From positions 4,929,973 to 4,993,972 of the forward strand of contig WBVU01000003.1 of assembly GCA_009192285.1 (NCBI GenBank): DNA of 64,000 nucleotides, given 5' to 3'. Position 1 is the stretch's first letter, and each line of letters begins with the position of its first letter. The notes beneath the pieces were generated by a model. The model had not been told where the DNA came from, did no database searches, and saw only the letters and a list, made by a program, of their open reading frames with translations. Below are positions 1-64,000 of this stretch, in pieces. Source of the stretch: Morchella semilibera (taxonomy: Eukaryota > Ascomycota > Pezizomycetes > Pezizales > Morchellaceae). A program made the position numbers and the translations under genes.

Positions 1-158
1 CATTTTTTTCCCCCCCACTTTTCTTTCCACCCCTCACCCCACCAAGCGGTGGGCCTGTTTTGATTTTTACTTAACCGTGCCATCTTCGCTGGTTGTCTGT
101 TCTTTTCCGACGACCTAGCCAGGCGACTATACGAAGGAAAAAATCTACAACCTGCTAA

Positions 159-1667
<1,509 letters not shown>

Positions 1668-2798
1668 AAAACACCGAATACTTATTTTATCTCTTGCTCT
1701 TATTTTTTCTAGACTCCCTTTTTCTTCGTTTCTTATATCCTTTGGCATAAATTAAACTGTACTTTAGAATGTTTCTTCATACAGGTATCAGCGGGTATTT
1801 TTCCGCTCTTTGTCTATGGATATTAAAAGGATTGACTATAAAGTTATGGGGTAGCAGAACGGCATGCAAACTATGGGCCTATCACTAATTAAAATTAGAT
1901 TTTCTTATTTGAATAAGATCCACAGACAAATATCTAATAGCTGTCAACGCTTACCTACTATAAGGATCAATTCCGATAAATGCAAATTTCCGTCACCTTC
2001 ATATCATAGGTTATTCAGTTAGAGTAAATATCAGTGCTTGCAATCCGGAAAGTATTATTGGCAGTTGGAACCTTTTTATGTTTAATCAGGCAACCAAGTC
2101 GTGCTACATTATTGTGTTCACGACTCGAGAGGGTCGAGGCTTAGTGTGGGTTGCATTTTGCAAAGCCCTGGCACTGTGCGGCCAATGGCAACCTATTTGT
2201 GTTGGGTTAGGCTTCTCGAATCCGGCTCGACCACCCCAATAAAGGCCGATAGGGCGTTATTATCACCGATGAAGCCTTGGCTTTCAATCGGGAAAGAAGA
2301 TCCAGTGGACTTTCTACGAGTTAGCTTTCTGCACAAATTCTAGGCTCTTAAATCACGCAGTTATAATTTGTGTCATAGCCAGCTCGGAGATATTATATAG
2401 TAGTACCATAGTATTAAGCTTCACAACGGCTACACGGTCCTCATGGCCACTACTCCCATCAGCATGACTGAACGAGACTTATTGAAATCATGTCAGTTTA
2501 CCGATTGACGTTCCCACATTTCAAATTGCACATTTCTATTGTCTTTTTGTTTTCATTTCTCGTCTGAAATATTTGCTCAATTGCGAGTGATATCGGGTGA
2601 TCCTATATCACAAGGCTCAACTCATTGAAATCTGTCTATTGGACGTTCATAGAGCGGGCTTTCTTTCCTACACTCATAGAGCTTTGCAAGTAACTCTATG
2701 CGGCCCATGAACTAAGAATAATCATAATACTTTTCTACCCAAGATTGTTCATGTCACTACCGCGAAAATAAAAATTAAAACAAAGTTTTAATTCCCAA
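1668..2798. other. Intergenic region, no gene seen
   Basis: Converging 3' ends of ADE12 and the PQ-loop gene. The sequence is AT-rich with no convincing coding stretch. An open frame at 2101-2343 starts with GTG, resembles nothing I know and has no splice context. Confidence 0.6.
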
Positions 2799-3712
2799 TC
2801 AAACCTTACTTCCTACATCCTCCTTGACACTATTCCTACTTGATTGTATCTCCTTCTCTTCTACTGAATAGCCGATGCCCGCATCTCCTGTTTCTCGCTC
2901 TATCGCCTTCTCCGCTGCTCTTTGCTTTCTAGTGCGGAATAGCCAGACCCAGTGCGAGAAAAATATCCCGGTCTCGAGGAGAATGCACACAAGATACAGA
3001 ACCCCTCCCATATAATCAAATGTCGTCTGCGCTACTAAACTCATAAGCGAAAAGAAAGCTCCCGCCCAGTCAATAGAAAGAAACACGAAATCTGCACCCC
3101 ACCCCCAAGTTAGCACATCATCTCAGTAGCCTCACCTCAGAGATACTATTTACATACCGATACCGACAACCCTCCCGTGCCTTTTCCAAATCTCGAAATA
3201 TGGCGGTATCAATCCCGCAGCAAGAAGAATAGAAGCAATAACCCCAACAATTAACATTGGCCACTCAGTCCCTTTCCCGTATAACGGTTTAAGGGTGAGG
3301 ACCAAAGCAGCTTCAGCACCGCCATACACGATACCCGTCCCCAATGCTAACAGGGAAGCCGTCCAGACTCTCCATCCATGGGCATAGCAGAGGCACTGTG
3401 CCCATGAGATGAGGGATAGAGAAGCAAAAACCTGTGCTTGTACCTGAATGGGAATGTTGAGATTTTGTACAATTGCATAGGTTCCGAAGGGTACTCCAGC
3501 TATATATTTTAATTCTTAATAGATAGCTTAGAGTTGGGTGTGTTGCGAAACTTACAGGTTGCCCAGATGAACATCATTAGTGCGGGGAGGCCCTCGGTAG
3601 ATTTTGATCGGTAGTTTCTCCATATCTGAGGCATGAGCTGGATACACCATAGGATGGTACCTATGGTGCCGAGCACATTCGCTGCGATTGGGATAGATTC
3701 TTGTCGGGGCAT
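2799..3712 (-). CDS. PQ-loop repeat membrane protein, 3 exons
   Basis: Exons (minus strand) 3712-3556, 3499-3158 and 3091-2799 encode 263 residues. The first PQ-loop is residues 28-29 in QLMPQIWRNYRSKSTEGLP. The second, GLIPPYFEIWKR, has PP in place of PQ, a common variant. I count about seven hydrophobic segments, the usual topology of this family. The C-terminal 40 residues are charged and cytosolic in character. The family includes lysosomal/vacuolar cationic amino-acid exporters (Ypq/PQLC2), but this subfamily (N-terminus IPIAANVLGT) is one I recall only as an uncharacterised Pezizomycotina protein, so the substrate is unknown. Introns of 56 and 66 nt have GTAAGT and GTATGT donors. Splicing restores continuous family sequence (FIWA...SGVPFGTY and VVGIDFVFL). 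Confidence 0.88.
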
Positions 3713-4965
3713 TAGACTTGAAGCTGTTTCTTTTTTGAAGGCTGAATTAAGATATTGCAGTTTTGTTCTTCTTTCCCGATATGAGGTCAGACGCTTTCTA
3801 ATAGCATCTGCGTCAATTCTTTGTTATATTTATATTTTTCGAAGCTGGTGGGCCTTCGGGTTCGGGTGGTTAATGACAAAAAGATTAACGTTTTCAAAGG
3901 CCAGAGATGATGTCAAATCTATAGATAACAAATAACCAAATGACGGGCAGCTTCTCCGTGTGGGACATCGAATTTCTCCGGTCGTGGGGGTGAGAGGGCA
4001 GGCAGTGCGAGGTTAAAGAAAGGACATTGTGATGCTTTTTTATTAGGGAACATCTATCTACATGTAGCTAGCTCCTTGAAATTCTAATTCTCGAAAAGAT
4101 GAACTAAGGACCCGAGATAGGCACAATATTGGGGAAGATAAAGCTACGGCACTAGACCTAGAACCGGCAAAATATTGCTATACCGCGATATAAGCTCCCG
4201 TAAATCACCGAAAGTTGGAGAAGCGAGAAAGTGAGACTGAGAATCACTTTTGCACAGAGCCAATGACGAAAAGGCCAATGATCTCAAATTCAAATTACAT
4301 GCATGTGCGAACATTTTTCTGAATGTATGTATGTATGTATGTATGTAACGGTTTTTTGTCACAACTTTTGCAAAGTCCTGGGATCGAAAGAGTGCAATCT
4401 AACTACCACGTTGGGAAGGCCGGGGGAGAGGAAATAGAAGGTATTCGCGGAGCTTTACATAGCGTAGTAAAAGTACAAGCTTGTTCGCTTGCATGCGGCT
4501 CTGACCCGAGACAGCCGAAAGCCGGGCGTGCATGTGGCCCGTGCCCGAGCACAGGGCTGCTGATTTACCATTTGATGCGACAACGTGTCTTGAGCATAAA
4601 CTAAATAAAGTAACATTGAGGGGTGCCTGTGCCTAGAGTAGACATATCTTCTCTATCGGCCGCGGAGGAGATCTGAATAAATATTATAAACCAGTACCTA
4701 CAAATGAAACCTTAGTTGTCGGGATAGGTAGACCGAAATCAGTCAGAACCTCGATGCTGCTCTATGGCAAAGGACAACTCCACCGCTCAGAACGACACAG
4801 GCATGTAGAATGAATAATCGAATCCGTGTCGGTAATGATCTTATTCACCCTTATACATGTATACATGTATATCTTAACAGTTATACCATCAATTAAAACC
4901 TATATGCACGGAAATACCATAATTTATACCTATAATGTCACTTTTTATGGTAAAAGCACAGACAT

Positions 4966-5192
4966 TTCGGCCGAAAGGGGCTATATGCTATATAGTGCCA
5001 ACATATGAGCCCTATTGTCCACCGGTACCGGTGGGGAATTTCACCACTGGTGGCACCACTGGTAGGAAACCTTCATAAGTGTTTGTAATAATGATAGCGC
5101 AGCATAACTAGCTGAAATTTAGCGCCTATACCACTGGTGGTAAAACAATTCACCACCGTCGGCAAAATTACTTTTGACACATTTACCGCACC
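4966..5192. repeat. Dispersed repeat, truncated copy of the element at 48.6-48.95 kb
   Basis: Aligns over about 230 bases, same orientation, with 48697-48945. Shared segments include ATTGTCCACCG, GGAATTTCAC, CCAGCATA-like text and TATACCACYRGTGG. Both copies carry several short CCACYRGTGG palindromes. The right end here reads GACACATTTACCGCACC, the reverse complement of the left end of the 48.6 kb copy. Its own left end is not recognisable, so it is probably truncated. Confidence 0.75.
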
Positions 5193-5810
5193 ATATGAAC
5201 CATCTAACCCTCTTACTAAAATACATACATATAGATGTTTATAAAAAATGCGTGTATATACAGTTAATCGTAGACTATGGTATAGAACAGCGTCGTTTGT
5301 TCATGATTGTAATTAAACGACACGTTAGATTGATCAAATACCGCAAAAACCCGAAAAATTGGCTATTCCCGGCCAGGGATCTGGATTATTTGCTTAACGA
5401 TTGGTTGAACGGTGTAGATCATGTCTGCTAATAAGAATTTTGATCTCATATGTACTACAGCCGATTTTTTTAGGGATATGGCGGTTTATTAAGGATGACA
5501 GTCCACATGTATTCAGTACCACCAATATACGTACCGGTACTTAAGAAATATTAGGACTTTCAATGATCTTTCACCCCTCGTTTAAAACCATTTTAAACCA
5601 GAGTATTTGGCTAGTCCATATAATTAAAAACCTAATATATGGTATACTAGAGAACTCGCAACACAATCATATGTATACTTTACTTGGGTACGTCTGCTAT
5701 ATATAGCTTAAAAGGACCTAATTAATTCTGACTTTATATGATAGAAAGATTGTGTTGCTTGGCCATGGCTCTGATCTACCGTACGCACGTGCATTAATTC
5801 GAATAGACGG

Positions 5811-5922
5811 CCGGTCACACAAGACGTTGAAATTCCCATATTAGGTTGTTTGTCTTGAATACGCCCCCTAATCTCCCCTCACTCTGGCTTGAAAAGGCAA
5901 CTTCGACGTCTTGTGTGACCGG
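5811..5922. mobile_element. Short inverted-repeat element (MITE-like), 112 bp
   Basis: The left arm begins CCGGTCACACAAGACGT. The right end is its reverse complement with two changes, giving arms of about 24 bp around 60 bp of unrelated sequence. There is no coding capacity. The target duplication is unclear: TA flanks are near but not adjacent. The structure fits a non-autonomous DNA transposon; no second copy was seen in the window. Confidence 0.7.
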
Positions 5923-6384
5923 TATCTGGTGGATGGATGTGACTGTAAACCTTCAAATGCCTGCTTAGGCCTGGAGTCCTGGTTAATATCTCGATGTAAC
6001 TAATGTCCATTCACGTAATTATGTGGAGAGTATATATCTGAACCGTGAGTCCCGTGGAGGTCCGGTTCATTAATGCAACCGTTAGGGCCCAGGAGTGACT
6101 CCTGGTGAAAACCGGGGGGGGGGGGGGGGCTAGTACACTATTAGACGTACTACATGCAGATATGTAGTTACTAGCACCAGACGAAAGAGGAGATCGATGC
6201 ATCAGGAGCGGCGGAACCTTAGGTGGTTATTCCATTTTTTGAATAATGAAGCACTGATATATATCATGCAGTGTTTCCCTAGAGTTTCCAATCACAAAAA
6301 GTCATGCCATGCCACTCATACTCATCAACACTAAGTCACCTCCACAGGCCATAGCGGTGTCCCTTAGCTAGACGCTCTACCATC

Positions 6385-6706
6385 CCAAGAAATGCATCGC
6401 ATAATGTATCGATAATGTATCATGCCATAAACGGGTGGCTATTGCATCCATAATGCATCCATAATGCATCACAGTCTCATTTCGCCAAGAGTTTAATGTA
6501 ATGTATCAATAAAAAAAAATAAAAAAGTCGCGGGTTTGAACCTGTGCTATTATGTTTTTCAAGCCCACACCTCACTGCCTAAGCTACTAGTTGATATACT
6601 AGAACTAAGAACTATACCAATAAACTGAGAGGTTCAAGTAAAGTATTCAATAAATTCATCAATAAAGTCGTCATGTCAATAAAGTCATCAATAAAGTCAT
6701 CAATAG
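6385..6706. repeat. Short direct repeats (ATAATGYATC and CAATAAAGTCAT)
   Basis: From about 6390 to 6475 the unit ATAATGYATC recurs at least five times, partly as GCATCCATAATGCATCCATAATGCATC. From about 6644 to 6706 the 12-mer CAATAAAGTCAT recurs about five times with small changes. Both look like low-order tandem expansions without coding meaning. Confidence 0.7.
6527..6592 (-). repeat. tRNA-like (SINE-like) relic with Pol III terminator
   Basis: Read on the minus strand, TAGCTTAGGCAG (A-box-like) is followed about 37 nt later by GGTTCAAACCC (B-box-like), then a T-rich run (TTTTTT) of Pol III terminator type. The T-arm and acceptor stems do not pair well, so this is not a working tRNA. It could be a degenerate SINE or tRNA pseudogene. 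Confidence 0.35.
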
Positions 6707-9599
6707 ACGACATTACAGAGGCCTCGACACGTTTATGCATCAACCGATGCATTTATGCACCATTCTAGTATGGGAAATGTATCAAGTGATGCATTTTTTG
6801 CGCTGGTAGAGACGTTCAGTCATAAAACTAACCATATCTAGTATCTATCCTATATTAAATGCCATTCCTAGTTGTCCTAGCATTAAGGCTATAAGTATCA
6901 CCAGCTCACAAAAGGTTATCGAATGCTCAACAGACAAATACGCTTAGTTTTATCCTCGAACACACTATAGCAGTGATCCTAATACTTTGAGATTCCAAAG
7001 AACACCACAGTAACCTATGGCATGCATGACTCAAAAAACGGTCGATAAATCGCTTGTGGGAAGAATAAAAGATTCGTGTAATGTATTCCAAGACTTAACT
7101 CACAATTTTAAACTGGGGCCCCCAGTTTAAATAGAAACTGCCAAGCTTTATTGCCCGACCGTCTTATCGATCCCGAGTTTTTATTGACGAATAACATGCG
7201 TTTTAGGCAGTATTTCGAGACGAAAGATACTAGAACCTATCTCTAATCATAAATTATCACTCGGAGAGGTCAGGTTATAGGATTGATACCTCATACATGC
7301 ATGCAGCCCGTAGGCTATGGAAAAATGGGAGATGAACTTTGACGAATTGTGCATTTTAAATATAATATATCTATTAGTGCTATAGCCTTATATGCATAGA
7401 CCTCTTTAGTATAAGAAGTAATTATAATCTTAGGATTCCAGATCTGTAGCCACCAGCCCTTAGTACAATTGCGACCGTTACCATTGACAGAAATGATATA
7501 TCATGTGGCTGCCGTATAATCATGTAATTATGGTAGCAAATTTTATTTTGTGTCTTTGGGGATGTAGAATTTTATGAGTAGAATTTACATGCACATACGG
7601 GGCTAGCTTACATGTGTCCAACCGCGTCACGTATGTGTACATACATGTACATATGTACATGTAGTTACTGTATGTACTCTAGGTACATTCATGTACCCAG
7701 GGGCCCTAAAAGTGATGCAACGGCTTGGGATTACACTATTAGGTGAGGCCTTAGTAAATTATAAATTCACAACCACCTTAATTTTTTTATTTGAATATGA
7801 TTGATGAATTCTTTATACTCTGTCTACTCTGTATACGAAATATTGTTGCTTCACTATGGTTGCAATTGGGTCGCATGTGGTGGAAATCGTGAGTGGTAAA
7901 TCGAGTCGCTGCGTACTTTCCGGTACCTGCATCACATACACACCAAAGCGCGTAAAGCGATCAAGGCAAAGGCTCATTCACCCAAATATCCATTCACCCA
8001 TCTATACCACCTAGCCAAACCACCCCCAACACCACCAACGATAATACATGTACATTTACATTACATTGAAGGGGAAATAGCAACGAAGATAACCATGGTA
8101 CCATAGAACAAAAGGCTACCATTAAACAACCCTCCACCTCTTTGTAAGCCATAGCATCGGTATAAAAGTACGGGAATACGGACAAAGAGTATATATAGAA
8201 GAAAAACGATAGACCCATGGTCGATTACCATATCCAAAGTGACATAGCTAGTATAAATAAAGCTATTTTTAAGGGTGATGAAGGGAGATATAAAAGGTAA
8301 TCGAAAGGGGGAAATGAAGAGGGGGAGGAAGAAGAAGAAACCGAAAATAGAACCGCAAAAGATGATAACAAGCCTTAAATCCACCTCTACATCCCAAACC
8401 CGCAGATCAAACCGAACCACAAACCGAACCTTACCCGCAATAACCACACAAAAGAAAAGGAAATACCATCAAGAACCAGGAAGAAAAAAGACACCTATAA
8501 GCAATGCTCCCCTACACAAGTCGTAACCAGCAACTTCGTTTCTCCATTTCTACTCCACTGTAGAAACACCTTCCCTTGCGCTAATCAAAAACAAGAAGGA
8601 AAAGTAAAGTAAAGTAAATTAAGAAAAATTTGTATAGTACTCAGGTTTGGGAAACATGATAGGGATATCATCCAATTCCCCATTCACACCTGTAGCTCCA
8701 CATTAGGGGAAAGTATTTGACAAAGAAAAGTTAACAGGCGGGTGATGGTATGGAAAAATAAGGGAGAGAAAACCCTGCAGAAATTAAGCAATTTTTCCAC
8801 CAGCAATCCTGCATCATCCAATCCTTTTAGAATGGTTAGATGCTTGCATGTCCGCCTTCATGTTTATTGGTATAATAGCAAAACTTTGCTCCCCATATAA
8901 TTCCATTTACCCTCTCCCGTAGATTTTGTTCTTGTAAAACCACGCGGAAAGGGTACATATAGGGACACAAAACGATAAGATGACGCCTATAACAGAAAGA
9001 TGATAAATCTAATTGAAAAGGGTGCAAATAATAAAAAGGGGGAAAGAGAAAATGCCGTTTTGCCGTGAGTCGCTCCACTTCCATATTAATGAGTAAAGAG
9101 GAAAGAAAGTTGCACCAAGAAAACACACACATAGACACACAAACACTAGTGGTTTTAGAACGAAATAAAAAGAAGGAAAACACAAGCATTCTGAAAAAAA
9201 CCCCGCCACCGTGAATCCCAGGTATAGAAAGATAAAAGAAAAGGAGAAAGGAGAAAATTGATCACAAGGTCAAAAAAAAGAGGGAGAAAAAGAAAAAAAG
9301 AAAAAAAGAAGAAAACTAAAAACAAAAACAAAAATGGCCTATCCCCTCTCCTGCGCCAAATTCATCCCTTCTTTTGTCGTAAGTATTCACAAGTTCGTTA
9401 TACACGCCCTGATCCCGAAAGGAAATGAGGGCAGTTGAAATAGTACCGGCTCAGCCGCCCTTTCGTTCGACTTCGTTCAATGACACAGGATCCACGGTTT
9501 TTTGAGCCACTGTTTTCCTTCCCTTCCCGGTATTTCCTATCTTTTCCCATGACCCATTCTTTGCGCCAGACTTGGGGCCGGCATTAGCTTTATTATTAC

Positions 9600-12500
9600 T
9601 TACCGTCCCATTCCTCTGTTTCGAACCAACCCCACCCTTGAAGTCGATTTTTCGGCAGGAGTTGGGGGGGGTTTTTCCGAACTATTATTATTGGGTCGGG
9701 TCGATTTACGATTTCGGCCATTTTTATGTTGCTGTTTTGTAGGAACGTCATTCTTATCGTCCTTTTTAGATATAGACGCAGGCACCAAAGTATCTGGCAG
9801 AGGTGTAGGTGGTGCATCAAGTTCCCCTTGGGACAAACCGGAACCCTTGGGTTTCAAGGTATCGATTACTGGGACTCTAGTGTTGCTCCAAAGCAACTGT
9901 TGGGTAGCTGCACGCTGTCGGAGATTGGGAGACAACCTTGTGGAACTGATAGACTCCGCCACTTCATCATCTGATGTTGATAGCAAAGGCTGGGATTCCG
10001 CTTTTGACGATAATACAATACCGGAATCGGATGTAGGGGTATCGGTATGCTGTTGGGCCATATTGGAAGCTGCCAGGTTATGCTCAGGGCGATTTCCAGC
10101 AGCTTGTGTATGCACCTCCAATAGCTTCTGAGCATATAACTGAGTGTGTCCAGAGACCCCCTTCGGTCCCACAGCTGCTGGATCTAATGTCCCATCTGAT
10201 CCATGATGACTTATACTTAGAGGTGTCCCATCGTAGGAGTAAAGGGTCTCCGATGGGGGCGAGAGGCTTGAAAAGGGGGTATCTATAGAGGTCGATGATT
10301 GCACGGGAATTGACCCATTGACGATGACAGGACCACAATGGTCGTTGAGATGATCACGAGGAGCAGGGACATTTTCCAAACCAAGAGCACCTGATGCATC
10401 TCGTGACGTCCCTAATAGTGGCGTTGGTAGTTTCTCCTGCGACAAACGCTTTTGTCGGTCTACTAAGCTTTTTTGTTCTAGAAAAGGCTCCTCCTCTTCC
10501 TCAACTGAATCAACAACAGCAGGTACATGTTGCAATGAACCACCAATGGCATAGTAACCCACATACTCATCCTGCTCCTCTGCCGGGGGTGTTACAGGGT
10601 TCCCGTTTGAAGAGTGATCGGCAAAATCTTCATCTTCCGAGCCAGGCGCCCCGGCTGCAGATGTTCCATTTCCATAACCTGGTGTTGGGTACATTTCAGG
10701 AGGCGGTTGTGACTGTGACCTTGGGCCCATGTTATACCCATTTTGACGCCTCCCCCGGCCATACCCGCTCCTAGTATCATTGGCGATATGCGGGGATGCT
10801 GGCGTCGATGAAACCTCAGAATGTAAAGGATTTGGATAATAAAGATTCATTCCATAAAGTTGTGCAAAATACGCATAAGTTGCCAGTGTTGGGTGCAAGG
10901 CAAGAACATCTTGGTGATTTTGAGCAGACCCTAATGAATTAATGGAAGTTGCAGATGACTGAGATTGTTGGCCGTACGTCTGGGCATGGACTTGGGCTTG
11001 TTGAACAGCCTGTACTTGAGCAAGAGCCTGTGCGCGTATGTGCGCTTGATGAAATTGGGCTTGTAAAGCAAGGATTTGGTCTTGTGGTGAAGGAATGTAT
11101 CCAAAGGTTTCTTGTTGGAGATACTGTTGAGATAATTGGGCTCCATAAGCACCATTTGAAGCTCTTTTGTTCTGATTTGACCTGTTATTATGGTTTCCAT
11201 GGCTGTTATGATTGTGGTTGTTGTGGTTGTGGTTGTTGTGGCTGTTGTGAGTGTTGTGACTGTTACTGTTGTGCCATTGTGGTCCCCGTCCCCTCACATT
11301 TCCACTAAAGTCACGCCGCTTCGTATGACTCGAGTTACCTTTGGTGATAAATACAGGACGATGTTGGGCTTGGGGTGGCGGGGCAGATGTCTGCGGTTCC
11401 TCGGGTGGTACATAAAGTTCCAAGCAGGCATCTAAATCAGCTTTATCTGCTAAAATCTCATAGACTTTTCTAAATTCTTTGTGTAAACCCCTCCACGAGT
11501 AGTCGTCTGCAGTGTTCCCAAGATTCCGAGATGTATTGAATGGTTCCTCAACGCAAAGTCGATTATTTTGCTTGAATTGCCATTCTTTCTCCTCCTTTGT
11601 CAAAAGTTTCCCATGCCTTACTGATATCACACTAGTATCATAGTCCAAGTCATACCCATATTTCTTGAAAAAAGCAAACAACAACTCGCCAAGGGTTTCC
11701 TTATTGTTCATTCCAAACCCTCTTAACGCCTCGATATCATCATCAAAGGATATGTCGACCCCGCTTATAGGCGGCCTTTTCTTGTGAGGCCTTTGATGTA
11801 ATGAAGGGAGAATAGGCGGGTCTCTAGTCTGAAGAAAGTTCAATATCATACAAATCCATGTGTATGAACTTAATGTTCCACCACCAGCTAATACGTCATG
11901 TTAATTTCTGAGGTCAACATTGCATCCAAAAATCTGCTTACCAGCATCGTTCAATGAACTCTGTTTTGTCCAGTATTTGATGATCATTGCCAGAGGACGA
12001 ACCCGATCATCAATTTCAACATAGGTTTTGATCATCTTAGTGTTGTCCAAAGCAAGTGTGTTGTTGATGTTCATGTCGCAGGCAACTTGGTATTCTGGAT
12101 CCCATACCTTTACGATAGGAACTTTTGCTCCAGGGACACAAACAACTCTTTCCATGCCATCTACCAGGATCGTTAGACACAATAATACTAGTCCCGATCA
12201 TGTGAGTACAAACGTTTAGCAAGTGTTCTTGCCAGCCTACAGACATGGTTGAATTCTTTCCACTTTGTTGTTATACACACATCCACTGTATGATGTCAGC
12301 AAGATATTTCTTACAGAAGACGTATAAATATGTGTTTAGTACCGTCAGAGTCACTCATGCAGAGATGGTTTTCCGTTGAGCCAAAAGCATGCACTTTTAT
12401 GTCATGGCCTGGCCACTCATCATTCAATAGGTTTTCAAGCTTGACCAAAAATCGCCTCCGCTTCTCATTGCTCTCACTACTGGGTTTTAGTTTTTCAAAT

Positions 12501-13273
12501 AATTCTATCATATCCTTTGTTAGCTTGGCCTCCTGCTCAGGAGTCAGCTTTTCTAGCTTTGGCTTCTCGGGGGCGATCTTGTCATTGCCAAGAGAATACG
12601 GCATCCGCCTGCGTGCGTTGACCAGTGCAGTCTCGTATATACATCCGCCAACTGGCGGCCTATACGGAGATACTGTGACGGGTTCTGATAATGCTGATCT
12701 TGGCGAATCAAGAGCGCATGATGGCGAAGGACTTCGAGAAAGTCCGTTTGATTGGCGAGGATTATGATTGGGGGTTGATGGCAGTGAGCTGGATTGAACC
12801 GACGAGTTTGATCGGTTGTACTTTAGTGAAGGCCTCTGTATTGCTATCGACTGTCCTCCTTCATTCCTCCTTCCTTGCATGGCCGGTGTGCTATGTTTTG
12901 AACTAGCTGTTTGGTTGGGGTAACTCCTCCGCCCATTCCCTTGTCCCCCAGTTCCTCGATTTCGCTCCGGTGACTTTGAATTATGCCGTCGTCGAGCGGG
13001 AGAGTAAACTTTGCGAGATTGAGAACCAACTCTAGTCTGTTGGGATTGTTCTGTCAAGAAGCTACGAGGCTGTATTGTGAGTTCTTGATGTGGTGATAGT
13101 AGAGGGAGAAATTGTTGTGGGGCAAATGTTGGAGTGGACGAAGTAGCAGGCTTGACGGTTGAAGACTTGGGTGAACCAACTGTATACCGACTGCTTGGTT
13201 CAAGAATCTGAGAAGAATGTGTCTGTTGCTGGTGAAGAGACGGGGGAGCACCCGTTCCAACGTTCAACGTCAT
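9600..13273 (-). CDS. Cid1/Cid13-type non-canonical poly(A)/poly(U) polymerase, 4 exons
   Basis: Adds A or U residues to RNA 3' ends; the family acts in cytoplasmic or nuclear RNA turnover. Exons (minus) 13273-12343, 12285-12214, 12160-11942 and 11887-9600 give 1169 residues. Residues 1-210 are low-complexity. The nucleotidyltransferase motif FGSTENHLCMSDSDVDVC supplies Asp310 and Asp312, and CDMNINNTLAL supplies Asp363. PAP-associated sequence follows (VRPLAMIIKYWTK, GTLSSYTWICMILNFLQT). The last 450 residues are rich in Asn, His, Gln and Ser, including an H/N-repeat near 11.2 kb. Introns are 53-57 nt. The frame ends at TAA 9600, but a family-like tail continues in another frame to 9451 (see finding). 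The precise paralogue is not resolved. Confidence 0.9.
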
Positions 13274-16081
13274 AAAACTTCAAGGAGGTGGAGTGCTTTG
13301 GGTTGCAAGGGCTTAGTATGAGAACTGCCGTGAGGACAGAGAGTCAATAGGCCCTTCAAGAATTGTATTAAGGCCAGCAGTAGTAACCGGACGGTGGCGT
13401 AGGAACGGTATCACGGAGCAAGAGTCCCACACCCAGCTTCCGTAAGATGCAAAAGTGAAGTTGGAAAATTCGGCCAGCGAAGAGGGACCGAAAATCTAGG
13501 ATTTTGCGAGATATTTTATATCAATGCCGAGGAGGGGCAGATGTGTAGGTGTATTGAGATGGGAGAGAGGGGCACCCAGAAACCAGTAGAAACGGAAAGG
13601 GACTACAAATTTCAGAGCTTCAAAAAGACAGTTGACGTAGCTAAAACGGGGTACCGTAATAGGAGAAGTGTAATGGAAGTAGAGGCAGGGGGCAAAGAAA
13701 GAGAGGGATGGCAATAGGAGGGGGGCAGAGGAGAGGGTGGAAGGATATAGGGCGCAAGAGAGGGAGAAGAGGGACAAAAGGGTGTGGTGAGCAACGGATT
13801 GCAGGCTAACCGCAAGAGACGGAGAGGGTTTGTTTGAGAGTGAATGTAAGTAGGGCCGACCTAGAGAACGGTGTGGGAAAGTGAAAAGAGGGCGTGTGTG
13901 AGTAGATGTTAGAGGAGAGCGCGAAGTTGCTTGAATGCTTGAATGAGGCAGCAGCACAATGTACAGTGTGCACCGACAGCAGACAACCTCAGGCAAAGGC
14001 AGCAGAGAGCTGTCTGTGCTGGAATACATGTATTTCCTCTATTTCCCGTGCTCATCTTTGTCAGTAAGTATTCGGATCAGGCATCTACACATAGCTGGCA
14101 AATCGATGTCTGACAGCCTCTGCGGTGTTCCTGTTCCTGACCCTGCTGTTCCTGCGACTTGTCCCTTTTTTCTTTTTCCTTGGGATTAATTGTTTTCGAA
14201 CTTGATTTATCCCCCCTTTTCTTATCCCCACCTTTTTCACCAGGGTTCTTAGATCATAATATAAACCACCCTCTTCTGCTCATTATAAGATGTTGGACAT
14301 AGATTCACCAAATACCTGGGGATATAAAAGTCCTATCATTTACGTCACACCCAACTGGAATAGACTACACATGTACACAAGAGGGAAGGGGGAAAAAAAG
14401 ATAGCCAATAAAATATTTAGAACTAGAGGGTGGATGGAGCCAAGAGAAGACACAAACCAAAATACGAATAGGTGCAAGGAAAGATTCCGTATCCCCGGAC
14501 ACTGGCCAGAGTTACATGTATCTGGCCCTGGCGGGTTAAAGGTTGAGGTTGACAACTTTCCCGAGCATCGCTGCACCCCGGCCTGCAGTCAGGCACACTC
14601 CGAAAACAAATGACTGTCGAACGCAAGGCCATGCAGAAAGAGCAAAAAGTGGAGAAGTGTGTGCATTCCGAAATAGATTCAATTATTACAGACGGCAAAC
14701 CAGATCCAAGGGTACAACTAAATTGCTTTGGGAGCTTTCGACTCTCATGCGGCCGATTAATACACAATATACACCTCTACACTTAACCAGCTGATTCTCA
14801 GCTAGTTTCAGCACAAATCTCACTGATGCTTACAGGTTAGGGTTCCGTTGATGGCCACCCAGGGCGAGATCAGTTCTACACTATCCATTACCTCCCGACT
14901 ACCGTTTGCAGAGTTCTCTCTTACATCAAGTGACCTGGGGACCAACTTCACTTAAAAAGAAAATTCCTGGTTGTTGATGCAGCGTTTCCTTACGATTCAG
15001 AAACACATGGATTGGGTCTTGACAGAACCTTCCATCTCTTTATGGTTGTTTCCAGAAGGATTATACCCTAATTATTCTAATAAAGAACACTACCGGAGAG
15101 GGAACAGTTGAGTGGTTTTAGGCAGTCTCCTATGATATTTTAGAATCTCGGAAGCAGAGAAATGCACTCCCGTTGATACATGTAGGAAGGCCATCTTGGA
15201 AGAGCGTGGGGCTGAAACTGCCGTGGCAAGATCTCGATGAGGGGTGATGGGTTTTGGAAACAGGAACGAAGGAAACAGTCAAATTTACCCAGACGGGTAA
15301 ATTTAGGATGGGGTTTAAAGGTTGCACGCAGCGAAGAATATTTTTAAGTAGAGAGGCCTCTTAGTGACCCTTTCACTGTAAGTACCCCTAGCATAGACCT
15401 ACGACATGGGTTGTGCAGGTTGTGTAACAGCATGAGGGACATGACTCGTAGGCCTACCCCATATGCTTTACGTCTACGCCAACTTAACTTATCACATATC
15501 GTCTAAAAGGCGAAGGGAGGTTGGCCGGCCACGGGATTTCGCAGACAGAGGCGCTTACACCCAATGAGAGCTGTACCTACGGCGGCCGAGAACTAAACCC
15601 TGAACCTCCGCCTCTTATTTTCTTCAAAGGATGAGCGGAGGTCGACGTGTCCGATCATACAAAACTCTTCGTGCCCGCTGTTCTCCTTGATCTTAGACCC
15701 CCTCCCTCTGGCTTACTTAGACTTTGCTCGTCTTCAGATTCTTCAGTAAGAATTCTACGGTTACAGATCCACCCATCACCCAGCCTTGATCTTACTAGTG
15801 GCCGATTACAAATCTCCATTGCTGTCAACCGCTGCACTCATAAACAGTCAATTCCTCAAGCACTCTGTACCTCCACCGTTGCCGGCCAGATTTTATTGGT
15901 CGCAGGATCCTGGCGCTCCCCTCCGCGGACCAATCGTTTCCGACCTTGCGATTACCGAAAGTGAAACTGCAGCGTTGTTGCTGCTGAGAAATTGATCGGA
16001 TCATTCGGAATACGTCAATCTGAGCCAGGCTAAAAATCGCTACATCATAATAACCACACAGTCCGCCGCCGCACTCTCAGG
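13274..16081. other. Intergenic region, possible unresolved small gene at 15.63-16.0 kb
   Basis: The first kilobase is the promoter/leader of the polymerase gene and is purine-rich on the + strand. There are small hairpins, e.g. AAATTTACCC...GGGTAAATTT around 15279-15303, and TACATGTA sites near 14025 and 15177. From 15631 (ATG) to about 16000 the composition looks more coding: two overlapping frames are open and a candidate 38-nt intron (GTAAGA...CCCAG) lies at about 15750-15787. I could not build a recognisable protein from it. Confidence 0.4.
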
Positions 16082-16603
16082 ATGGGGATGACAAAAGCTC
16101 AAACTTCTCTCTTCCTCGCTATCTTCTTTGCTACTATAATACTCTGTGCTGTCGTCATTTGTACCTGCTTCTACTGTTATAAACCGAGCTTTTTTCTTGG
16201 TGGTCGGCGGACTAAATCACCGTCGGATTCTTCTGACTACACAAGCACTTCTGTTAGTGGTAGTAGTGACGAAGACATTGAAAAGGCTCCCCGTGGAAGG
16301 GTAGTTGGCTTAACCACTGTAAGTTCTGCACAGATACCCTATACTTTTTCTTTATATATTCCGGGTATATTCCACACATATATGAATCAGGCTGATGGAA
16401 TGCACCTACAGGAAACTGCGGCAAGGCAACCGTCGGACCATTCGGACCATTCAGACTACAGCGCCGAGGAATTAGACGTTGTCGAAGCAGAGCCTGATAG
16501 CAGCCACGGTCACCACCACCACCACCACCACCACCATCACGGACACGACGAGCATCGCGGGCACAGCGAGCATATCGACATCATAGAAGCTAGTCCTCAT
16601 TAG
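16082..16603 (+). CDS. Small single-pass membrane protein with His-rich tail, 2 exons
   Basis: Exons 16082-16318 and 16412-16603 encode 142 residues. Residues 8-33 form one transmembrane helix (LFLAIFFATIILCAVVIC) ending in a Cys/Tyr-rich edge. A basic patch GGRRTK and an acidic Ser-rich cytosolic region follow. The C-terminus carries ten consecutive His and further His-Gly-His-Asp, then HIDIIEASPH. The intron (93 nt, GTAAGT donor, CTGAT branch, CTACAG acceptor) is a multiple of three, so retention would leave the frame open with 31 extra residues. I do not recognise the family. His-rich tails can bind metal ions, which is inference only. The ATG at 16082 is chosen because the helix follows at once. 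Confidence 0.6.
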   Translation: MGMTKAQTSLFLAIFFATIILCAVVICTCFYCYKPSFFLGGRRTKSPSDSSDYTSTSVSGSSDEDIEKAPRGRVVGLTTVSSAQIPYTFSLYIPGIFHTYMNQADGMHLQETAARQPSDHSDHSDYSAEELDVVEAEPDSSHGHHHHHHHHHHGHDEHRGHSEHIDIIEASPH

Positions 16604-16788
16604 ACTGGATTCAACTTTCTTTTTTTCCTTTTTTTCCTTTCTTTTTTGGGTAGTAGGATTTGAGTATATACGAAACTGTTTTTGATTTTTCCTTATTACG
16701 GGATCGAATTTGAGGGGAGCATTATATTTCGTTTTCAAAACCGGAGAATTTATTTGACGGCCTTTTATTTAATCGCAATCTGACCAGG

Positions 16789-17583
16789 ATGGCGTTGAAA
16801 CACCTTCGGTACGTGCATCCGACAGCTCTCTCCTACCCTTGCCCCAATAACAAATGGCCAATATACTAATAATTTTGCAGCGGTTTTACTATTGCTATCA
16901 GTATCTTAGCGTTGGTTTCAAATGGACTTTCAGCTTGCCTTTTTCACAAATTATCTCGCGATACCACCTATCGAAGTTCGGATAGCCTCGCATTGTATAC
17001 ATATTTTGCTGCATTTATTAGTGTAATGGGTATATATGGCTCCATAAGAGTGAGCATACATGCGCCCCTTCCTCCCCAACCACCCCACTGACCTTTACAG
17101 CAACATGCCTATACGCTATCGGTGTTCGCAAATTTTTTTATTCTAGACACCATCGTCTCAGCATCTTCGCGTTTTGTCTTACTCTTTATATTTTCAACTT
17201 TCCGTGATCACCTCTGCGATGTAGAATCGCCTAGCTCGGGGCTACTTTCCTTTACATTACCCCACGGAACCTTCCACACAACGACCTTCAACCATATTAG
17301 CGATATCATTGAAGCTGCAGGAGTTGATGGGGCCGGGCTTGAGCCCCCAGCCCCTAAATCGGAAGCGTGGGGCTGTTCGGAAATGATGCAAATTTCAATT
17401 ATGGTTGGATGGATCGGGCTCTTTACCTCTATGCTAGTGCAAATGTTCTTTGCTGTGATGGTACGGCACTATGCAATGTCATTATGGAAGACCGGGGACG
17501 GTTACATGCCTTTGAATAATGCAGACTTAGAAGGGCGCCAACGAAGAACTTGGAAGGACGAGAAAGGCTCTACATTAGGTTGA
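16789..17583 (+). CDS. Four-pass integral membrane protein, fungal, uncharacterised, 3 exons
   Basis: Exons 16789-16808, 16881-17049 and 17101-17583 give 223 residues. Exon 1 is only 20 nt (MALKHL plus two bases); introns of 72 and 51 nt have GTACGT and GTGAGC donors. Four hydrophobic helices are visible: about residues 9-28, 46-62, 68-93 and 161-184. A loop of about 65 residues containing two Cys (DHLCDVES, EAWGCSEM) lies between helices 3 and 4. The C-terminus is polar (YMPLNNADLEGRQ). The layout resembles MARVEL-like or other tetraspan fungal proteins, but I recognise no defined family. It lies 185 bp downstream of the His-rich membrane protein on the same strand. Confidence 0.75.
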
Positions 17584-19295
17584 GGTTTGTTGACCCAGGA
17601 AATGGTTTTATGGTGTTTTCAATTACAAATTGATGAACGAACGGGTATCTGAATACATGTATTGATGACTAACGAATTTCAAAAAAATCAAGAAGAGGGA
17701 GAAGAAGAAGTTGTAAATAATTATTCTGTGATATCATCCTTGAAGCCGAAGTTTTCTACATATATATTCTTATTTTTTCTGCACCTCATCTCCAAACCCT
17801 ACATGTAAGTACATGTACATGTATGTATGTATGTTACAGATCCAAATGGTTGTCGGCTCGCTAAATGTCTTAGCGCCCGGGTGGCGCCTTCGTTGCGGTG
17901 AGTGATCTACACCACTCCCATCACTTAGGTACGCCAGCAACCTCACCTCCAGACCCAAAAGCTCGGAATCTACCTAGTGCAATATGACGTCCACGATACA
18001 TGTGCATGTGCCCAGGGATTTGTTTTGACAGAAACACTCGCGGATCCCCCGCGGCCGGATTCAATAAAAGTATCCTGCACGGCGTTGCTTAGAGAACGAA
18101 ACCCAAACATTCGGCGAAACTTTACTAATTGGGTAGAACAATATTGGCGTATAAATATAAACAACCACATGCCGCCATTAAAGATCTCAGCTTCCATAGA
18201 ACAACGTTCCGCGCAAACTGCTTTCTGAATAAATTGTGCTACGAGTGATATTCTGTGATTATGATAAATGACATGTAGAACTACATGTACTTACATGTAT
18301 GTATAAGTAATATCGTACGTTCCAGGATAGTAGCTATAATAAAGATACTGATATATGTGGAATGATGGCGTGGCGTCTAAAAGGCTACCAATGCTCTCGA
18401 CGATAGGAAACACCACAAGGAGCCACAGCCTCCCTGATACATACATGTATTCATATGTGCATACATACATGTACCTATATGTAAATAGCCAAGTACATGT
18501 ACTTATGACAGTACCCTAGAAAACACAGGTATGAGCCTGTCATATAAATATCGGAGGGGGTCAAAGCGCCCATATATCCCAGGAGATTTACGGTGCCTTA
18601 AGGAACCTTGGAAACCCCGAGTGGCCAAATGGCAGAAGGTGCAACTCGTGATTACTTGTTGGTGAGATGTTTGCGCCGATGATTAGTTAAGTAGGTGCAT
18701 CATGAAAAAAAGGGGGCGACGAGTCAGGTACGAGGGCTGCAGTGGTACTGAACTATTATATTATGCTACTATCTCCCCTCTAATATAAAAGTTCCTACTC
18801 AATTGAATCACCCCGTGGTGTTGCGAGCAAGAAATTTGTACGTCGTCCTATTGTTTTGTACTGTAGCGAAGAGCCCGGCCTTCTCAGTCCTTTGTAGTAC
18901 GTATACATGTACGTTTTCTAATCCTGGTAAATCAATCTACGTGTAGTAGCGTACAATTGATGAATCCTTCAGAGAGTTACATACAAGTAAGTACGTAGTA
19001 CATACAGTACTTCATGTGTATGATATATCGATCACTTCATCGCACCGATATACTTGTATGTAATGCGCAGAATCGGTCATAGTCCCATGCAATCGGTACT
19101 GCAATAAGACCTTTGTAGTCCTATGGTAGTGATTTCCCCATTTTTTCATAGTCTATATTCTTAGAGCGGGTGCCCGCCACGTGACAACCTGGCTGGCTGC
19201 ATGGCGGCTCTGGAACCGCAGGAAAAAAAAAAGCTGTAACTAACCCAACCCACCACGACACCAGGATTTAGCAAACCACCTTCAAATTACGCCTG
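17584..19295. other. Intergenic region rich in TACATGTA sites
   Basis: TACATGTA and ATGTATGTA repeats cluster at about 17800-17835, 18285-18300, 18440-18500 and 18905. No gene is supported. An open frame at 17977-18228 is unrelated to anything I know. A CACGTGAC element at about 19178 lies about 115 bp upstream of NOC3 and could belong to its promoter. Confidence 0.5.
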
Positions 19296-21458
19296 ATGCC
19301 CAAAAAGAAGTCGTCCGGTTCGTCCATTGAGACTGCACACCAATTCGCCGCCGCGGCGCAATGGGACCTTGAACAGGACTACGAGCGCCGACCGCGCGCG
19401 CTCAAGAAGCGCAAAGCCGAAAAGGAAAGCACCAGGCTTCCGATCAAGACCCTCAGCGGAGTAGTGCTTCAATCTACTCTTCCAGAAAGGGTAGATGACA
19501 GCGAGGAGTATAAGGGAGAAGAGTGGGCGGGAGTTGAAGAAGAAGGCCAACCTCAGCCGGTGGTGAAGGAATTGGAAGTGCGCCCAAAGGTTTCAGAGCG
19601 CCAGAGGGTAGTAGACGCTAAAGAAGAGCTTTCAAATATTGCAATTCTTCTGAATGAGGACCCGGAGGAGAATGTACGTTCTATAGTGGGGGAGCACCTT
19701 TTACTTGGGAACTTTACTCACCAAATCTGTGGTTTAGGTTGGGCTGCTCAAGAGGCTGCGCGAAATGTCGGAAGATAAAAACGCCACGATACAGAAACTA
19801 GCATTAGGAACACAATTGGCTATATACAAAGATATTATCCCTGGGTATCGGATAAGGCCCTTGACGGAAGAGGAACAGAAGGCAAAGGTTACGAAGGAGG
19901 TGAAGAAGCTCAGAAGTTTTGAGGAGTCTCTGGTCTCAAACTATCAGGCCTATGTCGAAAAGCTAGCGGAGCTGTCTAGGGGTATAAACTCCCTACTTCC
20001 TTGGAGTTTCTCGGGAATTCGTTACTAAACTAAAATAGCTTCCAGAACCGACCATTCACAGAATGTTGTTGCTGTCGGAAAGATTGCTGTGAATTGCTCC
20101 TGCGGACTTATTTCTACAGTCCCACATTTCAACTTCCGCAACCAGCTTCTCAAGATCATTGTTGAAAGGGTTAGTGTTAAGACTGTGGACGATGTGTTTA
20201 TTAAGTGTCGTACTACGTTGGAGGATCTTTTCCGTAATGACGACGATGGCGCAGCTTCCTTCGAGGCAGTCCAGTTACTTGCAAAAATGTTCAAGGCCAA
20301 GGGTTTCGCGGTTGATGAGTCCGTATTAAACACCTTCTTATCGCTGCGTTTGCTCTCAGAGCTCGACGTAAAGGCCTCTCTAGAAGCAGTCGAAAACCCA
20401 AGAAAACGTAAGAAGGACCGCCAGTTCAGGACTAAGAAGGCTAGGAAATCAGAGAAGGAGAGGAAAATTTCGGAAAAGGAGATGGACGAAGCGGACGCAA
20501 CAGTTTCGCATGAGGAGAGAGAAGAACGTCAGTCTGAGACTTTGAAGTTGGTATTTGGAACTTACTTTAGAATCTTAAAGGAGAGGCCATCGGCACTTAT
20601 GGGCGCAACGTTAGAAGGATTGGCAAAGTGAGAATTTTCCGGTCTCCGTGATACCAGGCTGCCAGAACTAACTAGATATGCAGATACGCACACCTAATAA
20701 ATTTGGACTTTTTTGGAGATCTTCTCGTGGCCTTGAAGGAACTCATTGCAGCAGCATTGGAAGACGAGGAAGAGGATAATGACTCCGAAAGCCCTATCCA
20801 ACGCAACGCCAGTCGAGAAGCGCTTCTCTGTGTCATAACGGCATTTACCCTATTATCTGGCCAAGGTATGCTCCGTCACACATCCCATCAGGTAAAGATT
20901 GCTTACTCGCACACAGGGGAAGGAATGAACATCGACTTGACATATTTCACAACACATCTCTATGCTACCTTACTGCCTCTCTCAATGTCCCCTGACCTCG
21001 AGTTATCCCTAAAGTCTTTACGTCTTCCCGATCCGAACGATACCACCCCACCTTCAAAACGGATTAACGTATCCACCGAGATCGAGATGTTGATCCGTGC
21101 TCTCAACACAATCTTCTTCCAGCAAAACGCGAACAAGTCAAATACACCGATACGTATCGCAGCGTTTACAAAGCGTCTAATGACATCTAGTTTAAACATG
21201 CCGGAAAGGTCAGCACTAGCAACACTAGGAATGCTAAACAAAATGGCGAGGAAGCATCAACGGAGGCTCCATGGTCTATTCTCGACGGAGGATAGAGTTG
21301 GTGACGGAACACATAAAATGGATATAGATGAACCGGAGATTAGCAATCCATACGCTGCCACAATTTGGGAAACTGTTTTGCTGAGAAAACACTATTCTCC
21401 AAAAATTGCGGAGGCAGCAAAAGAGTTGCCAAAACTATTCAAAAATAGTCGCTCTTGA
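19296..21458 (+). CDS. NOC3: Nucleolar complex protein 3 (ribosome biogenesis/replication initiation), 5 exons
   Basis: Noc3 partners Noc2 in export of pre-60S particles and also has a reported role in pre-replicative complexes. Exons 19296-19673, 19738-19981, 20039-20627, 20684-20865 and 20917-21458 encode 644 residues, near the family norm. Diagnostic segments are NEDPEENVGLLKRLREMSED (spanning intron 1), IIPGYRIRPLTEEEQKAKV, STVPHFNFRNQLLKI, KYAHLINLDFFGDLL (spanning intron 3) and NIDLTYFTTHLYATLLPLS (just after intron 4). A basic stretch at about residues 320-345 (RKRKKDRQFRTKKARK) suits nucleolar targeting. Introns are 51-64 nt; introns 2 and 3 carry ACTAAAC and ACTAAC branch sites. Intron 2 (57 nt) is in frame and was removed because its inclusion adds a TAA. 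Confidence 0.95.
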
Positions 21459-22616
21459 TCTGGGTTAGGTTAATCTCGGAAGAATTATGCTTTAAACGAG
21501 GATAGGGGGAAGTTTGTTATGAGTAGGATTGCTTTGCGTGCTAATAGGGCTCTTTTATCAGGATGTAGAAGGCTAGGCAATAGCTAAATAGGACCTTACT
21601 ACATCTGAAAAATTACAAGCATAAGAAATCACTCGAATGTTATCGAGGCACTCATAGTTTATCACTCGTTACAACTTGATTTAATATCCAACTGGGTACC
21701 GGGCTTAAGGCTTTAGAAAAGTCGACTCATGCTACATCTCTCCCTTCTCCAACGTCTGGAGGGTGTTTGACTCTTGATCAATGGCTCGACATATACATAC
21801 ATGTAGTTTCCCATTTGATGAAGCGGGGGACCGAGGGGAATCCGCTATGTAAGCATCTACCCCAAACCCAGACACCTTGTCTCGACCTCAAGACCGCAAT
21901 TGCAGGAGAACAATACTTGAGACTTATTGCCACCTCAACATCATTATCCTTGCCTAGAGAGTATCTTGTTATTGTCTTACCAAGTAGTAACCCTAACCCT
22001 TATTCGCTACCACATTCATGCAGCACAATCTCGTTATATGATATACATGTATGTATTGTTTGTAAGGATGCAACTTTAGTATGGACAGGGATTATCTTAA
22101 GGAACAGAGCGCCTCTGATAAATGGCCTATAAGGATATTTTTGGATGCGAATTTACTCATATCCATAGCGAGATTGTACTGTAATTGAGCCTTCTGCTAC
22201 AACTGTACATGTAAGCTCTTGTAGTCACATACATACAAGTACTTGTAAATGTTTTTACCTACATGTACGTGCATCTAGGACTGCGATTTAAATACACGTA
22301 TACATGTATTTTAACCTATGGAGGGTGCCCGTTACACAGTATCAAAAATGGGGATGGGATCGAATTTAACAAAATGCTGTACTTCTTTGAATGCTAGTTC
22401 ATTTCTGCATTTGATGTGATAATTACTACATATAATGCTGCAACATTACTGTAACCTAGAGAACACTCCATACTTCTTATCCTCGCCGCAAGTACTTATA
22501 CGTATTCCATAAAATACTTACTATATCAATACCGTATCAATAAGGCTGCTAAAATATATGGTATCATCGCCGCATCTCTCCGCAAGTTGGCCGCCTTACC
22601 CTAACTTTACCACCTA

Positions 22617-22798
22617 CAGCGAAAGCTTGCTATAACGGTACGCTCAGGACCAGAATTTGGTACCGTTATAGAGAGGTTATATATCCTTATATAAAGGTGC
22701 TACTGGTGCTGAAGGCCGGGGAAAAAGGACCGGGAAGTGCTACCGTTATAGAGAGAATACCCTTATAGAAGGTACCGTTATATAGCAAGCTTCCGCTA
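22617..22798. mobile_element. Pogo/Tc1-type MITE, 182 bp, TA flanks
   Basis: The left end CAGCGAAAGCTTGCTATAAC and the right end, read inward on the other strand, TAGCGGAAGCTTGCTATA, form inverted arms of about 27 bp that extend into ACGGTAC. TA dinucleotides flank both ends (22615-22616 and 22799-22800). The interior repeats GTACCGTTATAGAGAG-type text. There is no coding capacity. Confidence 0.75.
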
Positions 22799-23190
22799 TA
22801 TGTACTAGTAGTTTGGCTGCTTTCCTACCAAACATACAACCAGCATCAACTTCAGGTTTTTGTTATAGGACTTACAAAGTAATGGCCTGACAACTTTTAA
22901 GAATAAAAATATTTTCAAAAATATCTTGTAATCTCTGCATACCTATCACACTATTATAAAAGCTGATTTAGTTATTGGTGAGATAATACCCACCGTTCTA
23001 TGTTCTCACTCCTATTATATAGACTAGGGTTAGGCGATTGGTGTTTTACATGATAATATCATTGGAATACCGTAGTAAAGCAATTGCAAATGCTATAGTT
23101 ACCAAATACTTACATCTTACATACCTTATTTGGACAGAATGCGTATTGTAAGAATACAATATCTACATGTATTCTATATCCGTTGACATA

Positions 23191-23353
23191 CAGTCTCGAA
23201 AATAAGGGTAAAAATGTAACCGTAGGGCTACGGTATCGAGTCAGCATCGTAAGTAGAGTACCATATCGATACCGCGTCAATACCGCACCCTTACAGTATC
23301 ACTAACGTAACGACTGGAATACGGTAGTCAATTTCTGAGCATTTTCGGTACTA
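23191..23353. mobile_element. Tc1/mariner-type MITE, 163 bp, diverged member of the CAGTACC family
   Basis: TA-flanked. The left end CAGTCTCGAAAATAAGGG and the inverted right end TAGTACCGAAAATGCTC match imperfectly, followed on both sides by ACCGTA. The interior GGGCTACGG and GGAATACGGTAG resemble the element at 58038-58208, so it is probably an older relative. Confidence 0.6.
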
Positions 23354-23570
23354 TATGTACTTGTATTTATTGCACGGAATAAAAATTTGAGGTACTACAT
23401 GTAAACACAGTATTCTACATGCAGTATGCTCATGCACTTACTTATTTGTGCGGTATCGAAAACACCCCTCTTATTCATGTAACTATAGATCCCTGCATTA
23501 GCAATCACTTACAACTTCGTCCCAATGCAACACTCATAAAAAAACAACACTCATAAAAAAAAAAACGTAC

Positions 23571-23625
23571 CCCATAGCGTTTCTGAACACGCCGCTATTA
23601 CATGCCATAGAAAAATGTAGTTTTG
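23571..23625 (-). repeat. Dispersed repeat, inverted copy of 29562-29614
   Basis: On the minus strand, ACTACATTTTTCTATGGC is followed by ATGTAATAGCGG and GTTCAGAAACGCTAT. The copy at 29562-29614 (+) shows nearly the same text over about 55 bases. Confidence 0.75.
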
Positions 23626-26504
23626 GGTGTATGCGAGTATAAAGTAGCTAATGTTACTCCCAGTGGGTCAAGTTTATCGGCCTTGGTGCCCTAATGCCAA
23701 GCCTGCCGAAGACTCTGGTCTTGCACGCAGCCAACAGTTGCCTTGTTTCTGTTTCAGGGTTTTCAGCCTCCATTGCCTGCCTGCCAGTTTTTCGTGTAGA
23801 GACAGCCAAGTCCGGTTTATTTGTTCTTATTCGTCAATACCCAGTGAGTGACAGTACCCTACTGTGAGCAAAATTGGCGGTCCTGTGACCTAGGAACCCG
23901 TGCGGTCTGAAAGAAAGCCTACTCCACCACTATCCGAATTTTTTTCGCAGGGCGTCTCTAATTCTACATACTATGCGTGCGCAGTGGCTTCTACTTGGAG
24001 CAGGCAGATATGCAGAGTGTGATAAAAACAGTACCGGAAATTGTCCAGGAGTGCTGTTGGTGATGATATCTGCAGTGTGACTTCTTTATGATAAATTTCC
24101 TACAAATACGCTACTGGAGCTACATCCTGGCCCGTATCTACATATATCTCTGACAAGCGCAAATACAGGCAGGCACATTTTATTGTCTCGGTTGCAAGGG
24201 AATCGACGGGAATTCTGTCTTTCCCGATATCCCGAGTGAGATACTGCCAGGTACTGTTCCGGGCACCAGCAAACGGGGATGAGTGAACTGGGCGCTCCCG
24301 GAAGAAGTATTTTCAAGGTCTAAAAGCAGAGAAAGACGAATAGACGTGGAGAGATCGACTGATCCTAAAGGCGAACGTGCCGGATGAGAGCCCGTGTGAG
24401 ATGTGACGATGCGTAAACATAGGCTTTCTCCGCACACCCTTTTTCTCAGTTGGAGGAATGCCAGCTATGGCGTCACTGGCCCAAAAGCCACAAAAGAGAT
24501 CGGCGGTTCTGGTTTTTGTGGCCTAAATTTCATTTTTCGGTTTTTCATCCAGTAGGTATTCCTGCTTTGCCAGTACCAGTGGCGGTTGAAATCGGACGTT
24601 GATCTCCCTATGGTACGGTTTGGTAATTGAGGCGCAAAGTGTTGGGGTGTATCACGGGGTTACCTATTATTCTGGAAAGGAAAGGTAAAGATGGATTTTC
24701 CTCGTACGGAAAAGGTCGGTGGAAATATACAACACGACTTTGTACGAAAATATCATTTTTACCATGGTATTTGTCCCACCAGTTTTGTGACCGGAGCATA
24801 AAAAGGGTTGTTCTCACGATGAAGACTTCGAGCTGCTAGTGTGATTTATCTTCTGTTTTTGCTTTTTCTCACTGCCCTATCGGCTTAACACAGCATGTAG
24901 AGACTGTGTTCCTAACCTAGGCTTAAGCCCTGGGAAGTACTCTAGAGATGATATGTACCTACAGCAAGTTCGGCGTGTTCCACTGGGGGGCACATGTCTG
25001 CCGCCGATAAGTACTACATGTATGTACTTACTCTACCCTACTCTACTCTGGAGTAGGTACTGTATGGATGGCATATAAATTATTAGGCCCCATGCCAATG
25101 GGGCTCTCAAATGCAATAAGACGCAAAGGTCGTCCATTTTGGGCCGCGAAGTGGTGGTCCTGGTGGATACTCCGAAAAGGGCATTGCCCTTCATCCGTTT
25201 CGACGTTTCCCCGTGTAATTTGTTGTAGAACATTCCATACAGACGTTCCTCGTGGTCGGCTTGTGTACGCCGCAGTATTAAGGGTCTTAACTGCAGACTA
25301 GTTTGGGTTTTCGGGGCCATTAGGGTATGGCAAAATCAACCCAGAGACCCCTTTGTGCAATTGATTTTCGGCCTCGCAAAACTTATGAAATTATTTGGGG
25401 GTTCTAAGTCGTGGATAGGACACGTTCGCAGCTGTGGAGCCTTGAGAAAAAGGGTGACTACCGAACGATGCACATTACACCCAAAAAGCGAGGAAGTGAA
25501 GAACCATCACCGAACCTGCCCAATCCAGCAGCGAGTAAGGGTCGGTCACAGCATATGCTTTTACTCCGCAGGTAGCCAATGGACAGACTGGCACTGCAGC
25601 GGCCCCAACGCTGGACGAAGACTGGGAAGCGTGGAGCGATATCTTCCCCCCATCCCGCACATCGCTCAACCAGACTTGGCCTCCTTACTTGAGGTCCCTT
25701 TCTGTCCAGACTGTTGCCTGTCGTAGTTGCCGGGATATCTTCTTTCGGCGTTTGTGGAGTCGGCGCTGAGGTCTTAAATTTTCCAGTTGAACAGCATTTT
25801 ATCCTCTTTCTAAATACTAGGGATATTTATATACATTTTCCCTTCCCTTTCCTTCCATTTTTCTCCCTCTCCCTTCTCTTTCCCTCCTTTGCTGGCTTCT
25901 GCACACGGGCCCTTTCCCTTTTCCCGCACAACCCCGTCATCACCAGTTTAACCCCAAAAGGCTAACCCCCAACCCGAGGACTTCCACACCCAACCTCTCA
26001 TATCCCCCTCTTTGCTTCTTGGACACAAGAACTCCTTCTTTCTTCTCCTTCTCACTCTTCTACTCCTCTCTCTCCCTCCTGCTCCTCCTTTTCAACATAC
26101 TTCAGTGGAATCCAGTGGACAACTCCTTTTTGTCTACTATTCACCCGCTGTGCTAGTGGTATGTCAATTTTTCCTTAGCTGTTGCCGTTGTCTTGCATAC
26201 GTTGTTGTACCCCATTTTAGCTGCACTTTTTATGTACCGAAAAAATAGCCCTGCTTCTATCTCCGCTGTTCATCCTTATCCCTCGATTCCTCACAATGCT
26301 ATTGGCCGGTCAAAAATCAAGAAAATCCTTCACACTATTTATTGGCCTTAACTAATCCACTTCGCCACCATTTAGACAGGACCCACCCCCATCCCCTCTT
26401 TCGATTACAGTGTGGAATAGCCATCTAGGCCTCCTTTTACCCTAGCAACCATAGTCCGTCTTGTTGATACAACTCCTTTCGCTTCAGATCTTGCAGATTC
26501 AATC

Positions 26505-28019
26505 ATGTCTTACTACGAAAATCAAACTCAAAGCCAGGCGTCAACCTGGCAAAGCTCTCGCCCTAGCTGGGAAGGCCGGGCTGGTACGACTCCTGTTCAG
26601 ACGCATTTCCCACGTTCTCACGCCTCGGACCCTTCGGATCTGACCGCACGGTACACAGCTCAAATGAAGCCCGAAGACCCCGCTGCCTTTGGCGCCCAGA
26701 TTGATGGTAAGTGCATTATAAGCAAAACCACCCTGGCTTTATATTGCAACGTATTAACGAGGTATGTAGAGGTTGATCGAGCTGTCGATAATCTCGTTAA
26801 GAGTGGAAAAATGTTTGCCCCTCAGCGCCGTGATTCCTTGCCAGTCTTGAGTCCCCGTGGTTTCCCTGAACATGGTAAGTATCTATGGAATAATTTCTCC
26901 AAGCCCCTTTGGGACCGAAACTAATCATCCAGCAGGTTCAGAAACGCGCATGGGAAGCGCCTTACCGACTCGTCACTACTCTGTTCAAGATTTTGACGTA
27001 ATGCGTTCTCAGTCTGCCGCGAATCTTCAGAACTTTTACGCCACTCAGCGCTTTCAGCCGCGCCAAACAGAGGCAGAACAGATGATGCAGGCAAAGCGAA
27101 GGTTGGCAGCTCAAAGGGAGCGTGATCTGCGTAACTATCATCAGGAGCAGCAGTATAATAGGAGTATGTCTTCGAACACTCCAAATCTTGGGAGAGACCC
27201 AACTTATAAAGGCCCTTTAGCATTGTTGGCCGAAATTTCCACCTACGGAAAGGATCGTGTCATGAGTCCTAGCGCCATGACCGAGGACGAGCGACGTGAT
27301 CTTATTGCTCGCCAGCACCGTGCTCTTTATGCCGGAGGCCCCGATGGCCATGCATCTGAGGATGGCCATTTGGATGAGAACCCTGTCTCACGAGGATCCA
27401 ATATCCACTCCAATGGCCCCTCTGCACCAGGTTCTAATGCTGGTGGTACACGTGGTCCGTCTCCTTCGTCCGCTTTTGACCCTTTTGCGAATCAGCAGAA
27501 TGGCAACATTGATACTACTCCAGTTCAAACCCCTGCCACTGAACAAGGTCAGCATGCTGGACAGTCTACCGTCGCTTCACCGACGCGTTCACGCACAAAC
27601 AGTGCGTCTTCGCCATCGTCGAAGTCTGCATCATTTAGCTTATTTGAAAATGCAGGTGCTCAAGCACAGTCTAGCCGGACTTCCGCATCGTCTCCTGGCG
27701 GCTCTCCACCACGTCTACAGCGTGCACCTACAACACCCGTGACTTCATCAGGAGTTGCTCCCATCGGGACACGCCCGACACAGGGTCAGAACCCTGCAGT
27801 TCAGAACAGCAAACGGTCAACAACACCTTTGCCTTCACCTCTGAGCTACGGGTTTGCCCAGGAGAGCGACCCTTTTAATAATATCTCAAAGGAGAGGTCT
27901 TCACCTGCGCCATCTAATAACTCTACCCCAGCGGCCAAGGTGCAGATGGACTTGGCTGGAGTAAGGTTTGGGGTCCTAGTAACAAGGGCCTTGGAACTGT
28001 CGCTAGCGTTTGGGGCTAA
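26505..28019 (+). CDS. Conserved Pezizomycotina low-complexity protein, 3 exons plus a frame problem near the end
   Basis: Exons 26505-26706 and 26770-26874 are clear; the third starts at 26936 (or 26933, tandem CAGCAG acceptor). The N-terminal half contains segments I recall from an uncharacterised filamentous-ascomycete family: IDEVDRAVDNLVKSGKMF, APQRRDSLPVL, EAEQMMQAKRRLAAQRERDL and EDERRDLIARQHRALYA. The rest is Ser/Pro-rich (PLPSPLSYGF). In the direct frame, translation runs on to 28038 with an odd hydrophobic end. In the -1 frame the sequence reads GADGLGWSKVWGP and ends LGTVASVWG at a TAA (28017-28019), which matches the family's usual C-terminus as I remember it. A one-base loss near 27930 or an unusual intron would connect them. 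Function unknown. Confidence 0.8.
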
Positions 28020-29561
28020 ATCTTTTTATGTTTTATAGTTGGGCTCTCTTTTGTTTGGGGTGTTTATTCTTGATACTTCGGGGCGCTGTGTCTTGGGAGG
28101 ACCTGTTTAAACTTGTTTTTGTTGAGTGTTTTAAGTATTGTAATTGTTCATTGTTTTTTTATTTATTTTCCTCTCTCGGGTCAGGGTATGGATACCTACA
28201 GGTGGGCAGAGGGGTTTCAATCAAATGGCGAAGGCATTTAAAAAGGGGGTTGTTTTCCTGTTATTTTCCTTTGTATCTTCCTTGCGGTGAAGAGCAAGAG
28301 TTTCTGGGAGGAAGATGTTTATTGGGTACAAGCAATTGGGGTTTGGGTTGTTCGCAAAAGATGGGGTATATTGGATTTGGGGTTGGTTGGGGGGCAAAAT
28401 ATCGCACGTACAAAATGTGGCATCGGTTGTGGGGTTGGGTCTGTTTTTTTTTTCCTTCTCTATTCTCCTTTTTTCTTTCACTTTTTTCTCTTTCTCTCCT
28501 TCAAAGTCGGCTTCTCTGGGAATACTTGGTCTCGGTGTGAATCGTCCGGACTCGACAATCTCATCCACGACATTCCTGCATTCAACTGGACTATCACGGC
28601 GAAGCACGAAACAAAAAAACATTGGTTTCAAAAGAACGGGCTAGGTGCAATTGGTGAATTTTTCTATATGAAAGGATATGGGTTTTTCTTCTTACTTTTA
28701 CGAGTCGTCTTTTTTGTCTGTTTGTATGGGTGTCATTGGGTTGGAGTGGAATTGATTTTTACATCTTGGTCACTTTTCTATTTTCAGATGCATACATGTA
28801 TGTATGCGTTCGTTCTCGCCGTGTCGTGTTGTTTATATTCCTGGTGTAAGGTTTGGTTTCTCACTTGACTGGATTACTTTTCTGGTTGTTCTTTTGTTTG
28901 CCCATTTTGTAGTCCCCCAACGTACATTAATTATCCTTGTCATTCGTTTTCCTTATATTTATTACTACCTTCAAACAAAAAGTGCTTCTTATACCCTCTT
29001 GGCTTAGGACCTGAGCCCTTGTTCCGCCCCCCCTTTTTTTTCTCTCTTTTTCTTTTTGTCAAGCTCAGAGGGAAGGGCAGCACGTATGGTGGAGGCTTTG
29101 AAATTAATTTTGTCATCTTGATCCTCCCCCTGAAGGTCCATTCTGGTGGTACAACGAGGCGTATTTCCCGACACACGTTATGAAGTAGAAGGTGGTAAGG
29201 TGAAAATTCGAGCTGCTCTAGGATGAAGACAAAAATATGATAGAAAACTTTAGGTAGCTACGCATTACAATGTGGCTGTAATGCACTAACGTGTTCAATC
29301 AATAAATATCACTCGATCCCTCAATGGTGTTGGAGATCGGTTTTGCGTCACACCTAGCTACAGTATGCAAGTAATGATGTCTGAGCGGGAGCTTAATTCT
29401 TGACTGCTCACGGCCGTTGTGGCACCAAACCTCGTGAGTCTTACAAGGGCTGTTTGGTCACCAATCAGCCGTCGGTAGTCTTGTTTTAAAGTCTTCACGG
29501 GTTTCATCACCCTAGTAGCAGTACATCATAAATTTGGCACGGGTACTTGATAAATCTACTC

Positions 29562-29614
29562 CAAGACTACATTTTTGTATGGCGTGTAATAGCGGTTGTG
29601 TTCAGAAACGCTAT
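29562..29614 (+). repeat. Dispersed repeat, partner of 23571-23625
   Basis: GACTACATTTTTGTATGGC, then GTGTAATAGCGG and GTTCAGAAACGCTAT. Matches the inverted copy 6 kb upstream with a few substitutions. Confidence 0.75.
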
Positions 29615-30705
29615 TATATACCTTACATAAATTCAAAATAGTTACAGATAAAAATGTTTTTCTGGGGTATTAAACGCACTAAAGCGCAGTTTGTATCAGG
29701 CCTTACGAATATGTTTGGCTCGTGGTCTACAGCATGATCCCCAATGATTAGGATGGAAGGAGATCATTAGATATGTCACTTCTATCATAATTAAAGAGTA
29801 ATTGTTATCACCGTTTAGAAGCATCTGGCCCAGCTTTCCCTACAATGCGATTCCAGTGGGGGAACCCAGGACATTTAGAGTACATGTAGGTACTCTGATG
29901 TAAACCAAGACGCCACATTCGATATGGCAGTGTTTGTGAACCCTCGGTGTCAGTGGATCGATTGATAACTAGGTACATGTATTATCAGATATGTCAGAAT
30001 ATATTAAAGTTTATAATCACTGCTAGCTATAGTAGATTGGCGACTAACTACTTGTTCGACATTCGACTCCTCTCATCTCATCCCTCGCATCCTTCTAGCA
30101 GTCAATCACGCTCTAGAATTGGTGCCTGCCCAGACTCACCAGAACCAAGCCTCACGGCTCGACCCGAAACGAAACGAAAACCCGGGGAGGCCCAACCCAG
30201 CATTAAGCTAGGTAATATGTTTCCTATCCAGCAAACTGACGACCACGTCTTCTGGTATACAACCTGCGGTACTGTAGATCACACCCCCCATCGCATCCCA
30301 TCCACACATCCAATCCCTGCATCCGAATCCCGAAAAAAGAGGCCTGGGTTGACATGACAGGTGTCGTGTTGGTTGGAATAAAACCAGTCCCAGGCCTATG
30401 ACGTCATAAACTACTTCCAAGACGCCAAGGTATATGCAGTAACACACATGCGTGATACATGCAAAGAAAAATAAAAAAGTGGTTGTCTCGGGAAGGGAAA
30501 GTGAGCGGGGTAAAGTACAGCACCCCACAGCCCACCAATGATTGCAAGGCGGCCATGGGCCAGGCAGGGCGGGCGGGCAGGATAAGAGAAGGAGTTGGGG
30601 ACAGCATAAAGTGCACACTCACACTGCACTTCCCTTTCGAGAGAGGTATAAGGTACAATTCCGGTCCGGTACTCCACTCCACTCGAAAGTAGCACTGTGT
30701 ACCTA

Positions 30706-30846
30706 CAGTCGCACCTCACTATGCCGGATCTCAATATCCCGGATCCCTTGCTGTCACGTAAATTCTTTTACAAAATCAATTGAATATTTGCTATCCCGTA
30801 TTGAAATTGTCTGGTTCTTGGCATCCGGCATATCGAGGTGCGACTA
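30706..30846. mobile_element. Pogo-type MITE, 141 bp, TA flanks
   Basis: The left end CAGTCGCACCTCACTATGCC and the inverted right end TAGTCGCACCTCGATATGCC both continue CGGAT. TA lies immediately outside each end (30704-30705 and 30847-30848). Terminal sequences of the type CAGTnnnACCTCnnTATnnCGG are typical of pogo/Tigger-like transposons in fungi and animals (family knowledge). No coding capacity. Confidence 0.85.
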
Positions 30847-31601
30847 TACCTACAATGTCAATTGACCCCTACCGCAAAAGTCCAGGTCCGCAGCGTAAGC
30901 CACACCATTTTTCTGTGGCTTATGCCGTGAACCCGTAAGAACAGACGACTTTTGCGGTACTTGTTCCGGGCCCGCATTCCCGAATCCTGAAGACATATAC
31001 CTTGGTTTGAAGGTGAGCCCGGGTCAATCACAGAGATTGTGCAGATTTTCGATCCGCCTGCACCCCTACCGGCAAGAAAAGATAACCCCATAAAAACAAT
31101 CAGCCCAGAAAGAAAAGGAAAGGTCCCAGCCCTAGGAATCCTGGACTTGTGATTGGGTCTTAAAGAGACTTATCACTTCGAGAAGGAGAAGGAAATGAAG
31201 CCGGTAAATGGTACAGAAGAAAAGAAAATGGCAATTTCACTTTTAAGGTAAGTATATATTCTTCACCACAAATGGTTTACTCTTTGGCTAACAAAGCGCA
31301 ACAGATATCGCAGGGGCGTAAAGCAACATTGACAAACAGAACTCCAATGGCAAATCAGTGGAAGAAGACATAATCCCTTGAGATAATAATAACAATAAAA
31401 GCACCTAATAAATAAATAAAAAAATACTCCGGCCCCCAATTCCAGGTCGCCGCCCCAAAACAAGACAAAGGAAAGAAATCGAAAGGAATGGAATGAGAGA
31501 CTACAATTAATCTTTTGAGGGAAAGCAAAAACACCAGCCGACATCCATGAAACCCATATACAAGAAGTTAGAAAAAGAGACTCGTCAGAAAAAAAACTCA
31601 T

Positions 31602-33571
31602 TCATATCTTCTCCCCATAGTGCTGTTGCCATCGATTTATTTTACTCGATAACATTTCCATCATTTCTAACGCTCCCGGCTGCATATCGCCAACCAACAT
31701 CTCGGTTGCTTTCTCAAGCACTTTAACAGTTCCATTGTTACCGTTTATTTGAATCTGCGGTAGATCTTTACCATCAGGGACGGTGCCTGAGGTTGGTGTG
31801 ACTGCCTTTGAAGTGTCTTGCGGTGTGCTGAAATTGCTAACAGGTGTACCTTTCTCCTCCATCCAAGATAGGTATGCGTAGATATCGCTTTGCCTCGAGT
31901 TGGCCATCTCGATTTGGGTGCGTGTAATGAAGTCTGAGATTCCATTTACGCGCCTCTTCATCTCGTTTATGCTCATCCTAGCCTGAGGTATCCTGGGCTT
32001 GGTAGGTTTATCAAGGATGGTAGTACTGGGGTCTACTTTCTGGGCTTGTGAACCTCCAGTGGATGAAAGATCTCGCGCCATGACATGAGGGGATGCGGTG
32101 CTAGCGTCGTTGGGGTCTTCCGACTGGCGATGGCGGTAGGCTCCTCGACGTCGAGAAGCGCCATTCGTCTGCCCATTCCGTCCGCCACGCTTAGTTGGCT
32201 GTTGCGGCGTGTCTGGAACAGCCTCGATAGGTGGAGGGGGGTTGATCGCTTCCTCTACTGAAGGCTTCTGAGGGTTGCGGTTATTAGAGCGGGGCGGTGG
32301 ATATTCGTCTGAGTGCTCAGAATCTATTTACAAAGTATACAATTAGACATGCCACTAACTCTGGATTATGCTTTACTGAAGAGGTATGAGGGGTGTGAGG
32401 AGGGAAGGTAAGCTACCAAAAAAAAAGAAAAAGAAAAAGAAAAGAAAAAGGAGGAGGGGGAAAAAATACCTTCTTTTCTTACTTCTTTATTCTTTTCTCC
32501 ACCTCTGTTTCTAGTGGAAGTCCGTTTTCCAGTCACAGAGGAGCTGGTAGTAGAGTTACGGGCAGCCGCACCGCGTGATTTTTTAGTCGAGGATGGTGCA
32601 GCAGCTGTCTTTCCGTGTTTTTCATCTCCTGACGAGACGGCTCCGTTGGTAGGCGATTCCGGTGAATCAGAAGTTCTCATTCGTTTCGAATCTTGCTTTG
32701 GCCTACCCCAGCATCAGCCATCCCGCCCTACCTCTGGAATATTACTGTTTAGATGTGGCAGCAAAAACTCACTCATCAGACCCCTCGCTGGTGCCCCGTT
32801 TGCGGCCTCTCGAGCTCGTTCCTCGCGTAGAGCTCCCTGATGCTTTGTCGTGTTTGCTCTCTTCGAGTACCTTCTTCAGAAGAGCATCATCGTATTCGGC
32901 GTCACGGGAGTTCATTGTAGTCCGCCGTTTGTGAGATTGCTCTTTGCTATTGATTGGTGAAGTGGGTTCGGATTGAGTGGGGAGATAAAGGGAGGTCCGC
33001 ATCCTGAGGGAAACACGTTAGAACATGATCATCAAGCCATCTAATCAGGCTCATGGCAATCCGAATGAATGAAATAGGTTGATGAATAAACTCACCCAGA
33101 TTTACTGTGTCCGAGCTTATGCAATTCTGGCTTACATCTTTCACAGTAGTAGTTTTCTGGAGTAGATGCCTGGTCTGTGATGCCTACACAGAAGCCATGT
33201 TGCCAAACATGGCACTGGTCACACTGGATGAAGAGACCATCCGCGGAATCGGCCTGGTCATCGTCGCTGCCCTGGTATTCCTGATGGCCACAGATGCATC
33301 TGGTGATCTCATCCTCTTGCGAAGTCTCGTCGACTTCCTCATCACCGTTACCGTTCGTTTCTGTGGGTGCCTCAGGGAGAGATTCAAACGCGGACTCTTG
33401 GTGGTCTCCGCGTCGAGAATAGGTTTCAATTTCGGGATGAGATTCGTTCTCCAGATGTTTTTGGAGGCGGCCACGATTGGATGTAGATGATCCTGAGGAG
33501 GACGATGAATGTGAAACTGGCGCTGGATTTGCTGTAGAGCGCGCTCGCGAAGAGCGGCGGGGAGAAACCAT
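31602..33571 (-). CDS. CTI6: PHD-finger protein of the Rpd3L histone deacetylase complex, Cti6-like, 4 exons
   Basis: Exons (minus) 33571-33096, 33003-32773, 32702-32470 and 32323-31602 give 553 residues. The PHD finger is complete: Cys92, Cys94, Cys117, Cys120, His125, Cys128, Cys143 and Cys146 (CDQCHVWQHGFCVG, YYCERC), with the DGLFIQCDQCHVWQH core of Cti6. After it come NSRDAEYDDALLKKVLEES and basic Ser/Arg-rich spacers. The C-terminal PQARMSINEMKRRVNGISDF and MLSSKINRWQQHYG correspond to the conserved tail in filamentous fungi. Cti6 recognises modified histone H3 tails and links Rpd3/Sin3 with Cyc8-Tup1 in yeast. The ATG at 33571 is preferred over upstream in-frame codons because MVSPRRSSRARS is the usual N-terminus and the upstream part is CT-rich leader. 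Confidence 0.9.
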
Positions 33572-36500
33572 GTTGAATAGTAGGTCTGCTGCGATGTGCG
33601 GTGAGGAGTAGTAGTGATGGGAGTAGTGTGGGAAAGGAAGAGAGGAGGATGGGGTGGAGAGGAATAAAGGATTGAGGGGAGGAGGAGGGTATGAATAGAG
33701 TAGGAAAACCCGAGGGGTGAGGGGTGTTAGAAGCAGATACAATCGAACTAAAGAGTAATTAAGTGCAATGGGGGAGGGGATAAGAAAAGGTTAGGAGGCC
33801 TCTTAAGAATGGTACAGTAGACTAGGACGACAGCGGCGAAGGAGGAGGGGGAGAAACAACAGCTTGTGCATGGGAGGATGGAGGAGGAGTAGGAAGAGCA
33901 GCACTTGAGGAAACTGAGCAAGAGTGTGTGCGTGCCTAAGTGTAAGGGAGGGCGAGCGTGAGTGACAGGAGGATGGACCAGTGGGAAGCGGAGAGCGGGT
34001 GGAAAGGGCGTGTGTGCGTTGAGTGACGAGCCCAGTAACGGAAGTGAGAGACTCAGAGTTTCTCTCCCCTCAGCAGCGCGAGCGACGGGAAACGACCGAC
34101 AGCCATAATACTCCCATAATAGCAGGACACAAAAAGGAACTAGACTAGCACTGCGGCCGAGAGCCAAAGTGGGCTGGGCCTGCAAGTGGAAAAAGTGCTG
34201 GACAGACTAAGCCGGTTTGAGCTACCTGCAGCCACTGCCAATCAAGACAAAGTGACGCTCCTTGTGTGGTGTGCCCGCTGCCCGCTGCTTACTACCCCCT
34301 TCCCCCGCTCTATGCATTAAATGTTAATTTTTTAATGAAAATCGCTTATATCCCTAAAGACAAACTCACTGTTCCCCTGCTGTCATCCTCATAGCTATTG
34401 TTACCATACTACCTATCCTGTGTTATTGACTTGCGGGATGCAAACGGAAAGGTTAGTTAGTAATATCGCCGCATCATCAACCGTTGTTTTCTGCCGGCGC
34501 AGGACCAGCTATTGAGGGTTTGGCATCTTGAGAGCGTAAAAACATATATTAAACAAGTGGTCAAATCGCGGTAGTGTGGCGGTGGTACTAGTAATAGTAG
34601 TAGTAGTGATAGTAGTAGGAGTAGTAGGAGTAGTAGTAGTAGCAGTATAATTTGTATAGACCAAGGGGAGAGGATGGAGACCCAAGGGACCTGGATGGAT
34701 GGTTATAAGAGAATTATTGATGAGAAGGCGGCTCCTAGATGTTGTCGGAAGGGAAGGAAACGCTGGAACCACGATGCGGCGTGCATGAAGTCTTGGCGGT
34801 GACGCTGTTGCGAGAAACCCATACAGGCCAGAGGACGACAAACATGTACGTACTGATCCAGGTAAAACAAATGCGAGTCACTTATGAAGGGATGAGATAA
34901 GATCTAGCACTTTCTAGAACTGACGTGCAGCAGAGATGAGAGAGGAGGGTTCGTCTCCGGATTTCTAGGGTGGTGAGTGAGTCCTCTGACTAGTGCACAA
35001 AGCGTTCGTTGTCCTGGGGATATTAGCGTCGTGTATTTGAACTCATTAATTTGAACCGTTCTTCTCTGACAGATGATACGACGGGGCAGAGTGGAGGGAA
35101 AGATGAGATGCTCCAGGGAACTATGTGGGTTGCGACTTGCATCTCATCAAGAGTCTGGACAGCCTAGCAAATGCTACATGAGTACATGATGTGTAGTCCC
35201 CAAGGCTTCAAAAATAAGCCACGGTCCAGGGTGCATTTAAGTACCATTGCACCCAATACTTTTACGATCTGATTCCCGGTCTAAGAGCATCTGATCGTGA
35301 TTGCAGTAATGCACACACAAGCTGCAGATTGCGTTGGATAGACCTCACAACTCCTATTCGTCACGTTTTATACCCTAGCTGTTAATGTTCTGCTGCGACA
35401 GCTCAATGATTTAAGCGTGGGGTATGAAAGTCGCATTTTGGTTGTAGTTGAAGGTTGTGGACTTATAAATGTCGAGTCGGTACAGCCGCCGCCTGTAGAG
35501 GTATCTACTTGTATGTAGCTTGTGCCTTTACCTTCCCTCATTGGCTGTACTTTAGTATTCTACATCCGTTATATACATGCACCCGGTACATACTAGTAGC
35601 GGAACTATCCTCTTCGAGTCAGTATTGAACCACTCATCTTCTTTCGTGACTGCTATATCAGCCAAAGAGTTTGACAATACAAATGCAGTATTATTGGCCG
35701 TGTATTGATCTGATGATTAGACAAACTAATTAACCGGTTTATATTTCTGAAATCAGGTACGAGACCAATTCCCGCATCTGCTTAAAGCAGAGTATGTAAA
35801 TCTCTGAGAATTTGACCGGGTGCGGGGGTACCGATAAGCTACATCTTATCTGGACACTGTATGTGCGCAGAAATCGATGAATTGCTTACAAAGTAAGGTA
35901 CCGAATTATTAGAATGTGTTATGAGCGATGCCCTTTCGTACTACTACATGTAGTCCAAGGACCCGGCCATCAATTGTTATGAAACAACATTGAAGGCAAC
36001 CTAAGCTTTTGGACAAGTAAAGATACAGACGTCTAAACTTTGGTCTCTTAGATAAGGTGACGATCAGGGCAGGTATGTAGAGCCATTGGACGGGGTGTGG
36101 GACCAGCTTGCCCTATCGAGCCCCTTCAGTGAGTGCCGAGATGCAGCGCAAGGACTCCAACCAGCAAGTCCCACCTCACTCACGCACTCCCTTACACACT
36201 TTCATCTATATCTCACCCAGATACCATCCTCGTTCTCTCCATCGGTTTCTAAAGTTTAGCTACTATTGTATGCTTGCACCCGGAATCGCTCATCTCCTGT
36301 GATATATTCGGTCTATCCTACAAGGCAAGTGCCCCTCATTGCTTCTTTGTGTGGGCAAAAGGAGGACCATGTGCTGTGTGGGGCAGTCGATTTCCATACA
36401 TATAAATCCACCCCCATTGCCCCCCGGCCTTCGTCACCATTCTCTTACCTGACTGCTTTTATTACCTGCAGAGTGATTTCCTCCAATAATATTGACAGTC

Positions 36501-36605
36501 GCATACGCTCGAACACGATTACTCCATTTAACCCCACCAACCATAATACTCCGTCCAGAGATATCTCCAGTTAAATCTTCCCGGGAAGCTCCTTTACCAG
36601 CCACG
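33572..36605. other. Divergent promoter region with a GTA microsatellite
   Basis: Upstream of CTI6 (minus) and of the gene at 36606 (plus), each with an apparently long leader. A trinucleotide microsatellite lies at 34585-34646, and a TACATGTA site near 35945. No gene is supported. The open frame at 34509-34841 is mostly translation of the microsatellite. Confidence 0.5.
34585..34646. repeat. (GTA)n-type microsatellite
   Basis: About 60 bases of imperfect TAG/GTA trinucleotide repeats interrupted by GAT and GGA units. Confidence 0.85.
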
Positions 36606-38304
36606 ATGTCTGCCGCTGTGGGTATGGATCTCCCCATCCCACCCCATCCCCTCCATCCTTGGGAGCCCTACACACGTATCCCCCCCCTACTCTGCCCCAG
36701 ATCACTACCTACAAAAGTTCTATATTCAGTGAATGAGGAAATCAGGACTCAATAAAAGATTGTGAGGAACAGCAGATAGTAGCTATAGTTTGGTGCACGG
36801 ACGCCCTATTAGGCCCCTTCCGAGGCGTCGACTCCGTTCGCGACTGTCCGAGAATGCTAGTGCAGCTTTATTCGGCCCTTCACAGCAACCAACTACCCCA
36901 TTATTCTACTTTCCATACAACAATTACGCCGGAGACGCTGCTTTGGGTGATACTGGAAAATCTATTGGCTCTGGTACGAGGAACCATAGTGTAGGTGATA
37001 ACCTACAGGACTCGTCTGATGAAGAGGATACCTCGAATGCATCAGTTTCTCGTGGTATCGGGAATGATGAGTCTGGTGCAGCGGAGAGTGCTTCTGGTCC
37101 GATAGACTCTTATGAGTGGTCCGAGAATACCAACAATAAGAAGAAACGGAAGATCCCAACGCCTGTAGGCTCGGGGGGTACATGTAATATTGGAGGAAAC
37201 GGGGCCGGCGGGGGTGGATCCCAGCCTCCCTCCGGACTTTCACCTACCTCAACTTCTACACCTCGGAGTCGTTGGAAATCGAGCGGTTCTACGCAAAGAT
37301 CACCATTATCTACTATCTCCTCGACGAATCACGCATCCTTACGGAGGAATTGCAGGAGATATTCGCCTTCACCGTCAACTGATTCATTTGCTAAAAAGAT
37401 AAGTGGGGGAACGTCTTCTGTGGATGACGAGCCTGCAGCTCTCTCAAAAACAAGGCGCCGGGCCGAAGATAGTGGCGATTTAGCGGGGTTGCCTCCACCC
37501 CCGAAGCAAACGCAATTCACTTTTGTTTGTGAGTCACCAGTTTCTGCAAGCTTAGCGTTTTCCACGTCTTCTCTCCACAACCCCGCGTCTACCACCAGAG
37601 ATACAGGCATGGACGGTTCCGGATACCAAAAGGCTATGCATACAACTGGGACTCAAACATCCCCTATGTCAAATCACGCTGCCTATTCTTCTACAACTCA
37701 ATCGACAAAGAAGAAGTCAGGCAACAGGATTCCAAATACTAGGCGTGAATATACCTTTCAGCAACAGCGGCGGCGTAGACAAGAAGCAATTGGTGGTAGT
37801 GGGAGTAGTAATGGGGAAAATTGGGTCTGCGAGTTTTGTGAGTACGAAATGATATTTGGCGAAGCTCCAGAAGCACTCATACGGCAGTATGAGATTAAAG
37901 ACCGCAAAGAACGCCGGAAAGTGGCAGAAAAACGGCGGCTTCTTGAGAAGGCGAAACGGAAGGGAAAGAGAAATTCTGGAAGGAATTCCGGAAAAAAAGG
38001 GGCTGGAAATGCACACCATAGCAACCCAAACTCCACGGCTCCTCCACCACCCCCGCCCAGCACAACAGACTCTCAGGGAACTCAGAGTGACAATACACCT
38101 CTTGCAAGCGCGTCCCAAACTCCTGCCTTGGGGCCGCAACGGCATAGTCAACAAGTTCAGACTGAAGCCTATCTGGAAGAAAGGAAGAACCATGTGAGTA
38201 CTGGTAGAGGTGCTGGAGGTGGGGGTGGTGGGACAAAGGGTGGGGTAAGTTCTGGAAGCGTTGGAAGCCTTGTAGTTGTTGATAGTGGTGCCTCGTCTTT
38301 GTAA
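36606..38304 (+). CDS. Conserved fungal protein with Cx2C motif and basic coiled segment, 2 exons
   Basis: Exons 36606-36621 and 36776-38304 give 514 residues. Exon 1 is just MSAAV plus one base. The 154-nt intron has a GTATGG donor and a tandem CAGCAG acceptor (alternative start of exon 2 at 36773). Two blocks look conserved from memory of filamentous-ascomycete proteins: HGRPIRPLPRRRLRSRLS near the N-terminus, and WVCEFCEYEMIFGEAPEAL followed by IRQYEIKDRKERRKVAEKRR and a long Lys/Arg helix. The remainder is Ser/Gly-rich. The two Cys (CEFC) could be half a zinc site; no partner pair is obvious. The basic segments suggest a nuclear or nucleic-acid role, which is inference. A GTGAGT at about 38191 could be a further donor, so the last 35 residues are uncertain. 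Confidence 0.8.
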
Positions 38305-39509
38305 CCCTACATTTTCTGGTTATCTCCGTTGGTCTGGCCATGGGTTGCCTTTTATGTGTTTAATGCCTAGGTTTGTTTCTAATTGAGAGCAAGAAAGGAG
38401 GTCATGACGGCTAGTGTTATTCATCATGCTGGTTTAGCTTTGTTCTTTGGATGTTTGGACCTGGAGTTGGTTTCGTTCACCTCATTTCACACAACACTCG
38501 CTTTTGAAATTCCGCAATTGCTACTGCAGCTTATTGTTCGCTGGATGTATTATTAGTGGTGCGGGTTGCAACTATTCAAAATGTCAAGCACATCCTGAAG
38601 AGGTGCCTGCGTTCTATTCACGTCCCTTGATTTCCCGGCTACATCTTAGTCTTTTAAACCTCAATTAGCTCTCACATACCACATACTTTCTATCATCATC
38701 TCGCTATTCAACTAAGGTACTATTACAGGGCACATCTTATCCCTCAGGTAATTCTATCTTCAAGTGTGTGGGGAAGTTCCTCTTTGAAGTATCTAGCATT
38801 TTTGTTGTGGTGTGGTATGTTGAGTGACATAAAAAGTAATAAGAAATACCCTCTCCTGCTCCCCTACCCCTCCCCTCCTCTCTCTTCTTTTCCTGCAGTT
38901 AGACTTGGGGATAAATTCTGAAATTTCCAATACACCTACGCCCAATATCATGGAGTTGTGCTGGTGGTGAACTTGGATGTTATTGCCCTGTAATCGGTTG
39001 AGGCGTCCTAGGGCTTAAAGTGATAATATAGACTTTGCGCAAATGGAGTCATCTCCATTTTTTGGTAAATTGATTTGTGCCGATCCCAAAGCCTGCCAAT
39101 CAGATTATTGAAGGAGGTGATCAGAATCTGATAAGATAGGACCGCAAGATTCACTTCGTCGCACAGCAGTGTGTGCGCAGAGAATCAACCGCCACAGGCT
39201 GGGCACGAGACTCCACTCCGCCAATTTAGAATTGGAGCGCACGGACCACACATTAGCCACCGCCACAGTTAAAAAAAGTTCGCGGCTCTATGTGATCCAC
39301 GACACCCCTCCACTTCAACAGTTCAACCCCACAACACAATTTATTGTCACCTATCAATCACGGAAGGTAACTAAATCCATCCATCTTTGATAAAGCTTCC
39401 AGCGAATTAGGTTGCTGACTATCGTAACGGATAGCCTCTTGCTCTTTTTTGCCCCTCTCGATCCTTCGTTTTAAACCCCACCTCTATTTGCTTTGCTTCA
39501 TAAGCAACC
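38305..39509. other. Intergenic region with a fold-back MITE
   Basis: 3' UTR of the upstream gene, then CCT7 promoter. Contains the 39029-39140 element. Otherwise nothing recognisable. Confidence 0.5.
39029..39140. mobile_element. Fold-back MITE, GACTTTGCGCAAA family, degenerate right end
   Basis: Begins TAGACTTTGCGCAAATGGAG, followed by the core GGTAAATTGATT and TGCCGATCCCAAAGCCTGCC that is shared with 57264-57380. The right arm has decayed to GGAGGTGATCAG and lacks the GCGCAAAGTC end. Confidence 0.75.
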
Positions 39510-41668
39510 ATGGCATTTAATGGACAAACTCCCACGATCATCGTGTTGAAGGAAGGTACGCGTCTCACTCTTCGTATTGAGTTTTAACCTGGTCCGATTC
39601 GGGGCAAAGAAGGGTCTGGGAGCTGATTCGGTGGTGGGTCCTTTACGCAGGAACCGATGCCTCCCAGGGTCGTGGTCAGATTATCTCCAACATCAACGCA
39701 TGTCTGGCGGTTCAAGATACCGTAAAGTCTACATTGGGGCCCTATGGAGGAGATCTACTCCTCGTGGATGCAAATGGACGACAGACCATTACAAACGATG
39801 GTGCTACAGTTATGAAGGTATGTTTACACCTACTCAAAAGCACCACGTCAAAATCGTAGGTTTGTTGAGTCATAGCTGTGCTTCTATAGTTACTGGATAT
39901 TGTGCACCCTGCCGCCCGGATATTGACAGATATTGCTCGCTCCCAAGATGCTGAAGTCGGCGATGGAACCACCTCGGTTGTTGTCTTAGCTGGGGAGATT
40001 TTGAAGGAGAGTAAGCAGTTTGTGGAGGAAGGGGTTAGCTCACAGGTCATAATTAAGGGATATAGAACTGCTGCCAGATTGGCGGAGAACAAGATCAAGG
40101 AAATTGCGGTCAGGATTGAAAAGGGAGACAGGAGGGACACCTTGTTGAAGTTAGCAACTACTGCCATGAGCTCAAAGCTTATTAAGCGAAATTCTACTTT
40201 CTTCGCTAAGAGTACGTTGGGTTGAGCTTCGTAATGGCGATGGGATAGATGCTGATGTTTCTATTAGTGTGCGTTGATGCGGTCATGTCGTTGGACCAGG
40301 AGGAGCTCAACGAAAGGCTCATCGGAATGAAGAAAGTGCCTGGAGGTGGTCTGCAAGACTCGCTTTTCGTCAACGGTGTTGCTTTTAAGAAGACTGTGAG
40401 CGGAATCTCTCGTTGGAAAGATTTGTTAACTCGGAGTTATAACTAATTTGAGACCTTTTTAGTTCTCTTACGCCGGTTTTGAGCAACAGCCCAAATCTTT
40501 TAAGAACCCCAAGATCGTATGCTTAAATGTTGAGTTAGAGCTGAGTAAGTTCATTTCCAATTTAAATTGAATATTTGTGTTGATAAAGATTATAGAGAGT
40601 GAAAAGGATAATGCCGAGGTTCGAGTAGAGCAGGTTTCGGTAGATAGGCCCATCTCTTATAAGTGTTTACATATTGACAGAGGTTTATAGGAATACCAAG
40701 CCATAGTAGATGCCGAATGGCAAATCATTTTCCAAAAGCTTGAAGCGCTGGCGAATACTGGAGCAAAGGTCGTCCTCTCGAAACTACCTATTGGAGATCT
40801 TGCTACACAGTATGTAATAATCTCAACTCACTACTGGTAGAATGCTAAATTTTGTATAGGTATTTCGCTGACAGGGACATCTTTTGTGCCGGCCGCGTCA
40901 CCGCGGATGATATGGACCGTGTTGTGAAGGCCGTCGGAGGTAGTGTTCAATCCACCTGCTCAGACATCCATGAGAAGCATTTGGGAACTTGTGAAAGCTT
41001 TGAAGAACGCCAAATTGGTGGCGAGCGTTTCAACTTCTTTGAGGGCTGTCCTGCAGCCAAGACTTGCACTTTGGTTCTTCGCGGTGGTGCCGAGCAATTC
41101 ATTGCCGAAGTTGAGCGTTCCCTTCACGATGCTATCATGATTGTTAAGAAGGCTGTCAAAAACGACTACATTGTCGCCGGCGGTGGCGCCCTCGAGATGG
41201 AAATCTCAAAGTACCTCCGCGAGTACTCCCGCACCATTGCTGGCAAGCAGCAGCTCATTATCGCTGCCTTTGCAAAGGCTCTTGAAATCATTCCTCGGCA
41301 GTTGTGTGATAATGCCGGCTTTGATGCTACCGACATCCTAAACAAACTTCGCATGCGTCACCATAACGGTGAGACCTGGGCCGGTGTCGACATTGTTAAT
41401 GAGGGCATCGCAAACAACTTGGACAAGTTTGTGTGGGAACCTACTGCTGTCAAGATTAATGCTATTCAGGCTGCTACTGAAGCAGCTTGTTTGATCTTGT
41501 CGGTCGATGAAACTGTAAAGAACAAGGAATCGGAACAACCGCAAGGCGGCCCTCCAGTGAGTAGAGTTCCTCTTCCTCGAGTTTACCTTTACTAACATTT
41601 TAAAGATGCCCCGTGGTGCCGCCCAACGGGCCCTGAGAGGAAGAGGAAGGGGTGTGCCAAGACGGTAG
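39510..41668 (+). CDS. CCT7: T-complex protein 1 subunit eta (CCT chaperonin), 9 exons
   Basis: One of the eight subunits of the cytosolic TRiC/CCT folding chamber for actin, tubulin and other clients. Exons: 39510-39555, 39651-39817, 39890-40211, 40268-40395, 40463-40544, 40596-40639, 40691-40809, 40860-41556 and 41606-41668; 555 residues, the family length. The ATP-binding loops are present: [27 protein letters not shown] at residues 95-100, and [12 protein letters not shown]. The distal Asp loop ([15 protein letters not shown]) is intact. The C-terminus [10 protein letters not shown] is typical of ascomycete eta. All introns are 49-95 nt with GT/AG ends. The small exons 5-7 are a recurring feature of this gene in filamentous fungi. 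It is convergent with SmE, 428 bp away. Confidence 0.97.
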
Positions 41669-42096
41669 AGCCCTAATTATTGTAGTTGGGTGGTCCTGGA
41701 GTAAAGGTAGATTTCTATCTCGAGGTAGATGAAAAATGCATATTATGATCAACCACCATGCGCTAAGATCATTCTTGGTCTATAGATTTTGACCAAATTA
41801 AATATCCATGCATTATATTTTAATAAGTAGCTAGACTTGATACCTATTTCATATTCACACGTAGGGAACGTAAATTTCTGAGTATATATTTGATGGACTT
41901 TTGAAATATAGGCTTGTATAATCTGTTTTCATGCATCAAGTTTAAAAACAAACAATTCGTAGAAGATATCCTAAAACAAAATGCGCCAGCCTGGAAGCTT
42001 CTATTCGATTGATCTATAGCTTTTTGTCAATCTACGACGCACCCGATTTTACCCCCACTAAGCCTTCCTACTCCAACCATGCCCGGTGAATACCGG
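41669..42096. other. Convergent 3' intergenic region
   Basis: AT-rich; holds the terminators/UTRs of CCT7 (+) and SmE (-). Nothing else seen. Confidence 0.5.
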
Positions 42097-42558
42097 CTAC
42101 TGTAGACTCTGTATCAATGATACATTATCACCTTTTAGGAGTATTTGACCTATGTTTTTGTGGAAATTATGTTAGCTTCCAAGCAGGAGTCTTGTGCAGG
42201 TATCCCCTTGAAATTCAACAAAAGAAACATACCGAGCTCCCTCCTACTTTCCGCCTCTTCCTTTGTTGCTAATTTAACCTCAACCGCGTCGTCGATTACA
42301 AGATTCATGAACTCGTCAAAGCCCTATACCATTGAACAGATCATTAGTGATCCGGGCGTAAGATAGCGCGTGGGGAGATGGAAAAACAGCGGGTAAGGAA
42401 AAGCATACTCTAATTTTTCCTTCGATGCGAATTCCAAGCTGCTCGTAAAGCCAAATCTGCACTGTCGAGTGCTGCTGCAAGAGCTTGAAGATAAAGTTAA
42501 TGGGAGGAAGGAGTACCCTTCTACCACCACCGCCGCCGCCGCCTCCTCGGGACGCCAT
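42097..42558 (-). CDS. SME1: Small nuclear ribonucleoprotein E (SmE), 3 exons
   Basis: Core Sm-ring protein of the U1, U2, U4 and U5 snRNPs. Exons (minus) 42558-42409, 42323-42233 and 42149-42097 give 97 residues. Sm1 is VLLPPINFIFKLLQQ...VQIWLYEQLGIRIEGKI and continues GFDEFMNLVIDDAVEV; Sm2 is LGQILLKGDNVSLIQ. All are diagnostic of SmE. The N-terminus has an extended run of eight Gly (MASR then Gly8) encoded by mixed Gly codons, longer than in most orthologues I recall. Intron donors are GTATGC and GTATGT. Start chosen at 42558 because it immediately precedes the Gly run; an upstream in-frame ATG (42690) would add unrelated sequence. Confidence 0.96.
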
Positions 42559-42930
42559 TTGTTTTCCGGGTAATAAGAGGTGTTGTTTTTGGGTAGTTGG
42601 CGGGAGAGTACGGAGGACTTTGGTTCGTTGGTACTCGGGGAATAGCAGCTGTAGTGGTTGTTGTTTGAAGGATGTCGTTAAAGGTTGCACGAGCCGCCAA
42701 AGGACAGACGTGTTTTGGCCTTGGCGGAACTAGCTTGTGCATCATGAAAAATGATTCGACTTCGCTAACTGCCCGGGTTGTGCAACATGAGATATGGTTT
42801 GTGATGATATTGGTGTGTATTTTGCTTTAACCAATTTTGCTGTTTGAGCCACATCTTATTACCTTACCAATTATTGCAATACCCCCCAACCTTGACTGAC
42901 CGGAGTTCTTGAAACTACGTAATACATATA

Positions 42931-43082
42931 TAGTCAAATCGCCCTATAAGGGTACCTTTTATAAGAGTAATTGCTTTATAAAGGGATAGGTTCTCGGGCT
43001 AAAATAGCCTTTGTAAACACAAACCATCCCTGTATATAAGGGTACATGCACTGTAAGGGTACGACTTCGCGCGATTCGACTG
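42931..43082. mobile_element. Pogo-type MITE, 152 bp, TA flanks
   Basis: The left end TAGTCAAATCGCCCTATAAG and the inverted right end CAGTCGAATCGCGCGAAGTC are flanked by TA (42929-42930 and 43083-43084). GGGTAC occurs inside both arms, and the interior repeats TATAAGGGTAC. No coding capacity. Confidence 0.75.
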
Positions 43083-43169
43083 TATATCAAAAAGCGTAAC
43101 TAGGTAAGAAAACATATCGCAATATCTACTACTCAGTGTTCCTCCATACAATTAGTGGATTAAACAAAA

Positions 43170-43262
43170 AAGGGGGAAGGGGGGACTTGGTGTTCCCCCT
43201 GGAACTAGGCCTTGAACTCACAACATCCTTTTATACTGCTATGTCCTAGTGGTGGATCGGGC
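43170..43262 (-). repeat. tRNA-like (SINE-like) relic
   Basis: On the minus strand, TAGCAGTATAAAAGG and then GTTGTGAGTTCAAGGCC resemble a tRNA A-to-B box span. About 45 nt later a TTTTTT run follows. Stems are poor, so it is at best a decayed tRNA-derived element. Confidence 0.3.
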
Positions 43263-44020
43263 TTAAAGGTTCTGGGGCGTTACGTTTGGCGCTGTTAGAT
43301 ACATGCTTTTAGGCTCTTTAAGCTTTAACTCTTTGGCTTACCAAATATAACTATTTGTTAAACATAAGAAGATGCAGCACCAAAACCAATTTCAGTATAT
43401 ATTATTAGGTATATGTATGTACAATACGCTGACATAAATTATCGGGCAGGCACAAAAACTTGCTAAATTATGACCTCTGCCCACAATAGGACCGTTTAAT
43501 TTCCAGGATACTGGAAATAGATATAATTATGAATAGTCTAAATCATAAGTTTCAATGCTGTCCGACAATTATCAAAGGAGCTACATGTAGGTTGCTCAGG
43601 GTTGGAGTAATTTATGGAATCTGCCAAGCCCATGCGGAGCTAGTCGGGGTCTTGACATCGCAATTGTACCCTCGAAAACCCCTATAGCACTTGTAAAAGT
43701 GTTGTATTAGGCAAGGCCTCGCACATACTTACTAAGTACATATAGCACATAATAGAGTTTCAAAACTAGTATGTAGCTAATAGAATCAGAGAAACGTGGG
43801 GTTTGCAGTTTTTTCATCCGTAGCAGCAGTATTCTAGAGTTGAATCCAATGAATCTGTACATGGTATTCTGGCCCGTCGTGATATATTATGATACATGTA
43901 TGTAAACGTTAAAAATAGCAGTCCCATAAAACAAAACAAAGAGCAAGTCCAGCATGGTTTTCGAATACCAAAACGCCTGAATGAAACCCAAAGAAAATCG
44001 TCAAAGCGTAGCACAACGTT

Positions 44021-44991
44021 CTACATACTTTCGTCTTCGCCATATTCATACCACCAATCTACCGCCTCTTCCCACGATTCATGCTCATCTTGGTCAATCC
44101 TGGGTCGATTGTGCTTGATGCGGAATGGATTGATTAAGAATCCAGATGGGAATTTTCTCTCCATATGGATATCTTCTAGCTCACCAAGAGTGTTCGACCC
44201 TGAGCTGAGAGGTCTTGGGGTAGGGCTGAATCTGTTTTCTCCTCGTGGTGTCTTCTCTATTAAGAAAGAAGAGGGTTTAAGGGTTCCTCCACACCACTCG
44301 TAGGGGAGGGCGGGCTCGACATTTGTGAGTACTATTCCACCAAATTAGTTATTAAGTAAAACAATAGCGTGGGGAATCCTACTGTTAGAAGATGTATGTA
44401 AATACAGAGAATTCTTCAAGGATTGAGAGGGATGGTATTGCTCCTGCGGCTGCACCATAGGGGTTTGGAATTGCTCCTGCCTATATGTGTGGGCGCTTTT
44501 GAATGAACTATCACTATGCCTCCGTAGATGCCTACTGAGCTCCCGTTCATGGCGTTGTCGGCTTTGGGAATCAATAGTTTGAGGAATTGGTTGCTCTACA
44601 GGGGGGAGAGATAGATTTAAGATCAGTGCCTGTCTTTGCAGAGTTTTCTAGAGAAACTGCACGGATAGTTAAACATACGGTATGAGGAATACGCTATTGC
44701 CTTAAATACTTGCGCCACATCCTTTGGATTGTCAAAGGAAGAAGCAGCAGGCCTATTCAGCTGCTTCTTCCTCCTACCGGAAAATGTAAACCTCCGGAAC
44801 CTTTCCGATCTCGGCGATGATGATCCAAGTTTCGAGTCTGTATCGCTTGAACCCGAGCTTCTCTGACTTCCAGGGCCTCGGCGTAATGGGGAAGAAAGCT
44901 CACTAGTGGGAGGTAGCTGTTCACTTTTCGTGTAAGTGATTGCTTTGGGCGGATTCGCTGCGTAAAGAGTGTACGAGTACCAGTGGTCCAT
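44021..44991 (-). CDS. Uncharacterised fungal protein, 3 exons
   Basis: Exons (minus) 44991-44679, 44595-44383 and 44331-44021 give 278 residues. The N-terminus MDHWYSYTLYAANPPKAITY is followed by a Ser-rich stretch, a basic FSGRRKKQLNRP and a short block NPKDVAQVFKAIAYSSYR. Exon 3 begins with ...VEPALPYEWCGGTLKPSSFL and ends with an acidic, Trp-rich tail (EEAVDWWYEYGEDESM). Intron 2 (51 nt) has a clean ACTAAT branch and joins two frames that are otherwise interrupted by stops, which supports the model. I know no family. No membrane segment or signal peptide. It lies 242 bp from the divergent small frame at 45234. Confidence 0.65.
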
Positions 44992-47075
44992 GTTGATAGG
45001 TGGTGCGGTTTCCTATGAAAACCGGAGTGGGTCATTTGCTTGGGGTCTGCGATGACCATAGGCGAACGGCGGACGCATGGGGTACTTTGATTGAAGGCCC
45101 GCGTTGGAGAAGGGCAGGCATCATGGAGGGCATACTTATTCAATTTCTCACGCATACATGTAGTAAATGCAAAGCATCAGAGCAACACAAGCGTTCGATC
45201 TGACACCAAGGATTCTAAATACACAGGTTACAGATGACCGGCCGGCATCGGTTAGTTCCCTGGGACAGGGTTTTGGGGAAGACACATGAGCAATATTTGG
45301 GCAAATCCTTTCCAGACCCAACGGAGGAGGAATTCGAAATTAAATATTCAGTTTTCCAACCAATAGTCGTTGTGCCGAGAACGATAGACGGGAGGCTTCG
45401 TCCGGAATATCACAATGAGATGCGGATAATGCTTGCAAGGGTTCCCCACTTCTCCACTTCTTTTGACCCCAACCTCGGCCTTGAGACGATATAGTCCGGG
45501 GTAGGCCGGTGCTGAATCCTTAGCTTATTATCAACTGCCTAAAAGCACCCCAGTAAACGAGCTGACGACGCCATGAAATAATGAAATAGAGTAGTAGCAC
45601 TTTACTACAACCGACCCCATGGGAGGCTATTAGAAGTAGATCATATGGGGCACTTTTGCACGTTGGGGTGCTTCCTAAAAAGCACACTGTTGTGCCGATA
45701 AATGATCATCTCAATGGAATCTGTATTAATGAATTAAGGGCTATACAATAGGGCAAGGAACAAGTATTCGTTGCTCCAGGTGTGATTGTGCAGTATGGTT
45801 GTATCATTTATCAGTCCAGCGTCTGCGGCGTCGGCGAAGTTGGCGAATCTGCACTTAACAGCTCTTTACTATGTCACGATGGTTGGTCGTTCGCTATCGA
45901 CCTAGGCCCCGGGGAATAATGTACCTACATAATTTAGGAAAGAAACCTGGCGGACTGTGGGAAACACTGTCCAGGACCAGGCGCGATAAGTCCATTTGAA
46001 CTAGGGCTGAAAATCTCTTGGTTTTGTTAATTAACCGTAAATTTACCTCTCAGGGGTGTTATGGTATGACCAAAAGGTATAAGCTTCCGAAGTGCTTCAC
46101 AGAATTCTGATATATTTGGGTCTCCAATTGACAATGGGGCTTTTGGTATTTAAGGGCGATATAGATTAGTTTATGGATCTCTAGCTCTCCGACCCCAGAT
46201 TTTTACGATGAGGCATGTACCCTGTACACATGTATGACCCACTGAAGGGCCCGGACCTCAACCTCCTTTTTCTTCTTTATTTGTGACGGAGATGATACAT
46301 GAGAATGCAACGATAGTCAAGCCTAAGCTCGACTGGTGCATTTACGTGTGTGCCTTGGGTAAGTACATGTATGTATGTGTACTTACAGAATACTGGAGTA
46401 TACATGTAGTTCTCATATCCCTAGGAATACAGATACATATATATGGTGTAAATGTCGAGTGATAAGTGGTGAAAAATCCCGGACAAGTCGCTAGAAGCCT
46501 AGAACTTAGCTCTTCACGCGCCAAGTGATACCGAGACCGAGCCAGGTTTAGAGAATTTGTGCCATTGCTTGATGTTTCAGTGGTTGCAGGGACATACATT
46601 GTACCTGCACTAATAACATGGTAAGCAACTTTACGGAGTAACGTGGCGTTAGTACCTCGGATCATTCCGAGAGATGCACCGAACCAGCCTTGTTCGAATA
46701 TTCCATTTCCTTTCTATATCTAGCGTGGGCAAAGTAGCACGACTACATACACGCACTTACATGTCTGTACCTAAGTACATAAGCACCTAAATAAAGCCGA
46801 AACCAATAAACCTATAGTGGAATGAAACCGAATGCAGCCAATATCACATCCTTGGTTAACTGCATACAAGATTTAACTTCTCAGTTGCTATAATATGCTA
46901 CGGGAAGCTCGGCCGCTCTCTCGGGGGACATAACTCCTGAGGAGGTACCGGAACATTCGGTATGCACAAATAATTCTTCCTTGAGGTGAGTATATATTGA
47001 GCACCTCTTATTCCTTTCAGGCTCAGCATCATTTCTCTGACAGACCACTCAGATTGCAATTGTCTATTACCCATT
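44992..47075. other. Intergenic region, one doubtful small gene
   Basis: Includes the small frame at 45234-45494, a possible inverted-repeat element at about 45538-45680, and TACATGTA sites near 45157, 46365 and 46403. The rest shows nothing I can name. Confidence 0.5.
45234..45494 (+). CDS. Possible small protein of 86 residues, unrecognised
   Basis: An uninterrupted ATG-to-TAG frame with balanced, non-repetitive composition (EEFEIKYSVFQPIVVVPRTI, NEMRIMLARVPHFSTSFDPN). No signal peptide or membrane helix. The ATG follows CACAGGTTACAG, so it could instead be an internal exon of a longer gene. The divergent spacing from the 44991 start would suit a shared promoter. No family recognised. Confidence 0.35.
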   Translation: MTGRHRLVPWDRVLGKTHEQYLGKSFPDPTEEEFEIKYSVFQPIVVVPRTIDGRLRPEYHNEMRIMLARVPHFSTSFDPNLGLETI

Positions 47076-48350
47076 ATGTTTTTTTCTGTTGGTCTTCGTG
47101 GCTTTGCAGTATCATGTCTTTTCAGCTTGGTTGCCCAACTTGCAACCGGGGCGACATTTACAAATCCACTCAAGGAAACCAATGGCAGTGACCCGTTCTT
47201 GGTATATACCGCCGGTTATTACCATCTTTTGACCACAACATGGACCGATATCGAGATTACTCGAGCGACTACCTTAGAAGGATTGAAGACAGCGACACCA
47301 ACCATTGTTTGGACAGATACAACCGCATCCCGGGCTGGAAACTTCTGGGCACCTGGTTAGCATTTTACGATCTGGCCCCTATCACTGTAGTTATTGTATT
47401 TACTAACAGGTGTCTTGGTGTTCAGAGGTCCATTGGATCGATAATGCTTGGTGGATTTATTGTATGTATACTATACAGATGCCCCTGTTTTGTCTCTAAC
47501 AATTACATGTACCTATAGATACTGCAGGAACCTCGGCATGTTGTGACAACCAACGTTTGCACGTATTGCAAGGTATGTACATAACCGAGTAAAATAAAAT
47601 GAACTTGAATATTCATTCTTCATCGATGATGTACTTACGCCCGTCTCTGACACTTATTGATTATAGGCGGGACGGACATTCTCGGAGACTACACTTACAA
47701 ATCCCAACTCAGCTCGGAGTGGGGAATTGATGGCACCGTCCTCCGCACTACCTCACAGAATTACTTCGTCTGGTCCCGCTTTAGCCCAAATAGCTTGCAA
47801 AGCTTGTACATCGCTGAGATGAGCAACCCGTACACCATCGGAACACCATATCTTCTCTCTGAGCCTACGAATTCATGGGAGACTGTAGGGGGTGCTGTCA
47901 ACGAGGGCCCAGCAGCACTTTACCATGGCGGAAAGACTTACCTAACCTTCTCAGCCTCATACTGCTGGACTACTAGCTACCAGTTGGGGTTGCTCACTTG
48001 GGACGGAACCAATAATATATTGTTGTCGAGTTCGTGGAAGAAGAGCGGACCAGTGTTCAGCAGTGCCAATGGAAACCTTGGGCCTGGTCATAATGGGTAA
48101 TCTTAACCAGATTCTAGTTTTGGGATCTAGATCTGATTTTAACTAACACTTCGTGACTGATAGATTTTTCACTAGCCCCGATGGCGCGGAGATTTGGAAC
48201 GTGTATCATGCAACTTCAGTATCAACTGGTGCGTGTGATGGGAACAGATACACAATGGCTCAGCCAGTCAACTGGAATTCTGACGGATCTCCAAACTTTG
48301 GATCGCCGGATGCTCTTTCAACGAGCTTGAATGAGCCTTCAGGGGAATAG
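47076..48350 (+). CDS. Secreted glycoside hydrolase family 43 enzyme (arabinofuranosidase/arabinanase type), 5 exons
   Basis: Predicted to release arabinose from plant cell-wall arabinan or arabinoxylan outside the cell. Exons 47076-47355, 47426-47461, 47519-47572, 47667-48096 and 48164-48350 give 328 residues. A signal peptide covers about residues 1-25 (VSCLFSLVAQLATG/A). The mature enzyme starts at the five-bladed propeller. The three GH43 acids are visible: Asp39 (GSDPFLVY, base), Asp145 (EWGIDGTVLR, pKa helper) and Glu203 (AVNEGPAALYHGG, acid). Other family text: TTTWTDIEITRATTLEGLK, GHNGFFTSPDG, WNVYHATS and the end MAQPVNWNSDGSPNFGSP. Exons 2 and 3 are only 36 and 54 nt but restore HWIDNAWWIYY and ACCDNQRLHVLQGG. 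No binding module. Exact specificity cannot be read off. Confidence 0.93.
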
Positions 48351-50126
48351 ATTATTAGTAGTTAAATGTAATTACATGGAGAATATTATGAGAGGTTAAG
48401 ATTAGAGATTTGTAAATTAGTCGACATTGACTACGTCTCTACGTATGTTCCTATGTAGAGGAACTACATAATCATCGAAAAAGTAGAGTTAAAACGCAAT
48501 ATATCTTAAAGAGTATCAAATACAGTATGAAGAAATGGTGTGAAATCACTACCATAGGGTTATGGTTAGTGACGAATATCGGATTAAACCGGTATTAGAG
48601 GAAAAGTAAAGTACCAATACCGTATTTTTATATGGTGCGGTAAAGGTGTCAAGACCAATTTTTTCCAACGGTGGTAAATTATTCTATACTTTAAAATGGC
48701 TAAAAGGGGCTATATAATGCTAGCTATAGCATATATAAATATTGTCCACCGTTAGGGAATTTCACACTAGTGGCAGGCTACCCCACCACCAGTGGTAGGT
48801 ATTTCACCACCAGTGGGAAACTCTCACAAGTGTTGCATCAATGATTAATATATGTAGTATAGTCCAGCATAGAGACTGAAATTCAGTGCTTATACCACCA
48901 GTGGTAAGATAATTTACTACCGTTGGTAAAATTGGTTTTCACTCCGTATTAACGGGAACGTAGTGACCCCCCTCGTTTTAGTCGTGAAAGCCTAAAAGCA
49001 GTTGAGTGGCGAAACCCATACAAATCTACCTAGCAACGGGTTCTCTACTAAAATATTTTATTACACCTTAACTACTTCTTTTTACTAATTGAAAAATGTG
49101 CTCCCAAGGGTCATATCCATCGTTATAATTAATTAATTGTGTTGTGGCTACACTTGGAAACTGTTGGCAGGGAGTTTATCTAATCTAATCTTGATTGCAC
49201 ATAGGTGCATACAAGTTGACTGTAAATACTAATACCTACATATAGCTTCCTAGTGTTTTTAAGGAGGACTAAAATTGATATATAGATCTAACATAAATTA
49301 AATCATGAGGGGAAGCAGTATATATAATTGCTGATTTGAGAGAATTGTGTTGGATCACAAAAGATCACTCGGCTATTGATAGTATCGAATCGCGGTTCTG
49401 ATCGATCGACTGGCTGATAACTCATATATGTATGCGACCCATAGGTTATAACAAGATTCTACCCCTTCGCCCTTAATAGGGTAAGTTCTTGATGGTGGTT
49501 CTCATCTAACACTATATGAAGAAATGGGATACTGGTAACGAATCAGTCCAGCAGGGGGGGGACCCTCTCAGGCCTTCTCAGCTTGGCCTTAACTCGCTAT
49601 ACGTGGCCTATAATGTTGTAATGCAGCTCCTTGGTTTGAGGAGCTTTGAGAGTACTTTAAGGTGTATCGTTTGCCTATCAAATAGCATACAATCGTAGCT
49701 CTATGCCTAGTCGGGTTTGGAAACAACCCTTTATTATGGCTGTGTAGGTATTGAAATGTGTAAACTACTATCAAACTACTAATAAGGATTTAGCTGGGGG
49801 ACGGATTATTGGAATTGTAGGGGTGTGAAAACTATACTGCATTATATGGCCTATCAACTTCACTAGTAGGCTGGTGTTTTATCGTACTCAGGAAACTGGT
49901 ATCTCAGGGTTAGGCGGTTATATACACATGTTGGATCTTAAAAAGCAGCATAGGAAACACCAAACCCATCTAATATTAAGATACTCGCAAACACCGATAA
50001 ACCCTATATAAGATACGAAAGGCAACAAAAAAAAAGTTAAAAGCGGAAATGAAATGGAACCAATCACCTTTACATTAATAAGGAATGCACTCCTATTCAT
50101 ATGCATGCATAAGTCTAAACAACACC
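48351..50126. other. Intergenic region dominated by a composite repeat
   Basis: A composite element spans 48523-48986. Beyond it the sequence is AT-rich with no supported gene up to the GPI2 stop at 50127. Confidence 0.5.
48523..48986. mobile_element. Composite of nested inverted-repeat elements, 464 bp
   Basis: The outer element starts after TA as CAGTATGAAGAAATGGTGTG then AAATCACTACCATAGG, the same text as 58038-58208. Its right end, CGTAGTGACCCCCCTCG, matches that element's other end but the last bases have drifted. Between them lie about 290 extra bases (about 48634-48945) bounded by ACCAATTTT..CCAACGGTRGTAAATTAT in inverted orientation. This insert is the sequence also found at 4966-5192. 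Confidence 0.75.
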
Positions 50127-51516
50127 CTACTCCCATTGCCGTCTAATAACCGGTCTCGCGGGATCCCATGGTCCATGAATTTCGCTAAGACACACAGCAA
50201 GTTAGCACACAACATTTCGTACGGAGTAAAGTAGTAAAGCCATACTTCTTGTACTTCTGCAGCCCAATCAGCCACCATCCACAGCCACCCATACCACCGA
50301 TAACTCCACACACCCAGACGACTGCCCATCCCCACCCTACAACAGCACCGAGCCCTCCTGCCGCACCCAGCACAAGCACGACTGTCAATAGCACATGGAG
50401 ATTCCAACTTACGTGCTTCAGGTACCGTCTGAATACGGGGAACAGTCCAAACACCTGTATGCTGAACAATATCAACGAAAACACGTGCGTGGTGTCTGGT
50501 AGGCGCGAAGCAAGCACAACGGAGCTCGTGATGGCAGCATTGGTAGGTAATGAGGCGGGAAATTTGACTTCAACGCCGGATCCGTAGTCGAAGCCAAGAC
50601 AGTTTGCGAGGAAGAGCCATGTCGCGATAGCCCAGATACTGTCGACGCTAATAGTGGTTGTTAAACTGCGGAGTATGGGAGAGAGTCCGAGTAAAGTAAC
50701 TGCTCTGGTTAGTACCTAGAATATAGAGTCATGTGGGACCTTACAGTATATCAAAGCGGCCGATTTTGCGGTCGTTAGCCGCCGGGCCCGCTGCGCATGC
50801 TTCATATGCGCTTTATCGATCTCAGGGCTAACTTCTGGAGGTACCTTCTTGATCGGGGATCCGCTCTCGCCGTTGGTACTCGCCGGGTACGGCGGGAAAT
50901 AGCTCCCCGCCGCGCCCACTGCACCATTGCCCGACGGCGTGCGCGAGTGGAGCCCCCCAGCTGTGCCCCCAACCAGATTCCCGGATGGTGTTCTAGAATG
51001 CGGCGCCGTGCTCAACCCAGTCAACTGGCGTATATCTGCCGCGGCCTCCCTCTTCTCATAGCCCATATCCCAGATTGCCCATCCTGCAACCGTCAACGCC
51101 GAGGACGCAACCGCTACTGCAACAGGAGACACCCGCTCTGCTGATATGGCAATGAAGGACGTAACGAAGATAACGACGGAAGAGAGGTGCTGTACGATCA
51201 CTGTGGAGTCGGCGACGAGAGAGTAGAAATCGTAGGGATGGACATTGATGTTTCGCTGCAGCTGGGAGAGAAACGTAGGGTCCACCCAATTATCAGGGTA
51301 GTCTTGCTTAACCCAGAGGAGCTTGCGCCAGGGCTTACGCTTGCGGGAGGTACTCCTACGCGGGTTTGGGGAGGGATGGCGAGTAGATTGGCTGCTGGGC
51401 TGGGCCGGGGGCCAGGTTTGGGGGGGTGGAGCAGTGAGGAGAGGCGGTGGGGAGGGACGATGCACAGTCGTCGGGGAGGGCATGTGGAGTTGCGGTGGAG
51501 GGGGTGGTAGTGGCAT
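50127..51516 (-). CDS. GPI2: GPI-GlcNAc transferase complex subunit Gpi2/PIG-C, 3 exons
   Basis: Subunit of the ER-membrane enzyme that starts GPI-anchor synthesis by adding GlcNAc to phosphatidylinositol. Exons (minus) 51516-50745, 50702-50246 and 50184-50127 give 428 residues. Residues 1-60 are a Pro-rich extension. Then come family segments WRKLLWVKQDYPDNWVDPTF, LVADSTVIVQHLSSVVIFV, YSVTLLGLSPILRSL, DSIWAIATWLFLANCLGFD, SRLPDTTHVFSLILFS and the diagnostic end LQKYKNEIHGPWDPARPVI. About seven or eight hydrophobic helices. Intron 1 is short (about 42 nt): only the acceptor ACCAGAG at 50703 keeps the family frame, so that junction is the least certain. A low-complexity loop with a repeated HSRTPSGN lies near residues 170-190. 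Confidence 0.92.
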
Positions 51517-52050
51517 TATGGGCTATTAGGGGTTGAGGATTTCGAAATCAGACTGACGTTGAAATTTACATGACAGATGACGTCGCAACGGAGTCGCCTG
51601 CTTAGCTGCTTAGGGGTTAAGGGGCTCAATAGACCCTTGCTGGAATGGGCCAATGGTTGGCGAAAGTCACGCCCAGAGGTTTTAAGATGTATGTATGTGT
51701 AAAACGCTCTTCCAAGCTCCCACGTTTGGCATGAATAGTTGCGCATCAAGGGTTAAATTCATAACAGCAATTTGCTACTAACCAAGCGTTAAGAGCTCAA
51801 CTTATATAATAACGCACAGTCCTGATGAGTGGCATATCAAACTCCAAAGCAATTAACACCAAAGAAGAAAAGAAAAAAGAAAAGAGAAAGAAAAAGCCAC
51901 TAGATCTAGCGTACGCACACAGAATAATAGTGACGAAAAATCAAGAACAAGCATTTATATTTTTTTGTATATTTTTTTGCCCCTTCGAAATTCCCTTCAC
52001 CAGGAAGACCTATTTCTTTTTCTTTACGTAAATAAACAGAGCCAGCCAAT
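51517..52050. other. Intergenic region
   Basis: Promoter side of GPI2 and 3' side of TAL1, both transcribed leftwards. A-rich near 51840-51900. Nothing else seen. Confidence 0.5.
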
Positions 52051-53394
52051 TTACGATGAAGCGTTGATCTTCTCAGCGAGGATTTTCCTCAAGGTGACGG
52101 CATCGGCTACATAATCAGTTAGCATTCGCAGTCCTAGCATAGTTACGGCTGGAAGAATCCTCTACTCACCGGCAAAGGCCCTGATGCCGTGGCTCAACTT
52201 CTCAGTGGCCATCTGGTCCTCGTTCAAGAAGAACCTGAACTCGGGCTCATTGTCGATGTAAGACTCCTTCTTGATGTCAAGGTTGATGGCATCCTCTGCT
52301 GAGAGCTTCTTGGGCACGGCGGCCTGGCTATTGTAGAGCTCCTCGAGAAGGTTGGGGGAAATGGTGAGGTAGTCGCATCCGGAGAGCTCAGTGATCTCAC
52401 CAGTGTTACGGAAAGAGGCACCCATGACTGATTCACCGAGTAAGTAACCGGAGACAATTATATCAGTGTACAAGAATAACACTAACCGATGGTCTTGTAG
52501 CCGTGCTTCTTGTAATAGTTGAAGATGCTCTGGACGGACTTAACACCAGGATCCTCCTCCGCAGCGTAGGTCTTTCCAGTAGCGGCCTTGTACCAGTCCA
52601 AGATACGCCCAACGAAGGGCGAGATCAGGAAAGCACCGGCCTCAGCAGCAGCAATGGCTTGAACAAGAGAGAACATGAGAGTCAAGTTGCAGTTGATTCC
52701 GTGCTTACTCTGGAGGATCCTCGCGGCCTGGATACCCTCCCAGGTTGAGGCGAGCTTGATCAGGACACGCTCCTTTGGGATACCAACTGACTTGTAGAGG
52801 TCAATGATGTGAAGGGCCTTGTCGATGGAGGCCTCCTTGTCAAACGAAAGGCGAGCATCGACCTCAGTAGAAACCTTTCCGGGAACAATAGCGAGGATCT
52901 CCTTGCCGAACTCAACCAAGAGGCGGTCGAGGGTGGCATCAACCTTCTCATCGAGTGACTCACCCTAGGCTCTGTTAGACGGGATGGAGTTATGACGAGC
53001 TTGTGATTAAGTACCTTGGCCTTCCCGTACTCAATGGCGGCATCGATCAGTTTGGAGTACTCGGGCTTCTTTGCGGCGGCGAGAATGAGAGAAGGATTGG
53101 TAGTGGCCTGTAAAATTCAGGTATTAGGATATGGACAGACTTGAGGGCATATATAGGCCAAAGACTTACATCTTGAGGCTTGTACTTGGCAATACTGGCG
53201 AAGTCACCTTGAGCAATTTGTTAGTATTGGTATTTAAACAGCAGCGTCAATACAATCGGCATACCAGAATCACAAACAACAGTCTAGGGAAAAAATTTAC
53301 GGTTAGCCACCCAAGCCTCAATGCAATAAGGTTTAAAGTCATGGTAGTAACATACAGTGCCGGATGCCTTAAGTTGATCGAGAGCGGAAGTCAT
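52051..53394 (-). CDS. TAL1: Transaldolase, 7 exons
   Basis: Transfers dihydroxyacetone units between sugar phosphates in the non-oxidative pentose phosphate pathway; cytosolic. Exons (minus) 53394-53356, 53283-53265, 53207-53170, 53107-53015, 52964-52487, 52427-52170 and 52106-52051 give 326 residues, the usual length. The Schiff-base lysine is Lys133 in [13 protein letters not shown]. Other signatures: ATTNPSLIL near residue 33, [33 protein letters not shown] and the end LAEKINASS. The second exon is only 19 nt (VVCDS) and the first three exons together encode 32 residues. Each junction rebuilds [20 protein letters not shown] without gaps. Splice donors are canonical except GTTAGT at 52486. 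Confidence 0.96.
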
Positions 53395-55564
53395 TATGTG
53401 TTATGTCCTGAATTTTTAAGGAAATCAGTATAAAATAATGAAGAGGAGCGAAGAAAGCTGGTGAGATGGAGAGTAGAGAGGAGAAGAGAGGGGATGGGCA
53501 ATGCTTTTACGTAGATGTTGTCCCTAGGTTTTGGGTTTGGTCATGGCGGGATAGCGGAATTTACTAGCCCAGGTGGGGGGGAGCTCATGGTGGGGCGGGA
53601 TTACTTTACTTGCAGTGAGGGGTTAACATTCACTCTTTACCAACAGCCTACAGGTTATGCACCTCCACTGCTCTAGAAAGCAAACCCTTCCGGAGAGGAG
53701 AATTAAATTGATCACCATGGACGGACAGGTTTCCTTTCCCTCCCTTCCTCGCCGCCTTCTCGAACAAGTAGCCGCACCCACGTTTCGTCATATGGTTTGC
53801 CTGTGCCTACTCGTGAAAACCTAGGTTTTAAACAAGATATCGTGAACATTTCGACCACAGGCAAGCAAAACAACCTTTCACAACGTGCACCCAACTACGT
53901 AATTCCGTTTTCCTTCGTCCGGCGCCGCCGCCTTCATTTTTTTTTAAAAAAAAAGCCGGTACTCGGGGATATCGATAACGAGTTTTTACTTTTCCGCAAT
54001 TCCTCGGAGGTTTGGCGCCGGAGGTGGGCAGGGAATTTAGCCTGATTTTGGATCTTTGTCAATTCCGCACCAGAGGGGCTCTCGGCATCAATATTACGGA
54101 ATTATATGTCTCACCGAAAATGAGGTCCGGGTAAGTAGGTACATGTAGTTTCGCGCGCGCAGCCAGGCAAGATTGGGGTCCTAGACCAGTCTCTAATAGA
54201 TCAGGCAGAAAGGGACAGCATTATTCTCCTCTTTCTCATGAAATTACAGGTAGGTACATGTAGGTACTTGATTGCTCCAGCGAATGATTCTCCGTGGTTC
54301 CCGCGGTTTTGTGCTCCTAGAGTCACGGTTTCTTTTATTTCATCTCATTGCTCATCTCTCTCGATTGCCAAAGGACCCTTTACTTTTTTCTTTCTCTTTC
54401 TATGGAAGCTATGCCGAAGTGGGGGTACGTGCATTCCGTAAGGCTAGCACCTGTTGGGAAAGCGGGGGGAAGGACGGGACCCTCTATGGACTGCAAATAT
54501 GAGGGCCTGAGGGCATCGTGAAAAATTGACAGGACTAATTCCCTCACCGATTGGAATTATGCCGGGAGGGTTGGGGATGTTGGGCTAGAACAGGCACAAT
54601 TCGAAGGCACCGATTTTCAGCCAGGCATACACGTGCCTGTTTACATGTTGCTAAGACGTTGAGCTTCACTTCTTTTCATACCCAGAAATAGACATGCTCC
54701 AGATTTGGACGTTCGCCTCTTGTGCGCTGCCCAGTAACAAAGAAAGTGAAAAATGGTTCCTAAACGGATAAACGTTCTCCCGAACTACCTACCTCAAGCA
54801 AGACTACAACAACCTTCTGAGTATGCCAACTTCAGAAAATGTAGGCCCAGTTATTCTAGTCCATTATAAAGCATTTACAACTGTCACTGATGTGTAGTTC
54901 AATAGGACAGTCCAGTAACTAGTATGAGGGCAACTATTAGCAGCGTACTCACATTGACATCCTCTAGAGCCGGGCTTGGAAACCTCTGATTAAGAGCCCA
55001 CTGCTGCCTATATTATTCACCCCAAGCATACTTATGGGGAATGGGAATTAGTCGAAAACAGGACACCTCTTGACGTGCCGTACAGATTCATGTACTGATT
55101 GGAATAACGAAAAGTATTCAATGGTTTACACGAGCATTCTTTCAATTGTAGAAATTAGCCGTGAGGAAGTTTCGACTTTTGAGATAATAGCAATATGCAG
55201 ATTTTATCGGCTTATTACACAACCTGCTGCAGGTTTATTTAGCTTAACCGGCCAGTGGCCAGCCAGTGTGTATTGAAGTTAGGGTATACTGAATCAAGTC
55301 AATAGTCGGGAACTCAAAGGGCTCATGTCCCTCCGCCGTTTTCAAGGCCCCCTAGGCTACCCGCTATAAGCCCTGACGGCCCGGAAGGCCCTTTAAGTGG
55401 TTGTGAAACCTTTTAATGGGCGTAACACACTCAGTTTATTCGTGGGCCTAAAAAGCAGTGATAGTAGTCACAGTAGGTTGAAAAGTCATAATAAGGTCCT
55501 CAACGCTCGATTTATTGATAAGGGAACCTGATGAATTATATCATGCAGCACCATCAATCATCAT
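53395..55564. other. Intergenic region, no gene supported
   Basis: TACATGTA sites near 54141 and 54255; otherwise unremarkable. Open frames at 53797-54045, 54272-54502 and 55070-55276 have no familiar content. Confidence 0.5.
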
Positions 55565-56570
55565 TCAAACAGTCTGCGCTCCGTAACCCCTGATGGCTTC
55601 GGCGAATTTCCAGCTCTGGTTCTCCAGAGCTATATCCCTCTTCCATTCAACATGTACCTTCTCTTTCCCTTCACCGCTCAAAGGAACTTGTTCCACACCT
55701 TCTCCAGTGATGATAGCCATCGAGTATTTGTTCAATGACCTAGCATCACGATAGAACAATACCTTCATACACTCCTCAATGGCTTTGACCGCCTCCTCCT
55801 TTGTGATACCTTCAACGGCTCTTTCATCGGGGCAAATGCGGCGAAGAAGGGGAATGGCGAGATGCGCACCGAACCCGGTAGCGAGCGTAGGGGAGGAGAA
55901 GGTCGTACCGAGAAGATCGGCGGATGCAAGGAACCTATCTCACATTTGATTAAATACTCACCACATTTCAGCAACTGCGGGGCAAACTCACGGCTTTCCA
56001 TCGTCCCACCCCGCCACGAGGATTGCGTTCCAGAGGGGATCAAACTTGCAACGACGGTGGTACAATACCCGACTCAGATACCTGTATATGTGGCTCGCGC
56101 GAAGGCTGTGCCCATCGTTCTGGTACTCCTCTCTGATGATCAGCGAGTCTAGGAGCTTCTCGTACAGGTGCTGCATGTCCGACATGTCACCGCCGGCACC
56201 GACGACAGTATGCGTCCCGACCTGCTTCAGACGTTCAACGTCGGTGAAACGTGCGAGAGAACCATATGATGCTGTTAAATGGGATGAATCAGTATTGGGT
56301 ACGGTAGTAACTAGAAGATAGGGCAGAAAATACCGAGATTATCAGCAGCGATTACGACCCCGCCATTGAACTTGAGCGCGATGACACTGGTGCCGGTGAC
56401 AATCGGTTGTTGAGTATGTTGCATCGGATGGGATCCCTGCAGGTAAGAGTGATCGTAGGCACCGTAGACATCGTTTCTGGGCTTAAAAGGTTAGATGTCA
56501 GTTAGGATGTTGCGGCGCAAATGGTGGGGGATAAGCATACTCTACCCCAAACTTCGGGGAGGTGATTCAT
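55565..56570 (-). CDS. PRE4: 20S proteasome subunit beta type-7 (Pre4), 4 exons
   Basis: Outer member of the beta-ring of the 20S core, structural rather than catalytic. Exons (minus) 56570-56541, 56481-56334, 56271-55992 and 55934-55565 give 275 residues. A propeptide of 38 residues ([10 protein letters not shown]...TQQPIV) precedes the mature start at Thr39 ([19 protein letters not shown]). The pattern [20 protein letters not shown] and the lack of a Lys33-equivalent fit beta7. Further family text: [50 protein letters not shown] and [20 protein letters not shown]. Introns are 57-62 nt with GTATGC, GTATTT and GTGAGT donors. Confidence 0.95.
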
Positions 56571-57263
56571 TACAGGTGTTGTGGGGGATGGAGATTAGCA
56601 CCAGGATAGATATAACTCAAAGAGGGTAGGAGCTTGATGATGATGTTGAACTATGATGATGGATGGATGGATGGTGGATGGCGTGGCCCAGGGTAGTCTG
56701 TGGTGGTTAAGGTCAAGCAACTTGAAGCTCGTGGGACCTTTCTGCTTTGGGCTTGGCATTAAATAAACCCTAACCCATATTGCGAGTTAACTAAAATAAG
56801 AGTGATGGGTTATGATCGGTAAAGTTTACTACAACGAGCCTCATGATACTCGGACGACAGATTAAACCATGTACCTTAGGTGGGTTCAATTTCTTAGGTA
56901 AAATGAAATTGAGGGTAAACGGAGCGAACAAAAAAGACGGTGCGGAAGTCCCAGATACTAGGCAAAATTTTTCATAAATAAGCACTTAAATGGCTTACAG
57001 TATGAAACTCTTGTATCTACCACACACAATCCGAGCATCAAGTAAACAGATCATATCATGTGTTCACTACATGTAAGCAAGTCCCCAGAAACGGCCCGCG
57101 CCGACAATACTTAACGAAACGCAACGCAAAGATCACCAAATTCATTATAGAGGTGATGCAAGCTTAATAAGTAGTATCTAAGCAGGATACAAGTTGCTTC
57201 CATCTTTTTGTAGTTTTCTCTATAATGTGTTATGGTTGCGATTCACCATTTCTCAGGACTTAA

Positions 57264-57380
57264 TAGACTTTGCGCAAATGGAGCCAGCTCCGTTTTTGGT
57301 AACTCGATTGGTGCCGATCCCAAAGCCTGCCAACCAAATAATGGAAATATAGAGCTGGCTCTATCTGCGCGAAGTCTCTA
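57264..57380. mobile_element. Fold-back MITE, GACTTTGCGCAAA family, 117 bp
   Basis: The left arm TAGACTTTGCGCAAATGGAG then CCAGCTCC pairs with the right arm GAGCTGGCTCTATCTGCGCG then AAGTCTCTA. The core GATTGGTGCCGATCCCAAAG is shared with 39029-39140. No coding capacity. Confidence 0.85.
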
Positions 57381-57709
57381 ATAACATAGTAATATTAACT
57401 GCGATTGTATACTCGCGCGTTAACTAAGTCGTCGGATATCGTTGCAACCAAACGCTTATCAAAATTCCGACTTTCTAATTAACGACTGAGTATATCTACA
57501 TGTATATATGTATACCTACATGTACTATCCTATAAGCCTTTGAAGCTTCAGAGCTTCAGCCTGGAGGTTCTAATTTACCAATTCTTAGAAAGCACGCCTA
57601 GAAAACACATATAGGAGCTATCAGAAACGACTATGTATTGGCTCCCCGGTCCTGACACCTCCGGTCCTCTTCAACGCCCATAATGTACATCCATCAACAT
57701 ATACATGTA

Positions 57710-57808
57710 CAGTACCAAAAAAGGGATGTAATAGATACCATAGCAATACCGGAGTGTCATGGTATTCTGACAGATAAGGTACTAGATACACCCGCTCTTT
57801 TGGTACTG
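57710..57808. mobile_element. Tc1/mariner-type MITE, CAGTACC family, 99 bp
   Basis: TA-flanked (57708-57709 and 57809-57810). The left end CAGTACCAAAAAAGGGATGT and the inverted right end CAGTACCAAAAGAGCGGGTG match over about 30 bp. The interior holds ACCATAGCAATACCGG and TGTCATGGTATTC. Confidence 0.85.
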
Positions 57809-58037
57809 TAGTGATTAGTCCTGTTAGCTTCACAGTTTAGCAAACCCTCCACCTCGTTATTTTGCTACAATAGTATCAACTCGCGGCACCTATTTATAAA
57901 TAAAAAATTACATATATGTACATAAGGGCTAAGCCTATATGTTGATTTTATCTCACCATAAGTGTTTGTATCAAAGTGCATATACCGCATAACAATAGAC
58001 CATACCTCTCAAAAAGAAGATATACTTAAAGTACATA

Positions 58038-58208
58038 CAGTATAAAAAAATGGGGTGAAATCACTACCATAGGACTACGGAATTTAGTGACGAATACCAA
58101 ATTAAACCGGCATTAGAGGAAGTGCACTGTACAAATACCGTATTCTTACCGCATTGCTAGCGTATCAACGGGAATACCGTAGTGATCCCACCCCTCTTTT
58201 TGGTACTG
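58038..58208. mobile_element. Tc1/mariner-type MITE, CAGTACC family, 171 bp
   Basis: TA-flanked (58036-58037 and 58209-58210). The left end CAGTATAAAAAAATGGGGTG and the inverted right end CAGTACCAAAAAGAGGGGTG both run on to RRATCACTACC, giving arms of about 32 bp. It is the intact short form of the outer element at 48523-48986; similarity extends about 30 bp further left into the flank. Confidence 0.88.
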
Positions 58209-59211
58209 TACATTATGTTACCTACATGTATCACTTACTCGTTAATTGTCGGAAATTTTAGTAAGTACAAGTATGTATTTTGTTGCAACAATTTCCGACC
58301 ATTTAATTAACGCAGAAAAAAATATGCGAAAAGCCCTCACATGTAGTTGAGGAATTTTACAAACCTTGCGCACTCATGATCATGGCTATATTAGCTGGGC
58401 TGAACACTTAAGACATACATACATGTATACTTTATATGTTAAACACATTCAATGGTGTACATGTACGTATCAGATCTTCGCCAAGGACTAGAAAATAGTA
58501 TGTACATACATGTATACATGTAGTTAGCTTCCAAGAAACCCAACCCTGTGTGCATGCAGCTACTGCTGCTACCCTATATGTGAGCTAAACCACCTCATTC
58601 CCCCAAAGTCTCACCGTGAGCAAATATTTGCGCAAGTTATTTTCACCGGGTCACAAGTCTAGGTTCATTACATGTAGTGGCAACTCCTTTGGGGCATGTG
58701 GCTCTTTGCCCCTCGGCAGACCTAACACTCGCACTGGAAGTCTGGAACTCTGCCCGCCGTGAAACTGCCAGTTGTGGCTCCTCGTTTACCTATTCTAGCA
58801 AGTTTGTTCCTCTGGATTGTTAATTTAGTGACCATCACAGCGCCGTCATGGAGCTGACACTGTTATTAAATTATTTATTGTGTGCAGCGTGGAGATAACA
58901 TGGTGTGATTACTGAGGACCATAGGTGGGCGCCTCGCTGGTCACATATCCCTAAGCTTGTGACAATCAAAACGGCCGGAATTTGAAAGTGTTATGCACAA
59001 AACTCTCTCATCAGAATTTAGCTCAGTGAGGTATTCGATTCGGTATGCACTCAGTAGATGCCAAAGCCCCGATGTAGTCTCCTCAGGATAAAGACTATAA
59101 ATACTTTAGATTCCCAGCTCTTGCTAAGTTCAGTTCATTTCTCGGAGCATTATTATCTCCTGATCAGGGCCCGTATACTTTAACTTACTTACTCCTTAAC
59201 ATTTGACCACA

Positions 59212-60098
59212 ATGGACCACAGCACCATGAGTACACACGCCATGAGCTCGACATCGACCTCAACACAGACATCCACAGTAGCAGCCTGCAAGATATCTGT
59301 ATGAAACCCTACCCTCGGGCCTCCCGCTGTTTGCTATACTCGAAATTAACAAAGATCTCTATAGATGATGTGGAACTGGTACACCATTGACTCATGTTTC
59401 ATTTCTCGTTCGTGGCGCATTAAGACTCCCGCTATGTTTGTTGGCTCTTGCATTGGTGTGAGTGCATAAAATAGCTTGATAAAGACATTCAAATCTAAAT
59501 ATTGCTAACTTATGTCTACTACCCTAGGTCTTCCTCCTTGTACTAATCCTAGAATTTCTACGCCGCGCTCAGCGTGAATATGACCGCTACCTTGTCCGCT
59601 CAGGAACCACTAAGGCTTTGAGTATGCCATTAGAAGGAGCGTTGGGCCGTGTCACGCCACTAAATTATAAACCGACAATATTCCAAAGGGCAGTTAGAGC
59701 GGGGATTTATATGCTCCAGTTTGGTCTTGCGTGAGCCGTAACCTTACTCTGCCCTTAACACTTCTTTACTGACTGGGCATGTTTAGTTACTTTGTATTTT
59801 TTCACCAATTCTAATTGATGTAATATTACCATTACTGTAATGTGGAGCTAACAAATGCGCCATAGATAATGTTATTGGCGATGTACTACAATGGTTCTCA
59901 TTCCAAAGACCCCAAATGTAAATTCATAGCTAACAATGATCATATGAAGGCTACTTTATTATTTGCATACTACTTGGAGCATTCGCTGGTTACTTTTTGT
60001 TTGGGTATGATAATATCACTATCAGGTCTGCAATACTCTCTCCAAGATCAGATCACAAATATTATATGGCTAATCTCTATCAAAACTGCAACCTATAG
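59212..60098 (+). CDS. Ctr-family copper transporter, 6 exons including a 7-nt microexon
   Basis: Moves Cu(I) across the plasma or vacuolar membrane as a trimer. Exons 59212-59298, 59365-59457, 59528-59730, 59787-59793, 59866-59893 and 59950-60098 give 188 residues. The N-terminus is Met/His/Ser-rich (MDHSTMSTHAM). CKISMMWNWYTIDSCFIS leads into helix 1 (TPAMFVGSCIGVFLLVLILEFLRR). Helix 2 holds the MxxxM motif (MLLAM) and helix 3 a GxxxG motif (GAFAG). The joined text LQFGLAYFIMLLAMYYNGYF continuing into IICILLGAFAGYFLFGYD only appears if exon 4 is the 7-nt T-TAC-TTT and the 56-nt intron at 59894-59949 (donor GTTCTC, acceptor AAG) is removed. Without these the reading frame breaks before helix 3. 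The C-terminal 25 residues are unfamiliar. Confidence 0.88.
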
Positions 60099-60921
60099 AG
60101 GAGAGAATGAGAGCGAGGGTACTGCATGCTGTTAACTATATTCGCGCCTGATTCCGGTTCCTGCTTTATTCTAGTGATTTCCTAAATTTGGTAGCCGCTT
60201 TGTAACAAGGCCTAATTCTCATTCAGTGCTAAATTGCATTGACTACTTTTACGTCTCGTGCTGAACTAAGAATTACAGATGGCGGGTTGAACATTCTACT
60301 TTGGTTAATCATGTAATATCACTCGACTTGTTTACTAGCTTATATACATGTACTTATACCTTGTAGTTATCAAATCACTAGAAGGTAGGAGCGGCGTGGG
60401 CCACCATATTCAAGTAAACCCAAAGAAGTTATTCCTTTATTAAACAGTTAAAAACTCTTCGCTTGCTTCCGATAAGCTGCCCCAACTTTCCAAAGAACCT
60501 AGGCATTAGCGGTTGTGGTGCAATGTGGGCTGCGCGGGTGAGAGATTATGAAAAGCCATGCTCATAACAAGAGAAGAGGCCTCACCCCCGGCGCGGCTCC
60601 ACAGAGGACCTCATCTCTACAGGAGCAATTGAGATTTAAAACACTTGGCTCCGGCCTTATATCTATAATGCCCCTTTACCCACCAATCTAACCCGGTATA
60701 TGCATACATGCAAAAGAAAAGATATACTAGCTCCACTCATGTGCCCAATATTTACACACCACTACCCGCGCAAGAGGCAAGTACCACTACATATACAACA
60801 CATAAATTAAATGGAAACAACGAGAAAGACTCAAGAGAAAACCCCCCCAACCCTAGGTAGCTAGTATGAACAAATATAAACACATCAAATAAAAAAGCGG
60901 CAACTAGATTTTTCGCTAGTA
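60099..60921. other. Convergent 3' intergenic region
   Basis: 3' flanks of the copper transporter (+) and the PPR gene (-). One TACATGTA at about 60347. Nothing else seen. Confidence 0.5.
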
Positions 60922-63288
60922 TTAATGGCGGGCCCTTAGCTCCTGCAGATGGTTCCGGCTCTTCACCAACTTTCTCCTCACATGCTCCCTCTTTCTCTTC
61001 GGCAAAATATTAGGCTTCCCCTCTAATCCCTCGAAATATTTCAGAATCTCCCTCGCCTTCTGGTCGGCCGCTTGATCCTGCAGCCTCTCCTTGAGCTTTA
61101 CACACCGCGCCACGAGCCACGATATGAAGGCTTCGTCCTCTTGGCTTTCGGAAGTTTCCTTGGCTCTCCGGAGATACCTCATAAATATCCTGTCGGGCAT
61201 TTCCTGCTGTGCCTCCATGGTTTCCACCACCCAGCGCATTCCCTTTAAATCCTTAATCAAGGTATATGCATGCAGCAGTGTTGTCAACCCTACGATATTC
61301 CACTCTGAACCCCAGCTTGAAGTGCTGACTTGGTTCATTAGGAATATAGCACCGTGTGGATCGCCGGATACGGCGAGCTCCCATGCGGTCCTAACCAAGA
61401 TATAGTGGCTGATTGGTAGGCAATGTTTACTCATGAAATTATAGGAAGTGTGAAGTTGCCGCAAAATGGTATTCGGCTTTTCTGGCAAGGAGGGGGAAGG
61501 CGAAGAGGAATATATACTATTCGACGAGGATGAAAGCACGCTCAGTACGACGTCATTGACATGGACGCCTCGTTTGTGGGCGAGATATAGAAGGCGGGAG
61601 ACATTGTCGTGCTCGGATGCCGGGATTCGGAAAGACGCACGAACTACGGAGGCAGTGAGGAATGCTGAGGGTTTTAGACCCTGGGCTAATATGTCGGTGA
61701 ATATACAGATTGCATCATATGGGCGGCCTTCATCGGTTGCTGAATCCATTGCCTTAATCTCTGGTAAGAAGACATCATCCTTCAATAATGGAGAGGTGCG
61801 GCGGAGGTTTGCCCGACGCTCGTAGGCGAGGGAGTCTTTGAGCATAGAGTCAAGGAGCATCTTTTTCGTCATTGTGTTGACAAGACTCGGGTTTATGTCG
61901 AGTACGGCGTTGTAAAGACGGCGGAGAACAGAGGGTTGAGCTTTGGCTTGGCGAAGCTGATGAAACAGGATATTGAAGGTGAGAGCATCTGGAAGATGCC
62001 CAGCTGACTTCATATGATTGAACCACCGGTTCTTGGCTTCTTCATTTTTGGCGCGGCAAGAGGCATGAATCAAGACGTTATATGAATACCGGTCTGGAAC
62101 TATGCCAAGGGATACCATTGATTCGAAAAAACGCTCAACTAAAGGCAAATCGGCCACCCGGGCATAAGAATGTAAGAGGGCATTGAAGCCACGGGTCGAG
62201 AGCTTTATATTATAGCCCTGCATCCGTAGCATCGTTTTGCCAACAGCGTCCCAGTCTCCGGCCATTGATTGTTTACTGAGAAACAAAATAAATGTTTCGA
62301 GATTGTATCCCAGTCCTCTTTCCACCATCTCGTCCGCATATCTCTTTGCGAGGCCGTACTGGCTACAATCCAATGCCATCTTGATCATGATATTGTAGAC
62401 TGGAGAGTGTGGGCTTAAGTGTGTAGATTTCATCCACTCGAATACCCTAGTCATGTCCGGCAAGCTCTCGGTGAGTTTTCTCACCCCATACAGCAGTAAT
62501 TGAAACGAATGGCGCGTAACAGGCCCACCCGACTCCAAGACAACCTTTAACAAATCCTCTGCTTTGCTCAATTGCCCCATAGCAATAAAGTTTCTCAGGA
62601 TGATGTTAATCGTCACATAGTTGGGTTTGACAAGGCCTTGGTATTTCCTATATACCTCAATTAACTTACCCGGTCGATTATTTAACAGGTACGCCTCCAT
62701 GCAGAGGTTCAAACAAGAGGTATCGATCGATGCCGGATCCGTGATAGCCATTAGATTGAATATATGTGGTGTCCCTAGTGATCGTCGGTTCCGATTGAAG
62801 GCTTTCATTAACGATATTCCCAGTAATTGTATGTCTTTCTCGTCCGCTTTCTTCTCCTTCGCATCAATCCACTTATCCACAGCCTCTTTCAATCGCTTTG
62901 CGTTGATAAGACGGGAGCTATCCAAGAACCATGCTTTGGGGTTATGCATCTTCCTCTTCCTCTTAAACTTTATCCTTGTCTTCTTCCATTTCGCCCTGTT
63001 TGCGGACAAAGCCGAACTCCGTAGCACGTCCCGCTCGACCGGAGGTACCAATTGATGAGACACCAGCTCGGCCTCCGGTCCTTTTGTTTCTCCCACATGA
63101 GCCCCCAATTCCCCACCGTGAAGTCCTCTTTGTTTGAAAAACTCTCTTTCTCCCCAGTGATGATGTATTCGAGCGCAATTGACCGCCATAGTGGTGGGGC
63201 GGTATTTGTAGAGCCTGGGAAACAGGATTTGACGTAAATAACGGAGGGCGCTCTGGGAGGGCGCTAAGGCGTGCAATGAAGCTCTCAT
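60922..63288 (-). CDS. Mitochondrial pentatricopeptide repeat (PPR) protein, single exon
   Basis: 788 residues without introns. Residues 1-33 (MRASLHALAPSQSALRYLRQ...) are Arg/Leu/Ser-rich with no acids, a good mitochondrial presequence. A basic stretch follows (KKTRIKFKRKRK). From about residue 195 degenerate 35-residue helical hairpins recur: NYVTINIILRNFIAMGQLSK, HSFQLLLYGVRKL, SPVYNIMIKMALDCSQYG, STRGFNALLHSYARVADLP, DRYSYNVLIHASCRAKNEE and DALTFNILFHQLRQAKAQ. Further helices and a Lys/Arg-rich C-terminus (KRKREHVRRKLVKSRN) complete it. Proteins of this type bind specific organellar RNAs; the target cannot be told from sequence. The start at 63288 gives the best presequence, and the next in-frame Met (MAVNC) is also possible. 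A short leader precedes it. Confidence 0.88.
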   Translation of the reverse strand: MRASLHALAPSQSALRYLRQILFPRLYKYRPTTMAVNCARIHHHWGEREFFKQRGLHGGELGAHVGETKGPEAELVSHQLVPPVERDVLRSSALSANRAKWKKTRIKFKRKRKMHNPKAWFLDSSRLINAKRLKEAVDKWIDAKEKKADEKDIQLLGISLMKAFNRNRRSLGTPHIFNLMAITDPASIDTSCLNLCMEAYLLNNRPGKLIEVYRKYQGLVKPNYVTINIILRNFIAMGQLSKAEDLLKVVLESGGPVTRHSFQLLLYGVRKLTESLPDMTRVFEWMKSTHLSPHSPVYNIMIKMALDCSQYGLAKRYADEMVERGLGYNLETFILFLSKQSMAGDWDAVGKTMLRMQGYNIKLSTRGFNALLHSYARVADLPLVERFFESMVSLGIVPDRYSYNVLIHASCRAKNEEAKNRWFNHMKSAGHLPDALTFNILFHQLRQAKAQPSVLRRLYNAVLDINPSLVNTMTKKMLLDSMLKDSLAYERRANLRRTSPLLKDDVFLPEIKAMDSATDEGRPYDAICIFTDILAQGLKPSAFLTASVVRASFRIPASEHDNVSRLLYLAHKRGVHVNDVVLSVLSSSSNSIYSSSPSPSLPEKPNTILRQLHTSYNFMSKHCLPISHYILVRTAWELAVSGDPHGAIFLMNQVSTSSWGSEWNIVGLTTLLHAYTLIKDLKGMRWVVETMEAQQEMPDRIFMRYLRRAKETSESQEDEAFISWLVARCVKLKERLQDQAADQKAREILKYFEGLEGKPNILPKRKREHVRRKLVKSRNHLQELRARH

Positions 63289-64000
63289 CGTGGTCCGTCA
63301 TCATCGTCTGTGCGGAATCGTTACGGGTTGACGTCGCGCATTATGCGGGGGAGGCGTTGGTGGGGGGAGGGCGGCCGGCGTGTTACAATCGGTAGAGGGG
63401 CGGATTTTTTCTGGTTGTCGTCTGATTTTGTCACCCCATAGGCTAGCTTCACGGGTAGCCCTAACCCTGAATATAACGGTATAGTTCGCCTAAAGATCAA
63501 CTAGAATCACTTTCTCACTTTCTGTAACAGGATAATTATGTACAATTTGAAGAGGCCGTGCGCGTGAATGAGTGGGAGAAATTGAGGGTTGGAGCCCATT
63601 CCCACATACCGTATTGCAGGCGCCTCCACACACTTGGCTTTTTATGCTAGTGATTTTTAGATACATGTAAATACCATTAGTGTCATTAACGTAGAGATGA
63701 ACATTAGAGACTTTGCGCAAAAGACTCCAGAGTCTTTTCCCGGTAACCTGATTGGCGCCGATCCTCTCATCAGCCAACAATACAAGTGGGAAAAGACTCT
63801 GGTGTCTTTTGCGCAAAGTCCCTACATGTATTTAGACAATCATGACTTTAGGTTATATATATCTGCCGGTCCCTTTAGACTTTTTGTCGAACTTGGAATT
63901 GGGAACGCCAACGTGCAAATACGCGAAAGCCCCGTAGAGGAATTTTAAAGTACGCTATTACTATAATCCTGTCCCTATACATCGGGTTTGGAGAAATTTT
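63289..64000. other. Terminal intergenic region with a fold-back MITE
   Basis: PPR promoter, then an AT-rich stretch containing the 63705-63824 element and a TACATGTA just left of it (about 63663). No gene supported. Confidence 0.5.
63705..63824. mobile_element. Fold-back MITE, GACTTTGCGCAAA family, 120 bp, best preserved
   Basis: The left arm TAGAGACTTTGCGCAAAAGA then CTCCAGAGTCTTTTCCC, and the inverted right arm TAGGGACTTTGCGCAAAAGA then CACCAGAGTCTTTTCCC, differ at two positions over 37 bp. The core GGTAACCTGATTGGCGCCGA is shared with the other copies. Near-identical arms suggest recent activity or arm homogenisation. Confidence 0.9.

What the first reader, a model, noticed from the sequence alone, without database searches (positions are those of the whole stretch)
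57264..63824. MITE family whose arms carry a small hairpin that differs between copies but matches within a copy
Three elements share the ends GACTTTGCGCAAA and a core around GATTGGTGCCGATCC. Just inside each end sits a short self-complementary segment: GGAGCCAGCTCC at 57264, GACTCCAGAGTC at 63705, GGAGTCATCTCC at 39029. These differ completely between copies, yet in the two intact copies the left and right arms agree with each other. Each segment also folds on itself (stem-CA-stem). That is compensatory variation on two levels, odd for a simple transposon end. It suggests that folding is selected, or that the two arms are corrected against each other when the element forms a hairpin.
Basis: partly seen in the sequence, partly recalled or inferred. 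Interest (0 to 1): 0.72.

Follow-up and report, generated by a model that had tools for sequence, protein, structure and literature searches.

The report
Small transposon with self-copied palindromic ends
This is a family of tiny, gene-less jumping elements whose hairpin-like ends differ only because the copies belong to a few old subfamilies; those ends decay like ordinary junk DNA, but one ancestral line seems to have made its ends by copying a nine-letter stretch into three other places.

Summary
The elements are real: a ~116 bp MITE family that inserts at TA, with 101 exact GACTTTGCGCAAA hits in the 56.7 Mb genome and 0 for the reversed control. Only two inner palindromes recur in the copies read: A (GGAGC-CA-GCTCC) and B/C (GACTC-CA-GAGTC); the 39029 'third type' is a decayed A. 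Over 124 copies, paired arm changes equal chance in A and C, left and right arms of one copy are no more alike than arms of different copies of its subfamily, and tips, arms and core decay alike. So no ongoing folding selection or arm correction is seen.

An older subfamily D (8 copies found) nearly equals C outside the arms, but carries the GACTC half-arm in one of four places where B/C carry it in all four: 19 of 27 sites differ in the other three half-arms, against 8 of 89 elsewhere. Templated copying before amplification is the likeliest cause. The self-palindromic tips and arms also act as direct repeats, which would explain 20-bp and ~44-bp solo remnants.

The parts
63707..63822 (+). complete B-subfamily MITE; TA flanks at 63705-63706 and 63823-63824
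   Evidence: 96.6% to the B consensus over 1-116; sequence
63719..63738 (+). left arm palindrome AAAAGACTC-CA-GAGTCTTTT
   Evidence: 9 of 9 stem positions match in the B/C consensus
63791..63810 (+). right arm palindrome AAAAGACTC-TG-GTGTCTTTT, one mismatch
57265..57378 (+). complete A-subfamily MITE, 88.7% to consensus; TA at 57264-57265 and 57379-57380; left tip lacks two bases
57276..57295 (+). left arm palindrome AAATGGAGC-CA-GCTCCGTTT
57347..57366 (+). right arm ATATAGAGC-TG-GCTCTATCT
39030..39112 (+). A-subfamily MITE, right arm lost
   Evidence: 86.7% over consensus 2-84
39041..39060 (+). decayed A-type left arm AAATGGAGT-CA-TCTCCATTT

Best explanation
A non-coding, TA-inserting MITE family (~116 bp, whole element able to fold as one hairpin) with four subfamilies A-D. 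Shown on the sampled copies: arm type is fixed by subfamily and copies then decay evenly, with no sign of arm correction or of selection on folding after insertion. Inferred: in the founder(s) of B and C, a nine-base half-arm (AAAAGACTC, left outer) was copied, partly as its reverse complement, over the left inner, right inner and right outer half-arms, turning an imperfect D-like element into a near-perfect hairpin. DNA-polymerase template switching inside the hairpin (quasi-palindrome correction), during replication or repair after excision, is the likeliest way. Because tips (TTTGCGCAAA) and arms are palindromes, the inverted ends are also direct repeats, so slippage or annealing between them can remove the interior and leave solo tips (20 bp) or solo arms (~44 bp). 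Movement by a transposase supplied in trans is inferred; none was matched to the family.
For: Subfamilies: 60 A, 11 B, 53 C distinct copies. Even decay, substitutions per site in tip/arm/core: A .086/.074/.082, B .071/.066/.062, C .078/.077/.077. TA on both sides in 55 of 87 copies with both ends; contexts ATAA 21, TTAT 12, TTAA 6 of those 55. Block change: the four consensi are each 116 bp and align without gaps; C and D differ at 27 sites, 19 of 27 in three half-arms and 8 of 89 elsewhere (6 in the core, 2 in the right-arm centre), 0 in tips and left outer half, Fisher p 8.6e-10. The 12 two-state sites in those half-arms that split the four consensi two by two all group A with D and B with C; outside them 8 group A with B and C with D, 1 groups A with C, 0 A with D. 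Each of the 8 D copies has 10-12 of 12 A-state arm sites, 4-8 of 8 C-state sites outside (0-1 A/B-state), and 2-4 of 4 B/C-state sites in the left outer half. A and D differ by 8 of 27 in the three half-arms and 17 of 52 in the core, so D's halves look inherited rather than borrowed from modern A. D is most diverged: mean .148 against .080.066.077. Hairpin energy of the consensi: D -25.3, A -39.0, B -43.8, C -47.5 kcal/mol. Template switching is reported to homogenise short inverted-repeat arms, invert spacers and recur in parallel in yeast (PMC8604942, abstract and passages) and to be able to make perfect stems in one event (PMC8794818, abstract). Solo remnants: 9 distinct 20-bp places and 7 of 38-50 bp.
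Against: No A or B copy has a half-arm of the other type, and in the C rows only C20:1291707 does, which is the D copy L159 (0 of 60 A, 0 of 11 B, 1 of 53 C); so the events are rare and not caught in the act, and no copy with two or three of four halves replaced was seen. D rests on 8 old copies; L220, L221 and L227 were found with D-arm patterns and L203, L204 with a tip-plus-left-outer pattern, which biases them towards those arms. Outside the arms, tree signal rests largely on 5 tip sites; the core alone gives 3 to 1. Two A-like copies (C20:3715611, C1:3249033) have a D-like right centre but an A-like left outer half, so the origin of the GACTC half is unknown. Flipped centres in single copies are few: right 2 of 55 (A, 0.15 expected), 1 of 51 (C, 0.69 expected), 0 of 9 (B); left 0 of 59, 0 of 49, 0 of 8.
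Confidence: 0.68

Rival explanations
1. Recombination or gene conversion between elements: B/C arms, or D's arms, came from another subfamily or an autonomous relative, not from copying within one element.
For: TIR exchange among copies is proposed for Galileo (PMC3573991, passages). B is mosaic: A-like tips, C-like arms.
Against: Three separate tracts of about 9 bp would have to be exchanged while tips, left outer half and core stay C-like; D's halves differ from A's as much as the core does (8 of 27 against 17 of 52), which a recent donor would not give.
Confidence: 0.24
2. The palindromes are transposase-binding dimer sites; each arm type fits a different transposase variant, and selection on founders made all four half-sites match.
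For: B and C arms are perfect at all four half-sites; A and C gave far more copies than D in this sample (60 and 53 against 8).
Against: No matching transposase identified, although DDE_1 (96), DDE_3 (69) and DDE_Tnp_4 (35) matches exist; the D left arm does not fold and the right one barely does, yet D also reached 8 places. It does not exclude copying as the source of the change.
Confidence: 0.25
3. Folding is selected in resident copies (small-RNA hairpin or regulatory stem), or arms are continually corrected within each copy.
For: Whole elements, and the arms of B, C and the left arm of A, can fold. In B, with 11 copies, left-right likeness within a copy is slightly above other copies (186 of 2000 permutations).
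Against: In A and C no excess of compensatory pairs and equal decay of arm and core, no within-copy likeness beyond subfamily; no Rfam match in the window.
Confidence: 0.03
4. Solo tips and solo arms are mobile micro-elements in their own right, not deletion remnants.
For: TA flanks on both sides at C18:425568, C19:1629092, C20:457259, C5:1095257 and C21:1140754; the first two have no mismatch to the tip pattern.
Against: The nine 20-bp places include both A/B-type and C-type tips, and the lengths found cluster at the two palindrome sizes, as deletion between repeats predicts; 20 bp is shorter than usual transposase end sites (recalled).
Confidence: 0.06

Closest known systems
Stowaway-type and other Tc1/mariner-derived MITEs
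   Same: Short, non-coding, inverted ends, TA duplicated at the target.
   Different: No matching transposase found; tips GRGAC or GGCCC; ends carry nested palindromes. What is usual for Stowaway rests on recall.
PHIS superfamily (ISL2EU with AT duplications; fungal PHISTA with TA duplications)
   Same: AT-rich target; PHISTA duplicates TA (PMC12730594, passages); 35 DDE_Tnp_4 matches in this genome.
   Different: ISL2EU duplicates AT (PMC4482050, passages). No TIR match could be tested.
Galileo / Foldback transposons
   Same: Changing TIRs, chimeric subfamilies and solo-TIR copies (PMC3573991 and PMC4168063, passages).
   Different: Galileo has long TIRs and 7-8 bp duplications; here 116 bp in all, TA, and half-arms changed in ~9-base blocks.
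Template-switch (quasi-palindrome) mutations
   Same: Block changes that make inverted arms match, with a spacer flip CA/TG.
   Different: Reported for yeast genes and RNA stems in what I read (abstracts and passages); here inferred in founders of a mobile element and at both its ends.

Membership tests
MITE | Short, no coding capacity | tested here: met
   Consensi of 116 bp; too short for a transposase.
MITE | Terminal inverted repeats | tested here: met
   Whole-element hairpins in the A, B and C consensi; weaker in D.
MITE | Target-site duplication | tested here: met
   TA both sides in 55 of 87 copies with both ends; left TA 65, right TA 72.
MITE | Many dispersed copies | tested here: met
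   124 distinct copies aligned from 162 merged hits.
Tc1/mariner-derived MITE | TA duplication | tested here: met
Tc1/mariner-derived MITE | Ends shared with a Tc1/mariner/pogo transposase gene | not tested
PHISTA (PHIS with TA) | Ends shared with a DDE_Tnp_4 transposase gene | not tested
   35 matches located; no flanks available.
ISL2EU | AT duplication in A|AT|T | tested here: not met
   Duplicated dinucleotide is TA; commonest contexts ATAA, TTAT (definition from PMC4482050 passages).
Structured functional RNA or selected stem | Compensatory covariation | tested here: not met
   Observed equals permutation in A and C; B has 11 copies and one event.
Template-switch mutation | Block change matching the reverse complement of a nearby arm | tested here: met
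   C left inner, right inner and right outer halves equal the left outer half 9 of 9; D 3, 3 and 2 of 9.
Template-switch mutation | Known direction and single event on a dated branch | tested here: inconclusive
   Polarised by A and D agreeing (12 sites), but sites outside the arms split B from C.

The most novel reading that the evidence does not exclude
A MITE line became a successful amplifier by rewriting its own ends: one nine-base half-arm was copied by hairpin template switching into the other three half-arm positions, possibly twice independently (B and C), turning a poor hairpin into a near-perfect one, and the new palindromic ends then drove the spread. The same nested palindromes make the element erase itself to 20-bp or 44-bp stubs.
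Probability: 0.22. Interest if true: 0.62.

Novelty: new variant of a known kind. Interest (0 to 1): 0.42.

Why it matters
Terminal repeats of DNA transposons stay alike at the two ends, and how they do so when new subfamilies arise is rarely seen directly (recalled). Here an older subfamily with only one of four half-arms of the later type is still readable, so the change can be traced base by base. It also shows how apparent compensatory covariation can come from subfamily history and block change rather than selection on folding, and how palindromic ends that double as direct repeats can leave tiny stubs that annotation would miss.

Tried and rejected
Rejected: within-copy correction and folding selection; the 39029 arm as a third type; TWA or AT duplications; D as a recent A x C chimera. 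Led nowhere: autonomous partner. By eye, no inward-facing pair of tips 1-10 kb apart among the places listed (100 of 101, 100 of 145, so not exhaustive); three exact tips without MITE interior (L001, L005, L007) show, among open frames of 80 aa or more in their 3-kb loci, none that I recognised as a transposase (no family search was run on them). Transposase matches near MITEs were judged coincidental from coordinates only, by rough arithmetic and no call. No Rfam family and no tRNA in the window. Not done: small-RNA data, related species, host name.

Dropped before counts: of 162 merged hits, 133 covered at least 80 consensus bases, and 9 near-identical allelic duplicates on C9/C10, C12/C13 and C21/C22 were then removed, leaving 124. 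One C row (C20:1291707) is the D copy L159 and was left in. Of 53 C rows, 35 have no A-state arm site, 17 have one and that D copy has three; of 60 A rows, 53 have no B/C-state site and 7 have one. In one search the right-inner half was printed reversed, so its table covers three half-arms; searches give all four. Searches scored only 40 of 146, 124 and 105 candidates, and 45 of the 145 places were not listed, so the copy set is incomplete.
Full report
WHAT IS THERE. The window is bases 4,929,973-4,993,972 of contig 19 of an unnamed 56.7-Mb genome in 23 contigs. Of five window frames tested, four have Pfam matches (two Cid1/MTPAP-like poly(A) polymerase pieces, a PPR protein, CBF/Mak21). That the host is a eukaryote, probably a fungus, is my inference. 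Three contig pairs look nearly identical (for example C9 2,071,371 and C10 2,071,177 bp) and are treated as alleles.

THE FAMILY. GACTTTGCGCAAA occurs 101 times, the reversed control 0 times; 101 such hits lie in the stretches I fetched. Consensus searches added copies (each scored 40 of 146, 124 and 105 candidates), as did a tip-plus-arm pattern (145 hits, 100 listed). One search merged 162 hits; 133 covered 80 bases or more and 124 remained after dropping 9 allelic duplicates: A 60, B 11, C 53 (one of the 53 is a D copy). The consensi are 116 bp, start GAGAC (A), GAGAC/GGGAC (B) or GGCCC (C, D), and sit between TA dinucleotides: both sides TA in 55 of 87 copies with both ends, left TA in 65, right TA in 72.

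57265-57378 and 39030-39112 are A copies, the latter without its right arm; 63707-63822 is B. The three 'different' hairpins are therefore A, decayed A and B/C.

TEST OF COVARIATION. For each stem pair I counted copies with both sides changed and still complementary, against 2000 permutations. A: left arm 2 (mean 2.36), right arm 1 (0.46), left-right 6 (8.07). C: 1 (1.09), 2 (1.20), 9 (8.02). B, 11 copies: 1 (0.11; 216 of 2000 permutations reach it), 0 (0.00), 1 (1.28). Slid controls for the left arm (+1, +2, +3) gave 1, 0, 0 (A), 0, 0, 0 (B) and 2, 1, 2 (C). Divergence is flat over tip, arm and core. Left-right mismatch within a copy equals that between copies of the subfamily in A and C; in B it is slightly lower, 186 of 2000 permutations being as low over tip plus arm and 241 over the arm alone.

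WHAT SURVIVES: BLOCK CHANGE BETWEEN FOUNDERS. Eight older copies form subfamily D (L159, L203, L204, L216, L217, L220, L221, L227), mean divergence .148 from their own consensus. Writing each half-arm in the same sense, A has AAATGGAGC three times and ATATAGAGC once; B and C have AAAAGACTC four times; D has AAAAGACTC at the left outer half and ATTTGGAGC, ATCTGGAGC, AGGCAGAGC at left inner, right inner and right outer. C and D share tips and left outer half completely and differ by 6 of 52 in the core, but by 19 of 27 in the other three half-arms plus both bases of the right centre; leaving out any one D copy gives 18-19 of 27 against 8-11 of 89. Arm sites group A with D (12 of 12 two-by-two sites), other sites group C with D (8 of 9). 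Every D copy shows 10-12 of 12 A-state arm sites; of 11 B copies none shows any; of 53 C copies 35 show none, 17 one, and the D copy among them three. The simplest reading is that the left outer half was copied over three places in the line(s) leading to B and C. B sharing the arms but not the tips of C leaves three options open: parallel copying, exchange between B and C, or homoplasy of the tips.

MECHANISM. Reverse-complement copying between arms of a quasi-palindrome is the known effect of polymerase template switching, which also flips short spacers and can recur (PMC8604942: abstract and passages; PMC8794818: abstract and opening). The CA/TG centre of the right arm is flipped between D and A/B/C. 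Whole-element hairpin energy is -25.3 for the D consensus and -47.5 kcal/mol for C. That the change happened during repair after excision, and that it helped amplification, is inference. In fixed copies it is not seen: apart from the D copy in the C rows, 0 of 60 A, 0 of 11 B and 0 of the other 52 C rows have a half-arm of the other type (halves with too many gaps or changes are unclassified), and right-centre flips are 2 of 55 (A), 0 of 9 (B) and 1 of 51 (C).

SOLO REMNANTS. One search found 22 palindromic places with up to 3 mismatches (its backward control found 1). Thirteen have at most two; of these, three are MITE copies with one A missing (L149 full-length, L150 and L153 truncated), and one is an allele, leaving 9 solo tips: C18:425566, C19:1629090, C5:1095255, C18:236680, C20:457257, C21:1140752, C3:2566366, C20:1374416, C20:2521094; C2:2713505 is an imperfect tenth. 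One search measures them at 20 bp; five of the nine have TA on both sides. Solo arms of 38-50 bp: C3:686470, C2:481658, C1:4152554, C12:1331153, C19:1971880, C2:5634777 and C11:905658. Of the 7 places, one (C13) is an allele, one (C21:2531579) a fuller copy, and one (C4:539266) a doubtful solo that I did not count. Tip and arm are palindromes, so the inverted ends are also direct repeats; deletion between them would give these two sizes. This is inferred, since no allelic full copy was available.

PARTNER AND FILING. DDE_1, DDE_3 and DDE_Tnp_4 transposase matches number 96, 69 and 35, but no ends could be compared. TA fits Tc1/mariner (recalled) and also fungal PHISTA (PMC12730594, passages), not ISL2EU (AT; PMC4482050, passages). 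I file it as a MITE, superfamily open. Ten paper searches (listings only, apart from the passages and abstracts cited) showed me no title or abstract opening on half-arm copying in a MITE; that is not proof of absence.

Noticed in passing
L078 (C21:2531270-2532190): A MITE of this family is interrupted by sequence beginning TACAGCGGTGGGGAAAATTATTGTA, apparently a second TA-target family.
   Followed up: no
L022 (C2:2713505) and L032 (C5:1095257): Both solo tips lie close to a repeat GGATGACTTCCCGTGGAAATTTAG, perhaps another small element.
   Followed up: no
C12:1557638-1558108 and C12:1559393-1559482: A DDE_Tnp_4 transposase frame (313 aa) lies 1.3 kb from a D copy; could be chance.
   Followed up: no
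C23:429867, C3:1650201, C20:2301826: Three C copies share a short change at the edge of the right arm (inserted GATC, or its remnant), a possible sub-subfamily marker.
   Followed up: no
contigs C9/C10, C12/C13, C21/C22: Three contig pairs carry the same copies at matching places, as if only some chromosomes were assembled in two haplotypes.
   Followed up: partly
L070 (C20:3715611) and L015 (C1:3249033): Two A-like copies have a D-like right arm centre (CA in the copy's sense), hinting at a further, older A subfamily.
   Followed up: partly
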